48,628 nt of DNA from a virus: the IMG/VR virus record IMGVR_UViG_3300033146_003710, positions 1-48,628 of that record. The stretch is one strand, 5' to 3'. The position numbers and the translations under genes were made by a program. The notes under the pieces were generated by a model, which was given only the letters and a program-made list of their open reading frames with translations, was not told the DNA's origin and searched no databases. Below are positions 1 through 48,628 of this stretch, piece after piece (the stretch's first letter is position 1; each line of letters begins with the position of its first letter).

Positions 1-267
1 TATAATAAAATAATTGCTAATCCACCATTCAGTAAAAATCAAGATATAAATCATGTGTATGAAATGTATGATAAACTTAATCGTGGAGGTAGAATCGTTT
101 CAATAATGTCAAATCATTGGAGATATTCAACAAAAAAATCAGAACTTGAATTTAAAGAATTTTTAGCTGAATTAGATGCTGAAATAATTGAAATTGAGGC
201 AGGTGAGTTTAAAGACAGTGGGACTAATATTTCAGCAAATATTGTTATCATTAATAAACCATTATAA
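1..267 (+). CDS. DNA methyltransferase, C-terminal part (start outside window)
   Basis: The reading frame is open from base 1 to the TAA at 265-267, so the gene begins before the window. The visible part begins YNKIIANPPFSK, and NPPF is the motif IV catalytic tetrapeptide of N6-adenine DNA methyltransferases. It continues with a hydrophobic strand (GGRIVSIMSNHW) and ends INKPL, as in the Rossmann-type catalytic half. The SAM-binding motif I is not in the window. It is one of four methyltransferase genes here and probably modifies phage DNA against host restriction. Target base and site cannot be read from the sequence. Confidence 0.75.
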   Translation, partial: YNKIIANPPFSKNQDINHVYEMYDKLNRGGRIVSIMSNHWRYSTKKSELEFKEFLAELDAEIIEIEAGEFKDSGTNISANIVIINKPL

Positions 268-268
268 C

Positions 269-451
269 ATGAAATACAAATATAAAACAACAGTATATGA
301 ATATGCAAATACAGATAATAAAGTAGAGCATATATTCGTTGAAAAGATGGATAATTCAAATGTAGGATATGATATTACAGTTAAATTGTTTGAAAACTAT
401 AATGAAACAAGTACTGAATTTAATCATATTGTTGAAAAATATTATGATTAA
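269..451 (+). CDS. hypothetical protein, 60 aa
   Basis: I chose the ATG one base after the stop of the methyltransferase fragment rather than an upstream in-frame ATG inside it. The product is MKYKYKTTVYEYANTDNKVE..., a small soluble acidic protein of mostly beta-strand-like composition, with no membrane segment or metal motif. The tight spacing suggests it is co-transcribed with the methyltransferase. I do not recognise a family. Confidence 0.55.
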   Translation: MKYKYKTTVYEYANTDNKVEHIFVEKMDNSNVGYDITVKLFENYNETSTEFNHIVEKYYD

Positions 452-453
452 TA

Positions 454-485
454 TTTGGTAGTTTAAAATATTTGTTATATGTTTG
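454..485 (+). promoter_or_regulatory. Bacteroidota-type -33/-7 promoter
   Basis: TTTG at 454-457, 20 bp, then TATGTTTG at 478-485. This matches the TTTG/TANNTTTG promoter of Bacteroidota sigma factor and lies about 44 bp before the chosen start of the next gene. Confidence 0.7.
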
Positions 486-528
486 CATCATAATTATAAT
501 AGTAATAACAGTTTTAAATTGTAAAAAT

Positions 529-816
529 ATGAAAATAACATTTAATAGTGATAAACTAGAAGTATTATCAGTAAAAGGATTAATTTACTTTTTTGAAATA
601 TTGCATGAGAATAATATAACAAAAATTGATAATGTTATAAAAGTATTTATTCAAGAAGTAGATAAATTAAACGAAATAACAAAAATACTCATAAATGTAG
701 ATAATGTTTTTTATCTTTATTCTGTAAAGAATGCTAAGAATTATACATGTACAAGTTCAGCAGGAATTGCTAAAATTGATAAAACAATCGTTCAGTTTTT
801 CATGCAAAATAACTGA
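529..816 (+). CDS. hypothetical protein, 95 aa
   Basis: The frame is open from 472, but the promoter's -7 element ends at 485, so an earlier start would leave no leader. The ATG at 529 follows an A-rich stretch typical of this genome. The product (MKITFNSDKLEVLSVKGLIY...) is lysine- and asparagine-rich with alternating hydrophobic strands and no signal peptide. I do not recognise the family. Confidence 0.55.
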   Translation: MKITFNSDKLEVLSVKGLIYFFEILHENNITKIDNVIKVFIQEVDKLNEITKILINVDNVFYLYSVKNAKNYTCTSSAGIAKIDKTIVQFFMQNN

Positions 817-884
817 TTAATAATATATATAAAAACATTTGCATACTATCATATTTTTATCTATATACTAATTATGAACAATTA

Positions 885-898
885 AACTACTTATATAA
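885..898 (+). promoter_or_regulatory. AACTACTTATATAA element (candidate phage promoter)
   Basis: This copy of the AACTAYTTATA motif lies just upstream of the structured, terminator-ended segment 900-1003. A second copy lies at 1010-1024, right after that terminator. Function is inferred from recurrence and placement only. Confidence 0.45.
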
Positions 899-899
899 G

Positions 900-1003
900 A
901 CAAAGTGAATAATGCAATAGTGATATTGCTTGCTTTGTTGCAATTTTTTGAATAGCATAATATCTAAAAAAGAGGTGCCATGTGAAAACGCATCTCTTTT
1001 TCT
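900..1003 (+). ncRNA. candidate small structured RNA
   Basis: No ORF fills 817-1036. The segment holds a nested hairpin: ACAAAG (900-905) pairs with CTTTGT (933-938), and inside it GCAATA (914-919) pairs with TATTGC (924-929) around a GTGA loop. It ends in a terminator hairpin with a T-rich tail. A promoter-like element at 885-898 precedes it. Ten of the eleven bases of the terminator loop (979-989) are complementary to 1057-1066, in the leader of the next gene. An attenuated leader of that gene is the main alternative to a separate small RNA. Confidence 0.4.
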
Positions 1004-1008
1004 TTTTA
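967..1008 (+). terminator. intrinsic terminator
   Basis: AAAAAGAGGTGC (967-978) pairs with GCATCTCTTTTT (990-1001), 12 bp with one G-T wobble. The loop is CATGTGAAAAC, and a T-rich tract follows to 1008. It separates the candidate RNA from the polymerase-like gene. Confidence 0.75.
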
Positions 1009-1009
1009 T

Positions 1010-1024
1010 ACTACTTATATATAA
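1010..1024 (+). promoter_or_regulatory. ACTACTTATATATAA element (candidate phage promoter)
   Basis: Second copy of the AACTAYTTATA motif, starting immediately after the terminator and ahead of the polymerase-like gene. It would give a leader containing 1057-1066, the complement of the terminator loop. Confidence 0.45.
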
Positions 1025-1096
1025 CAAATCAAATTAGTGAATATTTTCACACCTGTTTTTCACATGACAGTTTACTTGATTTGCAAATTAGATATA

Positions 1097-2755
1097 ATGC
1101 AACAACAAGAATTGGTTATACACCAAATTCCGTTAGGATTAAAAGCTGAAATAGATTCAGTACACTTATTACTAACTAAAAAAGAAAAGAATACCACAAT
1201 CAAGCTGTATATCCTTTACAGCATTGCTGAATTAATCAATAGTTATAATGATTACCAAGAACACGCTAACTTTCTAAGTGGTGTTGAAATTCCAATATCA
1301 AGGTTTAAATCAAATCTAAATATTAGTTCTACTACATTCAACCTCCACATTTTATTTTTAATAACAAATCAAATTGTTTGGAGAAGTAAATTATCATATT
1401 CAACTACCAATGCAGTAACTTCAACAGGTTCATTTTATAATGACACCTACAGGTATGATATACATTCAGATATACCATTTAATACTTGTAAAAAGTTCAT
1501 TTACACTATTGACAAAGAAATACATACACCAGCATTTGCTCAACCAACTAAATATGATTTAGAATTAAATAATTTAATTACCGTATTGAATGGAGTAAAA
1601 ATTGATTTTGATGCTGCATTAGATGATGTATTTTTAGATTCAACCAGAAATAATATAGCAACTAGACATGCGGCAACTGCAATATATAATATTGCAATTC
1701 AGCAATTTATGATTACCAGAGGTAAAAAAGTAAATAGAGTATATTCAAATATTACGGCGTTGCCATCATCCGTCCACAAATACATATATTTAGATAATAA
1801 ACATGTTTCAGAAGTTGATGCTGTTTCCTCACAATTAACTCTAATGAGTTATCTGACCAGAAAACAGTCTTTAAATTCTGATTTTCATTCTATCATTGAT
1901 GATGGCATAATATATAAGTATATAATTCAGAAACTCAAAGAACAATTAAATTTTGAAATATTAAATGACAATATTAAACCAAAGAAAGACTTTGAAATTA
2001 ATGAAGGATTATATTATAGAAATACATTATATAAGATTAACAAATTACCATTCAGAAGAAGGAAAGCTGGAGTGTTACAATACATCGACTCAAATAATAA
2101 ATGGAACTATATTCATAGAAATAAAATTACTAAGAAAATAATTAAGCCATTAGTGTTTGCTGCAATATTTTCTGGATTTGATAATAACAATGCAATATCT
2201 AAAATATTTCATTCTGAATTTAATAGTGTAATTAATGTGTTTTATGATACTGTTGGAATTACAGAATATGACATGAAGAATAAATTAGTAGGAAGTGTAG
2301 CTGCAACTTTCTTGCAGAACTTGGAAGCAAAAATTTGGATAGGAGCTGCAAGTGAATTAATAAGTAAAGGAATTCCCGTTTTAACTAAACACGATTCAAT
2401 GTTATTTAATTTAAAATATAAGATTACAGTTAATGATATATTAGTTAAACATTATAAGTTGAACGGAATTAATATTAAATCAACTCAGTTAGGGTTGACG
2501 GAGAATTCAAATGAAATTGAATTTACACCGTCTCCCATTGAAGTAGTAGAATTAGATATAAATAAAAGGTTAACTAAATTACATGGAGTAAAATATAAGT
2601 TTAAGAATAAAATAACTAATGAAATAATTGAAGTTACATTAAATGAGTTCAAAATAAATTATTGTATTTCTAGTAGTAGTGTAAGTAGATTATTAAAAGG
2701 TAAGCTTAAATCAATTAAAGGATGGTATTTATTAGATTATTATTTATTAAATTAA
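1097..2755 (+). CDS. divergent family-A/T7-RNAP-superfamily polymerase-like protein with homing-type C-terminal module
   Basis: The frame opens at a GTG (1037) with in-frame ATGs at 1064 and 1097. I prefer 1097 because of its A-rich leader, but 1064 is possible. Counting from 1037 (572 aa), three motifs in order resemble the right-hand polymerase fold: motif A VDAVSSQLTLMS (Asp261), motif B with K370 in KPLVFAAIFSG (compare KAINFGLIYG of Pol I), and motif C KHDSML (His452-Asp453; T7 RNA polymerase has HDSF). There is no obvious exonuclease domain. The last 55 residues (KYKFKNKITNE...GKLKSIKGWYL) match the end of the neighbouring homing endonuclease. It could replicate or transcribe phage DNA; the template and product are unknown. 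Confidence 0.6.
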   Translation: MQQQELVIHQIPLGLKAEIDSVHLLLTKKEKNTTIKLYILYSIAELINSYNDYQEHANFLSGVEIPISRFKSNLNISSTTFNLHILFLITNQIVWRSKLSYSTTNAVTSTGSFYNDTYRYDIHSDIPFNTCKKFIYTIDKEIHTPAFAQPTKYDLELNNLITVLNGVKIDFDAALDDVFLDSTRNNIATRHAATAIYNIAIQQFMITRGKKVNRVYSNITALPSSVHKYIYLDNKHVSEVDAVSSQLTLMSYLTRKQSLNSDFHSIIDDGIIYKYIIQKLKEQLNFEILNDNIKPKKDFEINEGLYYRNTLYKINKLPFRRRKAGVLQYIDSNNKWNYIHRNKITKKIIKPLVFAAIFSGFDNNNAISKIFHSEFNSVINVFYDTVGITEYDMKNKLVGSVAATFLQNLEAKIWIGAASELISKGIPVLTKHDSMLFNLKYKITVNDILVKHYKLNGINIKSTQLGLTENSNEIEFTPSPIEVVELDINKRLTKLHGVKYKFKNKITNEIIEVTLNEFKINYCISSSSVSRLLKGKLKSIKGWYLLDYYLLN

Positions 2756-2819
2756 TGATTGTAATATATATAATTAATTCAATTAACTATACACACTAAT
2801 TTATTAAAAGTACAAAAAT

Positions 2820-3473
2820 ATGAATACAGGAATAATATACATTGCAACAAATATAGTAAATAATAAAGTTTACATTGGTCAAACACATACAAAACTAATA
2901 TCCCGGCAAAAACAACACATATATTCAGCTAACCGAAAATTAGATACTATGTATTTTCATAAGGCAATAAGAAAATACGGAAAAGATAACTTTAAGTTTG
3001 AAATTTTAGTTGATTGTCCTATCTCCGATTTAGATATTCAAGAAATATATTGGATTAAATAATATGAGTCTTTTGGTAAAAACGGATATAATCTATCGCT
3101 TGGTGGAAAAAGTTCACGGGGTCATATATCCCCAAAACGTGATTTAACTAAGTACACTTATTATCATGTAGATGGCAGAATAGAACATGATATAACTATG
3201 GTTGATATGGCTGAAAAATATAATATATTAGTTGCTGGGTTTAATCAAATAAAATGTGGATGTGCAATTGAATATTTTAAGTGGAGAGTAACCAAAGAAC
3301 GAAATAGCCAATTTATTAAGCCAAGATACAGATTCAAAAATAAAGTTACAAATGAAGAAATTTATGTAACAATTCCTGAATTTATATTAGAATATAACGC
3401 AAACAGAAGCAATTTAAGTAAAGTATTCAACGGAAAATTAAAATCAATTAATAAATGGTATTTAATAAAATAA
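2820..3473 (+). pseudogene. GIY-YIG homing endonuclease interrupted by one in-frame stop
   Basis: The N-terminal part (2820-3062) has the GIY-YIG motif as IIYIATN and KVYIGQT, and the HKAIRKYGKDNFKFEIL stretch typical of the family. It stops at TAA 3060-3062 directly after EIYWIK. The same frame continues without another stop as YESFGKNGYNLSLGGKS, which is the expected family sequence, through to 3473. It ends with a DNA-binding module (RYRFKNKVTNE...GKLKSINKWYL). One base change thus splits an otherwise intact gene of about 217 codons. Readthrough cannot be excluded, but neighbouring genes use TAA as a normal stop, so a recent nonsense mutation is the simplest reading. Confidence 0.8.
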
Positions 3474-3474
3474 A

Positions 3475-3506
3475 TTTGCATATTAACAAATTTTTATGTA
3501 TATTTC
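3475..3506 (+). promoter_or_regulatory. Bacteroidota-type promoter, slightly degenerate
   Basis: TTTG at 3475-3478, 20 bp, then TATATTTC at 3499-3506 (final G replaced by C). It lies 18 bp before the next start. Confidence 0.5.
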
Positions 3507-3524
3507 AAATTAAAAACAAAAAAC

Positions 3525-3722
3525 ATGAAAACAATTCCAAATCACAATGAATTAAAACAATTTATCGTAACCAGAGATTATAAAACCAAGACACTCAAAG
3601 TGTATGATAAAGAAACTTGGTATATTCAAAACTTGCTAAATGATTTTGACCAAGATTTTGATAATTATGATGCAGCATTACAATATTGCGCAAGTATTAA
3701 CTTTAGAACAAAAACAACATGA
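3525..3722 (+). CDS. hypothetical protein, 65 aa, tandem paralogue A
   Basis: A small charged protein with the pattern LKQFIV..DYK...L.V..KE.W followed by a C-terminal DFD...A..YC. The next gene shares the same pattern, so the two arose by tandem duplication. Its TGA overlaps the next ATG (ATGA), implying translational coupling. No known domain is recognised. Confidence 0.65.
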   Translation: MKTIPNHNELKQFIVTRDYKTKTLKVYDKETWYIQNLLNDFDQDFDNYDAALQYCASINFRTKTT

Positions 3723-3904
3723 TAGACAATTCCCCCACAGATGATAAATTAAAACAATTTATTGTAGGGCAAGATTACAAATACAATGAACTCCAAGTAC
3801 ATGAAAAAGAAATATGGTTAGAGCATAGCCAGTGGTTAAATACATTCATACAAGATTTTGATACAAACCAACAAGCGATTGCATATTGCAATGACAAAAA
3901 ATAA
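3719..3904 (+). CDS. hypothetical protein, 61 aa, tandem paralogue B
   Basis: Paralogue of the preceding gene: it shares KLKQFIV, DYK, KE.W and the ending DFD....A.AYC. Start and stop overlap its partner by 4 bp. Function unknown; the conserved aromatic and acidic positions suggest a shared fold. Confidence 0.65.
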   Translation: MIDNSPTDDKLKQFIVGQDYKYNELQVHEKEIWLEHSQWLNTFIQDFDTNQQAIAYCNDKK

Positions 3905-3920
3905 TAAAAAACAATAAATT

Positions 3921-4274
3921 ATGACCAGACCAGAATTTTTAGATTACCTTGACACAACCTATTCCCCAACTGAATTAGTATTTATTCAGAGTAATATATA
4001 TTTGAATCCTGACCATGTCGGATATTGGCAAATGTATAAGATGGGACAATATGATGAGTGTGTAACTTATTTATCCGAACATACTCATTTACTTAATATT
4101 GAAAATACTCCAGATAAATTCAAAGATGTTATAGATGCCCAAATAGAAGCAAGTAAGCATCGTGCAGAAAATCCAGAGGAGTATGTTGAAGTGAATATGG
4201 AGACAGGTAAAGTGACACGTCGGGGGACTAACATGACCCCAAAGAAAAAGAAACGTAAGAAACGAAAAAGATAA
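3921..4274 (+). CDS. hypothetical protein, 117 aa, with lysine/arginine-rich tail
   Basis: It starts MTRPEFLDYLDTTYSPTEL and is acidic for about 85 residues. It then ends in a strongly basic tail (TPKKKKRKKRKR) that could bind nucleic acid. No catalytic motif is visible. It follows the tandem pair with 16 bp spacing and is probably in the same transcript. Confidence 0.6.
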   Translation: MTRPEFLDYLDTTYSPTELVFIQSNIYLNPDHVGYWQMYKMGQYDECVTYLSEHTHLLNIENTPDKFKDVIDAQIEASKHRAENPEEYVEVNMETGKVTRRGTNMTPKKKKRKKRKR

Positions 4275-4285
4275 ACTATTTATGT
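4274..4285 (+). promoter_or_regulatory. AACTATTTATGT element
   Basis: A copy of the AACTATTTATA-type motif overlapping the first ATG of the next gene. If it is a promoter, translation would start at the second in-frame ATG (4300). Confidence 0.3.
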
Positions 4286-4863
4286 TAAACTTTAATAGTA
4301 TGACAGCAAATGATAAGAATGCATTAGATTATATCATAAAAAATGATAAAAACAATAAATTAATTGTATATGGGATTAATGCAACTGATATTAAAAAATT
4401 GATTATGGATGATGGAACTCATACTTGGTCAGTTGACAAATACAATAATACAGAAAAAGCACTTGATAAGTTAATAAGTAAACTTTCAGAAAGTAAAACT
4501 AAACAACTAATCCGTCAAATAATAGTTGAAATTAAAAATGATGAGTATGATAGCATAGATATAGAAAAAGGCACGTTAAACGGTGTAACTAGCTTTATTA
4601 GCAAACAATTAAATGATATGTCTGAAAATGGATTGATAAAAAATGCAATTAGACAAAGTGTAAAGTATAAATACTATAAATCTATATTTGATATTTACTG
4701 GAAGGATTTTCAAGCAATAAATAAAAAAGCTAGTAAATTAAGTAAAGGTAAAGTTCGATTATCAATGGGTGATAGAATTACCCAAAAGAAAAAGATTGAA
4801 AAATTAGTAACCCCAAATATAACAAAGATAATTAATAATATAAAATCAAATGAGCCATCTTAA
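4282..4863 (+). CDS. hypothetical protein, 193 aa
   Basis: Start at 4282, or 4300 (MTANDKN) if the overlapping AACTATTTAT element is a promoter. The product is lysine-, asparagine- and isoleucine-rich, predicted mostly helical, with no cysteines and no membrane segment. The C-terminal third (LSKGKVRLSMGDRITQKKKIEKL) is basic. A strong terminator follows, so it ends its transcription unit. I do not recognise the family. Confidence 0.65.
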   Translation: MLNFNSMTANDKNALDYIIKNDKNNKLIVYGINATDIKKLIMDDGTHTWSVDKYNNTEKALDKLISKLSESKTKQLIRQIIVEIKNDEYDSIDIEKGTLNGVTSFISKQLNDMSENGLIKNAIRQSVKYKYYKSIFDIYWKDFQAINKKASKLSKGKVRLSMGDRITQKKKIEKLVTPNITKIINNIKSNEPS

Positions 4864-4881
4864 ATGTAGTATTTGTATTAT

Positions 4882-4917
4882 AATGCAATTATTTTAAAAA
4901 TAATTGCATTTTTATTT
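4882..4917 (+). terminator. intrinsic terminator
   Basis: Perfect 12-bp stem AATGCAATTATT (4882-4893) with AATAATTGCATT (4899-4910), 5-nt loop, then TTTATTTT. It closes the unit ending with the 193-aa gene. Confidence 0.85.
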
Positions 4918-4946
4918 TGCTTATAAATTTATTAGTTGTATATTTG
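4916..4946 (+). promoter_or_regulatory. Bacteroidota-type promoter
   Basis: TTTG at 4916-4919, 19 bp, TATATTTG at 4939-4946. It starts inside the T-tract of the preceding terminator and lies about 38 bp before the next gene. Confidence 0.8.
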
Positions 4947-4984
4947 CAGAGTAATTAAGTTAATAATTAAAACAAATAGAAAAT

Positions 4985-5284
4985 ATGACTGTAAATGAAT
5001 TAAATAAATACAAAATTTGTAATCCAACTTCCGCAGCAGACATCACCACACTCCCATATGCAAATACATTATTAGAATTTAATAATATATTGTATGTTAC
5101 AAGTTATGGCCATAGAATGTCAGATGAGGAAAAAGAATCATTATCTAATCATTTTTCAGATGAAGAATTAAACTTTAAATTCTTAGTTCACATTCGCCCA
5201 CTTGTATTACTAACAAGAAAAAATGATATTTACACATCATATACTCAATTTTCATTACAGCCCATATTTCACATCACTAGATAA
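4985..5284 (+). CDS. hypothetical protein, 99 aa (probable 5' part of a frameshifted gene)
   Basis: It starts MTVNELNKYKICNPTSAADITTL behind a good promoter and ends ...QFSLQPIFHITR. In the +1 frame the reading continues smoothly as PYFTSLDKDSLHENTVN into the next ORF. That would make one protein of about 174 aa if a single C at 5261-5263 is extra. No domain is recognised. Confidence 0.6.
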   Translation: MTVNELNKYKICNPTSAADITTLPYANTLLEFNNILYVTSYGHRMSDEEKESLSNHFSDEELNFKFLVHIRPLVLLTRKNDIYTSYTQFSLQPIFHITR

Positions 5285-5313
5285 AGATTCATTACATGAA
5301 AATACAGTAAACA

Positions 5314-5507
5314 TGAATGAAATTGAATTACGTGATTATATTTCATTACCACTTAATAGTAACATTCTAAAACAAGCTACTCAATATGTATTTAATTATC
5401 TTACTGAAATTGGTGATAATGCTGCATTAGATTTCAACTTGAATTTTATGAAAGTTGGATACAAGCAGAAGGCAGGTAAACAGGAACTATTATTAAAATA
5501 TTTATAA
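5314..5507 (+). CDS. hypothetical protein, 64 aa (or 3' part of the preceding gene)
   Basis: It starts at the ATG giving MNEIELRDYISLPLNSNILKQ. The frame is open back to 5223, overlapping the end of the preceding ORF, which suggests one gene split by a +1 frameshift near 5261. It ends in a basic helix (KVGYKQKAGKQELLLKYL). Its stop is 10 bp from the stop of the convergent virion gene, with no clear terminator between them. Confidence 0.5.
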
Positions 5508-5517
5508 TACTGAAATA

Positions 5518-6576
5518 TTAACTTTCTATCCTAAAGAAGTCCTGATTATTAAATATCTTAACTGTTTCATCTGAAAATACAGATTTAATTGCAATTCGAT
5601 AAATCCTATCTATATTAAAATTAGACATATCCAACCAGAAATAATTACCATCTGAATTACAACTTATCTTTGTATAATCTCCATAATCAATTACAACCTC
5701 ATTTGTATTTTCATCTATGATACTATAATAAGATGTTTCAGGTAAGTATAAATTTTGATTAAGTGGGTGATTATTATAATTGAATGTTGCCTGTGTATAT
5801 TTATTCCTAGCTCCAAGTTCTATTTTAACTGTTGAATTACGAGTATAATTCATATTAAGATTCTTATAATAAATAATAGTCTTAATATCACCGCTAAGGG
5901 CATTTAAAGAGCCTGTAATGAACGAACTATCATCCCATGTAGCAATTAGCTGTGGGGAATAGATAGTGCTTGAATCAGCACTAAAATACTGAAAATTTGA
6001 ATTTATATCTAAGTCCTGTTCCTTATCCAATTTAACAATAAACCCAAAGTTATCAATTGTACCAGAAATCCATTGTCCAACAATATCATTAACATTGAAA
6101 TACAGGTCAGAATTATCAGTTAATGGATTATATTCTAAGCTTTGACTTGCAACATAATTCGAGTTCCAACTTCCTCCACCAGAATTAATGTGAGATTGAG
6201 TTACAAAGTTACTTCCAGAGTCTATCCAAATTGTATTTCCGGTATTACTCCAACATACTCCATCAGTTGTGATTGGGTCATCATTGAATTTTCCAGTACC
6301 CTGAACCCAATCTTGACTCAATGGATAAACTTTAAAATCTGTATTAAGTTTTATTTCATGTAATTCATCACTAAATAATTGTAATTTATAATTAGCAGTA
6401 GTTCCTGAAGGAATCAGGTTAAGGAGATTCTGATGGTTGAAATTAATTAAAAATCTTGAATTAGCATTAAGTAATATATTATATTTAAGTTCTAATATAG
6501 AATCTAAACTAGTGTTTTGTAAGTAATAAGATTCATATATTGTTGTATCTTTATTAGATAATAATCTTGTAATCAT
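5518..6576 (-). CDS. virion-associated beta-sandwich protein, DNRLRE-like
   Basis: 352 aa. The start MITRLLSNKDTTIYESYYLQNTSLDS, then W.QGTGKFNDDP...GVCW and TGNTIWIDSGS, follow the layout of DNRLRE-type beta domains (Asp-rich strand, paired Trp segments). These occur in surface and fibre proteins. It is serine-, asparagine- and tyrosine-rich, like the other leftward virion proteins here. It stands alone as a leftward gene among rightward ones and has a TATAAATA-containing element 23-39 bp upstream, so it is probably expressed late. A tail-fibre or decoration role is inferred. Confidence 0.55.
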   Translation of the reverse strand: MITRLLSNKDTTIYESYYLQNTSLDSILELKYNILLNANSRFLINFNHQNLLNLIPSGTTANYKLQLFSDELHEIKLNTDFKVYPLSQDWVQGTGKFNDDPITTDGVCWSNTGNTIWIDSGSNFVTQSHINSGGGSWNSNYVASQSLEYNPLTDNSDLYFNVNDIVGQWISGTIDNFGFIVKLDKEQDLDINSNFQYFSADSSTIYSPQLIATWDDSSFITGSLNALSGDIKTIIYYKNLNMNYTRNSTVKIELGARNKYTQATFNYNNHPLNQNLYLPETSYYSIIDENTNEVVIDYGDYTKISCNSDGNYFWLDMSNFNIDRIYRIAIKSVFSDETVKIFNNQDFFRIES

Positions 6577-6599
6577 AATATTAATATAAGTTATTATTT

Positions 6600-6615
6600 T
6601 ATTTATAAATAGATT
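6600..6615 (-). promoter_or_regulatory. candidate late promoter (CTATTTATAAATA)
   Basis: On the minus strand this reads AATCTATTTATAAATA. It contains both the recurring CTATTTATAA motif and an exact T4-type late box TATAAATA, ending 23 bp before the start codon of the leftward virion gene. A gp55-like sigma is encoded in this window. Confidence 0.6.
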
Positions 6616-6719
6616 ATTATTTTTCTTATATTATTATGATATTAATTGAACTTTGCAACTTTTTTATGTTATCTTTACATTAAGTAACTATTAAATTTAT
6701 GTTAACTGATGTTATTGCG

Positions 6720-6750
6720 TTTGGTAATTCGTTTATTATTGTTATCTTTG
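6720..6750 (+). promoter_or_regulatory. Bacteroidota-type promoter
   Basis: TTTG at 6720-6723, 19 bp, TATCTTTG at 6743-6750, lying 37 bp before the first LRR gene. Confidence 0.8.
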
Positions 6751-6786
6751 TATTTGAATAAAGTATTAATAATTTAAAAAATAAAA

Positions 6787-7338
6787 ATGAATAAAATAAT
6801 TACAGTAGAATTTGATAATGAAGATGAAAGCATGACTTCTTTAGATTTAAGGTATAATGAATTGACTATTTTGCCAAGCAAAATAGTAAAGCTTACTAAT
6901 TTGACTGAATTAGATTTGGGAAGCAATAAATTAACAACTTTGCCCAGTGAAATTGGAAATCTTACAAATTTGAATGGGTTATATTTGAGATATAATCAAT
7001 TAACTACTTTGCCCAAAGAAATAGGAAATTTGAATAATTTGACTGATTTATATTTGATATTTAATCAATTAACCACTTTACCAAGTGAAATAGGAAAACT
7101 TACCAATTTGACTTCTTTAGATTTGGGAGTTAATGAATTAACGACTTTACCAAACGAAATAGGAAACTTGACTAATTTAACTTCTTTAGATTTGATGTCG
7201 AATAAATTAACAACTTTGCCCAAAGAAATAGGAAATCTTACAAATTTGACTAGATTATATTTAGGTGATAATAAGTTTTCAGAAGAAGAAGAAGAAAAAA
7301 TAAAACAATTATTGCCAAATTGTGAAATTTATTTTTAA
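6787..7338 (+). CDS. leucine-rich repeat protein 1, 183 aa
   Basis: After an acidic lead ([16 protein letters not shown]) come about six 23-residue repeats of the type [11 protein letters not shown].LdL..N.LTT, a bacterial LRR that forms a solenoid for protein binding. It closes with a cap ([19 protein letters not shown]). There is no signal peptide, so it is cytoplasmic. Its first 40 bp and last 81 bp of repeat/cap coding are identical to parts of LRR gene 3; the two differ mainly in repeat number. It opens the cluster that contains a MoxR ATPase and a VWA protein. The binding partner is unknown. Confidence 0.9.
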   Translation: MNKIITVEFDNEDESMTSLDLRYNELTILPSKIVKLTNLTELDLGSNKLTTLPSEIGNLTNLNGLYLRYNQLTTLPKEIGNLNNLTDLYLIFNQLTTLPSEIGKLTNLTSLDLGVNELTTLPNEIGNLTNLTSLDLMSNKLTTLPKEIGNLTNLTRLYLGDNKFSEEEEEKIKQLLPNCEIYF

Positions 7339-7358
7339 CAGTATTTAAAAAATAAAGT

Positions 7359-7730
7359 ATGACAAGATATAACTATTTTAATGAAATACAAAGTTTACAT
7401 AATAAGCTATGTAAAATGGAACAAACAAGTGAGTTTGGCTGGAATAAAATGATACGAACAGGAAATTTATCACTTTATGATTATGGTGTTGGTTACATTG
7501 ATTTATCAATATATTATATGTATGTTAATAATAATCATAGTTGCAGACTTTGGTTTGGCACAAATGATGATGGTGACTTTGGTGCAAATGTAATTTGTAA
7601 GACAGAAGCAAAGGCAAAAAAGCTGGTAAAGCTTGCTGTTGAATTTTTCCGTGATATGACTGAATTTCCATCAGATGAAGAGTTAAATATAGAGTTACAG
7701 AAAATTGGTATTTACGTTACATACGAATAA
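7359..7730 (+). CDS. hypothetical protein, 123 aa
   Basis: It lies between LRR gene 1 and the MoxR ATPase, 20 bp after the former and 14 bp before the latter, so it is likely in the same operon. The middle (LSIYYMYVNNNHSCRLWFGTNDDGDFGANVICKTEAKAKKLVKLAVEFF) looks like an alpha/beta fold with a C-terminal helix. There are no catalytic signatures. I do not recognise the family. Confidence 0.65.
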   Translation: MTRYNYFNEIQSLHNKLCKMEQTSEFGWNKMIRTGNLSLYDYGVGYIDLSIYYMYVNNNHSCRLWFGTNDDGDFGANVICKTEAKAKKLVKLAVEFFRDMTEFPSDEELNIELQKIGIYVTYE

Positions 7731-7744
7731 AAATCAATAAAATT

Positions 7745-8572
7745 ATGATAAAACAAAACAGTATTAATAAGCCTGCGGATATAATCGTAAGTAACTTAAA
7801 TTACAAAACGTTACAGATTTGCATAGAAGCAAATAAACCAGTATTAATTACTGGTTCAAGTAGGTCAGGTAAAACAAAGCTTGCAAAAAGCTTAAAACAA
7901 TCATATCCAGATAGACCATTCTTTGCAATTCCTCTTGGCTCATCACAAGATGCACGACTTACTATAATAGGTAATACACATGCTAAAGATGGGAATACAT
8001 TATTTGATGAATCTGAATTTGTTCAAGCAATTAAAACCAAAAATGCAATTATATTGTTGGAAGAGTTAACCAGGAGCCATCGTCAGGTTGAAAACTTGTT
8101 AGGTCCAGTCTTAGACCCACTCATGGGGTTTTTAAAGTTAGAAGATAAACTTAATTCACCAAAAATTGAAGTAGCTGAAAATGTTTCTTTTGTTGCAACT
8201 GCGAATGAAGGAATTGAATATTTAGGTGCAAACATTATGGATTTATCATTTAAGGAGCGATTTGTAGAAATTCAAATGGATGTATTGAATCAGGAGGAGG
8301 AGATACAAATTCAAACCATAAAATATCCAAACATAGAGTCAACAATAATAAAACAAATAGCTGAAATTGCTTATTTAACAAGGTTAGAAGTAAGTAAAAA
8401 TGATTCAGTAATAAGCTATGCAATTTCAACGGGAAGAGTTGAAAATTTCTTATTCTTTATGCAATATGATGGATATACATTTAGTGAAGCATGTAAAATT
8501 ATAATTTATCCAATGTATAAAGATGATGAATTAATTTTTATTAAATCAATAGTAGAAAAGTTTATTTTGTAA
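7745..8572 (+). CDS. MoxR-like AAA+ ATPase
   Basis: 275 aa with Walker A GSSRSGKT (37-44), Walker B IILLEE (102-107), sensor-1 ATANEG (151-156) and a probable arginine finger in FKERF (R172). These features and the length fit the MoxR/CobS branch of AAA+ ATPases. That branch works with a VWA-domain partner to remodel or assemble target proteins. The partner is probably the VWA protein at 9586. Two LRR genes separate them, and these could supply target recognition. CobS-like proteins are known in T4-like cyanophages, but no cobalt-chelatase large subunit is visible here. Confidence 0.85.
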   Translation: MIKQNSINKPADIIVSNLNYKTLQICIEANKPVLITGSSRSGKTKLAKSLKQSYPDRPFFAIPLGSSQDARLTIIGNTHAKDGNTLFDESEFVQAIKTKNAIILLEELTRSHRQVENLLGPVLDPLMGFLKLEDKLNSPKIEVAENVSFVATANEGIEYLGANIMDLSFKERFVEIQMDVLNQEEEIQIQTIKYPNIESTIIKQIAEIAYLTRLEVSKNDSVISYAISTGRVENFLFFMQYDGYTFSEACKIIIYPMYKDDELIFIKSIVEKFIL

Positions 8573-8596
8573 CTTGAAATATAATTAGTATCTTTG
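8566..8596 (+). promoter_or_regulatory. Bacteroidota-type promoter
   Basis: TTTG at 8566-8569 (overlapping the end of the ATPase gene), 19 bp, TATCTTTG at 8589-8596. It gives LRR gene 2 its own transcript start. Confidence 0.8.
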
Positions 8597-8622
8597 TAAA
8601 TATTTAAAAATAAATTAAAAAT

Positions 8623-9150
8623 ATGGAAGTAACAAAAATAGGAACGCCGAGTACTGAATTAGAATATTCTAATTCAAACTTAATTGGTACCGTATATTTG
8701 GATATAAGTAAATTAACATCACTTACGGATATCCATTTAGAGGACAACCAAATATCAACAATAATAATTGATAAAAATAATTCAGTTGAATTTATTGATT
8801 TGTCTGAAAATGAGTTAATAGAGGTAGAAACAATAGACAATATTAAAAATATTGAATATTTGGATTTATCTTATAATGAGTTAAATGAATTTCCTGTAAA
8901 AATATTCAATTTGAAATATATTGCTAAGTTATATATATCTAATAATAAATTACAGACTATACCAGCTGAAATTTCAAAACTAACAAGTTTAACTCAAGTG
9001 TCATTTGAGAATAATCAATTAACAACATTGCCTAATGAAATTAGTAAAATTACAAACTTAAAATTTTTAAATTTAGCAAATAATGATATTTCAAATGAAG
9101 AACAAGAAAAAATTAAAAAATTATTACCAAATTGCACAACATATTTTTAA
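8623..9150 (+). CDS. leucine-rich repeat protein 2, 175 aa
   Basis: It is more diverged than LRR 1 and 3. Repeats in the first half are irregular (LTDIHLEDNQISTIIIDKNNSVEFIDLSENEL), and those in the second half are close to the LP.EI.KLT.L consensus. It ends in the same cap (NDISNEEQEKIKKLLPNC). No signal peptide. It has its own promoter. Its last codons and 3' flank form a 42-bp direct repeat with the end of LRR gene 3, pointing to recombination between the genes. Probably a protein-binding subunit of the MoxR-VWA cluster (inference). Confidence 0.85.
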   Translation: MEVTKIGTPSTELEYSNSNLIGTVYLDISKLTSLTDIHLEDNQISTIIIDKNNSVEFIDLSENELIEVETIDNIKNIEYLDLSYNELNEFPVKIFNLKYIAKLYISNNKLQTIPAEISKLTSLTQVSFENNQLTTLPNEISKITNLKFLNLANNDISNEEQEKIKKLLPNCTTYF

Positions 9151-9507
9151 AATAGTTGCAACATAATTAATAATAATAATCATTTTAAAATTTATAATAT
9201 GAAAATTAATAAAATAATTACAGTAGAATTTGATAATGAAGATGAAAACATGACTTATTTAGAATTGTATAAAAATCAATTAACTACTTTACCCAAAGAA
9301 ATAGGAAATTTGACTAATTTGCCTTCTTTAAATTTGAGCTATAATAAATTAACAACTTTGCCCAAAGAAATAGGACAACTTACGAATTTGACTAGATTAT
9401 ATTTAGGTGATAATAAGTTTTCAGAAGAAGAAGAAGAAAAAATAAAACAATTATTGCCAAATTGTACAACATATTTTTAAAATAGTTGCAACATAATTAA
9501 TAATAAT
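9136..9507 (+). repeat. 42-bp direct repeat at the ends of LRR genes 2 and 3
   Basis: The sequences at 9136-9177 and 9466-9507 are identical over 42 bp. They cover the last four codons, the stop and the 3' flank, including the palindrome GTTGCAAC. The span given runs from the first copy to the second. Confidence 0.9.
9199..9480 (+). CDS. leucine-rich repeat protein 3, 93 aa (short form)
   Basis: The N-terminal [13 protein letters not shown] and the C-terminal [24 protein letters not shown] are the same as in LRR 1, but only about three repeats lie between them. At DNA level 40 bp near the start (9208-9247) and 81 bp near the end (9385-9465) are identical to LRR gene 1 (6790-6829 and 7243-7323). 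The 3' flank is instead identical to that of LRR gene 2. It therefore looks like a recombinant of the two neighbours. Three repeats may be too few for a stable solenoid, so it may be a donor cassette or a short binding module. Confidence 0.8.
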
Positions 9508-9579
9508 CATTATACTTAAATTATAATAATTTTTCAAATGTAGAAATTGAAAAATTAAGAACGTTATTACTCAATTGCA
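9507..9579 (+). pseudogene. decayed 3' end of a fourth LRR gene
   Basis: A frame with no start reads NNFSNVEIEKLRTLLLNC, clearly the LRR cap (compare [19 protein letters not shown]). It directly follows the 42-bp repeat copy and runs into the VWA gene, whose ATG lies 6 bp after it. It is the remnant of another cassette, showing that the array has been longer or has moved. Confidence 0.7.
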
Positions 9580-9585
9580 ATATAT

Positions 9586-11316
9586 ATGGCGACAATTAAA
9601 AAACAAGAATTATCAATCAGACACTTATTACCATCAAATTTTATATTTGATTCAAAATCATCAATTCATATTGAGTTATTGCGGTCAATAATATCTAATT
9701 TCATTCAATTGCTTACACATAAAGATATTAGACTGTTATATAACTCTAGCTATTCAACTGATAATTTAATAACAAAAGATTATATATTTTTTGAATTTAA
9801 TACATCGTTAGGAATTGATAATACTATTGGGATTCATTTGTATAAAGCATGTCGTTTAATATTAACTAACTTAGACTTAATTAATGATTTTAAGCTAGAT
9901 GATGAATTTATTAAATACTGTGATGTTAACCGTGATACTTCAAAATCTGAATTATATAATCAATTCAGATTTCTTTGTAATTATAAGGAATATCAGCGTA
10001 GTTTTAAATATGTTAATGATAATGCTGCTGGATATTATAAATATGCAGAAATGATAAAACAAGCATTTTCACGGAAAGTAAACAAAGCAAAGTTACAAAA
10101 ATTATTTATAGTTAAAAAGTGGCAATCATTTGAATTTAATTTATTAAATGACATTACTACTGATTATGATTTAGATAAGTTCATAACGACTATTCCAGAT
10201 TCAACATCTGACATTATTAAATTATGCTATGATTATTTAAAAACATTACATTATAATCATTTTGATACATATTATTTAATAAATAAAGAATTCAGAAAAT
10301 TACCAGATAAACAGCAAAACAATATTAAAAACGCATTAAAAAAACAATCTGATTTTGTTATGAATATTCATGGTGAATATAAATTAACAAAATTAAAATA
10401 TCGGTCTTCTCGAGCCTTAAGCAATTGTAAGATTGATGTAGCTGGTTCAACTGTAATTGATAATAACTTAGTTGATATTATCAGAATAAATCAGTTCAAT
10501 AATACTATAATTGATAATAATTTATTTAATCTATTTGAGATAAATGCCGCAACAATAAAAAAGAATACTAATTCAATTTTAGCAGGAATACAGCTAGGTA
10601 AAAATATAACAAATAAGTTGAAGTTTAGGACTGTTGAATATGAACAAGTTGAAAATAGATTAAAATCTGGTCAGATAAATAAAAGATTATTACATGAATT
10701 AAGCTGGGGTAGTGAGAATGTATATCATAAAAAAATAATAACAAAGCATGAAAAACAGCATATAATATTTACAATTGATTATTCAAAATCAATGATAAAT
10801 AATCACAGTAAGATGTTAACATTGTTAACAAGTCTAATATATGCCTTTAAAAAAATTAACAATTTAGATATTACCGTGTATTTACGATATACAATTTCAG
10901 ATGGAAATGATATAAAACCAACACTACTGAAAATATTTGATAAGAATGATTCATTTAATAAAGTTAAAACTAAATTCAAATATTTAAAATGCTCAGGAGG
11001 AAGTCCAGAAGGAATACTCCATGCTGAATTATACAAGCAATATAAAAATCAAAATGTAAGCTTTATTAATATTTCAGATGGTAATCCATTATTCTTAAAT
11101 GGTAAACTGTCATATACTGGTGAATTAAGTATTGAACACACAAAAAAATATGCAAGATTACTAATCAAAAATAGTAAAAACTTTTTAAGCTTCTTTATAG
11201 GTAATGATGATGAACACATTAAAACTTTTAATTCAATATATGGTAAGACTGGATTTATTGTTAATGATAATAATTTACTGAATATTGGGAAAATAATAAA
11301 TAATTTTTTAATATGA
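9586..11316 (+). CDS. VWA-domain protein, probable partner of the MoxR ATPase
   Basis: 576 aa. A helical N-terminal region of about 380 residues of unknown fold is followed by a von Willebrand A domain. The domain has a MIDAS motif DYSKS (Asp398, Ser400, Ser402), a conserved SGGSPEG loop (470-476) and INISDGNP (Asp498). The linker RLKSGQINKRLLHELSWGSENVYHKK resembles that of CobT-type VWA proteins, which pair with CobS/MoxR ATPases. The gene is preceded by LRR genes and overlaps the next gene by 4 bp. The expected role is a metal-dependent adaptor carrying substrates to the ATPase. The phage target is unknown. Confidence 0.8.
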   Translation: MATIKKQELSIRHLLPSNFIFDSKSSIHIELLRSIISNFIQLLTHKDIRLLYNSSYSTDNLITKDYIFFEFNTSLGIDNTIGIHLYKACRLILTNLDLINDFKLDDEFIKYCDVNRDTSKSELYNQFRFLCNYKEYQRSFKYVNDNAAGYYKYAEMIKQAFSRKVNKAKLQKLFIVKKWQSFEFNLLNDITTDYDLDKFITTIPDSTSDIIKLCYDYLKTLHYNHFDTYYLINKEFRKLPDKQQNNIKNALKKQSDFVMNIHGEYKLTKLKYRSSRALSNCKIDVAGSTVIDNNLVDIIRINQFNNTIIDNNLFNLFEINAATIKKNTNSILAGIQLGKNITNKLKFRTVEYEQVENRLKSGQINKRLLHELSWGSENVYHKKIITKHEKQHIIFTIDYSKSMINNHSKMLTLLTSLIYAFKKINNLDITVYLRYTISDGNDIKPTLLKIFDKNDSFNKVKTKFKYLKCSGGSPEGILHAELYKQYKNQNVSFINISDGNPLFLNGKLSYTGELSIEHTKKYARLLIKNSKNFLSFFIGNDDEHIKTFNSIYGKTGFIVNDNNLLNIGKIINNFLI

Positions 11317-11561
11317 GAATACCAAGAAAAATAAAAAAGAAAATCCCAGTAGGTCACTATTGCTATACACCAATAAAATATGATAATGAAACTCATATTT
11401 ATCACATTGAACCATGTAAATATTATAAGCGAATTAAAATCAAAGATAAGCCTACAATCGAAGATTGGGAGAATGAATTTTTAGATGAAATAGTTGGTTG
11501 GTGTTCTTTGTGTAGGTGTGAAATTGATGACCAAGTTAAAAGCTGCGGTGAGAAATATTAA
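11313..11561 (+). CDS. small Cys/His protein, 82 aa
   Basis: It is coupled to the VWA gene by an ATGA overlap. It has a basic N-terminus (MRIPRKIKKKIPVGHYCYTP) and metal-ligand-like residues H..C near 15-17, H..PC near 32-35 and WCSLCRCE near 63-68. This could be a zinc-binding fold, but the pattern is not a standard zinc finger. Its position suggests it belongs to the LRR-MoxR-VWA unit. Confidence 0.6.
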   Translation: MRIPRKIKKKIPVGHYCYTPIKYDNETHIYHIEPCKYYKRIKIKDKPTIEDWENEFLDEIVGWCSLCRCEIDDQVKSCGEKY

Positions 11562-11567
11562 TATTTA

Positions 11568-11599
11568 TTTGGTAATCTAAAATATTAGTTATATATTTG
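11568..11599 (+). promoter_or_regulatory. Bacteroidota-type promoter
   Basis: TTTG at 11568-11571, 20 bp, TATATTTG at 11592-11599, only 4 bp before the next ATG, so the transcript leader would be very short. Confidence 0.75.
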
Positions 11600-11603
11600 C
11601 AAC

Positions 11604-11858
11604 ATGAAAAATACAAATCAAGTAGGTACAACAAAAAGGCAACATGCAATTGAACTGTTCCTTAATAATGATTTTAAAGCTGCATTAGCAATCTTTAAAA
11701 CTTTTAAGATACAAGTATCAAAAGAAGAAAAACGTTGCTTAGAACTCGCATATGCAGGTCTAACAGGACAATCTGACTTCTATTCTAGTATTGGAGTTGA
11801 TACTGAATTGGAATTAGAAAAAGCCAAAACAATAATTAAAAATAAATACATTAACTAA
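11604..11858 (+). CDS. hypothetical protein, 84 aa
   Basis: Helical, with the pattern AIELFLNNDFKAALAIFKTFKIQVSKEEKRCLELAYAGLTGQ, which resembles a pair of tetratricopeptide-like helices. It is nearly leaderless behind its promoter. Its stop overlaps the next start by one base. A small protein-interaction role is possible; I do not recognise a specific family. Confidence 0.6.
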   Translation: MKNTNQVGTTKRQHAIELFLNNDFKAALAIFKTFKIQVSKEEKRCLELAYAGLTGQSDFYSSIGVDTELELEKAKTIIKNKYIN

Positions 11859-12250
11859 TGGAACATATAGGAGTAGGTATAAAACACAACGGGGATATTG
11901 TTGGAGTGTATGACTATGATTCAGTAACCAACATGGGATTAGTTTATAGCTCATCTTCAACAGACAATTTTAGACAATGGATGCATTTTTGTAATTTTAA
12001 GCCAAACAACAATAGTCAGTGGATTCATTATGAAAATGAAAATTCAACAGAATGCGGATATCCGTTAAACGGGTCAATGTTTAACAGGCGATTAACTACA
12101 AAAGTGAAAAATGATGTTACTTGCCAACGTTGCATTGATAAAATGAAGCTTGAATATTGGTATTGTTCACATTGTAACACATTTCTTGATGATAACGAAG
12201 TAACACACGATGAAAATTGTGTGTTATGTAACAATAAAATTATATTATAA
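11858..12250 (+). CDS. zinc-ribbon protein, 130 aa
   Basis: The last 40 residues contain three CxxC pairs (CQRC, CSHC, CVLC), a zinc-ribbon-type cluster. The N-terminal part (MEHIGVGIKHNGDIVGVYDYDSV) is beta-rich and has no known motif. Translationally coupled to the preceding gene (TAATG). It could bind nucleic acid or protein. Confidence 0.65.
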   Translation: MEHIGVGIKHNGDIVGVYDYDSVTNMGLVYSSSSTDNFRQWMHFCNFKPNNNSQWIHYENENSTECGYPLNGSMFNRRLTTKVKNDVTCQRCIDKMKLEYWYCSHCNTFLDDNEVTHDENCVLCNNKIIL

Positions 12251-12309
12251 AAGAATCGGTTATAATTGATAGACTTCTTTGATTGATAGATTCATCAAAA
12301 TCAGAAAAC

Positions 12310-12387
12310 ATGTTAGATAAAATAAATAGAAGAAAACAAAAAGTAATAGATTTGGAATATTCGATTTCAATATTAAGAAAAATATAA
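12310..12387 (+). CDS. possible small protein, 25 aa
   Basis: ATG to TAA giving MLDKINRRKQKVIDLEYSIS..., a basic amphipathic helix, ending 2 bp before the next gene. There is no homologue to lean on. It may be a coupling leader ORF or chance. The rest of 12251-12389 shows no clear promoter or hairpin. Confidence 0.25.
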   Translation: MLDKINRRKQKVIDLEYSISILRKI

Positions 12388-12389
12388 AG

Positions 12390-12713
12390 ATGAAATATAA
12401 ATCAATTGCAGAACTTTACCAGGAACAATATAATAAATCAGTTGATTGGGAAATTGCATATCCAATTTGGGATTATTTTCAAGTTGATTATAAACAATTA
12501 TCAACGGTTGACTTACTTGATATTTTACATTCAACCAGAGTATCAAATATGAATAAGTTGTGGCAGAGCATAATTAATGAACCTCATTCAAAATTTAATA
12601 ATATAGTTTCAGCATTGAAACGTGAACTTGCAACACGTGAACATATTGTTAAATGCAAACAAGAATCAAAGAAATTAAGACAATTTAAAGCAAGCAAGCA
12701 TAATAAAAAATAA
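12390..12713 (+). CDS. hypothetical protein, 107 aa
   Basis: MKYKSIAELYQEQYNKSVDWEIAYPIWDYFQVDYKQL..., predicted helical. The last 25 residues are strongly basic (CKQESKKLRQFKASKHNKK), suggesting nucleic-acid contact. It sits 4 bp ahead of the YqeY-like gene in one apparent operon. Confidence 0.6.
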   Translation: MKYKSIAELYQEQYNKSVDWEIAYPIWDYFQVDYKQLSTVDLLDILHSTRVSNMNKLWQSIINEPHSKFNNIVSALKRELATREHIVKCKQESKKLRQFKASKHNKK

Positions 12714-12717
12714 GAGT

Positions 12718-13149
12718 ATGAAAACAAAAATAAAGGCAGATTTAAAAACTGCAATGAAAAATAAGAACAATTCAGCAAAACTAGTATTAAGAAATATTAT
12801 AGCTGAAATTACGAAAGTTGAAATTAACAATATTGAAGCAACCGATGTAGTCATTATTAAAATCATTAAATCAATGATTAAGCAACAAAATAAGGCCGCA
12901 GATATGTTTAAATCTACTCGTACAGATTTATATGATAACGAAATTATAGAAATTAGAATATTAAAATCATATCTTCCAGCTCAAATTTCAATTGATGAAT
13001 TAACAACAAATGTAGTAACATTATTAACAAATAATAATATTACAGATAAGAAAATGTTTGGTAGAGCTATGGGATTATGTATGAAAGAATTTTCAAGTGT
13101 TGCTGACGGAAATACAATTAAATCAATTATTACTGAATATTTAAAATAA
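12718..13149 (+). CDS. YqeY-like (GatB/YqeY family) protein
   Basis: 143 aa, close to the usual bacterial YqeY length. The N-terminal pattern KADLKTAMKNKN...LVLRNIIAEITKVEIN, the middle RTDLYDNEIIEIRILKSYLPAQIS.DEL, and the C-terminal MFGRAMGLCMKEF match the family layout. That family is homologous to the C-terminal tRNA-binding tail of GatB, the amidotransferase that makes Gln-tRNA or Asn-tRNA. The role of free YqeY is poorly defined; a tRNA-related function is only inferred. I know of few phage examples. Confidence 0.75.
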   Translation: MKTKIKADLKTAMKNKNNSAKLVLRNIIAEITKVEINNIEATDVVIIKIIKSMIKQQNKAADMFKSTRTDLYDNEIIEIRILKSYLPAQISIDELTTNVVTLLTNNNITDKKMFGRAMGLCMKEFSSVADGNTIKSIITEYLK

Positions 13150-13164
13150 TATGAAATTTATATT

Positions 13165-13524
13165 ATGAAGAAAACCAAACATACTAGTTTTAAGAAAAAA
13201 TTAGATTGGTTTAAATCTAAATTAAGGCAGGACAAACATTTCATTGGAAATACTCAATTTTATGTTGATATGCCTTCTGATGTATTATGGGATTTTATTA
13301 CTCCTGCCTTAGCACAGCTCTATAACAGATACAACCCAAATTTCAAAACTAAGTCTGTATATCAGCTACCAACTGATTATTCAATTAGTTGGTCTTTCGA
13401 GGATAGTAAATTCAATAGAACAAAGGAAATTGATGCAACCCGATTAGTATTTCGAGTATCACGTAGATTCAGTGGGAGAAATTCAACATTATATCGTTAT
13501 TTTATAACATTAAATAAATCATGA
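13165..13524 (+). CDS. hypothetical protein, 119 aa
   Basis: A basic N-terminus (MKKTKHTSFKKKLDWFKSKL) is followed by a Trp/Tyr-rich alpha/beta region (YQLPTDYSISWSFEDSKF) and an Arg-rich end (RLVFRVSRRFSGRNSTLYRY). Coupled to the next gene by an ATGA overlap. No known family recognised. Confidence 0.6.
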   Translation: MKKTKHTSFKKKLDWFKSKLRQDKHFIGNTQFYVDMPSDVLWDFITPALAQLYNRYNPNFKTKSVYQLPTDYSISWSFEDSKFNRTKEIDATRLVFRVSRRFSGRNSTLYRYFITLNKS

Positions 13525-13940
13525 AAATACTAAAACAGATTAATAATTATCAAGTTGAAATTACATTAGTTAATAATTTCACCAATAGAGAATTAACACC
13601 AACTGCAATTGATTTAATAACAAAGACAATTGAAGGTGGGAATTATACTGGCTCATTTGATATTTGGTGTGGTGAATTCCCTGATGATTTTGAAGAAAAT
13701 TATACATGGGCTAAAGAAAAATATGGAGTAATATTTGAATGGAAAGTTGTAGATTATATTCAAACGTTATATCCAAATGATAAAAAGGTAAAATTGAGTT
13801 TCATTTATACTATTGAAATTAACGATTATGATTATCATAAAAAAGATGTTGTATTTAGTGATATTCCGATACTTAATAAAACCCATAAATTAGTTAAAAT
13901 TGCACATGTATCACCTGAATTGATTGGGCAAACAATATAA
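13521..13940 (+). CDS. hypothetical protein, 139 aa
   Basis: Acidic and aromatic, with GGNYTGSFDIWCGEFPDDFEENYTWAKEKYG in the middle and a beta-rich C-terminal half. Starts inside the stop of the preceding gene. No known motif. Confidence 0.6.
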   Translation: MKILKQINNYQVEITLVNNFTNRELTPTAIDLITKTIEGGNYTGSFDIWCGEFPDDFEENYTWAKEKYGVIFEWKVVDYIQTLYPNDKKVKLSFIYTIEINDYDYHKKDVVFSDIPILNKTHKLVKIAHVSPELIGQTI

Positions 13941-13974
13941 AATGCAATTAATTTTACAATTTTTCTTGTTTTTA

Positions 13975-14006
13975 TTTGGTAGTTAACTAATTTAGTCTTA
14001 TATTTG
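13975..14006 (+). promoter_or_regulatory. Bacteroidota-type promoter
   Basis: TTTG at 13975-13978, 20 bp, TATATTTG at 13999-14006, about 36 bp before the next ATG. It shares the TTTGGTAGTTAA context with the promoter at 38111. Confidence 0.8.
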
Positions 14007-14041
14007 CAGAGTAATTAAAATAATAACTAAAAATTATAAAC

Positions 14042-14275
14042 ATGCCAAAGACATTATTAGAACAATTAGCAGAGTTAAAATACATTGATAATTCAGGTAG
14101 TAAAGTAGATAACAAACGCAGATTAGCATTGGACTTTGCTTGGTTTGAAATCAATACTGAGTTTATTTCTAAAAATACTCCAGCTTACCCACTTCCAGTT
14201 GTAAAGTCATTAATATTTGCAGCAAATTCAGAACTTAAAAGATACAAAAGATACAAAAATGCCACAAATAACTAA
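14042..14275 (+). CDS. hypothetical protein, 77 aa
   Basis: MPKTLLEQLAELKYIDNSGSKVDNKRRLALDFAWFEINTEFI..., a small helical protein with a basic C-terminus (ELKRYKRYKNATNN). First gene after a strong promoter; it overlaps the next gene by 17 bp. Function unknown. Confidence 0.6.
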   Translation: MPKTLLEQLAELKYIDNSGSKVDNKRRLALDFAWFEINTEFISKNTPAYPLPVVKSLIFAANSELKRYKRYKNATNN

Positions 14276-14777
14276 ATATCGTAAATGGTGTAAATCATGT
14301 AATGAATATGAGATACATTGGTATAAATGGGATTCAGAAAATGGAAATTCAAAATACATATGTGAAAAATGTGATACTGAATTTTCAGATATTAATTTAA
14401 CTGAAATTCCTGCTGAAAAACTAAAAGAACAACGAGAAAGGTATAAGCAAAACGAAGCTGACTATATTAATAATTTATTTGCTTCACGGTTGTTTAGACC
14501 GAATGCAACCATGTTTTCACGTTTTTTCGATTCAACTGATGAAATTGGAATCAAAATTGATGAGGATGATGCAGGGCAAATTGCAATACAAACTGAAAAT
14601 CGTAAAATTGCAAACGAAAAAGAAAAAATTGAACATGAAAATTATCAAGCATTAGCAGTTGAATATCAAAAATTCAAGCGACTTAATCGAAATGATAAAT
14701 GTGGATGTGGAAGCAACAAAAAATATAAAAAATGTTGCTTAGGCAAATGGGCTAATTTTCACGAAAAATCTTATTAA
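14259..14777 (+). CDS. SEC-C zinc-motif protein with N-terminal zinc ribbon
   Basis: The start MPQITKYRKW is chosen at 14259; an upstream in-frame ATG lies deep inside the preceding gene. Two metal sites are visible. One is an N-terminal ribbon (CKSC...CEKC). The other is a C-terminal RNDKCGCGSNKKYKKCC, the classic SEC-C motif found at the SecA tail and in many accessory proteins. The middle is a charged helix. SEC-C binds zinc and mediates protein contacts; no partner is evident in the phage. Confidence 0.8.
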   Translation: MPQITKYRKWCKSCNEYEIHWYKWDSENGNSKYICEKCDTEFSDINLTEIPAEKLKEQRERYKQNEADYINNLFASRLFRPNATMFSRFFDSTDEIGIKIDEDDAGQIAIQTENRKIANEKEKIEHENYQALAVEYQKFKRLNRNDKCGCGSNKKYKKCCLGKWANFHEKSY

Positions 14778-14787
14778 ATATAAACAA

Positions 14788-15345
14788 ATGATAACTAGGC
14801 GAAAAAAATTAATTGAATTTGTTACTAAGTCACATGACAAACAATTAAGAAAATATACACATGAACCATATGTAAATCATGTAATCAGAGTTGCAGAATT
14901 AACATCTGTTGTTGCTGATATTTCAACCTTTGCATATGAAATTGCACTATGTCATGATTTGATAGAAGATACACATGTGACAACTACTAAATTAATTCAA
15001 ACATTAGTGAAATATGAGTATGATTTAGTAGATGCATTATTTATATCTGACCACGTTATTGAGTTAACTGATTATTATACAAAGTCAAACTTTCCATTTT
15101 TGACTAGGAAATCCCGCAAAGATAAGGAGGCAATTCGATTATCATGTATTTCAGATTTAAGCCAAACAGTAAAATGTTTAGATATTTCAGATAATATTTC
15201 AGACATTGTTGAACATGATGCCAAGTTTGCAACCACATATTTACGAGAAAAGTTGAATATATTAAATAAATTTCACTGTGCAAATTGGCAAGTACATAAC
15301 ACTATAATTTATACTGTAAAACAGGAATTATTAAAACTTACTTAA
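14788..15345 (+). CDS. small alarmone (ppGpp) hydrolase, HD domain
   Basis: 185 aa, the size of a stand-alone MESH1/SAH-type hydrolase. It has the Rel/SpoT hydrolase residues in order: HDKQLRKYTHEPYVNHV (His31), the HD pair in ALCHDLIEDT (His56-Asp57 and Glu60-Asp61), and CLDISDNISDI (Asp132 and Asn136, spaced like the Asp/Asn of Rel). Such enzymes remove the 3' pyrophosphate of (p)ppGpp using manganese. In a phage this would blunt the host stringent response. There is no synthetase domain, so it can only degrade. Substrate is inferred from the motif. Confidence 0.75.
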   Translation: MITRRKKLIEFVTKSHDKQLRKYTHEPYVNHVIRVAELTSVVADISTFAYEIALCHDLIEDTHVTTTKLIQTLVKYEYDLVDALFISDHVIELTDYYTKSNFPFLTRKSRKDKEAIRLSCISDLSQTVKCLDISDNISDIVEHDAKFATTYLREKLNILNKFHCANWQVHNTIIYTVKQELLKLT

Positions 15346-15347
15346 TT

Positions 15348-15797
15348 ATGTGGACAGAAATACAAAAACAAATATTCAGCTATATTCCATATAACATTGA
15401 AATATTAGCAGAAGTAACAAATAATTTTGACGGAACATATTATACAACATTCCCGTTAAATTTTGAGAATTTTGATTGGTTCTTTTTAAGTAAATTAGAA
15501 CCAGAGATTATTAGTGCGCAACTAATGCTTACTACTGATATGAAACAACCTGATTCTGACTTCATTAATTCACAAAATCATCAAATCCATAGTGATTGTA
15601 CTGGACTTGACACAACTAATCTGTTAATTTATATTTCAGACTTAGAATATTACCCAAGATGTGATTATGAATTAGATTACATGGCAATTGAGCGTATTAT
15701 TGACAAATACAAATCAATCAAATTTGACTTGTATGATTTAATAAAAAGTAAACATGCAATTGACATTGATACTGCAAAAACATTATTAACAAATTAA
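15348..15797 (+). CDS. hypothetical protein, 149 aa
   Basis: Acidic, rich in aromatic residues (MWTEIQKQIFSYIPYNIEILAEVTNNFDGTYYTTFPLNFENFDWFF), with no cysteine or metal pattern apart from single residues. It follows the ppGpp hydrolase gene by 2 bp and is probably co-translated. Function unknown. Confidence 0.6.
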   Translation: MWTEIQKQIFSYIPYNIEILAEVTNNFDGTYYTTFPLNFENFDWFFLSKLEPEIISAQLMLTTDMKQPDSDFINSQNHQIHSDCTGLDTTNLLIYISDLEYYPRCDYELDYMAIERIIDKYKSIKFDLYDLIKSKHAIDIDTAKTLLTN

Positions 15798-15808
15798 AAC
15801 TCAATATT

Positions 15809-15982
15809 ATGAAAACAACTAATGATACAAAAGATAACATAACCAAAACATGTAAAAATTGTAAGTATGTGTTACGACTTATTGCTTTAGGATTTGGGTG
15901 GAGATGTTCATTAAAAAATGAAACAATCCCCACCCCACAAATTTGTGAACTACATGAGTTCAAAGAACCAGACCAGAATTAA
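15809..15982 (+). CDS. small CxxC protein, 57 aa
   Basis: MKTTNDTKDNITKTCKNCKYVLRLIALGFGWRCSL...ICELHEF. Four cysteines in the order C-x2-C, C, C form a likely one-zinc fold. The TAA overlaps the stop of the convergent gene on the other strand. Common small phage-protein type; function unknown. Confidence 0.65.
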   Translation: MKTTNDTKDNITKTCKNCKYVLRLIALGFGWRCSLKNETIPTPQICELHEFKEPDQN

Positions 15983-16494
15983 AGATTGTATTCAAATACA
16001 AATGGGCGACCACGCAATTTTGAATAAGCTTGTGAAATCTTATTTGGGGTTGCGTCTTTTCCAATGACTTGAATTTTACCGTTTCTATAAATTAACACGA
16101 TATTATCTTTAACTTCTTTACCTGAATATACAGATGAATCTTGATTATATTTTTTAGTTAATTTTGCTAATAGCTTAAAATTAATTTTTGGAATAAATAA
16201 TGATTTTTCAGCAACATCAGATAATTGGTCTTTTGGGCAATCATCATATTCTATTGTATTATCTGAACATTCTTGCCAATGTCCGTCTAATTTGAAAAAC
16301 CCAAGGTCATTTGCTCGTAAATCACTTGCCAATTGTTTATTCAATTTCATGTTTGCAGATTTAGAGTTTCCGCCTCTAAATGCAGTTATAATTCCCCATG
16401 AATCAATATTTTCTTTCTTTACATGGGATAACACTCGATTCATTGATGATTCATATAGTTTTATCTCATCATTAATAATTTCTTTTATTGTCAT
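15979..16494 (-). CDS. conserved phage protein, DUF3293-like (tentative)
   Basis: 171 aa. The segment WGIITAFRGGNSKSANMKLNKQLASDLRANDLGFFKLDGHW resembles the core of the DUF3293 group, in which an ITA strand, N..N..L and a glycine-rich aromatic turn recur. AEKSLFIPKI then gives a second strand. Phage relatives of this type have no proven role. It lies downstream of the sheath gene on the same strand, beyond a weak terminator. Confidence 0.5.
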   Translation of the reverse strand: MTIKEIINDEIKLYESSMNRVLSHVKKENIDSWGIITAFRGGNSKSANMKLNKQLASDLRANDLGFFKLDGHWQECSDNTIEYDDCPKDQLSDVAEKSLFIPKINFKLLAKLTKKYNQDSSVYSGKEVKDNIVLIYRNGKIQVIGKDATPNKISQAYSKLRGRPFVFEYNL

Positions 16495-16504
16495 ATTGTT
16501 TTTT

Positions 16505-16535
16505 TATTAAAAAAGAGTAAATAATTAAATTTACT
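16505..16535 (-). terminator. weak intrinsic terminator after the sheath gene
   Basis: On the minus strand AGTAAAT, a 6-nt loop and ATTTACT are followed by CTCTTTTTT. It lies about 28 bp after the sheath stop codon. The stem is only 7 bp and AT-rich. Confidence 0.45.
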
Positions 16536-16562
16536 ATTTTTCTATTAATGTTTAAATTTCGT

Positions 16563-18899
16563 TTAGCTTATCTCAATAGTTGACCCATCTGGTTCAATAT
16601 TTAATTGAACTTGCATGAATTCAGCGGTTTTAGTTGGTTTAATAAATACATCCAATGCAATTACATTTCGTGCAATTACTGCGGCTGTATTATTAGTTTC
16701 ATCCATCACAGCTACAAATTCATATACCCCAGCTTTTTGTTTAATATCCTCCATGTAAGGAACCAACTGGTTTAAATATGATTCACGAGTATTTCTATCA
16801 TTTTGTTCAAATAATATATATCTTCCTGAACTTGAAATGAATTTCTTTAGATTAATTAATAATCGTCTTACATTAATTCTATCTAATGCACTTTCCTTTT
16901 TAGCTAATGTTTTCTGACCCCAAATAACAACTCCTTCATTTGGAAATGTCATTAGTGGATTAATTCCCCAGTTGTATAAGTCTCCAAGCTGAGTTCTATT
17001 CAATCGTTTATATGCTCTTAAAGTAGTTGTTAATTGTCCTCTATTCAATCCTGCTGGTGCAAACCATTGATACGAATTATTATCTGAATATGCTATTTGC
17101 CCAACTACTCTACAAGTTGCTGGAACCCATGTATTTCTATTCATATTTTGGTCGAATATTTCAACCCATGGATAATAATCACTTGCATATGTTGTATCCA
17201 ACGATGCAATTGTACTTTTTGCTGTTGCAATACTATCAGTTAATGCAGATGAATCAATTGGATAAAATACATCACCTCTTGCTTCTATCATATCTAAGAA
17301 ACGCTGCATTAAAGCTGGATGATATTTATAAATTAATCCTGGAGTTGAAAGCATATTGATATTATAAAAATCAGCATTTGCTAATATTGAATTTGCTCTA
17401 TCATACGCCTCAAAGTCAGATGTAGTTGATGCACTAACATCAAATCCCATTGTATTTGTTGCTGAAATATCATTTCCTGTTGATTTTTGAATTGCAGGGT
17501 CACTACCATCGAATCCACCTTGAAATGGTAAAATGAATTTTCTTGCATTTGTATTATCAGCATCTATAATTGATACTCCTGGGTCATCACTTGAACCACT
17601 ATTAACACTGTAATCACTAAGGTTAAAATCTACATTTAATCCAACACCAGATGTTGCTTCAATTGGTTGTAAATATGATTCATTATCAGTCGTTGTAAAA
17701 TTGAAGTCATATCCATAATAAATTTTATTATTATATTCACTATTATAAACTTGGTCTGTAACAATTGATACTGCTGGATATGTTGTTCCTGTATTAGGTT
17801 TAAATGGTTGTTGAACAGCTCTAAATCCAAAAGGAATAAGTTCTGCTGCAATAGCACCATTTGTAACATCTGGGTTCATTTCAATATAAATATATTTTGA
17901 AATATTAGGATAATCTCCGTTATATTGAATATCACCATCAGAATAAGTTGGATACTTATCACCAATTGCCTTAGCAATAAAGTTAGGACTTGTTGGGTCT
18001 AATGTAATTCCAACAAATGTATCTAATATTATTTGAACTCTATCATTGTCATCATACTCACGAACTGTAAGAGTAAATGTTCCATATTCTGTATTTGGTA
18101 CCTCATCACCATATACGACATCTGATATTGCTATTTTAATATATTTATTTGTGTTTGTACCATCTGAAATAGTATGACACTTAAATAAATTAGTTGCAAT
18201 TCCACTTTTCTTTTGTGATGTAATCCAAGGAGTTATTGCTTCTGAATACTCAATTGAATCAAAACTTACATCTGTAAATTCTAATGAAACAACACTACCA
18301 CTGTCAGTAGTATATAACGAATCCATTGAATTTGAAAATAATGCATAATCATATGCTACCTCACTTGTATTTGGGGTTGTTGAAACTTGCTTACCTAAGA
18401 AAGTAGAATCAGTACTTACAACCGATGCAGAAAACGAATTTTCTAAGTTTGTAAATGAACCACTCAATGTTAAAATAAAATCCGTTGCAGATGTAAAATC
18501 AATACTTGACCCACCTAATTCCTCAGCACCATTTAATGCCGTTGCAGTTGCTGACCTGCAAAATGAACTAATGATTTGTTTGCCATATGAACCACTCATT
18601 ACTACATGAGCTACATTATTATGTGTATATCCCCCAGTACTTAATACTCGTATAATTGTTGCACTATCTGAATTTTCTAAATAAGATTGAATTGCATATG
18701 GCATATAAGAATTACCATCACTATCTCCAAATTTAGTTATATATTCTTGGTAGCTTGTTACAACTATTGCTTCAAATGCTGGTCCTCTTGGTGTAGGTCC
18801 AACAAATGCAGCATTTTCAACACCAGTACCTGTTGGTATGAATGAGTTGTTATTTTCTTGAATAAAAACTCCTGGATTTGTTAAATTTGTTATTGCCAT
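16563..18899 (-). CDS. contractile tail sheath protein (T4 gp18-like)
   Basis: 778 aa. The N-terminus AITNLTNPGVFIQENNNSFIPTGTGVENAAFVGPTPRGP and the following VTSYQEYITKFGD are diagnostic of phage tail sheath proteins. The C-terminal domain (LDRINVRRLLINLKKFI...NDRNTRESYLNQLVPYMEDI...VFIKPTKTAEFMQVQLNI) is the conserved core that forms the sheath handshake. The middle carries variable, surface-exposed inserts. It makes the contracting outer tube of the myovirus tail. The tube gene (gp19) is not in the window. Upstream neighbours include a gp15-like completion protein. Confidence 0.95.
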   Translation of the reverse strand: MAITNLTNPGVFIQENNNSFIPTGTGVENAAFVGPTPRGPAFEAIVVTSYQEYITKFGDSDGNSYMPYAIQSYLENSDSATIIRVLSTGGYTHNNVAHVVMSGSYGKQIISSFCRSATATALNGAEELGGSSIDFTSATDFILTLSGSFTNLENSFSASVVSTDSTFLGKQVSTTPNTSEVAYDYALFSNSMDSLYTTDSGSVVSLEFTDVSFDSIEYSEAITPWITSQKKSGIATNLFKCHTISDGTNTNKYIKIAISDVVYGDEVPNTEYGTFTLTVREYDDNDRVQIILDTFVGITLDPTSPNFIAKAIGDKYPTYSDGDIQYNGDYPNISKYIYIEMNPDVTNGAIAAELIPFGFRAVQQPFKPNTGTTYPAVSIVTDQVYNSEYNNKIYYGYDFNFTTTDNESYLQPIEATSGVGLNVDFNLSDYSVNSGSSDDPGVSIIDADNTNARKFILPFQGGFDGSDPAIQKSTGNDISATNTMGFDVSASTTSDFEAYDRANSILANADFYNINMLSTPGLIYKYHPALMQRFLDMIEARGDVFYPIDSSALTDSIATAKSTIASLDTTYASDYYPWVEIFDQNMNRNTWVPATCRVVGQIAYSDNNSYQWFAPAGLNRGQLTTTLRAYKRLNRTQLGDLYNWGINPLMTFPNEGVVIWGQKTLAKKESALDRINVRRLLINLKKFISSSGRYILFEQNDRNTRESYLNQLVPYMEDIKQKAGVYEFVAVMDETNNTAAVIARNVIALDVFIKPTKTAEFMQVQLNIEPDGSTIEIS

Positions 18900-18930
18900 T
18901 GTTTAAATATTTTTATTTTATAAACTACAT

Positions 18931-18945
18931 TTTTATATAAGTAGT
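18931..18945 (-). promoter_or_regulatory. candidate late promoter (ACTACTTATATAAAA)
   Basis: A minus-strand copy of the AACTAYTTATA motif, 31 bp before the sheath start codon. A second possible element, TATAAATA on the minus strand at 18975-18982, lies about 75 bp upstream. Confidence 0.5.
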
Positions 18946-18984
18946 TTTGCATAATTGAAAAAATAAATAATAACTATTTATATG

Positions 18985-19236
18985 TTATGATAAAATAAAG
19001 GTTTGTGTTTGTGGGTTTATAAACCCATTTCCATATTTTTCAACTAATCTAGTATGAAATTTATTACTTGTATTATCAATTGCATTAAATTCAGCATCAA
19101 CACTAGATTCTTCCTTATCAAGGAATTTACGCTTTAATTTAATATCCCCATATCTTATTGTTACTTCATCAAATTGTGATGTTATAATTGATAATTCTTT
19201 TAATTCTTCTGTTGTTAATTGTTTTTCGTTATTCAT
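18985..19236 (-). CDS. small conserved virion-region protein, 83 aa
   Basis: An N-terminal helix (TTEELKELSIITSQFDEVTIRYGDIKLKRKFLD) with coiled-coil character is followed by LVEKYGNGFINPQTQTF. This resembles the L..KYG.G.INl.TG.F ending of small proteins found in T4-like virion gene clusters. It lies between gp15-like and sheath genes, and its ATG overlaps the gp15-like stop. Possibly a structural accessory; no function is established. Confidence 0.55.
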   Translation of the reverse strand: MNNEKQLTTEELKELSIITSQFDEVTIRYGDIKLKRKFLDKEESSVDAEFNAIDNTSNKFHTRLVEKYGNGFINPQTQTFILS

Positions 19237-19970
19237 AATTTTAATCCTACATTTGAAACTTGTTTATATATACCTAATTGTTTTTTTGAATTTGATTGTA
19301 TTTGTTTTTGTATTGTTTCTGGTATTAAATGACTTTTTACGGTCATTGAAAACGTACTACTTATTAATCTATCTTGTCCAACAGATAATTCACTTGAATC
19401 ACTTAATCCAGATATTACCGTATAGCACTTAAATTCATTTTGTTTACCCCAATAGCTACTTTCAGCATATATTAATGCTTCCTTTATAGTATTCATATGT
19501 TCTGCATATTGAGTCCAAATAACCGCATCATAAATTAATGTTACATAATCTGGAATTACTACCTGGTATATATCAGGAATATCCGTTTGACCATATAACT
19601 TAGTTTGTAATGTATAATTATTTTTATTAGAATATTGTCTAATATAATTTTTATGTATTACTGATTTGTTAGCATCAATGTTTCTTAATTTATCCCTATC
19701 AATTTCTTCATTAGTACGTTTAAACATTATTAATGGAAATTGAGCTTTCCCGTTTTTATCTCTGTAAAACCTGTCTTTTTGAATTGACTTCCAACGCTCA
19801 GGAGTTCCATAAATAATTGGAACTTTAATCATTTCATTATTCATTGTAATATTTGGAATAATGGTTTGTTCAAGATGTTGAAGGATACTCGTATCAATAT
19901 CCTTTAATACTCGACTAAATGATTGAATTGGTGTATCAATTTTTATTTGTTTTGCTCTATTCTTTTTCAT
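19233..19970 (-). CDS. tail completion and sheath stabiliser (T4 gp15-like)
   Basis: 245 aa (T4 gp15 is about 270). Conserved layout: IKVPIIYGTPERWKS (gp15 has RVPITYASKEHF), the central PDYVTLIYDAVIWTQYAEHMNTIKEALIYAESSYWG (gp15 has SPIKMIYELSIFTRYEDDMFQIVEQILPYF), then a beta segment with ISSTFSMTVKSHLIPE. In T4, gp15 caps the finished tail and joins it to the neck. The position between neck-like and sheath genes follows the T4 order 14-15-18. Confidence 0.7.
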   Translation of the reverse strand: MKKNRAKQIKIDTPIQSFSRVLKDIDTSILQHLEQTIIPNITMNNEMIKVPIIYGTPERWKSIQKDRFYRDKNGKAQFPLIMFKRTNEEIDRDKLRNIDANKSVIHKNYIRQYSNKNNYTLQTKLYGQTDIPDIYQVVIPDYVTLIYDAVIWTQYAEHMNTIKEALIYAESSYWGKQNEFKCYTVISGLSDSSELSVGQDRLISSTFSMTVKSHLIPETIQKQIQSNSKKQLGIYKQVSNVGLKL

Positions 19971-20045
19971 TATATAATAAAAATTTATTAACTTTGCAAC
20001 TTTTGTGCATAATATAAATCAGATATGATTTTGAGTTTTAAAAAA

Positions 20046-20453
20046 TTAAATATATTCTTTTTCATGTAATAATGTTCGTATTGATTGTACATTTGCGGAT
20101 TGCTTTATTCTGACTAATTTATACCCGTGCTTAAATGCTAATCTATCTTTATATCTATCATTCTTAAAATTTTTAATTTGCATTTTATTGATACATTCCA
20201 TCAATGTATCCTTATGATAATAATCACCATCAAATTCTAGTAATATATTATATTCAGGTAAATACGCATCATAAAATTTTGTTGTGCTTGGTATTTGAAA
20301 TTCAGTAATAAATATTAAGTTATCATTACTCATAATTGAATACATACCTCGTTCAAAATTATTTGGTTTTTGTCTTTTTCGTTGTTTTTTTGTATTATTG
20401 TATTTGAAATAACTTTTTAAATTTTTTACTCGTTTTTTGGTTCCCATATTCAA
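20046..20453 (-). CDS. free-standing Vsr/PD-(D/E)xK-like endonuclease
   Basis: 135 aa. A basic N-terminus (MGTKKRVKNLKSYFKYNNTKKQRKRQK) is followed by a catalytic-type core FYDAYLPEYNILLEFDGDYYHKD and YKDRLAFKHGYKLVRIKQ, the strand order of Vsr-like and related phage endonucleases (D...E.DG..H...K). It sits between two virion genes, typical for a selfish free-standing homing endonuclease. A repair nuclease is the alternative. Confidence 0.7.
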   Translation of the reverse strand: MNMGTKKRVKNLKSYFKYNNTKKQRKRQKPNNFERGMYSIMSNDNLIFITEFQIPSTTKFYDAYLPEYNILLEFDGDYYHKDTLMECINKMQIKNFKNDRYKDRLAFKHGYKLVRIKQSANVQSIRTLLHEKEYI

Positions 20454-20471
20454 TAATAATTATTTTTAAGT

Positions 20472-20981
20472 TTAATGTTCTTCCCGTGAAATATTATATC
20501 TACCAGATGTTAAATCTGAATGTAATAATTGAGATTCATGTGCCTCAAAACTTATTTTTATATTCCAACCAAAACTATCATCATAATTTTTATTTGTTTC
20601 TTGATTTCGTTGCATAAAATATTTATTATCTATTATTGTATCTAATTCCCATATTCGATTATCCCAATTGATATAATCACCAATTTCAATCTTTAAATCA
20701 ATATCAACCAAATCATCACGTAAGAAATAAAATCGAACTATACGATTCTTATCAACTCCATATTCATTATCAGTTGTATCTTGTTCATCTGTTGAAATCA
20801 TGCAATTAATACGAACAGGCTCACTGTAATATTTCTGTAATGATTCACCATATATATTTGTGTCTGTTTTATTAATATTAAGTTTATATACATCAACAGA
20901 TGTATCATTTATCTTATGTATCACTTCCCTATTAATTCCACGAAACATATTTATATCTCGTTTACTACCAAACATTGCCAT
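20472..20981 (-). CDS. probable neck protein (T4 gp14-like)
   Basis: 169 aa, shorter than T4 gp14. After a basic start (MFGSKRDINMFRGINREVIHK) it has DVYKLNINKTDTNIYGESLQKYY, a beta-rich region, and GDYINWDNRIWELDTIIDNKYFMQRNQ. The last segment resembles the GD.I.....FEI......F.Q segment of gp14-type neck proteins. The gene order with gp15- and gp18-like genes supports a head-tail joining role. Another connector protein is possible. Confidence 0.5.
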   Translation of the reverse strand: MAMFGSKRDINMFRGINREVIHKINDTSVDVYKLNINKTDTNIYGESLQKYYSEPVRINCMISTDEQDTTDNEYGVDKNRIVRFYFLRDDLVDIDLKIEIGDYINWDNRIWELDTIIDNKYFMQRNQETNKNYDDSFGWNIKISFEAHESQLLHSDLTSGRYNISREEH

Positions 20982-20993
20982 AATACTTTTTAA

Positions 20994-21005
20994 TTATAAA
21001 TAGTT
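20994..21005 (-). promoter_or_regulatory. candidate late promoter (AACTATTTATAA)
   Basis: Minus-strand AACTATTTATAA lies 12 bp before the first ATG of the neck-like gene, or 18 bp before the second ATG, which may be the true start. Confidence 0.55.
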
Positions 21006-21043
21006 TTAAAACATTTGTTTTTTTCATTTTTTTTATTTATATA

Positions 21044-21358
21044 ATGAGAATGAAAAGATATATAATATTAATATTGTTTACTGTTGTGATAGGTTCAATT
21101 GGATATGATTGTAGTCAGCAAATAAAACAAGAAAATCTCCGATATGAATTATCAACAATTACAATTGTAACTGATTCAACCTATTATTTATTTGATTTTA
21201 ACAATGAAACAGGCGTTGGAATTAATAGTATGATTATCATGCAAGATGTTGATATTAAATTTATACCTGGAAATAAATCATATTGCACATATGGACTAAA
21301 TGATACAACAATTATTAAATTGGAATTATCTAATAATTATAAAATCAAAATACAATGA
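21044..21358 (+). CDS. membrane-anchored or exported protein, 104 aa
   Basis: MRMKRYIILILFTVVIGSIGYDCS is a basic-hydrophobic segment suited to a signal anchor. There is no good lipobox (IGYDC). The rest is a beta-rich domain of about 80 residues. The stop overlaps the next start (ATGATGG). Role unknown; an envelope role is inferred from the N-terminus only. Confidence 0.6.
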   Translation: MRMKRYIILILFTVVIGSIGYDCSQQIKQENLRYELSTITIVTDSTYYLFDFNNETGVGINSMIIMQDVDIKFIPGNKSYCTYGLNDTTIIKLELSNNYKIKIQ

Positions 21359-21669
21359 TGGATTTTAGTAGAGAATTTTATAAAAACAAATTACATGAAT
21401 TCCATGTAATTAAACGTGAATATGACCCAAATAATGATTCTGAAATTGAATTTAATATGCACAAAACAAAATTAGTTGAAATTATATATGAACTCGATAA
21501 ACAACTAAACGAAATATTAGACCCAGATGAATTAGAATCAATGTTTGAATTAATAGGAGATGCGGAGCGAATATTAGCAGGATTTAATAAAATATTATTT
21601 CCAGATAATAACATTGCACACCCACCAATATACCAATGCAATGAATTAACTCCAAATAAAATAAATTAA
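21355..21669 (+). CDS. hypothetical helical protein, 104 aa
   Basis: Predicted all-helical and acidic (EIIYELDKQLNEILDPDELESMFELIGDAERILAGFNKI). Overlaps the upstream membrane-protein gene by 4 bp. No recognised family. Confidence 0.6.
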   Translation: MMDFSREFYKNKLHEFHVIKREYDPNNDSEIEFNMHKTKLVEIIYELDKQLNEILDPDELESMFELIGDAERILAGFNKILFPDNNIAHPPIYQCNELTPNKIN

Positions 21670-21682
21670 AATAATTAATAAA

Positions 21683-21973
21683 ATGAAAAATGTAAGAGTG
21701 CAAGATGGCAACACAAATGATAAATTATCGTATTTGTTTAATTTTTTTCCTAGCAAGAAATATAAAACAACATGGTGTTCATTCATATTAGTACACTATG
21801 TTAAAACATATGATTTTAACTATACCGTAAATTCAGGAGTACAAATATCAAAACAAAAAAAACAAATTGTAGCAATTGTAATTATATCCGTTAATGAATA
21901 CAAAACAGGGAAAATAAATCAATTAAAGAAAAAATTTAATCAAATTTTTAAAAATGAAAGTACAAATAATTAA
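21683..21973 (+). CDS. hypothetical protein, 96 aa
   Basis: MKNVRVQDGNTNDKLSYLFNFFPSKKYKTTWCSFILVHY..., basic, with a beta-rich middle and a lysine-rich helix at the end (KINQLKKKFNQIFKNE). Its 3' end overlaps the dUTPase start by 20 bp in another frame. Function unknown. Confidence 0.6.
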   Translation: MKNVRVQDGNTNDKLSYLFNFFPSKKYKTTWCSFILVHYVKTYDFNYTVNSGVQISKQKKQIVAIVIISVNEYKTGKINQLKKKFNQIFKNESTNN

Positions 21974-22394
21974 TAAATCATCAAATCCATTGCCTACGTA
22001 TAAACATATAGGCGATGCAGGAATGGATGTAAGAGCAAATATTGACTACGACATATTATTACAACCAAAACAACGAGTAATAATTGATACTGGATTATAT
22101 TTTAATCTACCAGATAATGTTGAAATTCAAGTTAGACCAAGAAGTGGATTAGCTGCAAGAAATGGAATTACAGTATTAAATAGCCCAGGGACATTAGACC
22201 CACCATATAATGGAATGCTGAAAATAATTGTATTAAATACATCAAATGAGTCATTCCAAATCCAGCATGGTGATAGAATTGCACAAATTGTATTTAATAA
22301 ATTTGAAACTGTAACTAAGTTTAATGTTGTTGATAAATTTGAAACAACAACTAGTAGAGGTGAAGGAGGATTTGGAAGTACAGGAATAAAATAA
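21954..22394 (+). CDS. dut: dUTP diphosphatase (dUTPase)
   Basis: 146 aa, the normal trimeric dUTPase length, with the five motifs in order: AGMDVRA, RPRSGLA, GTLDPPYNG, HGDRIAQIVF and the C-terminal RGEGGFGSTG. It hydrolyses dUTP to dUMP and pyrophosphate, keeping uracil out of phage DNA and feeding dTMP synthesis. Motif 3 normally reads G.ID..Y.G; here a proline follows the Asp, a small deviation. It is followed 6 bp later by a ThyX-like gene, consistent with a dTTP pathway pair. Confidence 0.95.
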   Translation: MKVQIINKSSNPLPTYKHIGDAGMDVRANIDYDILLQPKQRVIIDTGLYFNLPDNVEIQVRPRSGLAARNGITVLNSPGTLDPPYNGMLKIIVLNTSNESFQIQHGDRIAQIVFNKFETVTKFNVVDKFETTTSRGEGGFGSTGIK

Positions 22395-22400
22395 AAACAT

Positions 22401-22925
22401 ATGATAACAATAACAAAATTAACAGATGAATTATTACTTAGGAAAGCATGTGAAAGTACTTTCTTAGGTAATTCAAAGCAAACATTATTTAAGCAATATA
22501 GAAGTGAAGAAAGTCCTGCTAGGACTCAAATGTTCTGGATTGAAATTGACCCACTTCCATTGTTTGTTTCAACTCATTTTATACGGCATCATGTAGGAAC
22601 TCAACCATACGCATTAACACATAGGATTGATAGAAAAGGTGGAGAAGACGAAGGACGAAATACACCAACAAAACTAAGTTTAATGATTAATGCACAGTCA
22701 TTAATTGATATGTCAAAGTTAAGACTATGTACATCTGCATCAAAAGAAACTAGAAAATTAATGCAAGATATTAAAACTGAAATTAGTAAAATTGATACTG
22801 ATTTAGCTAAGTTTATGCATCCAAAATGCATTTATAGGAATGGATTATGTGAAAAGAATTGTGGATATTTTGAAAGCGGAAAAGGTGCTGATGAATTAAT
22901 TGAATATAGAAATATGTTTAAATAA
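22401..22925 (+). CDS. ThyX-like protein (tentative flavin-dependent thymidylate synthase relative)
   Basis: 174 aa. PLFVSTHFIRHHVGTQPYALTHRIDR recalls the ThyX region around the RHRxxSxNExSxRY motif. The later INAQSLIDMSKLRLCTSASKETRKLMQDIKTEI matches the ThyX NA.SL..f..LR....A..EIR pattern. The exact signature is not conserved (RHHVGTQPY), and the protein is shorter than usual. The C-terminal cysteines (CIYRNGLCEKNCGYF) are unusual for ThyX. It may be a divergent dTMP synthase or a relative acting on another pyrimidine. The position after the dUTPase gene supports a thymidylate link. Confidence 0.55.
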   Translation: MITITKLTDELLLRKACESTFLGNSKQTLFKQYRSEESPARTQMFWIEIDPLPLFVSTHFIRHHVGTQPYALTHRIDRKGGEDEGRNTPTKLSLMINAQSLIDMSKLRLCTSASKETRKLMQDIKTEISKIDTDLAKFMHPKCIYRNGLCEKNCGYFESGKGADELIEYRNMFK

Positions 22926-23002
22926 TTAAATTAAAACTTAATATATTTACAATTATAACCATATAATAAATTATATACAATTGAATATTTAAAATATAAA
23001 TT

Positions 23003-23443
23003 ATGATAATAGAAGTAAAACAACCAACATTCGTATTAGATAAAAATAATTATAAAAATGTGTCATATAATAAAACAACAGGTATTGATTGGAAATCAAT
23101 AATGGTTCAAACATATCCACATGGGTTTCCTAAATTAAAGCACGGAGAAGTTTTATATAAATATAAAAAAAATAGAGGATATATAACTAATTATATTACA
23201 TATAATACAGTATTTAAAGAAGGTGACATTGAGTATGAATATACTAAACTTGGCAAAAACAATCTTGTTGGAATATATTATAGTGGCGAAGGGGATGTCG
23301 TTTTAGAAATTAATAAATTTTTAACTAATAAGTTTGGCGATGATAAATACACTGAATTTATTGATATGAATATGGATAACCCGTGGGTTAGAATTATTGT
23401 AATTGGTGAAGACAATACATTTTTATTTAGACCAATTTCTTAA
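23003..23443 (+). CDS. hypothetical protein, 146 aa
   Basis: Basic N-terminal half (TYPHGFPKLKHGEVLYKYKKNRGY) and a beta-rich C-terminal half ending GEDNTFLFRPIS. No known motif. The 160 bp after it (23444-23603) holds a start-less frame reading EFNHIINLKDVNNNQYHFVN, possibly a gene remnant, and no terminator I can recognise. Confidence 0.55.
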   Translation: MIIEVKQPTFVLDKNNYKNVSYNKTTGIDWKSIMVQTYPHGFPKLKHGEVLYKYKKNRGYITNYITYNTVFKEGDIEYEYTKLGKNNLVGIYYSGEGDVVLEINKFLTNKFGDDKYTEFIDMNMDNPWVRIIVIGEDNTFLFRPIS

Positions 23444-23603
23444 TTTTTAATTAATAATTTATTTATTTAGAAATGACGAATTTAATCATATTATCAACCT
23501 GAAAGATGTGAATAATAATCAATATCATTTTGTAAATGGAATATATGATAATAGCTGGTGATGAATTCAACCCATATTGAGCGCAGTTGTTTTAATTGTT
23601 AAG

Positions 23604-25196
23604 TTAAACATCAAATCTGACTACAAAATTAGTATCTAATTTTTTTAACTTTTTAATTGGAATACTTATTTTACCAAGTGCCAATAAGTTTGCACTATCA
23701 TCATAAAGTCCAATAGTAGTTATATAAGGACTAAATACATCAGTTAGATATACTGGTGTTACTTCTTGTTCATCTGGGCTGTTTTGTATCCTTATTGTTG
23801 GATTTAGAGTATAGTTTAAATCCCCAGCAGGTGCAATGCAAATATATTCATGTTCGTATATTGTCTTTGTATTCCTGTAATTCAATTCATATGTTGATGA
23901 ATCTATATCCCAATAATATGGATTAGTCAACGTGATTATTCCATGATTATAAAATATATTACCAGCATAGTAATCAAATGTATTATTTAATTCACGAGTT
24001 GCTAATTCAAGATATTCAGTTGTTGTTAATGCTCGGTTGTATATTTTAACTTTATTTATCTTTCCATCAAAATATACATTTTGAAGTCGCCCAATATAGA
24101 AATTTGCAATGTTTGTTGTTGGTTTCACACTTAAATCAGTGGACGAATCAACTAAAATACCATCAATGATTAATTCTAATGTATCATTTGACTTTTGAAA
24201 TATTATATGATGATTTGACCCATCATTTAAGTCAGTTGAATCACTTACGGTTGTTGTTATTGTACCATCAAACCTACTTGCAATTATTGACCCACTATTA
24301 TTCATCTGAATTTGATATGGGTACGCAAAATTCTTATATCTATCAATTGATTTAATTGTTTCAATGAAATTACCAGTTGATAATTCCTCTCTATCTTTAT
24401 ATTGTTCATTATACAGTCCATTCTTTGTGACTATTGTTTGTGTACTTGATGGGTAATTTGTTATATTTATAATTGCAGAAACACAAAATTCATCATCTGT
24501 ATTAAAATTTAATTTATCATTGTGTACTGTTCTAATAAAACTATTATTCTCATCAAAATCAACCTCTGTCCCTAAACTTCCTGTTTTAAATGAGACATTA
24601 TGAAATGTGCCATTTATTTTATTATCTGATTTATCATAAAATTGATTATTATCATATTGTACTCCATTTGTAATTACATGGCTAGTATGAATTGAACTAT
24701 ATGTAGCATCAATGTTTAAATAATTATTTTCTCCTGCATAATTAACAACTTCAATATCATGTAAAGTATCAAATAAATCATTCTGAATATCAGTATCAAT
24801 TATATTACCATAATTATCATCTTCAAAATTATGCTCACCACTTAAACTAGATGATACATATAATGAAACACTTCCCTGTTTTACCTGTTCCATGAATTTA
24901 GATTGTGGTATTGAAAATATGGTTGCTTTATAATCTAAATATCTGTGTTGATTTGTATTTGATTGACCCAATTTTTCAAAGCTACGGATATTATATTCAT
25001 AATAGAATAAGTTACTAATTGAATAATGATTTGCTACACTTTGAGATATAGTTGCATTTGGTTCAAATGAATTACTAAATAATGCATCATAAATTTCTAT
25101 ACCATCTGAATTTATATTACAAACACTAAATTGTTTATGTGCTTGGTAAGGTGTAATTTTTTTATTCTTTGGTTGTATTTTTTTAAAAACTGACAT
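23604..25196 (-). CDS. virion protein with LamG-like domain
   Basis: 530 aa. Residues about 210-400 form a concanavalin/LamG-type domain (DDEFCVSAIINI...DGSNHHIIFQKSNDTLELIIDGILVD...NFYIGRLQNVYFDGKINKVKIYNRALTTTEYLEL), which commonly binds sugars. The last 55 residues (YITTIGLYDDSANLLALGKISIPIKKL) match the C-terminal module of the three upstream virion proteins. Probably an exposed tail or neck appendage that touches host glycans. Last gene of the late block; its start overlaps the preceding stop. Confidence 0.7.
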   Translation of the reverse strand: MSVFKKIQPKNKKITPYQAHKQFSVCNINSDGIEIYDALFSNSFEPNATISQSVANHYSISNLFYYEYNIRSFEKLGQSNTNQHRYLDYKATIFSIPQSKFMEQVKQGSVSLYVSSSLSGEHNFEDDNYGNIIDTDIQNDLFDTLHDIEVVNYAGENNYLNIDATYSSIHTSHVITNGVQYDNNQFYDKSDNKINGTFHNVSFKTGSLGTEVDFDENNSFIRTVHNDKLNFNTDDEFCVSAIINITNYPSSTQTIVTKNGLYNEQYKDREELSTGNFIETIKSIDRYKNFAYPYQIQMNNSGSIIASRFDGTITTTVSDSTDLNDGSNHHIIFQKSNDTLELIIDGILVDSSTDLSVKPTTNIANFYIGRLQNVYFDGKINKVKIYNRALTTTEYLELATRELNNTFDYYAGNIFYNHGIITLTNPYYWDIDSSTYELNYRNTKTIYEHEYICIAPAGDLNYTLNPTIRIQNSPDEQEVTPVYLTDVFSPYITTIGLYDDSANLLALGKISIPIKKLKKLDTNFVVRFDV

Positions 25197-26491
25197 TAAA
25201 AATCTAATTTTATATTATAACTCATTTCAGTAAAAAAATCTTTGCGTTTCATTATCCCAGTCTTTGCAACTGCCAATAAATCAAAATTATCATTATATAA
25301 CCCTATTGTTGTAGGATATGTAATAGGGTCAGTAATCATTTCTATATTTCTAAAATCACCAAGTGACCCACTAATAATAGAAGGATTAAACGTATAGTTA
25401 AATTCTGTATTTTTTACATGTACTGAATAATTTAATGAATGTAATTTTTGACTATTTCGTGCAAGAAAATTACTACCACTTTGCATTGCATTAAAAAAAT
25501 GTAATGTATTGTCATTATTTGTATCAATTTCACTTGTAACGGATAAAACTCCATTATCATTTAATTTTGTTGCATCAAAAATTAAAATACCTAATAGTGG
25601 ATATACAGTACCATAGTTAACTTGCTCATTATCAACTTCATATATCCCACCATTTAAACTGCCACTAACAATATTAAATGATATAATATCAGTCTGAACA
25701 ACTGATGTATTATTAATTGAATCATCTATAAATACAAAATCAGTAGCTGTTGGAGATGTTAATGTTAATTCCCAATTATAAGTATCAAGTGATTGCTTTA
25801 ATCTATTCCTGTTAAAATTAATAACAAAAATATCATCCAATGATTTTCCATCATTTAAAAATCTATCAATAGTTGTACTCGGTAATATATTATTATATTG
25901 TGAATAAATTACTTTTGATGGTGTTAAACTTGTTAAACTACTATCAACATCTATTTTTTCTGCACCTTTTCCGTAATAGTTACCATATGCAACACTACAT
26001 TGAGTTAATTCAGTATCATCTAAATCTGGATTCCCTAAATAAACATCATAATAAAATTCAGTTTTGGTTTGTAGTGAGGAGGTAAAAAAAGTTGTTATGC
26101 TTCCTGATGTATTACTCCAACATGGATTAGTAAAATAAAAATTATTATTATGAATTGTATCATTTGAGAATTTCTTAAAAATTAAATTTCTAATTGTATT
26201 ATCTTGACTTTGTGTTTCAATATCAGGAATTATATTGCTATTATCCTCATTCTCGATTAACCGAGTTAAATATGAATAATCAGTATTATCACTCGTTGAC
26301 TGTACTTGTTTAAGTAAGCCAATTCCATGTATAATAACATCTGCACCGTATATATTCGCTAATCGAATAAATTTAGGACTATTTGTCTGACTTATTAGTT
26401 CAAACCCAGATTCCAATAATCGAGTTATATGTGAAATAACACCCGGATAGTCATTATCAAATGTTAATATTTGCTTATTAATTGTATCCAT
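25196..26491 (-). CDS. virion structural protein, tandem paralogue 3
   Basis: 431 aa. It shares with the next two upstream genes the core VAYGNYYGKGAEKID...LTPSKVIYSQYNNIL, the segment IFVINFNRNRLKQSLDTYNWELTL, and the C-terminal module TTIGLYNDNFDLLAVAK. The N-terminal 130 residues are specific to it. Proteins of this type occur in virion gene clusters of large T4-like phages, but their place in the particle is not defined. Stop and start overlap both neighbours. Confidence 0.65.
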   Translation of the reverse strand: MDTINKQILTFDNDYPGVISHITRLLESGFELISQTNSPKFIRLANIYGADVIIHGIGLLKQVQSTSDNTDYSYLTRLIENEDNSNIIPDIETQSQDNTIRNLIFKKFSNDTIHNNNFYFTNPCWSNTSGSITTFFTSSLQTKTEFYYDVYLGNPDLDDTELTQCSVAYGNYYGKGAEKIDVDSSLTSLTPSKVIYSQYNNILPSTTIDRFLNDGKSLDDIFVINFNRNRLKQSLDTYNWELTLTSPTATDFVFIDDSINNTSVVQTDIISFNIVSGSLNGGIYEVDNEQVNYGTVYPLLGILIFDATKLNDNGVLSVTSEIDTNNDNTLHFFNAMQSGSNFLARNSQKLHSLNYSVHVKNTEFNYTFNPSIISGSLGDFRNIEMITDPITYPTTIGLYNDNFDLLAVAKTGIMKRKDFFTEMSYNIKLDF

Positions 26492-27519
26492 TAAATATCA
26501 ATCTTAATACGAAATTGTGGTTCAGTTTCAAATGTTTTTAATACTGGATTTGATAATTTTGCAATTGCTAATAAATCATTTTCATCATTGTATAATCCAA
26601 TACTGGTTATATAAACTGATGGTTGATTTATCATTTCATCAAATCTTAAATCTCCAACCGTATTATGTACAAATGTTGGATTATTACTAAAATTATAATC
26701 AATGTGATTTGCACGCACAAAATACATCTGTGATGTAATAGTTTGTTCATTCCTACTTTGAAATGATGACCCGCTATTAAATGCATTTAATAAATATTGT
26801 TGATTTAATTCATTTGTATCCTCACTTGGTTCTGAATATACAATATTTTCTGAATTTAATTTAGTTGCATCAAATATCATTAATCCATGTGCAGGATAAA
26901 TAATACCATATTTGTCAGTACTATTTACGCCAGATGATATTGTTCCACTTACAATATCATAGCTTTTTCCCCCTTCTCTAAATGACCCACTATCAGTTAA
27001 TGAATTGTCTATAAATGTTGTACCGTTTAAATTTAATTCCCAATTACCAACATCTAATTGTTGCTTGAATCTATTTCGTTGAAAATCAATTACAAATATT
27101 GAATCTACAGGCCCAGATATAACAAATTTAGTTGTTTCAGTTCCTAATAAGAAATTACGATACTGCGAGTAAATTGTTTTCGTTGGTGTTAAGCTTTTAT
27201 CTGTATTGCTTGAATCTAAAACTGCTGCCCCTCTGCCATCATAATCACCATAACTAATTGTAAATTGTGGTTCTGAATTAGTTATTAACTGTGGATTTGT
27301 ATTATATACATCAAAGTAATAATTTTCTTTTTTATGTATTGATGCTGTATAAAATGCAGTTAAAATTGAATTACCATAACTCCAATTAGTTTCAGTAACA
27401 GTAGTTTTAAGGTTCATTATCTTATCTGAATCTGAAAATTGTTCAAATATTTTTCCATTGCCAATAACCTGAATTGTACTATTAATATCAATTGGATTGG
27501 GGTTTACGCTTTGTGCCAT
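26491..27519 (-). CDS. virion structural protein, tandem paralogue 2
   Basis: 342 aa, the shortest and most minimal member of the set: SYGDYDGRGAAVLD, LTPTKTIYSQYRNFLL, IFVIDFQRNRFKQQLDVGNWELNL, PAHGLMIFDATKLN and the C-terminal SIGLYNDENDLLAIAKL. It probably represents the core fold that the longer relatives extend. Translationally coupled to the downstream paralogue. Confidence 0.65.
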   Translation of the reverse strand: MAQSVNPNPIDINSTIQVIGNGKIFEQFSDSDKIMNLKTTVTETNWSYGNSILTAFYTASIHKKENYYFDVYNTNPQLITNSEPQFTISYGDYDGRGAAVLDSSNTDKSLTPTKTIYSQYRNFLLGTETTKFVISGPVDSIFVIDFQRNRFKQQLDVGNWELNLNGTTFIDNSLTDSGSFREGGKSYDIVSGTISSGVNSTDKYGIIYPAHGLMIFDATKLNSENIVYSEPSEDTNELNQQYLLNAFNSGSSFQSRNEQTITSQMYFVRANHIDYNFSNNPTFVHNTVGDLRFDEMINQPSVYITSIGLYNDENDLLAIAKLSNPVLKTFETEPQFRIKIDI

Positions 27520-27523
27520 ATTG

Positions 27524-28849
27524 TTACCAGTCTAGTCTAATTCTAACATTTGATTCTTTTTGAAATGTTTTTTGAATTGCTTGTGATGATTTTGCAACTG
27601 CTAACAATTCATTTTGATTATTATATAATCCAATACTTGTAAAATATGTTGTTGGGTTATTTATCATTTCAGTATATCTAAAATCCCCAACACTTCCAGT
27701 TGTAAAGCTAGGATTATTACTAAAATTGTATTCAGCATTCTTAATTCTACAAAAATAATATGTTGATTTTAATTTTTGTTCATTTCTTGCTGAAAAACTC
27801 TCACCTGCTTTTATTGCATCAAAAAGTGATACCCAACTATCAGAAAGTACTATTTCAACTACCGACTCTAATAATAACCGTGATAATATTAAAATACCAT
27901 GTTCAGGATACATTAATCCAATTGTAGTTGGATTTGTCACTCCACTTGATAACGTTCCACGCACTATATTATATACAGTTCCACCTTCAGTTTGTAATGT
28001 TTCTGTTTGTGTTAATGAATCATCAATTATAGTTCGTTCAAGAACTCCATCAGATAATAGTAATGACCAATTTCCTGCATCAATATTCTGTATTAATCTA
28101 TTTCGCAAAAAATCAACTACATAAATACTATCATCTTCTACTCCACCAAATTCAAATTTATCTTTACTTGACCCTAATAATAAATTACGATATTGAGCAT
28201 AAACAGCATGTGATGGTGTAAGTCCTGTATTACTACTACCAGAATCAATTATTGAACTACCACTACCATAGTAATTTCCATATGCAACATCAAACTGAAT
28301 TAAGGCAGTGTCATCTACCAATGGGTCTGCATTATAAACTGACCCATAATAATCTGTCTTAGATTGAGTTGATGATGTGAAAAAAGTTGTAAGTTCACCG
28401 TCGTTTGTACTCCACATTGGATTAGTAACTGTACGAACTGAATCATTAATAATATCATTTGTAGCATCAAATGCTGTAAATATTTTCCCTGTTTCAGCAC
28501 TTGTTCCTTCACCAGTATTAGTCCCCCCTCCAGTATTAGTCCCCCCTCCAGTATTAGTCCCCCCGCCAGGAACAGTTAATGGTAATGCATAAAATATACT
28601 TTGTGCATTACGAATTGCAAGTGCTGGAGTCGGTCCAAAATCTTGTGCACGTTGAAATGCTTGTGTATCTAATAATAGGGCATATGTTGGAATTAATGAT
28701 GATTCATATTGTGAAATTTCAGTTGCGGTTGGATTATTATAATTTTTATTATTATCCCACCAAAAATTATTTGAGAGGTGAAGTAATTCAGCACCCCTAT
28801 TTTCCGTCGCAATTCCCTGTAAAAAATTACGTACTTCTACTTTTGTCAT
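27524..28849 (-). CDS. virion structural protein, tandem paralogue 1 with Gly-rich linker
   Basis: 441 aa. A unique N-terminal domain (MTKVEVRNFLQGIATENRGAEL...SIFYALPL) is joined by a glycine-rich linker (three GGGTNT units, encoded by an 18-bp tandem repeat) to the shared core (VAYGNYYGSGSSIID, VYAQYRNLLL, VDFLRNRLIQNIDAGNWSLLL) and the C-terminal module SIGLYNNQNELLAVAK. The domain-linker-core layout suggests a flexible appendage. Start 3 bp from the upstream stop. Confidence 0.7.
   Translation of the reverse strand: MTKVEVRNFLQGIATENRGAELLHLSNNFWWDNNKNYNNPTATEISQYESSLIPTYALLLDTQAFQRAQDFGPTPALAIRNAQSIFYALPLTVPGGGTNTGGGTNTGGGTNTGEGTSAETGKIFTAFDATNDIINDSVRTVTNPMWSTNDGELTTFFTSSTQSKTDYYGSVYNADPLVDDTALIQFDVAYGNYYGSGSSIIDSGSSNTGLTPSHAVYAQYRNLLLGSSKDKFEFGGVEDDSIYVVDFLRNRLIQNIDAGNWSLLLSDGVLERTIIDDSLTQTETLQTEGGTVYNIVRGTLSSGVTNPTTIGLMYPEHGILILSRLLLESVVEIVLSDSWVSLFDAIKAGESFSARNEQKLKSTYYFCRIKNAEYNFSNNPSFTTGSVGDFRYTEMINNPTTYFTSIGLYNNQNELLAVAKSSQAIQKTFQKESNVRIRLDW
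28512..28565. repeat. 18-bp tandem repeat, three copies
   Basis: CCAGTATTAGTCCCCCCT is repeated three times (the last copy ends in G), encoding GGGTNT units on the minus strand. It is far more GC-rich than its surroundings and could change in copy number by slippage. Confidence 0.9.
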
Positions 28850-28852
28850 AAT

Positions 28853-29521
28853 TTATAATTGTAAAGGTGTACTACTTGCAATATTTTGCTGTTTAACTGT
28901 TAAATTTAATGTTTTGCGTCCACCAGTCTCATTACCAATTATAGTAATCTGAACTGTTATATCTCGTAATCGTTGCTCCTTTGCAACAATTTCAAATTTA
29001 TGTGCAATTACTGTTACTGATTGTGATTCTGAATTAGTTGTTGTTGGACTTGTAGTTTGTAACCCTGTTACATTAACTTCTGAACCTGGAACTGGTCTAA
29101 TTATAGCTGCATCTGAATCACTCAATACCGCAGTATAACCATATGTTGAATTTGCATTCGCATAGTTAATCGTTGTAGGTGTAATTACATAATTTTGATT
29201 AGATGATTGTAATGTTACAGATGTATTTCCAATGTCTAATACTGGCATCCTAGTCGTATTCTTTGGTAATGAAATTAATTTGTATTTCATCACTTGACTT
29301 GAATTTGGATTAGCTTCAAGTATTGGCATGTCTTCAATCAATGCCCCATAGTAATTTGAACCCTTGGAATTGTTAGGGTCAAAAAGTCGATAATCTATCT
29401 CATCATCTGCTAATGCGAATTGAGTGATACTAAATGAATTTGCTCCTTTGGATAATAATTCTTTTCCTTTGTCTGTTAAAATGGCATCAATTTCAATTAC
29501 ATCACTATTAAGGTATCCCAT
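28853..29521 (-). CDS. conserved T4-like-cluster virion protein, 222 aa
   Basis: The N-terminus MGYLNSDVIEIDAILTDKGKELLSKGANSFSITQFALADDEIDYRLFD is a pattern I associate with a conserved virion-cluster protein of large myoviruses (ILT.KGR.lLa.G...F.I..FaLaDDEIDY.L). The C-terminal half is a Ser/Thr-rich beta domain. First gene of the second late block, preceded by an AACTATTTATAA element. Exact location in the virion unknown. Confidence 0.65.
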   Translation of the reverse strand: MGYLNSDVIEIDAILTDKGKELLSKGANSFSITQFALADDEIDYRLFDPNNSKGSNYYGALIEDMPILEANPNSSQVMKYKLISLPKNTTRMPVLDIGNTSVTLQSSNQNYVITPTTINYANANSTYGYTAVLSDSDAAIIRPVPGSEVNVTGLQTTSPTTTNSESQSVTVIAHKFEIVAKEQRLRDITVQITIIGNETGGRKTLNLTVKQQNIASSTPLQL

Positions 29522-29555
29522 AATTTAATGTTTTTTAATTTTAAAATGTTTTTGT

Positions 29556-29567
29556 TTATAAATAGTT
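29556..29567 (-). promoter_or_regulatory. candidate late promoter (AACTATTTATAA)
   Basis: Minus-strand AACTATTTATAAACA lies 34 bp before the first gene of the five-gene late block. It includes TATAAACA, one mismatch from the T4 late box. Confidence 0.6.
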
Positions 29568-29630
29568 GCTGAAATATTTTTATTTGTCATGTTTTTTTAT
29601 TATATAATCATAAATCAATACTAAAATAAT

Positions 29631-31445
29631 ATGAAACGAAGTCAACCATTGACAGTAATAGATAAGACAATATGTAAGATTTGCAATAAAACAGTAAAAT
29701 CAATTGCATTACACATTAAAATACACAATATTTCACGCCAAGAATATTATGATAAATATTTAAAATTAGATGATAGTGAAAATACATGTGTAAATTGCGG
29801 AATAGAAGTTGATTTTCAAAAGCCGGGATATGATTACGGTTATAAAAATGCATGTTCAAGAAAATGCGGAACAAAACATGCTGCAACAATAAATAAAGAA
29901 TCAATATCAAAAAAACGAGAAGCAACAAATCTCAAAAAATATGGAGTAAAATATGTATCTCAAAATGATGAAATAAAAAAGAAATTTACAGAAAAATTAC
30001 AAAATAAAACAATAGAAGAAAGACATGAAATCACAAAAAAAACTAAGAAAACAAAATTAGAAAAATATGGTGATGAAAATTACACAAATGTAACAAAAGG
30101 TAAAGAAACTAAGTTAGAAAAATATGGTGATGAAAATTATAATAATAGAGAAAAAAGCAAGCAAACATGTAAATTAAATTATAATGTTGATAATCCATCC
30201 CAATCTGAAATTATAAAACAACGAAAAACAGATACATTGTTGCGTAACTATAATGTAACAAATCCATCTCACATTCCTACCCATATAGAAAAATCAAAAA
30301 TCACAAATAGAAAAAACTATGGAGTTGATTGGGCACCTCAAAATATTGAATTGCAAAATCAAATAAAAAAATCACATTATAAACGGACATTTAATAAATT
30401 ATTTAATATATCAGATGGAATATTAAAAGATAAATTTGAACCATTATTTACTGTTGATACATTCTTAGGTGTTCAAGATATTAATTATGATTTTAAATGT
30501 AAAACATGTAATACTGAATTTAGTGATGATTTAGATAATGGTGAATATCCGATTTGTCCTACATGTTATCCTAAAGGCTCACGTGCAGAAATAGAAATTG
30601 TTGATTTTTTACGAACATTGGACCCAAATATGAAAATTGTTAGAAATGACAGAAGTATAATTTCAAATGAATTAGATATATATTTACCTGATTATCAAAT
30701 TGCAATTGAACATAATGGATTATATTGGCATTCAGAAAAAGCTGCAAATAAATCACCGATGTATCATGTTAATAAAACAAATGAATGCCTAGATAAAGGA
30801 ATTCATCTTATACATATTTTTAGTAATTATTGGACTCGTGATACTGATATTGTTAAACATAGATTAAAACATATATTGCATTTTAGTGATAAAACTGTGT
30901 ATGCTCGTAAAACGATAATCAAAGAAATCGAACCAAAAATAAAGAATGATTTTTTAAATAAATATCATTTACAGCATGAGGATAGAAGTTCAATAAAACT
31001 TGGTGCATTTTATAATGATGAATTAATTAGTGTTATGACATTTGCATTGCCTCGAATTGTTACTGGTGACCGTAAAAACAAAAATGAAACCAGATATGAA
31101 TTGAGTAGATTTGCATCTAAATATAATACACCAGGAATGTTTAGTAAATTTATGAAATTTTTTAAAACAAATTATCAATATAATTCAATATATACATTTG
31201 CAAATCGAAGTTGGGGCGAAGGAAATGTATATTTAAAAAATGGGTTTACACTCGTGAATACATCAAAGCCAAGTTATTCATATACAAAAAATTATACAAC
31301 ATTAATTCATAGATTCAAATACAGAAAATCAGAATTGCCAAAATATTTTAAAACAATTCTTGCAACAGAAAAAGAAACTATGTTTGCAAATGGATTTGAT
31401 AGAATATGGGACTGTGGTACTAATAGATATGACTTAACAAGTTAA
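29631..31445 (+). CDS. large Vsr/EDxHD-type homing endonuclease with zinc and repeat modules
   Basis: 604 aa. N-terminal zinc-type segments (CKICNKTV...HIKIH and CVNC...CSRKCG) are followed by four or so LKKYG..N..Q/S..I repeats that resemble DNA-binding modules of phage homing enzymes. Next come another zinc ribbon (CKTC...CPTC), a nuclease core (ELDIYLPDYQIAIEHNGLYWHSE), and a C-terminal domain (FANRSWGEGNVYLKNGF) often seen after such cores. It lies in opposite orientation between a late block and replication genes, as expected for a mobile element. No intron boundary is visible. Confidence 0.8.
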   Translation: MKRSQPLTVIDKTICKICNKTVKSIALHIKIHNISRQEYYDKYLKLDDSENTCVNCGIEVDFQKPGYDYGYKNACSRKCGTKHAATINKESISKKREATNLKKYGVKYVSQNDEIKKKFTEKLQNKTIEERHEITKKTKKTKLEKYGDENYTNVTKGKETKLEKYGDENYNNREKSKQTCKLNYNVDNPSQSEIIKQRKTDTLLRNYNVTNPSHIPTHIEKSKITNRKNYGVDWAPQNIELQNQIKKSHYKRTFNKLFNISDGILKDKFEPLFTVDTFLGVQDINYDFKCKTCNTEFSDDLDNGEYPICPTCYPKGSRAEIEIVDFLRTLDPNMKIVRNDRSIISNELDIYLPDYQIAIEHNGLYWHSEKAANKSPMYHVNKTNECLDKGIHLIHIFSNYWTRDTDIVKHRLKHILHFSDKTVYARKTIIKEIEPKIKNDFLNKYHLQHEDRSSIKLGAFYNDELISVMTFALPRIVTGDRKNKNETRYELSRFASKYNTPGMFSKFMKFFKTNYQYNSIYTFANRSWGEGNVYLKNGFTLVNTSKPSYSYTKNYTTLIHRFKYRKSELPKYFKTILATEKETMFANGFDRIWDCGTNRYDLTS

Positions 31446-31451
31446 AAACAA

Positions 31452-31485
31452 AAAGTCAAGTAAACTGGGCGGAATACTTGACTTT
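31452..31485. terminator. bidirectional intrinsic terminator
   Basis: AAAGTCAAGTA (31452-31462) pairs perfectly with TACTTGACTTT (31475-31485). The minus strand continues with TTGTTTTTAAC, and the plus strand with ATTATATT. It sits between the convergent endonuclease gene and the SbcCD operon end. Confidence 0.8.
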
Positions 31486-31501
31486 ATTATATTAAAAACT
31501 A

Positions 31502-31879
31502 CTATTTTAAGTATGTTTCTTTAAAATAAGCCCTAACATATATTGAACTGAAATTACTATTTGCATCTTTAAAATTATGTAAGGCAGATAATGCCTTATC
31601 TTTTGTTTTAAATTCTTTTGTCTTTTTATTTGTACTAAACATTGTCCCATTTGTTTTCAATACATATGGTGCCTTCAATAACAAATCCAATACACTCTAC
31701 TTCCCAATTAGAACCGTTTGCTGCTTTGAATTTCTTTTTATCACCAACTTTTACCTTAGACCCAAAACCAAAATTTATATTATAGCTATAATAGTCTTTA
31801 ATTGGATTTCCAAAATAATCATTTGATTCATTAATAATCTTTCTGATTACTTTCCGTAATTTGTTTTCTTGTAATTTAG
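31502..31879 (-). pseudogene. decayed small gene with frameshift and no start codon
   Basis: Two overlapping minus-strand frames read as one protein. The first gives TRTKLQENKLRKVIRKII and later KVKVGDKKKFKAANGSNWEVECIGFVIEG, then stops. The second continues with PYVLKTNGTMFSTNKKTKEF and KDKALSALHNFK to the stop near 31502. The switch lies around 31660-31690. The first frame has no ATG after its upstream stop, and the second ORF alone would need a TTG. Both lesions argue for a broken gene of unknown function that still has a promoter-like element just upstream. Confidence 0.6.
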
Positions 31880-31890
31880 TCCTTGTTTAC

Positions 31891-31902
31891 TTATAAATAG
31901 TT
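31891..31902 (-). promoter_or_regulatory. AACTATTTATAA element upstream of the decayed gene
   Basis: Minus-strand AACTATTTATAAGTA lies about 12 bp upstream of the broken reading frame. It is the same motif that precedes the leftward virion blocks. Confidence 0.45.
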
Positions 31903-31916
31903 TTTTAATTCTAAAC

Positions 31917-34900
31917 CTAATCATGTTTAATCACCGCATAATTATCAGGTGTTTTATCAATCTGAATGAACTTTTCAGTTACGTCCCTCATTGCATCCAA
32001 ATGACTAATAATTATAATAAAGTCAAAGAAGTTTGTAAGATATTCAAACAGGTTATCCATTTTAACTAAATTTTCACTATCAAGATTAGAAAATCCTTCA
32101 TCAACTATCAGGAAGTTATAGCTTGGAAGATTACTAACTTTTGTTAGTGCAACCCGTACTGCTATTGATGACACGAATCGTTCCATTCCAGATGTTAAAT
32201 CCAAATTCCAAGAATCAGTATTAAATCTATTTTTATATACGATATTAATATCAATATCTTTATCATCGAGCAGGAATTGTAAAGTAAATCCTGCATTTAT
32301 TTCTACTAGAATGTTATTAACTTCATTTTGTAGTTTTGGTATAATTTGTCTTATTAATTCATATTGGAGTCCATCCTTATCAATTGCCTCAATATATTTC
32401 TCATATATAAATAATGAATCCTCATGGACTCTTACTTCACGCAATTGTCTAGTTATATCTGCAATGGTATATTCAAAATGAGTAATATTTGAATGTGTTT
32501 CTGTTAATTGTTTTTGTAATTTATTTAATTGTGTTGTAATATCTTTTTTTAATTTTAATTTATTATCAATATCAATTTGATATTTTACATTTAATTCAAT
32601 TTGATTTTGTTGTTTTTTGTATGTTTCAATGTTTTTAGTTATTGTTTTGATTTTTGTATTTATGAATTCAATCTTTGTTTTAAATTTTTCAATATTGCTT
32701 TGATTAGTTTCATATGTATATTTTAATTTTTCCTTTGCTTTATTTGCTGTATTATAATCTTTGATTTCTTGAATTATACTATTTCCACTGTTTACAAGTA
32801 GGTGTAAATTGTTTACATGTATTGATTGACTAGTGTATAATAATTCAGTTTCTTTAAATATTGTTTTAGTTGCAATTGCATCTTTCACAAATACATTATT
32901 CATACAAAAATTACAGTTATTATCATATTCAACTACCTTAAGATTTTTTAATTTTTCTTCCTGTGTTGTTTTCTTATATTTTAGTGAAGTTAAAATTGTA
33001 TTATTCTTATTAAATTCAACCTTTGCTGTATCTAGTTTTTTCTTTTTAATTTTTAACTGATTTACATCAAACTGGTGTAGCTTATTACTGATTATCTTTG
33101 CATCGGATGTATGCTTTAATACATTACTGTTTGCGGTTTTAAGGGTTAATGTTGTATTTGATAAATCAATATTAAGTTTTTTTAATTCTGAATTAAGTTT
33201 AGTAATATTAAATGATTTAATGTTAGTATCAATTTTACTTTTTATTGTACTAATATCAGAAATAAGATTTTCTTTATTATCATTTAATGTTTTAATATTT
33301 TGCTGAGTAGTTTCATATAGTGTTGTATTTGATTTTAATTCTCGACCAAATTCAGTTAATTCTGTATTCAGATTTTTATTCTTAAAATCTTTTAATACTG
33401 TTTGTTCGTGTTTTATTTCTGAATATGCTAACTTATTAAGATGTTCAAATATATCAATTCCAAGGAAACTACTTAATAACTGTTTTCTATCTGTTTGGGA
33501 CTCACTTATTAACCCATCATTATTATTCTGTAAGCTAAAACTAGTCATAATTAGATGCTTAAACTCACCTAAGTATGTTCTAATAATATTAATTGTTTCT
33601 CTCCGTTGTTCTCCATTTAAACTCACCTTTTCATTCTTATCATCAATATAATAAAAATCAACATTTACCTTTACTGCATTTTTATTATTGATTTGAATTT
33701 TAGTACCTGATTTTTCAATGAAAAAAATCTTATCATTTATTGATAATTTTAATTTACCATAAAACCAGTCCTTATCAATATTTAACAAATCAAGTGCCTT
33801 TTTAGTCCTAGTTGTTTTATCTTGTAACATAAACAACAAAATAAATAAGAAAGATGTTTTGCCAGATGCATTTCTATTAAACAATCCAATTAGACCAGTT
33901 AATGAATCAAAATTAATATAATTATTTTCACCAAAGTTAAATAAGTTACTAAACCACATTTCTTTAATTTTAATTTTATTAGCTTTTAATGTTGTAGTTT
34001 GTTTGCGGTCTAATTCATTGTTAAGCCATTCATTTTGAACAATGATTTTATTGATAAAGTCAGTAGTGAAAAAATCTTCCTTCTCATATTTATTCTTTAA
34101 GTAGTCAATAATCAGTGAGTTCTGGTAATTAACATCTGTTAAATCTTCAATTTTATCAAATTGTAAATTACCATCAAATTCAACATTATTATCTGAATCT
34201 ATTAATGTATAATCCTTAAATTTATATTTTGTTTGTAATTCAGCTACAATTTCCTTTATTCTAGTCAATTTTGTAGATTGACTAAGTATTCTTACTTTTG
34301 GTAATTCTGGAATTGTAAAATTAGGAATTACCAAATCACTGTCCATTATTTCAAACGTACAAAATCCTTGCTTATTTTTAATATTAATATATTTATGTTT
34401 TTTTGTTTCAATATCCCATTTAACAACCCCATGATACCGTAAGTCCTCAGAATAATTTTGCTGAATTAATGATGATGCATATAACATTTTTGGATGAGAT
34501 AAAACTAATTCATTATTTATTATCCTATATCCAGCTTCAAAATAATCGTTTAGTTCGTTTTTATCTATTGGTATTGTAAATGTTGATATATCATAATCTT
34601 GTAGAATTTGATATTGGTGGATATCACCTAGCATTGCAATGTCTAATCCATCAAATAATGTATTATTAATTCTAGTTTCTTTAATTTTAATGCCATTCTG
34701 TAATATGCTATTATTGACCGCACCATGATATAATCCAATTCTAATTTGAGCTGAATTTGTAAAGTCTATATTTTCAAATGGATTTTCGTCAAATACAGAA
34801 AATACAATAAAGTCAATATTATTAATATGATATATTCCAGTATCTCTTAGATAATATAAATTTTGATGATTTAATGAATCAACCAAAGGCTTTATTGAAT

Positions 34901-35216
34901 CTAACCTGTCTAAATTATTAACATTACAATCATGATTTCCAGCAATAACAATTGTTGGACAAATATCACTTAGACTTTTAAGAAATTCAATTGCTAGTTG
35001 AACAGCTTCCGGACTTAAATCTAACTTTGCATGTAATAAATCCCCAGCAACATAAATAATACTATTGTCAGTATCTTTTTTTATCTCCGTGTATAAGTTA
35101 TCAAATACTGCTTTATATTCTTTGTGGCGATATAATAATCGAATGTGAATATCACTAACATGATAAATTGTTTTAATTTTATTAATACTTGGTAATGTTA
35201 TTGTTTGTTCAATCAT
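31917..35216 (-). CDS. SbcD-SbcC (Mre11-Rad50) fusion nuclease, T4 gp47/gp46-like
   Basis: 1099 aa carrying both subunits in one chain. Residues 1 to about 380 are a metallophosphoesterase: HVSDIHIR (19-26), AGDLLHAK, AGNHDC (92-97), YHGAV and LGDIHQYQ (197-204). The rest is a Rad50-type ATPase: Walker A FNRNASGKTS (446-455), long coiled coils around a zinc hook CNFC (768-771), signature SGMERF (1009-1014), Walker B FLIVDEGFSNLD (1035-1046) and the H-loop ISHLD. In T4, gp47 and gp46 are separate and degrade host DNA and process ends for recombination. Here they are fused nuclease-first. It lies downstream of primase and methyltransferase genes in a leftward replication operon. Confidence 0.9.
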   Translation of the reverse strand: MIEQTITLPSINKIKTIYHVSDIHIRLLYRHKEYKAVFDNLYTEIKKDTDNSIIYVAGDLLHAKLDLSPEAVQLAIEFLKSLSDICPTIVIAGNHDCNVNNLDRLDSIKPLVDSLNHQNLYYLRDTGIYHINNIDFIVFSVFDENPFENIDFTNSAQIRIGLYHGAVNNSILQNGIKIKETRINNTLFDGLDIAMLGDIHQYQILQDYDISTFTIPIDKNELNDYFEAGYRIINNELVLSHPKMLYASSLIQQNYSEDLRYHGVVKWDIETKKHKYINIKNKQGFCTFEIMDSDLVIPNFTIPELPKVRILSQSTKLTRIKEIVAELQTKYKFKDYTLIDSDNNVEFDGNLQFDKIEDLTDVNYQNSLIIDYLKNKYEKEDFFTTDFINKIIVQNEWLNNELDRKQTTTLKANKIKIKEMWFSNLFNFGENNYINFDSLTGLIGLFNRNASGKTSFLFILLFMLQDKTTRTKKALDLLNIDKDWFYGKLKLSINDKIFFIEKSGTKIQINNKNAVKVNVDFYYIDDKNEKVSLNGEQRRETINIIRTYLGEFKHLIMTSFSLQNNNDGLISESQTDRKQLLSSFLGIDIFEHLNKLAYSEIKHEQTVLKDFKNKNLNTELTEFGRELKSNTTLYETTQQNIKTLNDNKENLISDISTIKSKIDTNIKSFNITKLNSELKKLNIDLSNTTLTLKTANSNVLKHTSDAKIISNKLHQFDVNQLKIKKKKLDTAKVEFNKNNTILTSLKYKKTTQEEKLKNLKVVEYDNNCNFCMNNVFVKDAIATKTIFKETELLYTSQSIHVNNLHLLVNSGNSIIQEIKDYNTANKAKEKLKYTYETNQSNIEKFKTKIEFINTKIKTITKNIETYKKQQNQIELNVKYQIDIDNKLKLKKDITTQLNKLQKQLTETHSNITHFEYTIADITRQLREVRVHEDSLFIYEKYIEAIDKDGLQYELIRQIIPKLQNEVNNILVEINAGFTLQFLLDDKDIDINIVYKNRFNTDSWNLDLTSGMERFVSSIAVRVALTKVSNLPSYNFLIVDEGFSNLDSENLVKMDNLFEYLTNFFDFIIIISHLDAMRDVTEKFIQIDKTPDNYAVIKHD

Positions 35217-35225
35217 ATGTTATAT

Positions 35226-36011
35226 TTAAAAATTAAAAAGTTTTACTTGTTGTTTTGTTATTGGAATTACAGTTTCATTTATTCGTTTTTTAGCAATATC
35301 AAAATAAGTTTTATCCAATTCAATTCCAATAAAATTTCTGTTATTTAATTTACATGCAACTCCAGTTGTTCCACTACCCATAGTGAAATCCAACACTAAT
35401 TCAGTTTCATTAGTATATGTTTTAATAAGATATAAAATAACTGGTTTTTGAGTTGGATGTGGTACTTTTTCATTTGGTGAATTGACTCTGGATATTTCTA
35501 TAATATTTGTAGGCATTGCTTTATTATCTAGTAATGTTCTATAATTAATATCGTTTTTAAATTTACCATAACTATCCGTAAGTACATTACCGCTGAGTGA
35601 CCTACCTCCTTTTCTTATCTTTTTTTTATCTTTGTTTACTATTTGTGGATTATATTTACTTTGATTTTTATAAAATACACTAATATTTTCTGTTTTTCTT
35701 AATGGTTGTTTCCATGCATTTAAAAATCCAACTGCCTGTTTTTTATTCCAAATCCAATCATATTTGTAATTATCAATATTTGATAATCTTAGATGTGAAC
35801 TAAATGGTTCACTTCCAAATAAAACAATAGCACCTGTTGGCTTTATTAATTGATTTAATCTATCCCACATCAAATCAAATGGGATTATAGTATCCCAACT
35901 ACAAGCTGTGGTACCATATGGAGGGTCAGTAATTATAGCATCAACTTTAATCCCAATAGAAATTAAATAATCCATAATTTTAAGTGCATCTCCGCTATAA
36001 AGTTCAATCAT
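35226..36011 (-). CDS. DNA methyltransferase (DPPY type), copy A
   Basis: 261 aa. Catalytic motif DPPYGTT (29-35) comes first and the SAM-binding motif LDFTMGSGTTGVACK near the end, i.e. the permuted (beta-class-like) order of N6-adenine/N4-cytosine methyltransferases. The N-terminal about 90 and C-terminal about 60 residues are almost identical to the methyltransferase at the right window edge. The central target-recognition region (residues about 95-185) is unrelated. It overlaps the primase gene by 4 bp. Probably protects phage DNA at a specific site. Confidence 0.9.
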   Translation of the reverse strand: MIELYSGDALKIMDYLISIGIKVDAIITDPPYGTTACSWDTIIPFDLMWDRLNQLIKPTGAIVLFGSEPFSSHLRLSNIDNYKYDWIWNKKQAVGFLNAWKQPLRKTENISVFYKNQSKYNPQIVNKDKKKIRKGGRSLSGNVLTDSYGKFKNDINYRTLLDNKAMPTNIIEISRVNSPNEKVPHPTQKPVILYLIKTYTNETELVLDFTMGSGTTGVACKLNNRNFIGIELDKTYFDIAKKRINETVIPITKQQVKLFNF

Positions 36012-36949
36012 ATATTATAATTTAATTTGAATTTCATTAAGTCAGTTTGTGTAAATTTCCTACTATTATTTATCAATTTAAACATATTTTTAAATCCAAT
36101 ATCACTTGGGTCTTTATTTTCTGGTAATTCTATTAAATGAATATTAGATTTAACTGAATTATACTTCAACTTATTTATTAATCCAACTGCCTGTTTTATT
36201 GCATCATTATCTAGTATGATATAAATATTAGGAGGTTGGGTTTTTATTAATTTTTGCATTAATGATTTACCGATTGTTTTACCAAACAATGGAATAGTAT
36301 TATAATGCATTGCAATTGCATCTAATGCTCCTTCAGCGATATACACATCTAAATTAAAATTGATTAAATTTTCAAATGGGATAATATCATCTTTAGATAT
36401 TGGTGGAGTTAAATATGCAAGCTTTGATTTATTTGGTAATACTCTACCAACATAATAATTTAATTCATTTTTTGAATTGAAACTTGGAAATATTATACGA
36501 TTTTTAAATTTACCTTTTTCACAATACCCAATTTTATACCGCTTAACATCTATTGGGGTTAAGTTTCTCTTTATTAAATATTGTAATACTGATTTATATG
36601 TATTGGTTTTATTCTTTATTGGGTAATATAATGGAATAAAATTTTCTGGTAATTGTAATCCAGTTTCAATTGTTTTTATTTCTTTGGATTGTGGTATATA
36701 CTTTATATCTGATAAATCATGTACTGAATGTAATACATTTTGATGAGTATTTAATTTTTTTAACAGACTATATACTGACCTACCTTTTTCATTACATACC
36801 CAGCAGTGCCAGATTTCATTATTAGTATCAATTTCTAATTTCTTTTTTTTATGATGACAAAACGGACAATAGAACTTAACATTTGTCTTTGATGTTTTTG
36901 TTCCTGAACCAAGTTCCTGCTCCAATATATGGTATAATTCATGTTTCAT
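36008..36949 (-). CDS. DNA primase, DnaG-type zinc and TOPRIM domains
   Basis: 313 aa from the chosen start MKHELYHILEQELG; a longer start adds 12 hydrophobic residues and is less likely. The N-terminal zinc site is FYCPFCHH...WHCWVCNEKGRS (Cys28, 31, 49, 52). The TOPRIM domain has the acidic motif IAEGALDAIA and the ILDNDA metal site, followed by LPENKDPSDIG. This matches DnaG/T4 gp61-like primases, which make RNA primers on the lagging strand. There is no helicase domain in the chain. First gene of the leftward primase-methyltransferase-SbcCD operon. Confidence 0.85.
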   Translation of the reverse strand: MKHELYHILEQELGSGTKTSKTNVKFYCPFCHHKKKKLEIDTNNEIWHCWVCNEKGRSVYSLLKKLNTHQNVLHSVHDLSDIKYIPQSKEIKTIETGLQLPENFIPLYYPIKNKTNTYKSVLQYLIKRNLTPIDVKRYKIGYCEKGKFKNRIIFPSFNSKNELNYYVGRVLPNKSKLAYLTPPISKDDIIPFENLINFNLDVYIAEGALDAIAMHYNTIPLFGKTIGKSLMQKLIKTQPPNIYIILDNDAIKQAVGLINKLKYNSVKSNIHLIELPENKDPSDIGFKNMFKLINNSRKFTQTDLMKFKLNYNI

Positions 36950-37124
36950 AATTAGATTATATAGTAAAAAAAATAGTAATTTCAAAACATTTTTTCATAA
37001 CAATTAGTTAACATATAGTTAACAAACAGATAATATGATAAAGTTGTAAATTTCAAATAATATCATAATAATAATATAATAATTTACAATATTAATACTT
37101 TATATTAACTTTTGATTTAATTAA

Positions 37125-37136
37125 AACTATTTATTA
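37125..37136 (+). promoter_or_regulatory. AACTATTTATTA element
   Basis: It lies in the AT-rich divergent gap 36950-37169, directly before an ATG at 37137 and 33 bp before the ATG at 37170. That spacing favours the latter as the true start. The gap also holds two TAGTTAAC repeats (near 37005-37022) that could be regulatory. Confidence 0.4.
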
Positions 37137-37169
37137 ATGATTATTTATTTAATATTTAAACTATTATAT

Positions 37170-38051
37170 ATGATTGATTTTATAATTATTATTATTTTAA
37201 TTATTGCATTAATATTATTTACTCTATTATTTGATTTTAGAATTAGAGTTAATAAGAAAGAACAAAAAATTAGAACTAAACATAATACTTTAGAACATGA
37301 TACTTTAACATCTGCAATTAAAACATTAATTACAAAATTTGATATATTATTAGAAAGTAATATACAAATGAAAGATAAATTACATGAAACACAGTTTATT
37401 TTTCAAGTTGAAATCGTTAATAATACAAAATTACGAGAAAAATTAATTCAGGCATGTGATAGTATTAATTTTAATAATAATAAGGAAAAAGATAATGCAA
37501 AATTTATTGGAATAGTTAATGAACTCATTGTTATCATTGCCGATACTTATAAAAAATTAAGACTTAACGGGGCAAATCGAATTGTTTATGAACAAATTGA
37601 AGATATTAACAATTCAGTAAAAAATATTTTACTTAAACATGATTTTTCAATACTTAATGTATCAAAGTTAATAACTATATCAGAAAGAATATTGGGGGAT
37701 TTTAATTCAGAAAAAAAATCTAAAGATAATTCAGTTTTAATTGCAAAAAAATTCAGAGTATTTTTGAAAGAATTATATCACATTTTTATAACAATGAATA
37801 ATAACTTAATTGATGAGGAATCAATGCGCAATATAGTTAAATATATATCATCAAACAAAATTCCTAATGTATTCTTAGAATTAAATAAATTAGATATTGA
37901 TAACTATAATTCTAACCAACTAACATTACTAGAATCCCAATTTAATAGTATAAATGATTTAATTATCACAAATCAGATTAATAAAGGTCAAGAAAACTTA
38001 ATGATAAATAATTTAAAAAAACAAATATTAAGTTTTCTTGACCTTCTATAA
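37170..38051 (+). CDS. membrane-anchored coiled-coil protein, about 293 aa
   Basis: Starting at MIDFIIIIILIIALILFTLLFDF gives one N-terminal membrane helix. A charged, mostly helical cytoplasmic region rich in Lys, Asn and Glu follows, without catalytic motifs. The start at 37137 would add 11 residues. The 3' end of the gene encodes a perfect 19-bp inverted repeat (37984-38045). Function unknown; single-anchor helical proteins of this kind in phages may organise complexes at the membrane. Confidence 0.65.
   Translation: MIDFIIIIILIIALILFTLLFDFRIRVNKKEQKIRTKHNTLEHDTLTSAIKTLITKFDILLESNIQMKDKLHETQFIFQVEIVNNTKLREKLIQACDSINFNNNKEKDNAKFIGIVNELIVIIADTYKKLRLNGANRIVYEQIEDINNSVKNILLKHDFSILNVSKLITISERILGDFNSEKKSKDNSVLIAKKFRVFLKELYHIFITMNNNLIDEESMRNIVKYISSNKIPNVFLELNKLDIDNYNSNQLTLLESQFNSINDLIITNQINKGQENLMINNLKKQILSFLDLL
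37984..38045. repeat. perfect 19-bp inverted repeat
   Basis: AAGGTCAAGAAAACTTAAT (37984-38002) is exactly complementary to 38027-38045 around a 24-nt loop. It occupies the last 20 codons of the membrane-protein gene. No T-tract follows, so it is not a standard intrinsic terminator. RNase III processing, mRNA 3'-end protection or transcript pausing are possible roles. Confidence 0.9.
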
Positions 38052-38110
38052 TCAACCCACACTTACTTACATTAAAATAAGATATTTATTTGTATTTTTT
38101 ATTAATAAAA

Positions 38111-38142
38111 TTTGGTAGTTAATAAATTTTATATTATCTTTG
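38111..38142 (+). promoter_or_regulatory. Bacteroidota-type promoter
   Basis: TTTG at 38111-38114, 20 bp, TATCTTTG at 38135-38142, about 29 bp before the next start. Confidence 0.8.
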
Positions 38143-38170
38143 CATAAATTAATATTTAAAATAAAAACAT

Positions 38171-38458
38171 ATGAAAGTAAAACAAGTAAGACATGGTGTA
38201 TTTGAAACTAATAGTTCAAGTACCCACTCATTAACAATGTGTTCTGCGGAAGACTTCAAAAAATTTGAAGACGGCGAATTAATGTGGGACAGTTACAACG
38301 ATGCATTAGTAAAACAATCAGACGATGCGGATAATGAAGATTTTCAGACATATGAACAATTTTTTGAAGATGATTATTTAGAATCATTTGAGGAGTCATA
38401 TACAACTAAATCAGGTGATGAAATTGTAGCATTTGGGAAATATGGCAGAGATGGTTAA
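38171..38458 (+). CDS. conserved phage protein of the VRHGVFETNSSSTHSL type, 95 aa
   Basis: The N-terminus MKVKQVRHGVFETNSSSTHSLTM is a strongly conserved signature of small phage proteins of unknown function. After about 25 residues the protein becomes very acidic (DDADNEDFQTYEQFFEDDYLESFEESY). It has its own strong promoter and its own terminator, so it is a one-gene unit, probably abundant early. An acidic, possibly DNA-mimicking or inhibitor role is only a guess. Confidence 0.75.
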   Translation: MKVKQVRHGVFETNSSSTHSLTMCSAEDFKKFEDGELMWDSYNDALVKQSDDADNEDFQTYEQFFEDDYLESFEESYTTKSGDEIVAFGKYGRDG

Positions 38459-38467
38459 CTAAATTGT

Positions 38468-38508
38468 AATCAAAGTTAAGGATTAATATACTTAACTTTG
38501 ATTTTTAT
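38468..38508 (+). terminator. intrinsic terminator
   Basis: Perfect 13-bp stem AATCAAAGTTAAG (38468-38480) with CTTAACTTTGATT (38491-38503), 10-nt loop, then TTTAT. Confidence 0.85.
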
Positions 38509-38541
38509 AACTGTAATTTAATAATCAAAAATAAATGTAAA

Positions 38542-39438
38542 ATGAGTGATATTTTAGTTAAGTATAAAAATGGAAATACTGATGTTACTATTTTAAAAGA
38601 TGGTACAAAAATAAGAGAATTTGAAGATTTCCCACAAATAGAACATCCTGAATCACTGGATGTGAAAATTACAAATTACTGTGATTTAGGTTGCAGTTAT
38701 TGTCATGAAAATTCAACAACAAACGGCAAACATGCTGATTTAGATATGCTATTTAAAACAATAACATACTTACCAGCAGGTGTTGAATTAGCTATTGGTG
38801 GGGGAAATCCATTATCACATCCTAATTTATTATCATTTTTAAATCAAGCAAAAGATAAAGGTTGGATTTGTAATATGACAGTAAATCAATCGCATTTATT
38901 ACCATATAACAAGTTAATTAACAATTTAATTGATTCTGAGCTTATTACTGGATTGGGAATTTCAATTATAAATACAAATTTTGATATTATTTCAGAATTA
39001 ATGCAAAAAACAAATAATATTGTTTTTCATGTAATTTCTGGGGTTAATAATGTAAAAGTTATATCTGAATTAATAAAATTAGGTAATTACTGTAAAGTAT
39101 TAATTTTAGGATATAAAACATTTGGTAGAGGTATAAAATACAAATCCAAGGCAGTTGAAATGAATATGAAGCAATGGAGTATGTTTTTGCCAAACTATTT
39201 TAATAAATGTACATTATCATTTGATAACTTAGCAATTGAACAACTAAAATTAAAAAGATTTTTTTCTGATAAAGCTTGGAGCACATTTTATATGGGTGAT
39301 GATTTTACATTTACAATGTATATTGATGCTGTTAAGCAAGAATTTGCACCAACAAGTAGAAGTGGCAAAAATAGAAGCAAATTCAGCGAAACAACATTAT
39401 TTAATTATTTTAAAAATAGAGATTCATCAAAAGTTTAA
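38542..39438 (+). CDS. radical SAM enzyme
   Basis: 298 aa. The iron-sulfur motif is CDLGCSYCHE (Cys47, Cys51, Cys54; CxxxCxxC), followed by the glycine-rich AIGGGNPLSHP for SAM binding. The C-terminal third has no SPASM-type cysteine cluster, so it carries a single [4Fe-4S] cluster. Such enzymes make 5'-deoxyadenosyl radicals to modify a substrate; in phages the substrate (nucleotide, protein or RNA) is mostly unknown. The strong terminator before it and the promoter after it make it a separate unit. Confidence 0.85.
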   Translation: MSDILVKYKNGNTDVTILKDGTKIREFEDFPQIEHPESLDVKITNYCDLGCSYCHENSTTNGKHADLDMLFKTITYLPAGVELAIGGGNPLSHPNLLSFLNQAKDKGWICNMTVNQSHLLPYNKLINNLIDSELITGLGISIINTNFDIISELMQKTNNIVFHVISGVNNVKVISELIKLGNYCKVLILGYKTFGRGIKYKSKAVEMNMKQWSMFLPNYFNKCTLSFDNLAIEQLKLKRFFSDKAWSTFYMGDDFTFTMYIDAVKQEFAPTSRSGKNRSKFSETTLFNYFKNRDSSKV

Positions 39439-39446
39439 TATTATTT

Positions 39447-39477
39447 TTTGTAAATCAATTTATTATTCATATATTTG
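39447..39477 (+). promoter_or_regulatory. Bacteroidota-type promoter
   Basis: TTTG at 39447-39450, 19 bp, TATATTTG at 39470-39477, 4 bp before the next ATG, implying a very short leader. Confidence 0.75.
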
Positions 39478-39481
39478 CACA

Positions 39482-39724
39482 ATGAAAATAGCAGAATATA
39501 AACTTCAACTTAATCAACTTTCTGACCAATTTAATATTCAAAAACGAAACCTTGATATTCAGTTTGTAAAAGCGAATAACAAATGTAAGTTAGGTGAAAC
39601 AATATCTGATATTAATAATACTATTAAAATAAGCAAAATGACTTTAGGATTTATTGATACAACACCAGTAATGATTTATCATAATAAGCAAGGTATTAAA
39701 ATAATTCAAGTAAATATAATATAA
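39482..39724 (+). CDS. hypothetical protein, 80 aa
   Basis: The start is set at 39482 by the promoter immediately upstream, although the frame is open further back inside the radical SAM gene. MKIAEYKLQLNQLSDQFNIQKRNLDIQFVKANNKCKLGETIS begins with a coiled-coil-like helix and ends in beta strands. Function unknown. Two bases separate it from the cold-shock-domain gene. Confidence 0.6.
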   Translation: MKIAEYKLQLNQLSDQFNIQKRNLDIQFVKANNKCKLGETISDINNTIKISKMTLGFIDTTPVMIYHNKQGIKIIQVNII

Positions 39725-39725
39725 T

Positions 39726-40007
39726 ATGAAATTGATATTATTAATAATTATAGTAATAATTAATTTATCATTTACTATAATACAACCGACTGGGGTTGTA
39801 AGATTTTATAATGAGGATAAGGGATTTGGGTATATTATTGATAATGAAACTGGTGATGATTTATTTGTTTATGAAGGAGGATTAATTGATGAAATATATG
39901 GAGAATGTGATTCTCTTAAAAATCCACTAAAAGATAATGATAATGTAAAATATAATGTTAGAAATACTAGAAAAGGACTCGAAGCATATAATGTAAGATT
40001 AAGATAA
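39726..40007 (+). CDS. cold-shock-domain protein with N-terminal membrane/signal segment
   Basis: 93 aa. MKLILLIIIVIINLSFTIIQ is a hydrophobic signal or anchor segment. It is joined directly to a cold-shock domain: PTGVVRFYNEDKGFGYIID (RNP1 KGFGYI), DDLFVYEGGL (RNP2), and KDNDNVKYNVRNTRKGLEAYNVRL. The domain normally binds single-stranded RNA or DNA in the cytoplasm. No ATG lies between the two parts, so the hydrophobic leader appears real. The protein could be tethered to the membrane with the domain inside or outside. Confidence 0.8.
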   Translation: MKLILLIIIVIINLSFTIIQPTGVVRFYNEDKGFGYIIDNETGDDLFVYEGGLIDEIYGECDSLKNPLKDNDNVKYNVRNTRKGLEAYNVRLR

Positions 40008-40020
40008 ATATTAAAAAATT

Positions 40021-41049
40021 ATGATTAAAAAACACGAACTAAATGATTTAAAAAATCAATTAATTGATTTTTTAGAACCAATTTCAGATACATTTGATAT
40101 TGTACTACATGACCTCGGCTCAATTCGACAAATGAGACAATCATTACAATATAATACAATTAAATCTAAGGACGAAACAAAGGATTTAGACGTATTAATT
40201 GTTAGTAAAAGCAATGTATTAACAAATGAATTAGATGTCCTTAAAACGCATTTAAACGATGCTGTCATTGATTATAATGTCCACTTTGGCAATGTAGTCA
40301 CATTTTATTTCATATTCAATGATAATCCAGTTCATATTGATTTGATGATTGCAGCAAAAAATATATATGTTACTAATTATCTCACCACATTGCGTTTTTA
40401 TTCAAATGAAAAATTTGATAAAAATAATCATGAAAATTTTAAAGGATTACATCGAACTGAATTGATTAGAAGTTTTCTAAAGTCGCATGGGTTCATCTTA
40501 GGTGATACCTCATTAAAGCGATATATTTTAAAAGACGAGTTTAAGACATTAAAGTTAGACATATTGCGAGATGTATTAACTAAAAAAGCAAATAGAGCAA
40601 AAAAACAAGAAACAACCCGTACATATGAATACTTAAAATCATTTACTATCACGGATTGGTTTAACTTTTTAAATAACAGAATTGAAAAAGATAATGATGA
40701 TTGGTATTTAACAAATAGATATAATTTATTTGGTATTACTGATTATAAATTAAATAAACTTATTGTTGAATTGTTATTTGATAGGAAAACATTTGACAAT
40801 CATGCTTGGAATTATACTCTCAAAAAATATATTAATCTTGAATTTAATTTTAATGATAATTTTGATACATTTGAAACAACATTAAAATCATTGCAGTATG
40901 TTGTAAATCCTGAAAATTTACAATTCATTTTAAGTGATTATATTGCTGAATTACAACGGAAAAATGTAGATTATTATTTTACCTCTGTATTTGAATTAAT
41001 ACATGAGTTATATCCTTTCATTGAAATTCCAGAACCAATACTATTTTAA
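40021..41049 (+). CDS. Pol-beta-superfamily nucleotidyltransferase
   Basis: 342 aa. Catalytic pattern GS at 33-34 (LHDLGSIRQM), the metal-binding pair DLD at 55-57 (TKDLDVLIVS) and the third acid in VHIDLMIA (Asp107) identify the fold. TLRFYSNEKFDKN and the following helix recall the palm of family X DNA polymerases. The C-terminal 170 residues are helical and unassigned. It could add nucleotides to DNA or RNA ends; substrate unknown. It begins a run with a phosphoesterase and a ligase-like gene. Confidence 0.7.
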   Translation: MIKKHELNDLKNQLIDFLEPISDTFDIVLHDLGSIRQMRQSLQYNTIKSKDETKDLDVLIVSKSNVLTNELDVLKTHLNDAVIDYNVHFGNVVTFYFIFNDNPVHIDLMIAAKNIYVTNYLTTLRFYSNEKFDKNNHENFKGLHRTELIRSFLKSHGFILGDTSLKRYILKDEFKTLKLDILRDVLTKKANRAKKQETTRTYEYLKSFTITDWFNFLNNRIEKDNDDWYLTNRYNLFGITDYKLNKLIVELLFDRKTFDNHAWNYTLKKYINLEFNFNDNFDTFETTLKSLQYVVNPENLQFILSDYIAELQRKNVDYYFTSVFELIHELYPFIEIPEPILF

Positions 41050-41071
41050 TTATATTAATAAAAACAACAAT

Positions 41072-41551
41072 ATGGCTAGAATTTTCATAATTTCAGATTT
41101 ACATTTAAGTCATAAAAATGAAGCAATAAGACGTGGATTTAAAACAGTTGAAGCCCACGACAATTATATTATATCCAGTTGGAATAGTGTTGTAAATAAA
41201 AAAGATATTGTTTGGATACTGGGCGATATAACAATGGAAAAATCAAGTCCATATTATTTACTAGATAAATTGAATGGAACTAAGAAAGTTGTACTTGGCA
41301 ATCATGATAAGCCACAACATGTAACTGAACTATTGAAATATGTAACGCAAGTAGGTGGGGTAGTCATGTATAAAGGATTATTATTAACTCATTTCCCAAT
41401 ACATGAAAGTGAATTAAAACGATGTCATAAAAATATACATGGTCATTTGCACAAACGAATACTTGAAAATAAAAAATATGCAAATGTTTCATGTGAAATT
41501 GTAAATTATATTCCACAGTTAATAACAAAATACATGGATTATGGAAATTAA
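41072..41551 (+). CDS. calcineurin-like metallophosphoesterase
   Basis: 159 aa from ATG 41072. The motifs are complete: FIISDLHLSH (Asp9, His11), WILGDIT, VLGNHDKP, LLTHFP and HGHLHKR. It belongs to the small bacterial/phage phosphoesterase group whose members act on phosphomonoesters or phosphodiesters with two metals. Placed between a nucleotidyltransferase and a ligase-like gene, it may trim nucleic-acid ends (inference). Its 3' end overlaps the ligase-like gene. Confidence 0.85.
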   Translation: MARIFIISDLHLSHKNEAIRRGFKTVEAHDNYIISSWNSVVNKKDIVWILGDITMEKSSPYYLLDKLNGTKKVVLGNHDKPQHVTELLKYVTQVGGVVMYKGLLLTHFPIHESELKRCHKNIHGHLHKRILENKKYANVSCEIVNYIPQLITKYMDYGN

Positions 41552-42686
41552 AAGAATGAAATCAATTATTCATTTAGATGAAATGAAGCCAGTTGACTTT
41601 ATATCATTTTTGAATGAATATATAATAGGTACAAATGTAAGTATAAGTGAAAAGGTTGATGGACAAAATATAAGTTTTGGTAGTTTCGATGGTAAGTTTT
41701 TTACAAAATCAAAAAACTCAAATCCTGTTTATGATTCTGATTTCTATTCCAATAATGAACACATGTTTGGATTTAAACAAGTACATGATTTATGCCACAA
41801 TTATATTACTCATGAGGACGATTTTCAATTGTTTTTTGAATTATTTGCAAATTCTACTCCAAACTCAATTAATTATGATTTAATAACTACATTTCCTACA
41901 TTAGTATTATTAAGTGATGTATCTATTGATATTAGGACATCACTTAATATATTACCAGTAACTGTAATTGATAAACAGCAAATAGAATATAAAATAATTG
42001 AGTTTAATAGATTAGATGAATATATTAAACTTTACAATAATCACAAGTCAAATTTCAGAAAGCGAAACAATAACATTAAAAAGATTAAATCACGATTAAT
42101 TAATATTCAGAATGATATAAAGTTACAATTTTTAACTACATTATCCCCAAAAATATCATATTTATCAACCATAGTAAGTCCAGAAGGATTAATAATTGAA
42201 ACTGACAATTACAGTGTGAAATTAGTTGATAAAAATAAGTTTACTGAAATTAATAAAGAAAATCACGCAACATCATCAAAATTAAAACAATTACGAAAAA
42301 AATTTAATCGTGAAATTATTACAGAAATATTTTATGATGCTGATATATTACTTGATAAAAAAAAGCGACTACAAATTATTGCTGAATATGCATTAATAAA
42401 TCCAAATAAATCATTTTTAAATATTATATTTTCTGATATTACTAAAGAGCATGGAACATTAGAATTTTATAATAGTGTGGCATATTTAGTAGCTCAAATT
42501 CAATACAAATATCTCAAATTATTACAACAAATAAATAATGAATGGTGTAATTTAGATAAAACAAATATAAGTAATATAATTCAATTATCAACAACAAATT
42601 ATATTACAACACTTACAGATATATTTACAAATCAAATTAACAATTATAACGAATTACTAATTAAAATTAACATAAATGACGCATAA
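41541..42686 (+). CDS. ATP-dependent RNA/DNA ligase-like nucleotidyltransferase
   Basis: 381 aa. The adenylation motif I is SEKVDGQNIS (Lys38). A motif III-like FELFAN, motif IV PEGLIIET and motif V YSVKLVDKNKF follow in order, as in T4 RNA ligase 2-type and small DNA ligases. The C-terminal about 150 residues are helical and not a clear OB fold, which leans towards RNA-ligase-type enzymes. A second ATG at 41556, after the upstream stop, is an alternative start. Seals nicks or broken RNA; the substrate is not determined. Confidence 0.75.
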   Translation: MEIKRMKSIIHLDEMKPVDFISFLNEYIIGTNVSISEKVDGQNISFGSFDGKFFTKSKNSNPVYDSDFYSNNEHMFGFKQVHDLCHNYITHEDDFQLFFELFANSTPNSINYDLITTFPTLVLLSDVSIDIRTSLNILPVTVIDKQQIEYKIIEFNRLDEYIKLYNNHKSNFRKRNNNIKKIKSRLINIQNDIKLQFLTTLSPKISYLSTIVSPEGLIIETDNYSVKLVDKNKFTEINKENHATSSKLKQLRKKFNREIITEIFYDADILLDKKKRLQIIAEYALINPNKSFLNIIFSDITKEHGTLEFYNSVAYLVAQIQYKYLKLLQQINNEWCNLDKTNISNIIQLSTTNYITTLTDIFTNQINNYNELLIKININDA

Positions 42687-43198
42687 TGAATTAGTAGAAA
42701 GTGATTATGTATTAACACCAGAATGGTGTGCAAAAGACATGATTAAATTTTTTAACCCAGTTGGTAAAATTCTTGACCCATGTCGGGGGTTAAATAAAGT
42801 ATTTTATAATAATTTACCAACTGCAGATTATTGTGAAATACAAGAAAATAAAAATTTTTTTGAATATAATAATAAAATAGATTGGATTATTAGTAATCCA
42901 CCATATTCAATTTTTAAAGATTGGATGATACATAGTTATAAAATTGCAGACAATATTGTTTATTTGTTACCAATCTTTAAAACATTTAATGCACTCGGAT
43001 TGATTCGATTATATAAAAAACACGGTTGGATTAAACACATTCGTGTATATGATTCAGGTCATTCAATTGAATCAGGAATTCCATGGGCTAGAAGCAGACC
43101 TATTGTTGCTGTATATTTTAAAAAAGGATATACTGGTGATACTACTTGGAGTTTTTACAATAAATTAGAAACAATTAATTAAAATTAACATAAATGAC
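42658..43198 (+). repeat. 23-bp direct repeats flanking a methyltransferase gene
   Basis: The sequences at 42658-42680 and 43176-43198 are identical over 23 bp and contain the ATGAC start context of both the methyltransferase gene and the following gene. They bracket the methyltransferase gene almost exactly. The span given runs from first to second copy. Confidence 0.9.
42676..43182 (+). CDS. small N6-adenine-type DNA methyltransferase
   Basis: 168 aa. A motif I-like ILDPCRGLN (32-40) and catalytic NPPYS (74-78) in WIISNPPYSIFKDW, in the order typical of short phage adenine methylases. There is no separate target-recognition domain, so specificity may be low. Its start lies in the end of the ligase-like gene, inside the first copy of a 23-bp direct repeat. 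It probably arrived as a cassette. Confidence 0.8.
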   Translation: MTHNELVESDYVLTPEWCAKDMIKFFNPVGKILDPCRGLNKVFYNNLPTADYCEIQENKNFFEYNNKIDWIISNPPYSIFKDWMIHSYKIADNIVYLLPIFKTFNALGLIRLYKKHGWIKHIRVYDSGHSIESGIPWARSRPIVAVYFKKGYTGDTTWSFYNKLETIN

Positions 43199-43514
43199 TA
43201 AAGAAAAAAAAGAATTATTTTTAAAATACAAAAATGGAGTATTAGCCCAATATTCAACAGCAAAAACATTTTATTGTAATGTATTTAATGGATTCTATGT
43301 TTCAGATGAAAATGGATTACAGCTTATTCCATCGGAATTAACAATAGATAATAAAAAAACAATATTTGATGCTTGGAAATTTGCATATAAAAATATGAAA
43401 TTTATTGAAAAATATGATGAAATTAATCGTAATACAATTATTAGAAATACTCGAAATTTTAATAATAATTCCAAAGCAAAATCAAAACTGCAATTATTAA
43501 AATCACAACATTAA
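43194..43514 (+). CDS. hypothetical protein, 106 aa
   Basis: MTKEKKELFLKYKNGVLAQYSTAKTFYCNVFNGFYVSDENG..., basic, with a lysine/asparagine-rich tail. Its start lies in the second copy of the 23-bp repeat, so it probably once followed the ligase-like gene directly. No known domain. Confidence 0.6.
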   Translation: MTKEKKELFLKYKNGVLAQYSTAKTFYCNVFNGFYVSDENGLQLIPSELTIDNKKTIFDAWKFAYKNMKFIEKYDEINRNTIIRNTRNFNNNSKAKSKLQLLKSQH

Positions 43515-43550
43515 TTTGCATAATCCAGATTTTTTTATTATAATATAACA

Positions 43551-44084
43551 ATGACAACGTTATACAATATAAATTTTAATGATATTGATGATTTTCAAAC
43601 ACTCGAAAATTTAATCGAATTAAGTGAACATGAAATATTGAATAGAAATATTGAATATTTTTGGTCAATATTACCAATAAAAATGAAAAAATCATTATTT
43701 GGTAATAGTATTAATGCGTTATACGATACCACATCAATATTAACTGATAATGAATATGCAATAATGCATAATTTATTTTCTAATGGGTTATTTGCTGATT
43801 TAGAAGATTTTTTTATCAATAAATACAACAAAGAACAACAGATTAATAATCCTACGGATAATTTTGTTGATTTTATATCAAAAGTTAAATATTCAACTGA
43901 TATATTAGTCGTGTTATCATTTGATAACTATATTTTTGTAGGGTCTAAAAGTAAGCGAATAATAAAAAAACATATTAGCTATTTAAACAGAACTAATACA
44001 TTAACAGTAGTTGATAAATTTAAAATTAAAACAGGATTTTTGCAATTTTCAACAATATATATATTAAAAAAACATGAAAAATAA
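43551..44084 (+). CDS. hypothetical protein, 177 aa
   Basis: MTTLYNINFNDIDDFQTLENLIELSEHEILNRNIEYFW..., a helical acidic N-terminal half and a beta-rich basic C-terminal half. A TTTG at 43515-43518 with an AT-rich stretch downstream may be a weak promoter. It overlaps the next gene by 11 bp. Function unknown. Confidence 0.6.
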   Translation: MTTLYNINFNDIDDFQTLENLIELSEHEILNRNIEYFWSILPIKMKKSLFGNSINALYDTTSILTDNEYAIMHNLFSNGLFADLEDFFINKYNKEQQINNPTDNFVDFISKVKYSTDILVVLSFDNYIFVGSKSKRIIKKHISYLNRTNTLTVVDKFKIKTGFLQFSTIYILKKHEK

Positions 44085-44442
44085 ATTTTTAGATACAATC
44101 CAAGATAAATTATTATTAGCTATTTTGTTATTATTAATTTTAAGTACTTTCAGAACATGTTCAACAAATTCAGATTTAGAATTAGTACTTAAAACAAATA
44201 AAAAACAGTCAGAACAAATAACTCAATTACAAACTGAAATTGAATTAAAAGCGGATTCTGAATATTTAGATTTACAATTAGAAAAAACCACAATTCAAAT
44301 ATCAAATCATATTTTATATAATTGGAATGCTGTTATTAGAACAAAAGAAAGACCAGATGATATTATGAATGAATATATTAAACAATTAAAAATAATTAAC
44401 ATCAAATTAAAAGAATATGAAAAAAATAAACAAAATAGATAA
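44074..44442 (+). CDS. single-pass membrane coiled-coil protein, 122 aa
   Basis: MKNKFLDTIQDKLLLAILLLLILSTFRTC is a membrane helix near the N-terminus. A coiled coil (ELVLKTNKKQSEQITQLQTEIELKADSEYLDLQLEK) and a charged tail follow. The layout is like small phage membrane proteins, including some spanin-like ones, but no diagnostic motif is present. It overlaps the next gene. Confidence 0.6.
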   Translation: MKNKFLDTIQDKLLLAILLLLILSTFRTCSTNSDLELVLKTNKKQSEQITQLQTEIELKADSEYLDLQLEKTTIQISNHILYNWNAVIRTKERPDDIMNEYIKQLKIINIKLKEYEKNKQNR

Positions 44443-44638
44443 ATTCTTTATTGCTACATTTAGTATATTATATGTATGGGTATCAGTTGCAAGTTTTTTC
44501 CACCTTGTTAGTTTTTTTCAATTAACAAATCCGTCTATCATATTAGCTTATTTTGCTGCAATTGGATTTGAAATTGGTGCGGCGGCATCCTTATCTGCAA
44601 TTGCCCTAGGAAGTAGAATGAATCCCCATACAATATAG
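44417..44638 (+). CDS. N-terminal part of a split multi-pass membrane protein, 73 aa
   Basis: Two membrane helices are visible (FFIATFSILYVWVSVASFFHLVSFF and SIILAYFAAIGFEIGAAASL). It stops at TAG 44636-44638 after SRMNPHTI. The downstream ORF, in another frame, begins with a third helix and reads as its natural continuation. A perfect 10-bp hairpin surrounds the junction. Either a mutation split the gene or ribosomes are recoded here. Function unknown. Confidence 0.6.
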   Translation: MKKINKIDKFFIATFSILYVWVSVASFFHLVSFFQLTNPSIILAYFAAIGFEIGAAASLSAIALGSRMNPHTI

Positions 44639-44647
44639 GGATTCATT
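44617..44647 (+). other. 10-bp hairpin at the junction of the split membrane gene
   Basis: AATGAATCCC (44617-44626) pairs with GGGATTCATT (44638-44647) around an 11-nt loop that holds the last sense codon ATA and most of the TAG stop. Another ATA codon, in the frame of the downstream ORF, begins at 44649. Confidence 0.7.
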
Positions 44648-44669
44648 CATACTAATAACAACTATACAA

Positions 44670-45218
44670 ATGTTAGGTAATATGTTTTTTGCATATACAA
44701 ATGCACATGAGGATTATAAATTTCTGATGGAATTATTATCATTATATACTGAAGATGAAATATACCAAAAGCGAATATTATCAATAATACAAGGTGCAAC
44801 ATTGCCAGTTATTGCATTGGGATTTATAAAGGCATTAAATGACTATGTTAAAAATATTTTAAATCCAAATACAGAAATAGAAATAAAAAATAACAATACA
44901 AGTGAAAATGATAAATTAAATGAAGAATTAAATGAAATTCAACATAATTTTGAACCAACATTTTTAAATGATGCAAGAAAATTAACAACTAAAACAATAA
45001 CCAAACAACCAGATAATATTGAAACAAAGATTCAACCAGAAATAGTTAAAATTAAAACTCCAGATGTTAAAGTTAAAAAACGAGGAAGACCAAGAAAAGT
45101 AACAAAAAAAACAAGCAAAAAGAAAGAAACAGATAAAATAAGAAATAAGCGATTTATTGATAGAACTAATTTAGATAATATATTATCTGGTACTGATTTA
45201 TCATCATTTAAAAAATAA
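44670..45218 (+). CDS. C-terminal part of a split membrane protein with basic tail, 182 aa
   Basis: From the ATG, MLGNMFFAYTNAHEDYKFLMELL; upstream in the same frame, FILITTIQ completes a membrane helix, suggesting the gene once joined the preceding ORF. A further hydrophobic segment (GATLPVIALGFIKAL) follows, then a long soluble tail with an AT-hook-like KKRGRPRKVTKKTSKKK. That pattern could hold DNA near the membrane. Role unknown. Confidence 0.6.
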   Translation: MLGNMFFAYTNAHEDYKFLMELLSLYTEDEIYQKRILSIIQGATLPVIALGFIKALNDYVKNILNPNTEIEIKNNNTSENDKLNEELNEIQHNFEPTFLNDARKLTTKTITKQPDNIETKIQPEIVKIKTPDVKVKKRGRPRKVTKKTSKKKETDKIRNKRFIDRTNLDNILSGTDLSSFKK

Positions 45219-45224
45219 AAATAA

Positions 45225-45797
45225 ATGAGAATTATAAAATTTGAAAAGTTAAAACCAGCAGTACACAATGTAGTTACATCTGATGAATTAACAACATGCA
45301 TTAAAAAAATGAATGAATTACTGTTAGATAGTCATTCATTTATAACATCAAATATGATTGGATATAACAATTTAAGAATTATTTTACTTAAAATTGATAG
45401 ACCAACTATACTAGTAAATCCAAAAATTACTCATTATGGGAAATTCACAACCACAAATTTCCCAGATACATGTTTAATGTATCCGAATGAATTAATTAAA
45501 ACAACTCGCAATACTAGAATTATTGTTACTGCTGATAATCATGAAAATCCAATTATATTTGGAATTGATAAAGTAATAGAAAATACAGATGTAAATAAAA
45601 TGTTAGAATCTGGATATATTCAACATGCAATTGATGTTTTGCATGGCAAATCTATGTTCTATCATCAAACTACAATATTAGAAAAAAACATTAAAAAAAA
45701 TCAATTTATTGAAGTAGAAAAAGATAATATTGTTAAAAAAATAAAAGGACAATTCTTATATCGAGAATTAAGTTTAGGATATAAATTAAAACAATAA
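45225..45797 (+). CDS. peptide-deformylase-like protein lacking catalytic residues
   Basis: 190 aa with deformylase layout: a glycine-type motif 1 position (ITSNMIGYNNLRI), motif 2 DTCLMYP around Cys83 (normally EGCLS) and motif 3 QHAIDVLHG at 133-141 (normally QHExDHLxG). The catalytic Glu is Ala135 and the second metal-binding His is Val138. Active deformylase, which removes the formyl group from new proteins and is known in marine phages, is therefore unlikely. It may be a decoy, a binding protein or a decaying gene. Confidence 0.65.
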   Translation: MRIIKFEKLKPAVHNVVTSDELTTCIKKMNELLLDSHSFITSNMIGYNNLRIILLKIDRPTILVNPKITHYGKFTTTNFPDTCLMYPNELIKTTRNTRIIVTADNHENPIIFGIDKVIENTDVNKMLESGYIQHAIDVLHGKSMFYHQTTILEKNIKKNQFIEVEKDNIVKKIKGQFLYRELSLGYKLKQ

Positions 45798-45804
45798 GTT
45801 AAAA

Positions 45805-46488
45805 ATGAAAAAATACATAAATATAAAATTATCAGCGGAGGAATTAGTAGAAAATTTTAAAAAACTTCGCAAATTAATATCAATATTTTCAATTGAACGA
45901 CAAGAATTATTAAACAAATTCATGGATGATTTTGAAGAAAAGTTTTTAATTTGTCCTGCTGCATCACGAACACACCACCATGGTGCTTTTCCTGGAGGAT
46001 TAGTAGTACACACTTTAAATGTATGTAAAAATTTTCATATCTTATATGATATGCGAAAAAATCAAGGTGAAAACATGAATGGATATACACTTGAAAGTGG
46101 ATTATTTTGTGCATTAGTTCATGATTTTGGTAAACTTGGCACATTAGAGCATGATTATTATGTTCCAAGTACAAGTGATTGGCATATGAAAAATCAAGGC
46201 AAAATATATGACTTAAATCCTGCAATTGACTTTATGCCGCATGAGCATCGTTCTATTTATCTATTACAAAAATATGGAATTAAATTAACTCAAATTGAAT
46301 GGACTTCAATTATAACTCACGCTGGAATGTTTGATGAGGCAAATAAGAGATATTGGATGCCATACCAACAGGCTGATATATTTAAAACAAACTTACCGTA
46401 TATATTACATGATGCTGATATGTTATCATACAGGCAAGAATTAGATAGTGAAAAAATTATTAATCCAAATAAAATTGAAACAATATGA
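45805..46488 (+). CDS. HD-domain phosphohydrolase
   Basis: 227 aa. An N-terminal RTHHHGAFPGGLVVHTLNV (His57-59, His69), the HD pair in CALVHDFGKLG (His106-Asp107), PHEHRSIYLL, ITHAG and ILHDADMLSYR form a complete HD metal site. The layout resembles the HD domain of YhaM-type 3'-5' exoribonucleases and related nucleotide hydrolases, without the OB domain. Substrate unknown. Its ATGATT end overlaps the next gene. Confidence 0.8.
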   Translation: MKKYINIKLSAEELVENFKKLRKLISIFSIERQELLNKFMDDFEEKFLICPAASRTHHHGAFPGGLVVHTLNVCKNFHILYDMRKNQGENMNGYTLESGLFCALVHDFGKLGTLEHDYYVPSTSDWHMKNQGKIYDLNPAIDFMPHEHRSIYLLQKYGIKLTQIEWTSIITHAGMFDEANKRYWMPYQQADIFKTNLPYILHDADMLSYRQELDSEKIINPNKIETI

Positions 46489-46850
46489 TTGCAACAATAA
46501 TAATATTATCTATTTTTGTATTTATTTTACTTGGATTATTATATATGTATATTACTAGATATAATATAGTAAAAATAGATTATGATGAACTAGAACCAAA
46601 ATTCAAATACATTTCAAGTCGAATTACGTTTATAGGTAACAAATTAAAGGTTATTGATGCTAGTGGTCATTTTGAATCAGATGATGAAGTTGGATTTTTC
46701 TTTACTGAATTAAAAGCATTACAATTAATGTTAGCTGAATATAATGCCTTTTTTTATCAAATAGGCGATGAAAATTTAGTCAAACAAATGACAAAAATAA
46801 AACAACAATTAAATGAATTAGAAAATAATAGTTCTAATTCAGAATTTTAA
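46485..46850 (+). CDS. single-pass membrane protein, 121 aa
   Basis: MIATIIILSIFVFILLGLLYMYITRY is an N-terminal membrane helix. A helical, acidic cytoplasmic domain (ELKALQLMLAEYNAFFYQIGDENLVKQM) follows. Overlaps the HD gene by 4 bp and precedes the sigma-factor gene by 9 bp. Function unknown. Confidence 0.65.
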   Translation: MIATIIILSIFVFILLGLLYMYITRYNIVKIDYDELEPKFKYISSRITFIGNKLKVIDASGHFESDDEVGFFFTELKALQLMLAEYNAFFYQIGDENLVKQMTKIKQQLNELENNSSNSEF

Positions 46851-46859
46851 TATTTATAT

Positions 46860-47564
46860 ATGGCAAATTATTTTACACTGGATACTCAAAATGCAATTAT
46901 TGCATATAATAAAGAAACAAATCCAACAATAAAGAATAAAATTTTTAAAGATGGTATCCAATCTGCATTTTATAAATTAACAGAATTTCAAGTTAATAAA
47001 TATCAGGCATATCGAATTGCAGAAGGATTTGAATCAGCACAGCATTTAGTAATAAATCATTTGTTAAAAAACATTCATAAATATGATGTTAATATTGCGA
47101 AGGCATTTTCATTCTTTACATTCATAACAAATACATTCATATGGAATGAACTTAAAAAAGCACAGAAAAAAACAGTAATTCATACTGAATTAACAACTAT
47201 TAAAGATTTTACCCAAAATGATGATGAATATGAAGACCACAAAAGACGTGAACTATTCACACAAATAGTAGAATACTTTGATGAAAATTTATATAACTTG
47301 TTTGATAATAAACAAGAAATTCTAGTAGTTGAAGCATGGTTAGTATTACTAATGCGGTATCAAAACTTAGAAATTTTCAATAAAAAAGCATTATACTTAC
47401 AGGTGCGGGAATTATGTAGATTAGAAAAATCAACAATTGTAACCAAAGTTGTATTCAAAATGAAAACTATTTTTAAGCACTTATTAGAAAAATCAAAAAA
47501 AGAAGGATACTTTGATATGACATATATTCCAGATGTTAATAAATTAATTAAAATCAAAAAATAA
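46860..47564 (+). CDS. late-transcription sigma factor, T4 gp55-like
   Basis: 234 aa, somewhat longer than T4 gp55. The segment FESAQHLVINHLLKNIHKYDVNIAKAFSFFTFITNTFIWNELKKAQKK follows the sigma-region-2 pattern of gp55 (helix, kFD, an aromatic FsYf-like helix, then a basic patch). There is no clear region 4, as in gp55, which relies on a clamp-loaded coactivator. It would direct host RNA polymerase to late promoters with a short TATAAATA-type box. Leftward virion operons here carry similar boxes upstream. Assignment rests on pattern, not on alignment. Confidence 0.65.
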   Translation: MANYFTLDTQNAIIAYNKETNPTIKNKIFKDGIQSAFYKLTEFQVNKYQAYRIAEGFESAQHLVINHLLKNIHKYDVNIAKAFSFFTFITNTFIWNELKKAQKKTVIHTELTTIKDFTQNDDEYEDHKRRELFTQIVEYFDENLYNLFDNKQEILVVEAWLVLLMRYQNLEIFNKKALYLQVRELCRLEKSTIVTKVVFKMKTIFKHLLEKSKKEGYFDMTYIPDVNKLIKIKK

Positions 47565-47568
47565 TAAT

Positions 47569-47931
47569 ATGTACAAAATAACAGATACAATTGAAGTAGG
47601 ATATGCAGGAGTAAATAGTAAAGGTGCAACAGTTGAAATTACCTTTGAATTTTTAGATTATGATACATCATTGCGAAGTAAATCAAAAAAATTAATTGAT
47701 AACTTAGACCACAGTCTTATTACTGATAATTTAAAAATGATAGAATTATCTGAAAGATATTTCTTGCTGAATGAATTAACAAATATATTTAATGATATAA
47801 ATATAATATTACATTATCTTATTCAACAATCTAAATTAAATGTATTACAGACATTTATCAAAATAAATGATGAGGAAGTTTGTGCAATTGACTATTCTAA
47901 TAATTCAGTTATTAAAATGAATACAACATGA
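47569..47931 (+). CDS. hypothetical protein, 120 aa (faint resemblance to the QueD T-fold)
   Basis: ATVEITFEFLDYDTSLRSKSKKLIDNLDHSLITDN recalls the D...L...V...LDH.LLND stretch of 6-carboxytetrahydropterin synthase (QueD), and IKINDEEVCAIDYS could match its final strand. The zinc-binding HGH is absent, so activity is unlikely. I treat the protein as unknown. It overlaps the next methyltransferase gene (ATGA). Confidence 0.5.
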   Translation: MYKITDTIEVGYAGVNSKGATVEITFEFLDYDTSLRSKSKKLIDNLDHSLITDNLKMIELSERYFLLNELTNIFNDINIILHYLIQQSKLNVLQTFIKINDEEVCAIDYSNNSVIKMNTT

Positions 47932-48628
47932 TTGAACTTTATAACGGAGATGCACTTAAAATTATGGATTATTTAATTTCTAAAGGAATTAAATTTGATG
48001 CTGTAATTACTGACCCCCCATATGGTACAACAGCTTGTAATTGGGATACTATAATCCCATTTGATTTGATGTGGGATAGATTAAATCAATTAATAAAACA
48101 AACCGGTGCTATTGTTTTATTTGGGAGTGAACCTTTTAGCTCACATCTAAGATTATCAAATATTGATAATTATAAATATGATTGGGTTTGGCAAAAAACC
48201 CAATCAAGTAATTTCGTCCATGCAAAGAATATGCCTATCAAATATACTGAAAATATATTAATATTTTCAACTGCTCCAATTGGACACAAAATCCAATTAG
48301 GAAATAAAAGAATGAAATATAATCCGCAGGGACTAATTAAAGTTAATAAAAAGTGGTCCAGACCATGTAAATATGAAAATGGCCACCAACTGACACGCAA
48401 ATCACATAAATTAAATAGAATAATTGAATTTGAAAATTACCCAAAAAATATAATTAAATTTACAAATTCATCAACTACTGAAAACGGATTACATCCAACT
48501 CAAAAACCAGTTACTTTAATGGAATATCTTATTAAAACATATACTAATGAAACTGAATTAGTGTTGGATTTCACTATGGGTAGTGGAACAACTGGAGTTG
48601 CATGTAAATTAAATAACAGAAATTTTAT
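47928..48628 (+). CDS. DNA methyltransferase (DPPY type), copy B, cut by window end
   Basis: Open from ATG 47928 to the window end, 233 codons visible. DPPYGTTACNWD (29-40) and LDFTMGSGTTGVACK match copy A at 35226-36011, and the first 90 residues differ at only a few positions. The middle, from WQKTQSSNFVHAKNMPIKY to KNIIKFTNSSTTENG, is unrelated to copy A. The two genes therefore share a catalytic frame but probably recognise different sites. Overlaps the preceding gene by 4 bp. Confidence 0.9.
   Translation, partial: MIELYNGDALKIMDYLISKGIKFDAVITDPPYGTTACNWDTIIPFDLMWDRLNQLIKQTGAIVLFGSEPFSSHLRLSNIDNYKYDWVWQKTQSSNFVHAKNMPIKYTENILIFSTAPIGHKIQLGNKRMKYNPQGLIKVNKKWSRPCKYENGHQLTRKSHKLNRIIEFENYPKNIIKFTNSSTTENGLHPTQKPVTLMEYLIKTYTNETELVLDFTMGSGTTGVACKLNNRNF

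Follow-up and report, generated by a model that had tools for sequence, protein, structure and literature searches.

A candidate same-strand antisense RNA upstream of a phage polymerase-like gene

What is the role of the non-coding gap of 280 bases that separates an open reading frame at 529–816 from a polymerase-like gene (1097–2755, + strand, 552 aa)? The gap lies in a 48.6-kb viral contig, with about 25% G+C around the locus, whose whole 48,628 nucleotides were analyzed here (hereafter, the window). The contig contains a contractile-tail sheath gene with nearest annotated relatives in Microcystis phage Mel-JY01 and Flavobacterium phage immuto, and the host of the phage is probably a member of the Bacteroidota. 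Along the + strand, the gap holds a promoter-like element (P1), a 5′ hairpin, a linker, a terminator, a second promoter-like element (P2), and a leader, followed by the gene. The reading that we favor, with a probability of about 0.58, is that an antisense RNA made from the same strand represses translation of the polymerase-like gene, in a C4-like manner but not as a member of the Rfam C4 family. The terminator loop and the single-stranded middle of this RNA match the leader and the start codon of the gene, so that the RNA is probably a brake on it. We regard this as a well-anchored prediction: sequence complementarity, colinear order of the matches, predicted folds, and promoter-motif enrichment are observed, and from them we infer transcription of the RNA, binding, repression, and copy-number feedback.

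A candidate small RNA between two promoter-like elements

Promoter-like elements had been noted at 885 and 1010 in a sequence-only reading of this DNA. They are real repeats of ACTACTTATATA, at 886 and 1010. This motif is found three times in the window (0.02 expected), preceding the candidate RNA (P1, AACTACTTATATA, 885–897, +), the polymerase-like gene (P2, TACTACTTATATA, 1009–1021, +), and the tail sheath gene, which the third copy precedes by 36 nt. In their 38-nt flanks, P1 and P2 share 74% identity. All seven ACTAYTTATA sites of the window are intergenic; the (A)CTAYTTATA form, whose reverse complement reads as the T4 late motif TATAAATA, occurs at 886, 1010, 6611, 18943, 21002, 29564, and 31899, and also in L015 and L013. 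In Flavobacterium phage immuto and Microcystis phage Mel-JY01, late genes have TATTTATA ahead of them in coding orientation: 9/9 of the + strand sites in immuto and 4/6 sites in Mel-JY01 are intergenic and coding-oriented, mostly 18–36 nt before late genes. We infer that the motif is a promoter class of the phage's own. The copy at 31899 (− strand) is followed by a stretch (31446–31917, −) whose only ORF is short (31502–31690) and which is closed by a large-loop terminator at 31474; this stretch is possibly a small gene or RNA.

The candidate small RNA, of about 100–108 nt (898–1005, +), lies between P1 and the terminator and has a minimum free energy of −27.7 kcal/mol (z −3.25). The hairpin recognized earlier at 900–938 is real and spans 899–940 (+; −13.1 kcal/mol, z −3.93). 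It is followed by the linker (941–967, +) and by an intrinsic terminator (967–1005, +) with a 12-bp stem, an 11-nt loop at 979–989, and a T-rich tail (−13.7 kcal/mol, z −4.58). Among 11 terminator-like hairpins with loops of up to 14 nt in the window, the one at 967–1001 is the strongest. A 16-codon ORF that starts with GTG (MNNAIVILLALLQFFE, 905–955, +) lies within the candidate RNA; its codon use is indistinguishable from random.

Relatives of the locus were sought by protein scans of viral and genome contigs, by tblastn against phages and plasmids, and by distant blastn against phages; none was found in 2.9 million viral contigs, nor in phage or plasmid records, and pattern searches based on the two loops or on the two promoters in tandem also gave no relative of the locus. 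An Rfam scan of the window returned no family above its gathering score, and the C4 covariance model (RF01695) had no match in the contig at E ≤ 10. The Parabacteroides-1 RNA (RF03088) aligned with 896–1005 (+) over its full length but weakly (22.2 bits versus a threshold of 93.4, E = 0.037).

The terminator loop is complementary to a hairpin loop in the leader

The terminator stem (AAAAAGAGGTGC/GCATCTCTTTTT) displays the loop CATGTGAAAAC at 979–989, and the leader of the polymerase-like gene contains TTTTCACATG at 1057–1066. Complementarity over 10 nt between the two had been claimed from the letters of this DNA, and it proved to be exact and unique in the window: positions 979–988 (+; CAUGUGAAAA, the predicted kissing loop, opening energy 0.76 kcal/mol) are complementary to 1057–1066 at 10/10 positions, and exact copies of CATGTGAAAA are confined, within the window, to the terminator loop and the leader site. 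In the other 10 terminator-like hairpins, the loop has at most 6 complementary bases in the 150 nt that follow.

The leader (1022–1096, +) is long and structured, with a three-way junction at 1025–1084 (z −2.9), and is not coding-like. In it, the fold prediction places the target hairpin CUGUU-UUUCACAU-GACAG (1053–1070, +), with a stem formed by 1053–1057 and 1066–1070 (pair probability 0.96–1.0) and an open loop of 8 bases at 1058–1065 (unpaired at ≥0.97). Because the target site sits in a hairpin loop, the match is one of loop to loop, i.e., a kissing contact, and 979–989 and 1058–1065 are predicted to be complementary hairpin loops able to kiss. In shuffled leaders, a 10-nt match to the terminator loop arose with a chance of 0.0015–0.0037. 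A match displayed in an open hairpin loop was rarer, with a chance in shuffles of about 0.001 for at least 8 nt and of 0.0001 for 10 nt.

The extent of the leader depends on where translation begins. The start is most likely ATG 1097, which is favored because the codon statistics of 1040–1096 look non-coding (score −0.2, compared with a 5th percentile of 1.9 for true N termini). ATG 1097 has a weak start-context score, and by this one score GTG 1037 is better. We nevertheless set GTG 1037 aside provisionally, keeping it as a live candidate: its context and promoter spacing fit, but the extra 20 codons are not coding-like. The in-frame ATG 1064, pointed out in the sequence-only reading, is unlikely to be the start given the same non-coding statistics, and has the worst context score among the starts weighed. 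With ATG 1097 as the start, the gap between the P2 motif and the start is 77 nt, compared with 13–36 nt in the clearest other cases in the window; in relatives, such gaps are mostly 18–36 nt.

A second, colinear match spans the start codon

A second match joins the linker of the candidate RNA (941–967) to the translation initiation region (1088–1114, +; start codon ATG 1097–1099), its predicted target. The two are complementary in antiparallel order at 20/27 positions, and at 12/13 in a core formed by 955–967 and 1088–1100, so that the match spans ATG 1097. It had a P value of 0.0013 when the target was shuffled and 0.0067 when the linker was shuffled, and the duplex is worth −16.3 kcal/mol. 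The two matches come in the order needed for antisense pairing. Their combined colinear score, 64.8, compares with shuffle means of 43–45 and was equalled by 1 and 2 of 10,000 shuffles; it is the best among all gene starts in the contig, the next of the 64 others scoring 49.7. Opening both sites in both molecules would cost 0.06–2.3 kcal/mol, versus duplex energies of −10.2 and −16.3 kcal/mol. Hence the earlier proposal of a short RNA that pairs through its terminator loop with the polymerase-like leader gains support, at the level of prediction, from the kissing geometry and from this second colinear match.

Other measures were less distinctive. Elsewhere in the AT-rich contig, 2 of 13,832 segment pairs with the same geometry scored equally high. 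When the whole RNA was set against the leader with RNAduplex, the result was unexceptional (85/1000 shuffles were as good), and in the predicted fold of the candidate RNA itself the linker is partly, though weakly, paired. In the predicted fold of a read-through RNA, 1088–1100 is unpaired at 0–0.06 at most positions, whereas the P2 mRNA hides this region much less. A cis version, in which the read-through RNA from P1 buries the start codon in a duplex, is thus possible according to the fold model.

The predicted target belongs to a polymerase-like family

Searches of Pfam and of PDB sequences with the target protein gave no match; a search with PF00940 also gave none, but its control likewise matched nowhere, so that this blank carries no information. 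Folded alone, the window protein reached a pLDDT of 32. A family was built from phage L011, phage record LR756504, and Bacteroidota-related genomes, in whose alignment R214, D241, Q246, Y273, K350, E410, H432, and D433 are invariant or nearly so, and E-x-D...Q, K, and HD motifs are conserved. A low-confidence model of the L016 homologue (pLDDT 41) had Klenow as its top PDB fold match, a weak one (E = 0.27), with yeast mitochondrial RNA polymerase ranking third; against BFVD, it matched an entry named 'Putative DNA polymerase I' (E = 7.7e-7). The label 'polymerase-like', which rests on the family alignment and this weak fold similarity, is supported but not proven.

The family occurs in phages and in 14/396 sampled genomes of one bacterial phylum. 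Of the matches from scans with protein-motif patterns, L011 and L016 are genuine distant homologues, and one, at 64% G+C, was put down to chance. An upstream terminator of this kind was present in 0/16 distant homologues, so that the RNA appears to be local to this phage lineage. Upstream of the L011 homologue (L011:800–1000) there is a direct tandem repeat of about 88 nt that contains a small hairpin (TTAGAATCATTCTAA) and is unlike the arrangement in the window.

Homing endonucleases are found beside or within members of the family. Downstream of the polymerase-like gene lies a frame for a GIY-YIG endonuclease of the group I intron type (2820–3473, +, 217 codons), the N-terminal part of which matches TIGR01453 and which is interrupted by an in-frame TAA at codon 81. 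The same DNA-binding-like module ends both the polymerase-like protein (2525–2752) and the GIY-YIG frame (3198–3470), with 46% identity over 57 aa, which suggests module exchange between the two. In a bacterial genome, the homologue at L018:1528–3585 has a C-terminal region of the GIY-YIG/NUMOD1 homing endonuclease type; hence the link between the polymerase family and homing endonucleases is seen more than once.

Alternative explanations of the locus

One alternative takes the element for an ordinary terminator of the upstream gene and the inverted similarity between 941–988 and 1057–1114 for chance or for the relic of an inverted duplication, without any part in regulation. The observation was picked out of 48 kb, equal scores with the same geometry arise twice elsewhere in the contig, and no evidence of conservation was found, the homologues being without the element. 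Chance would, however, have had to place the matches in a terminator loop, a hairpin loop, and a start codon, at a combined score that 1–2 of 10,000 shuffles reach and with a displayed loop match of P 0.0001; it would also have to account for the RNA and the gene each being preceded by a promoter-like copy of its own. We consider this explanation unlikely. A different role for the same letters is suggested by the kissing motif GTGAA/TTCAC, five copies of which fall within 165 bp (905 to 1062), the densest cluster in the window (0.02% of windows), making it a real rival that these are DNA sites for a repressor or a replication initiator near P1 and P2. TGTGAAAA occurs three times (at 981, 1044, and 1057), and TTTTTCACA at 1056 resembles a DnaA box. 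Yet TTWTNCACA is scattered through the window (8 occurrences), the copies are irregularly spaced, their placement in hairpin loops is left unexplained, and so is the match between linker and start codon (P 0.001–0.007), which is free of the motif. Such sites seem to us an improbable account of the locus.

Two further alternatives involve RNA. An attenuator that switches between two folds, raised in the sequence-only reading, found no support as transcription attenuation: the loop complement at 1057–1066 lies downstream of the terminator, which ends near 1005, and the mechanism is unlikely because the target stretch would be made after the terminator and would be absent when termination is decided. 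A leader acting exclusively in cis would need no free small RNA, since in one long transcript from P1 the pairing of 941–967 with 1088–1114 would silence translation, while P2 transcripts would be translated. The duplicated promoter-like element would permit such a promoter switch, and the start region is almost fully hidden in the predicted read-through fold. Against this, the strong intervening terminator would leave little read-through, and the loop-loop match would have no role, because the terminator hairpin persists in that fold; we judge an exclusively cis-acting leader to be very improbable.

Proposed mechanism and comparison with known antisense RNAs

According to the antisense reading, a short RNA would be made from P1 (886) and end at the terminator (967–1001), and P2 (1010) would yield the polymerase-like mRNA with its structured leader of about 75 nt. 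Contact would begin with kissing between the terminator loop (979–988) and the leader hairpin loop (1057–1066); the linker (941–967) would then pair across the start codon (1088–1114), blocking translation. Transcripts that read through from P1 would carry the antisense segment in cis and be translationally silent. The polymerase-like protein would thereby be under negative feedback, scaled to the copy number of the phage genome. To our knowledge, Bacteroidota-type hosts generally lack Hfq. More tentatively, and at rather less than even odds, the whole may form one module, in which one phage promoter, present in two copies, drives both a small RNA and its tandem target mRNA, the terminator also provides the kissing loop and the linker the anti-start strand, and silencing occurs in trans upon termination and in cis upon read-through, as an Hfq-independent copy-number brake. 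A second, independently built C4-like case, in a Bacteroidota-type phage, would establish that recognition can be carried out by a terminator loop. If true, the reading would also indicate that an unstudied polymerase-like family, present in phages and bacterial genomes, is regulated.

As far as we know, same-strand antisense RNAs directly upstream of their target are rare, with C4 as the main phage example; C4 lies upstream of its target on the same strand. The C4 antisense RNA of phages P1 and P7 (Rfam RF01695; Citron and Schuster, 1990, as cited in PMC12197685) shares an operon with its target and pairs around the ribosome binding site, thereby blocking translation, and its complementary parts are likely located in loops (PMC12197685, PMC8198154). 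Among working systems, it is the nearest analogue of the candidate. By its coordinates, the candidate RNA is similarly placed upstream of its predicted target on the same strand, and has separate complementary segments around the translation start (979–988/1057–1066 and 941–967/1088–1114). It differs in having its own predicted promoter-like element and terminator, whereas C4 lies within the c4-icd-ant operon; in its predicted target, a polymerase-like gene instead of the icd/ant antirepressor operon; and in its probable Bacteroidota host, the C4 model being without a match in the contig.

ColE1 RNA I and R1 CopA are transcribed opposite their target strand, with full complementarity, and make contact first by loop-loop kissing. 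The likeness to replication-control RNAs claimed in the sequence-only reading holds for the predicted loop-loop first contact, and here, too, a replication-type gene could plausibly be controlled according to dose; it ends there, because those RNAs come from the opposite strand. In contrast, the terminator tail, the promoter-like copies, and the polymerase-like gene are all on the + strand, and the candidate RNA lies upstream, with partial complementarity in two blocks. Type I antitoxin RNAs such as IstR and OhsC act in trans on small toxic peptides and are encoded divergently from their targets. Like them, the candidate is a short RNA encoded adjacent to, not opposite, its target and predicted to pair with the leader; unlike them, it is in tandem with its target, a 552-aa polymerase-like protein.
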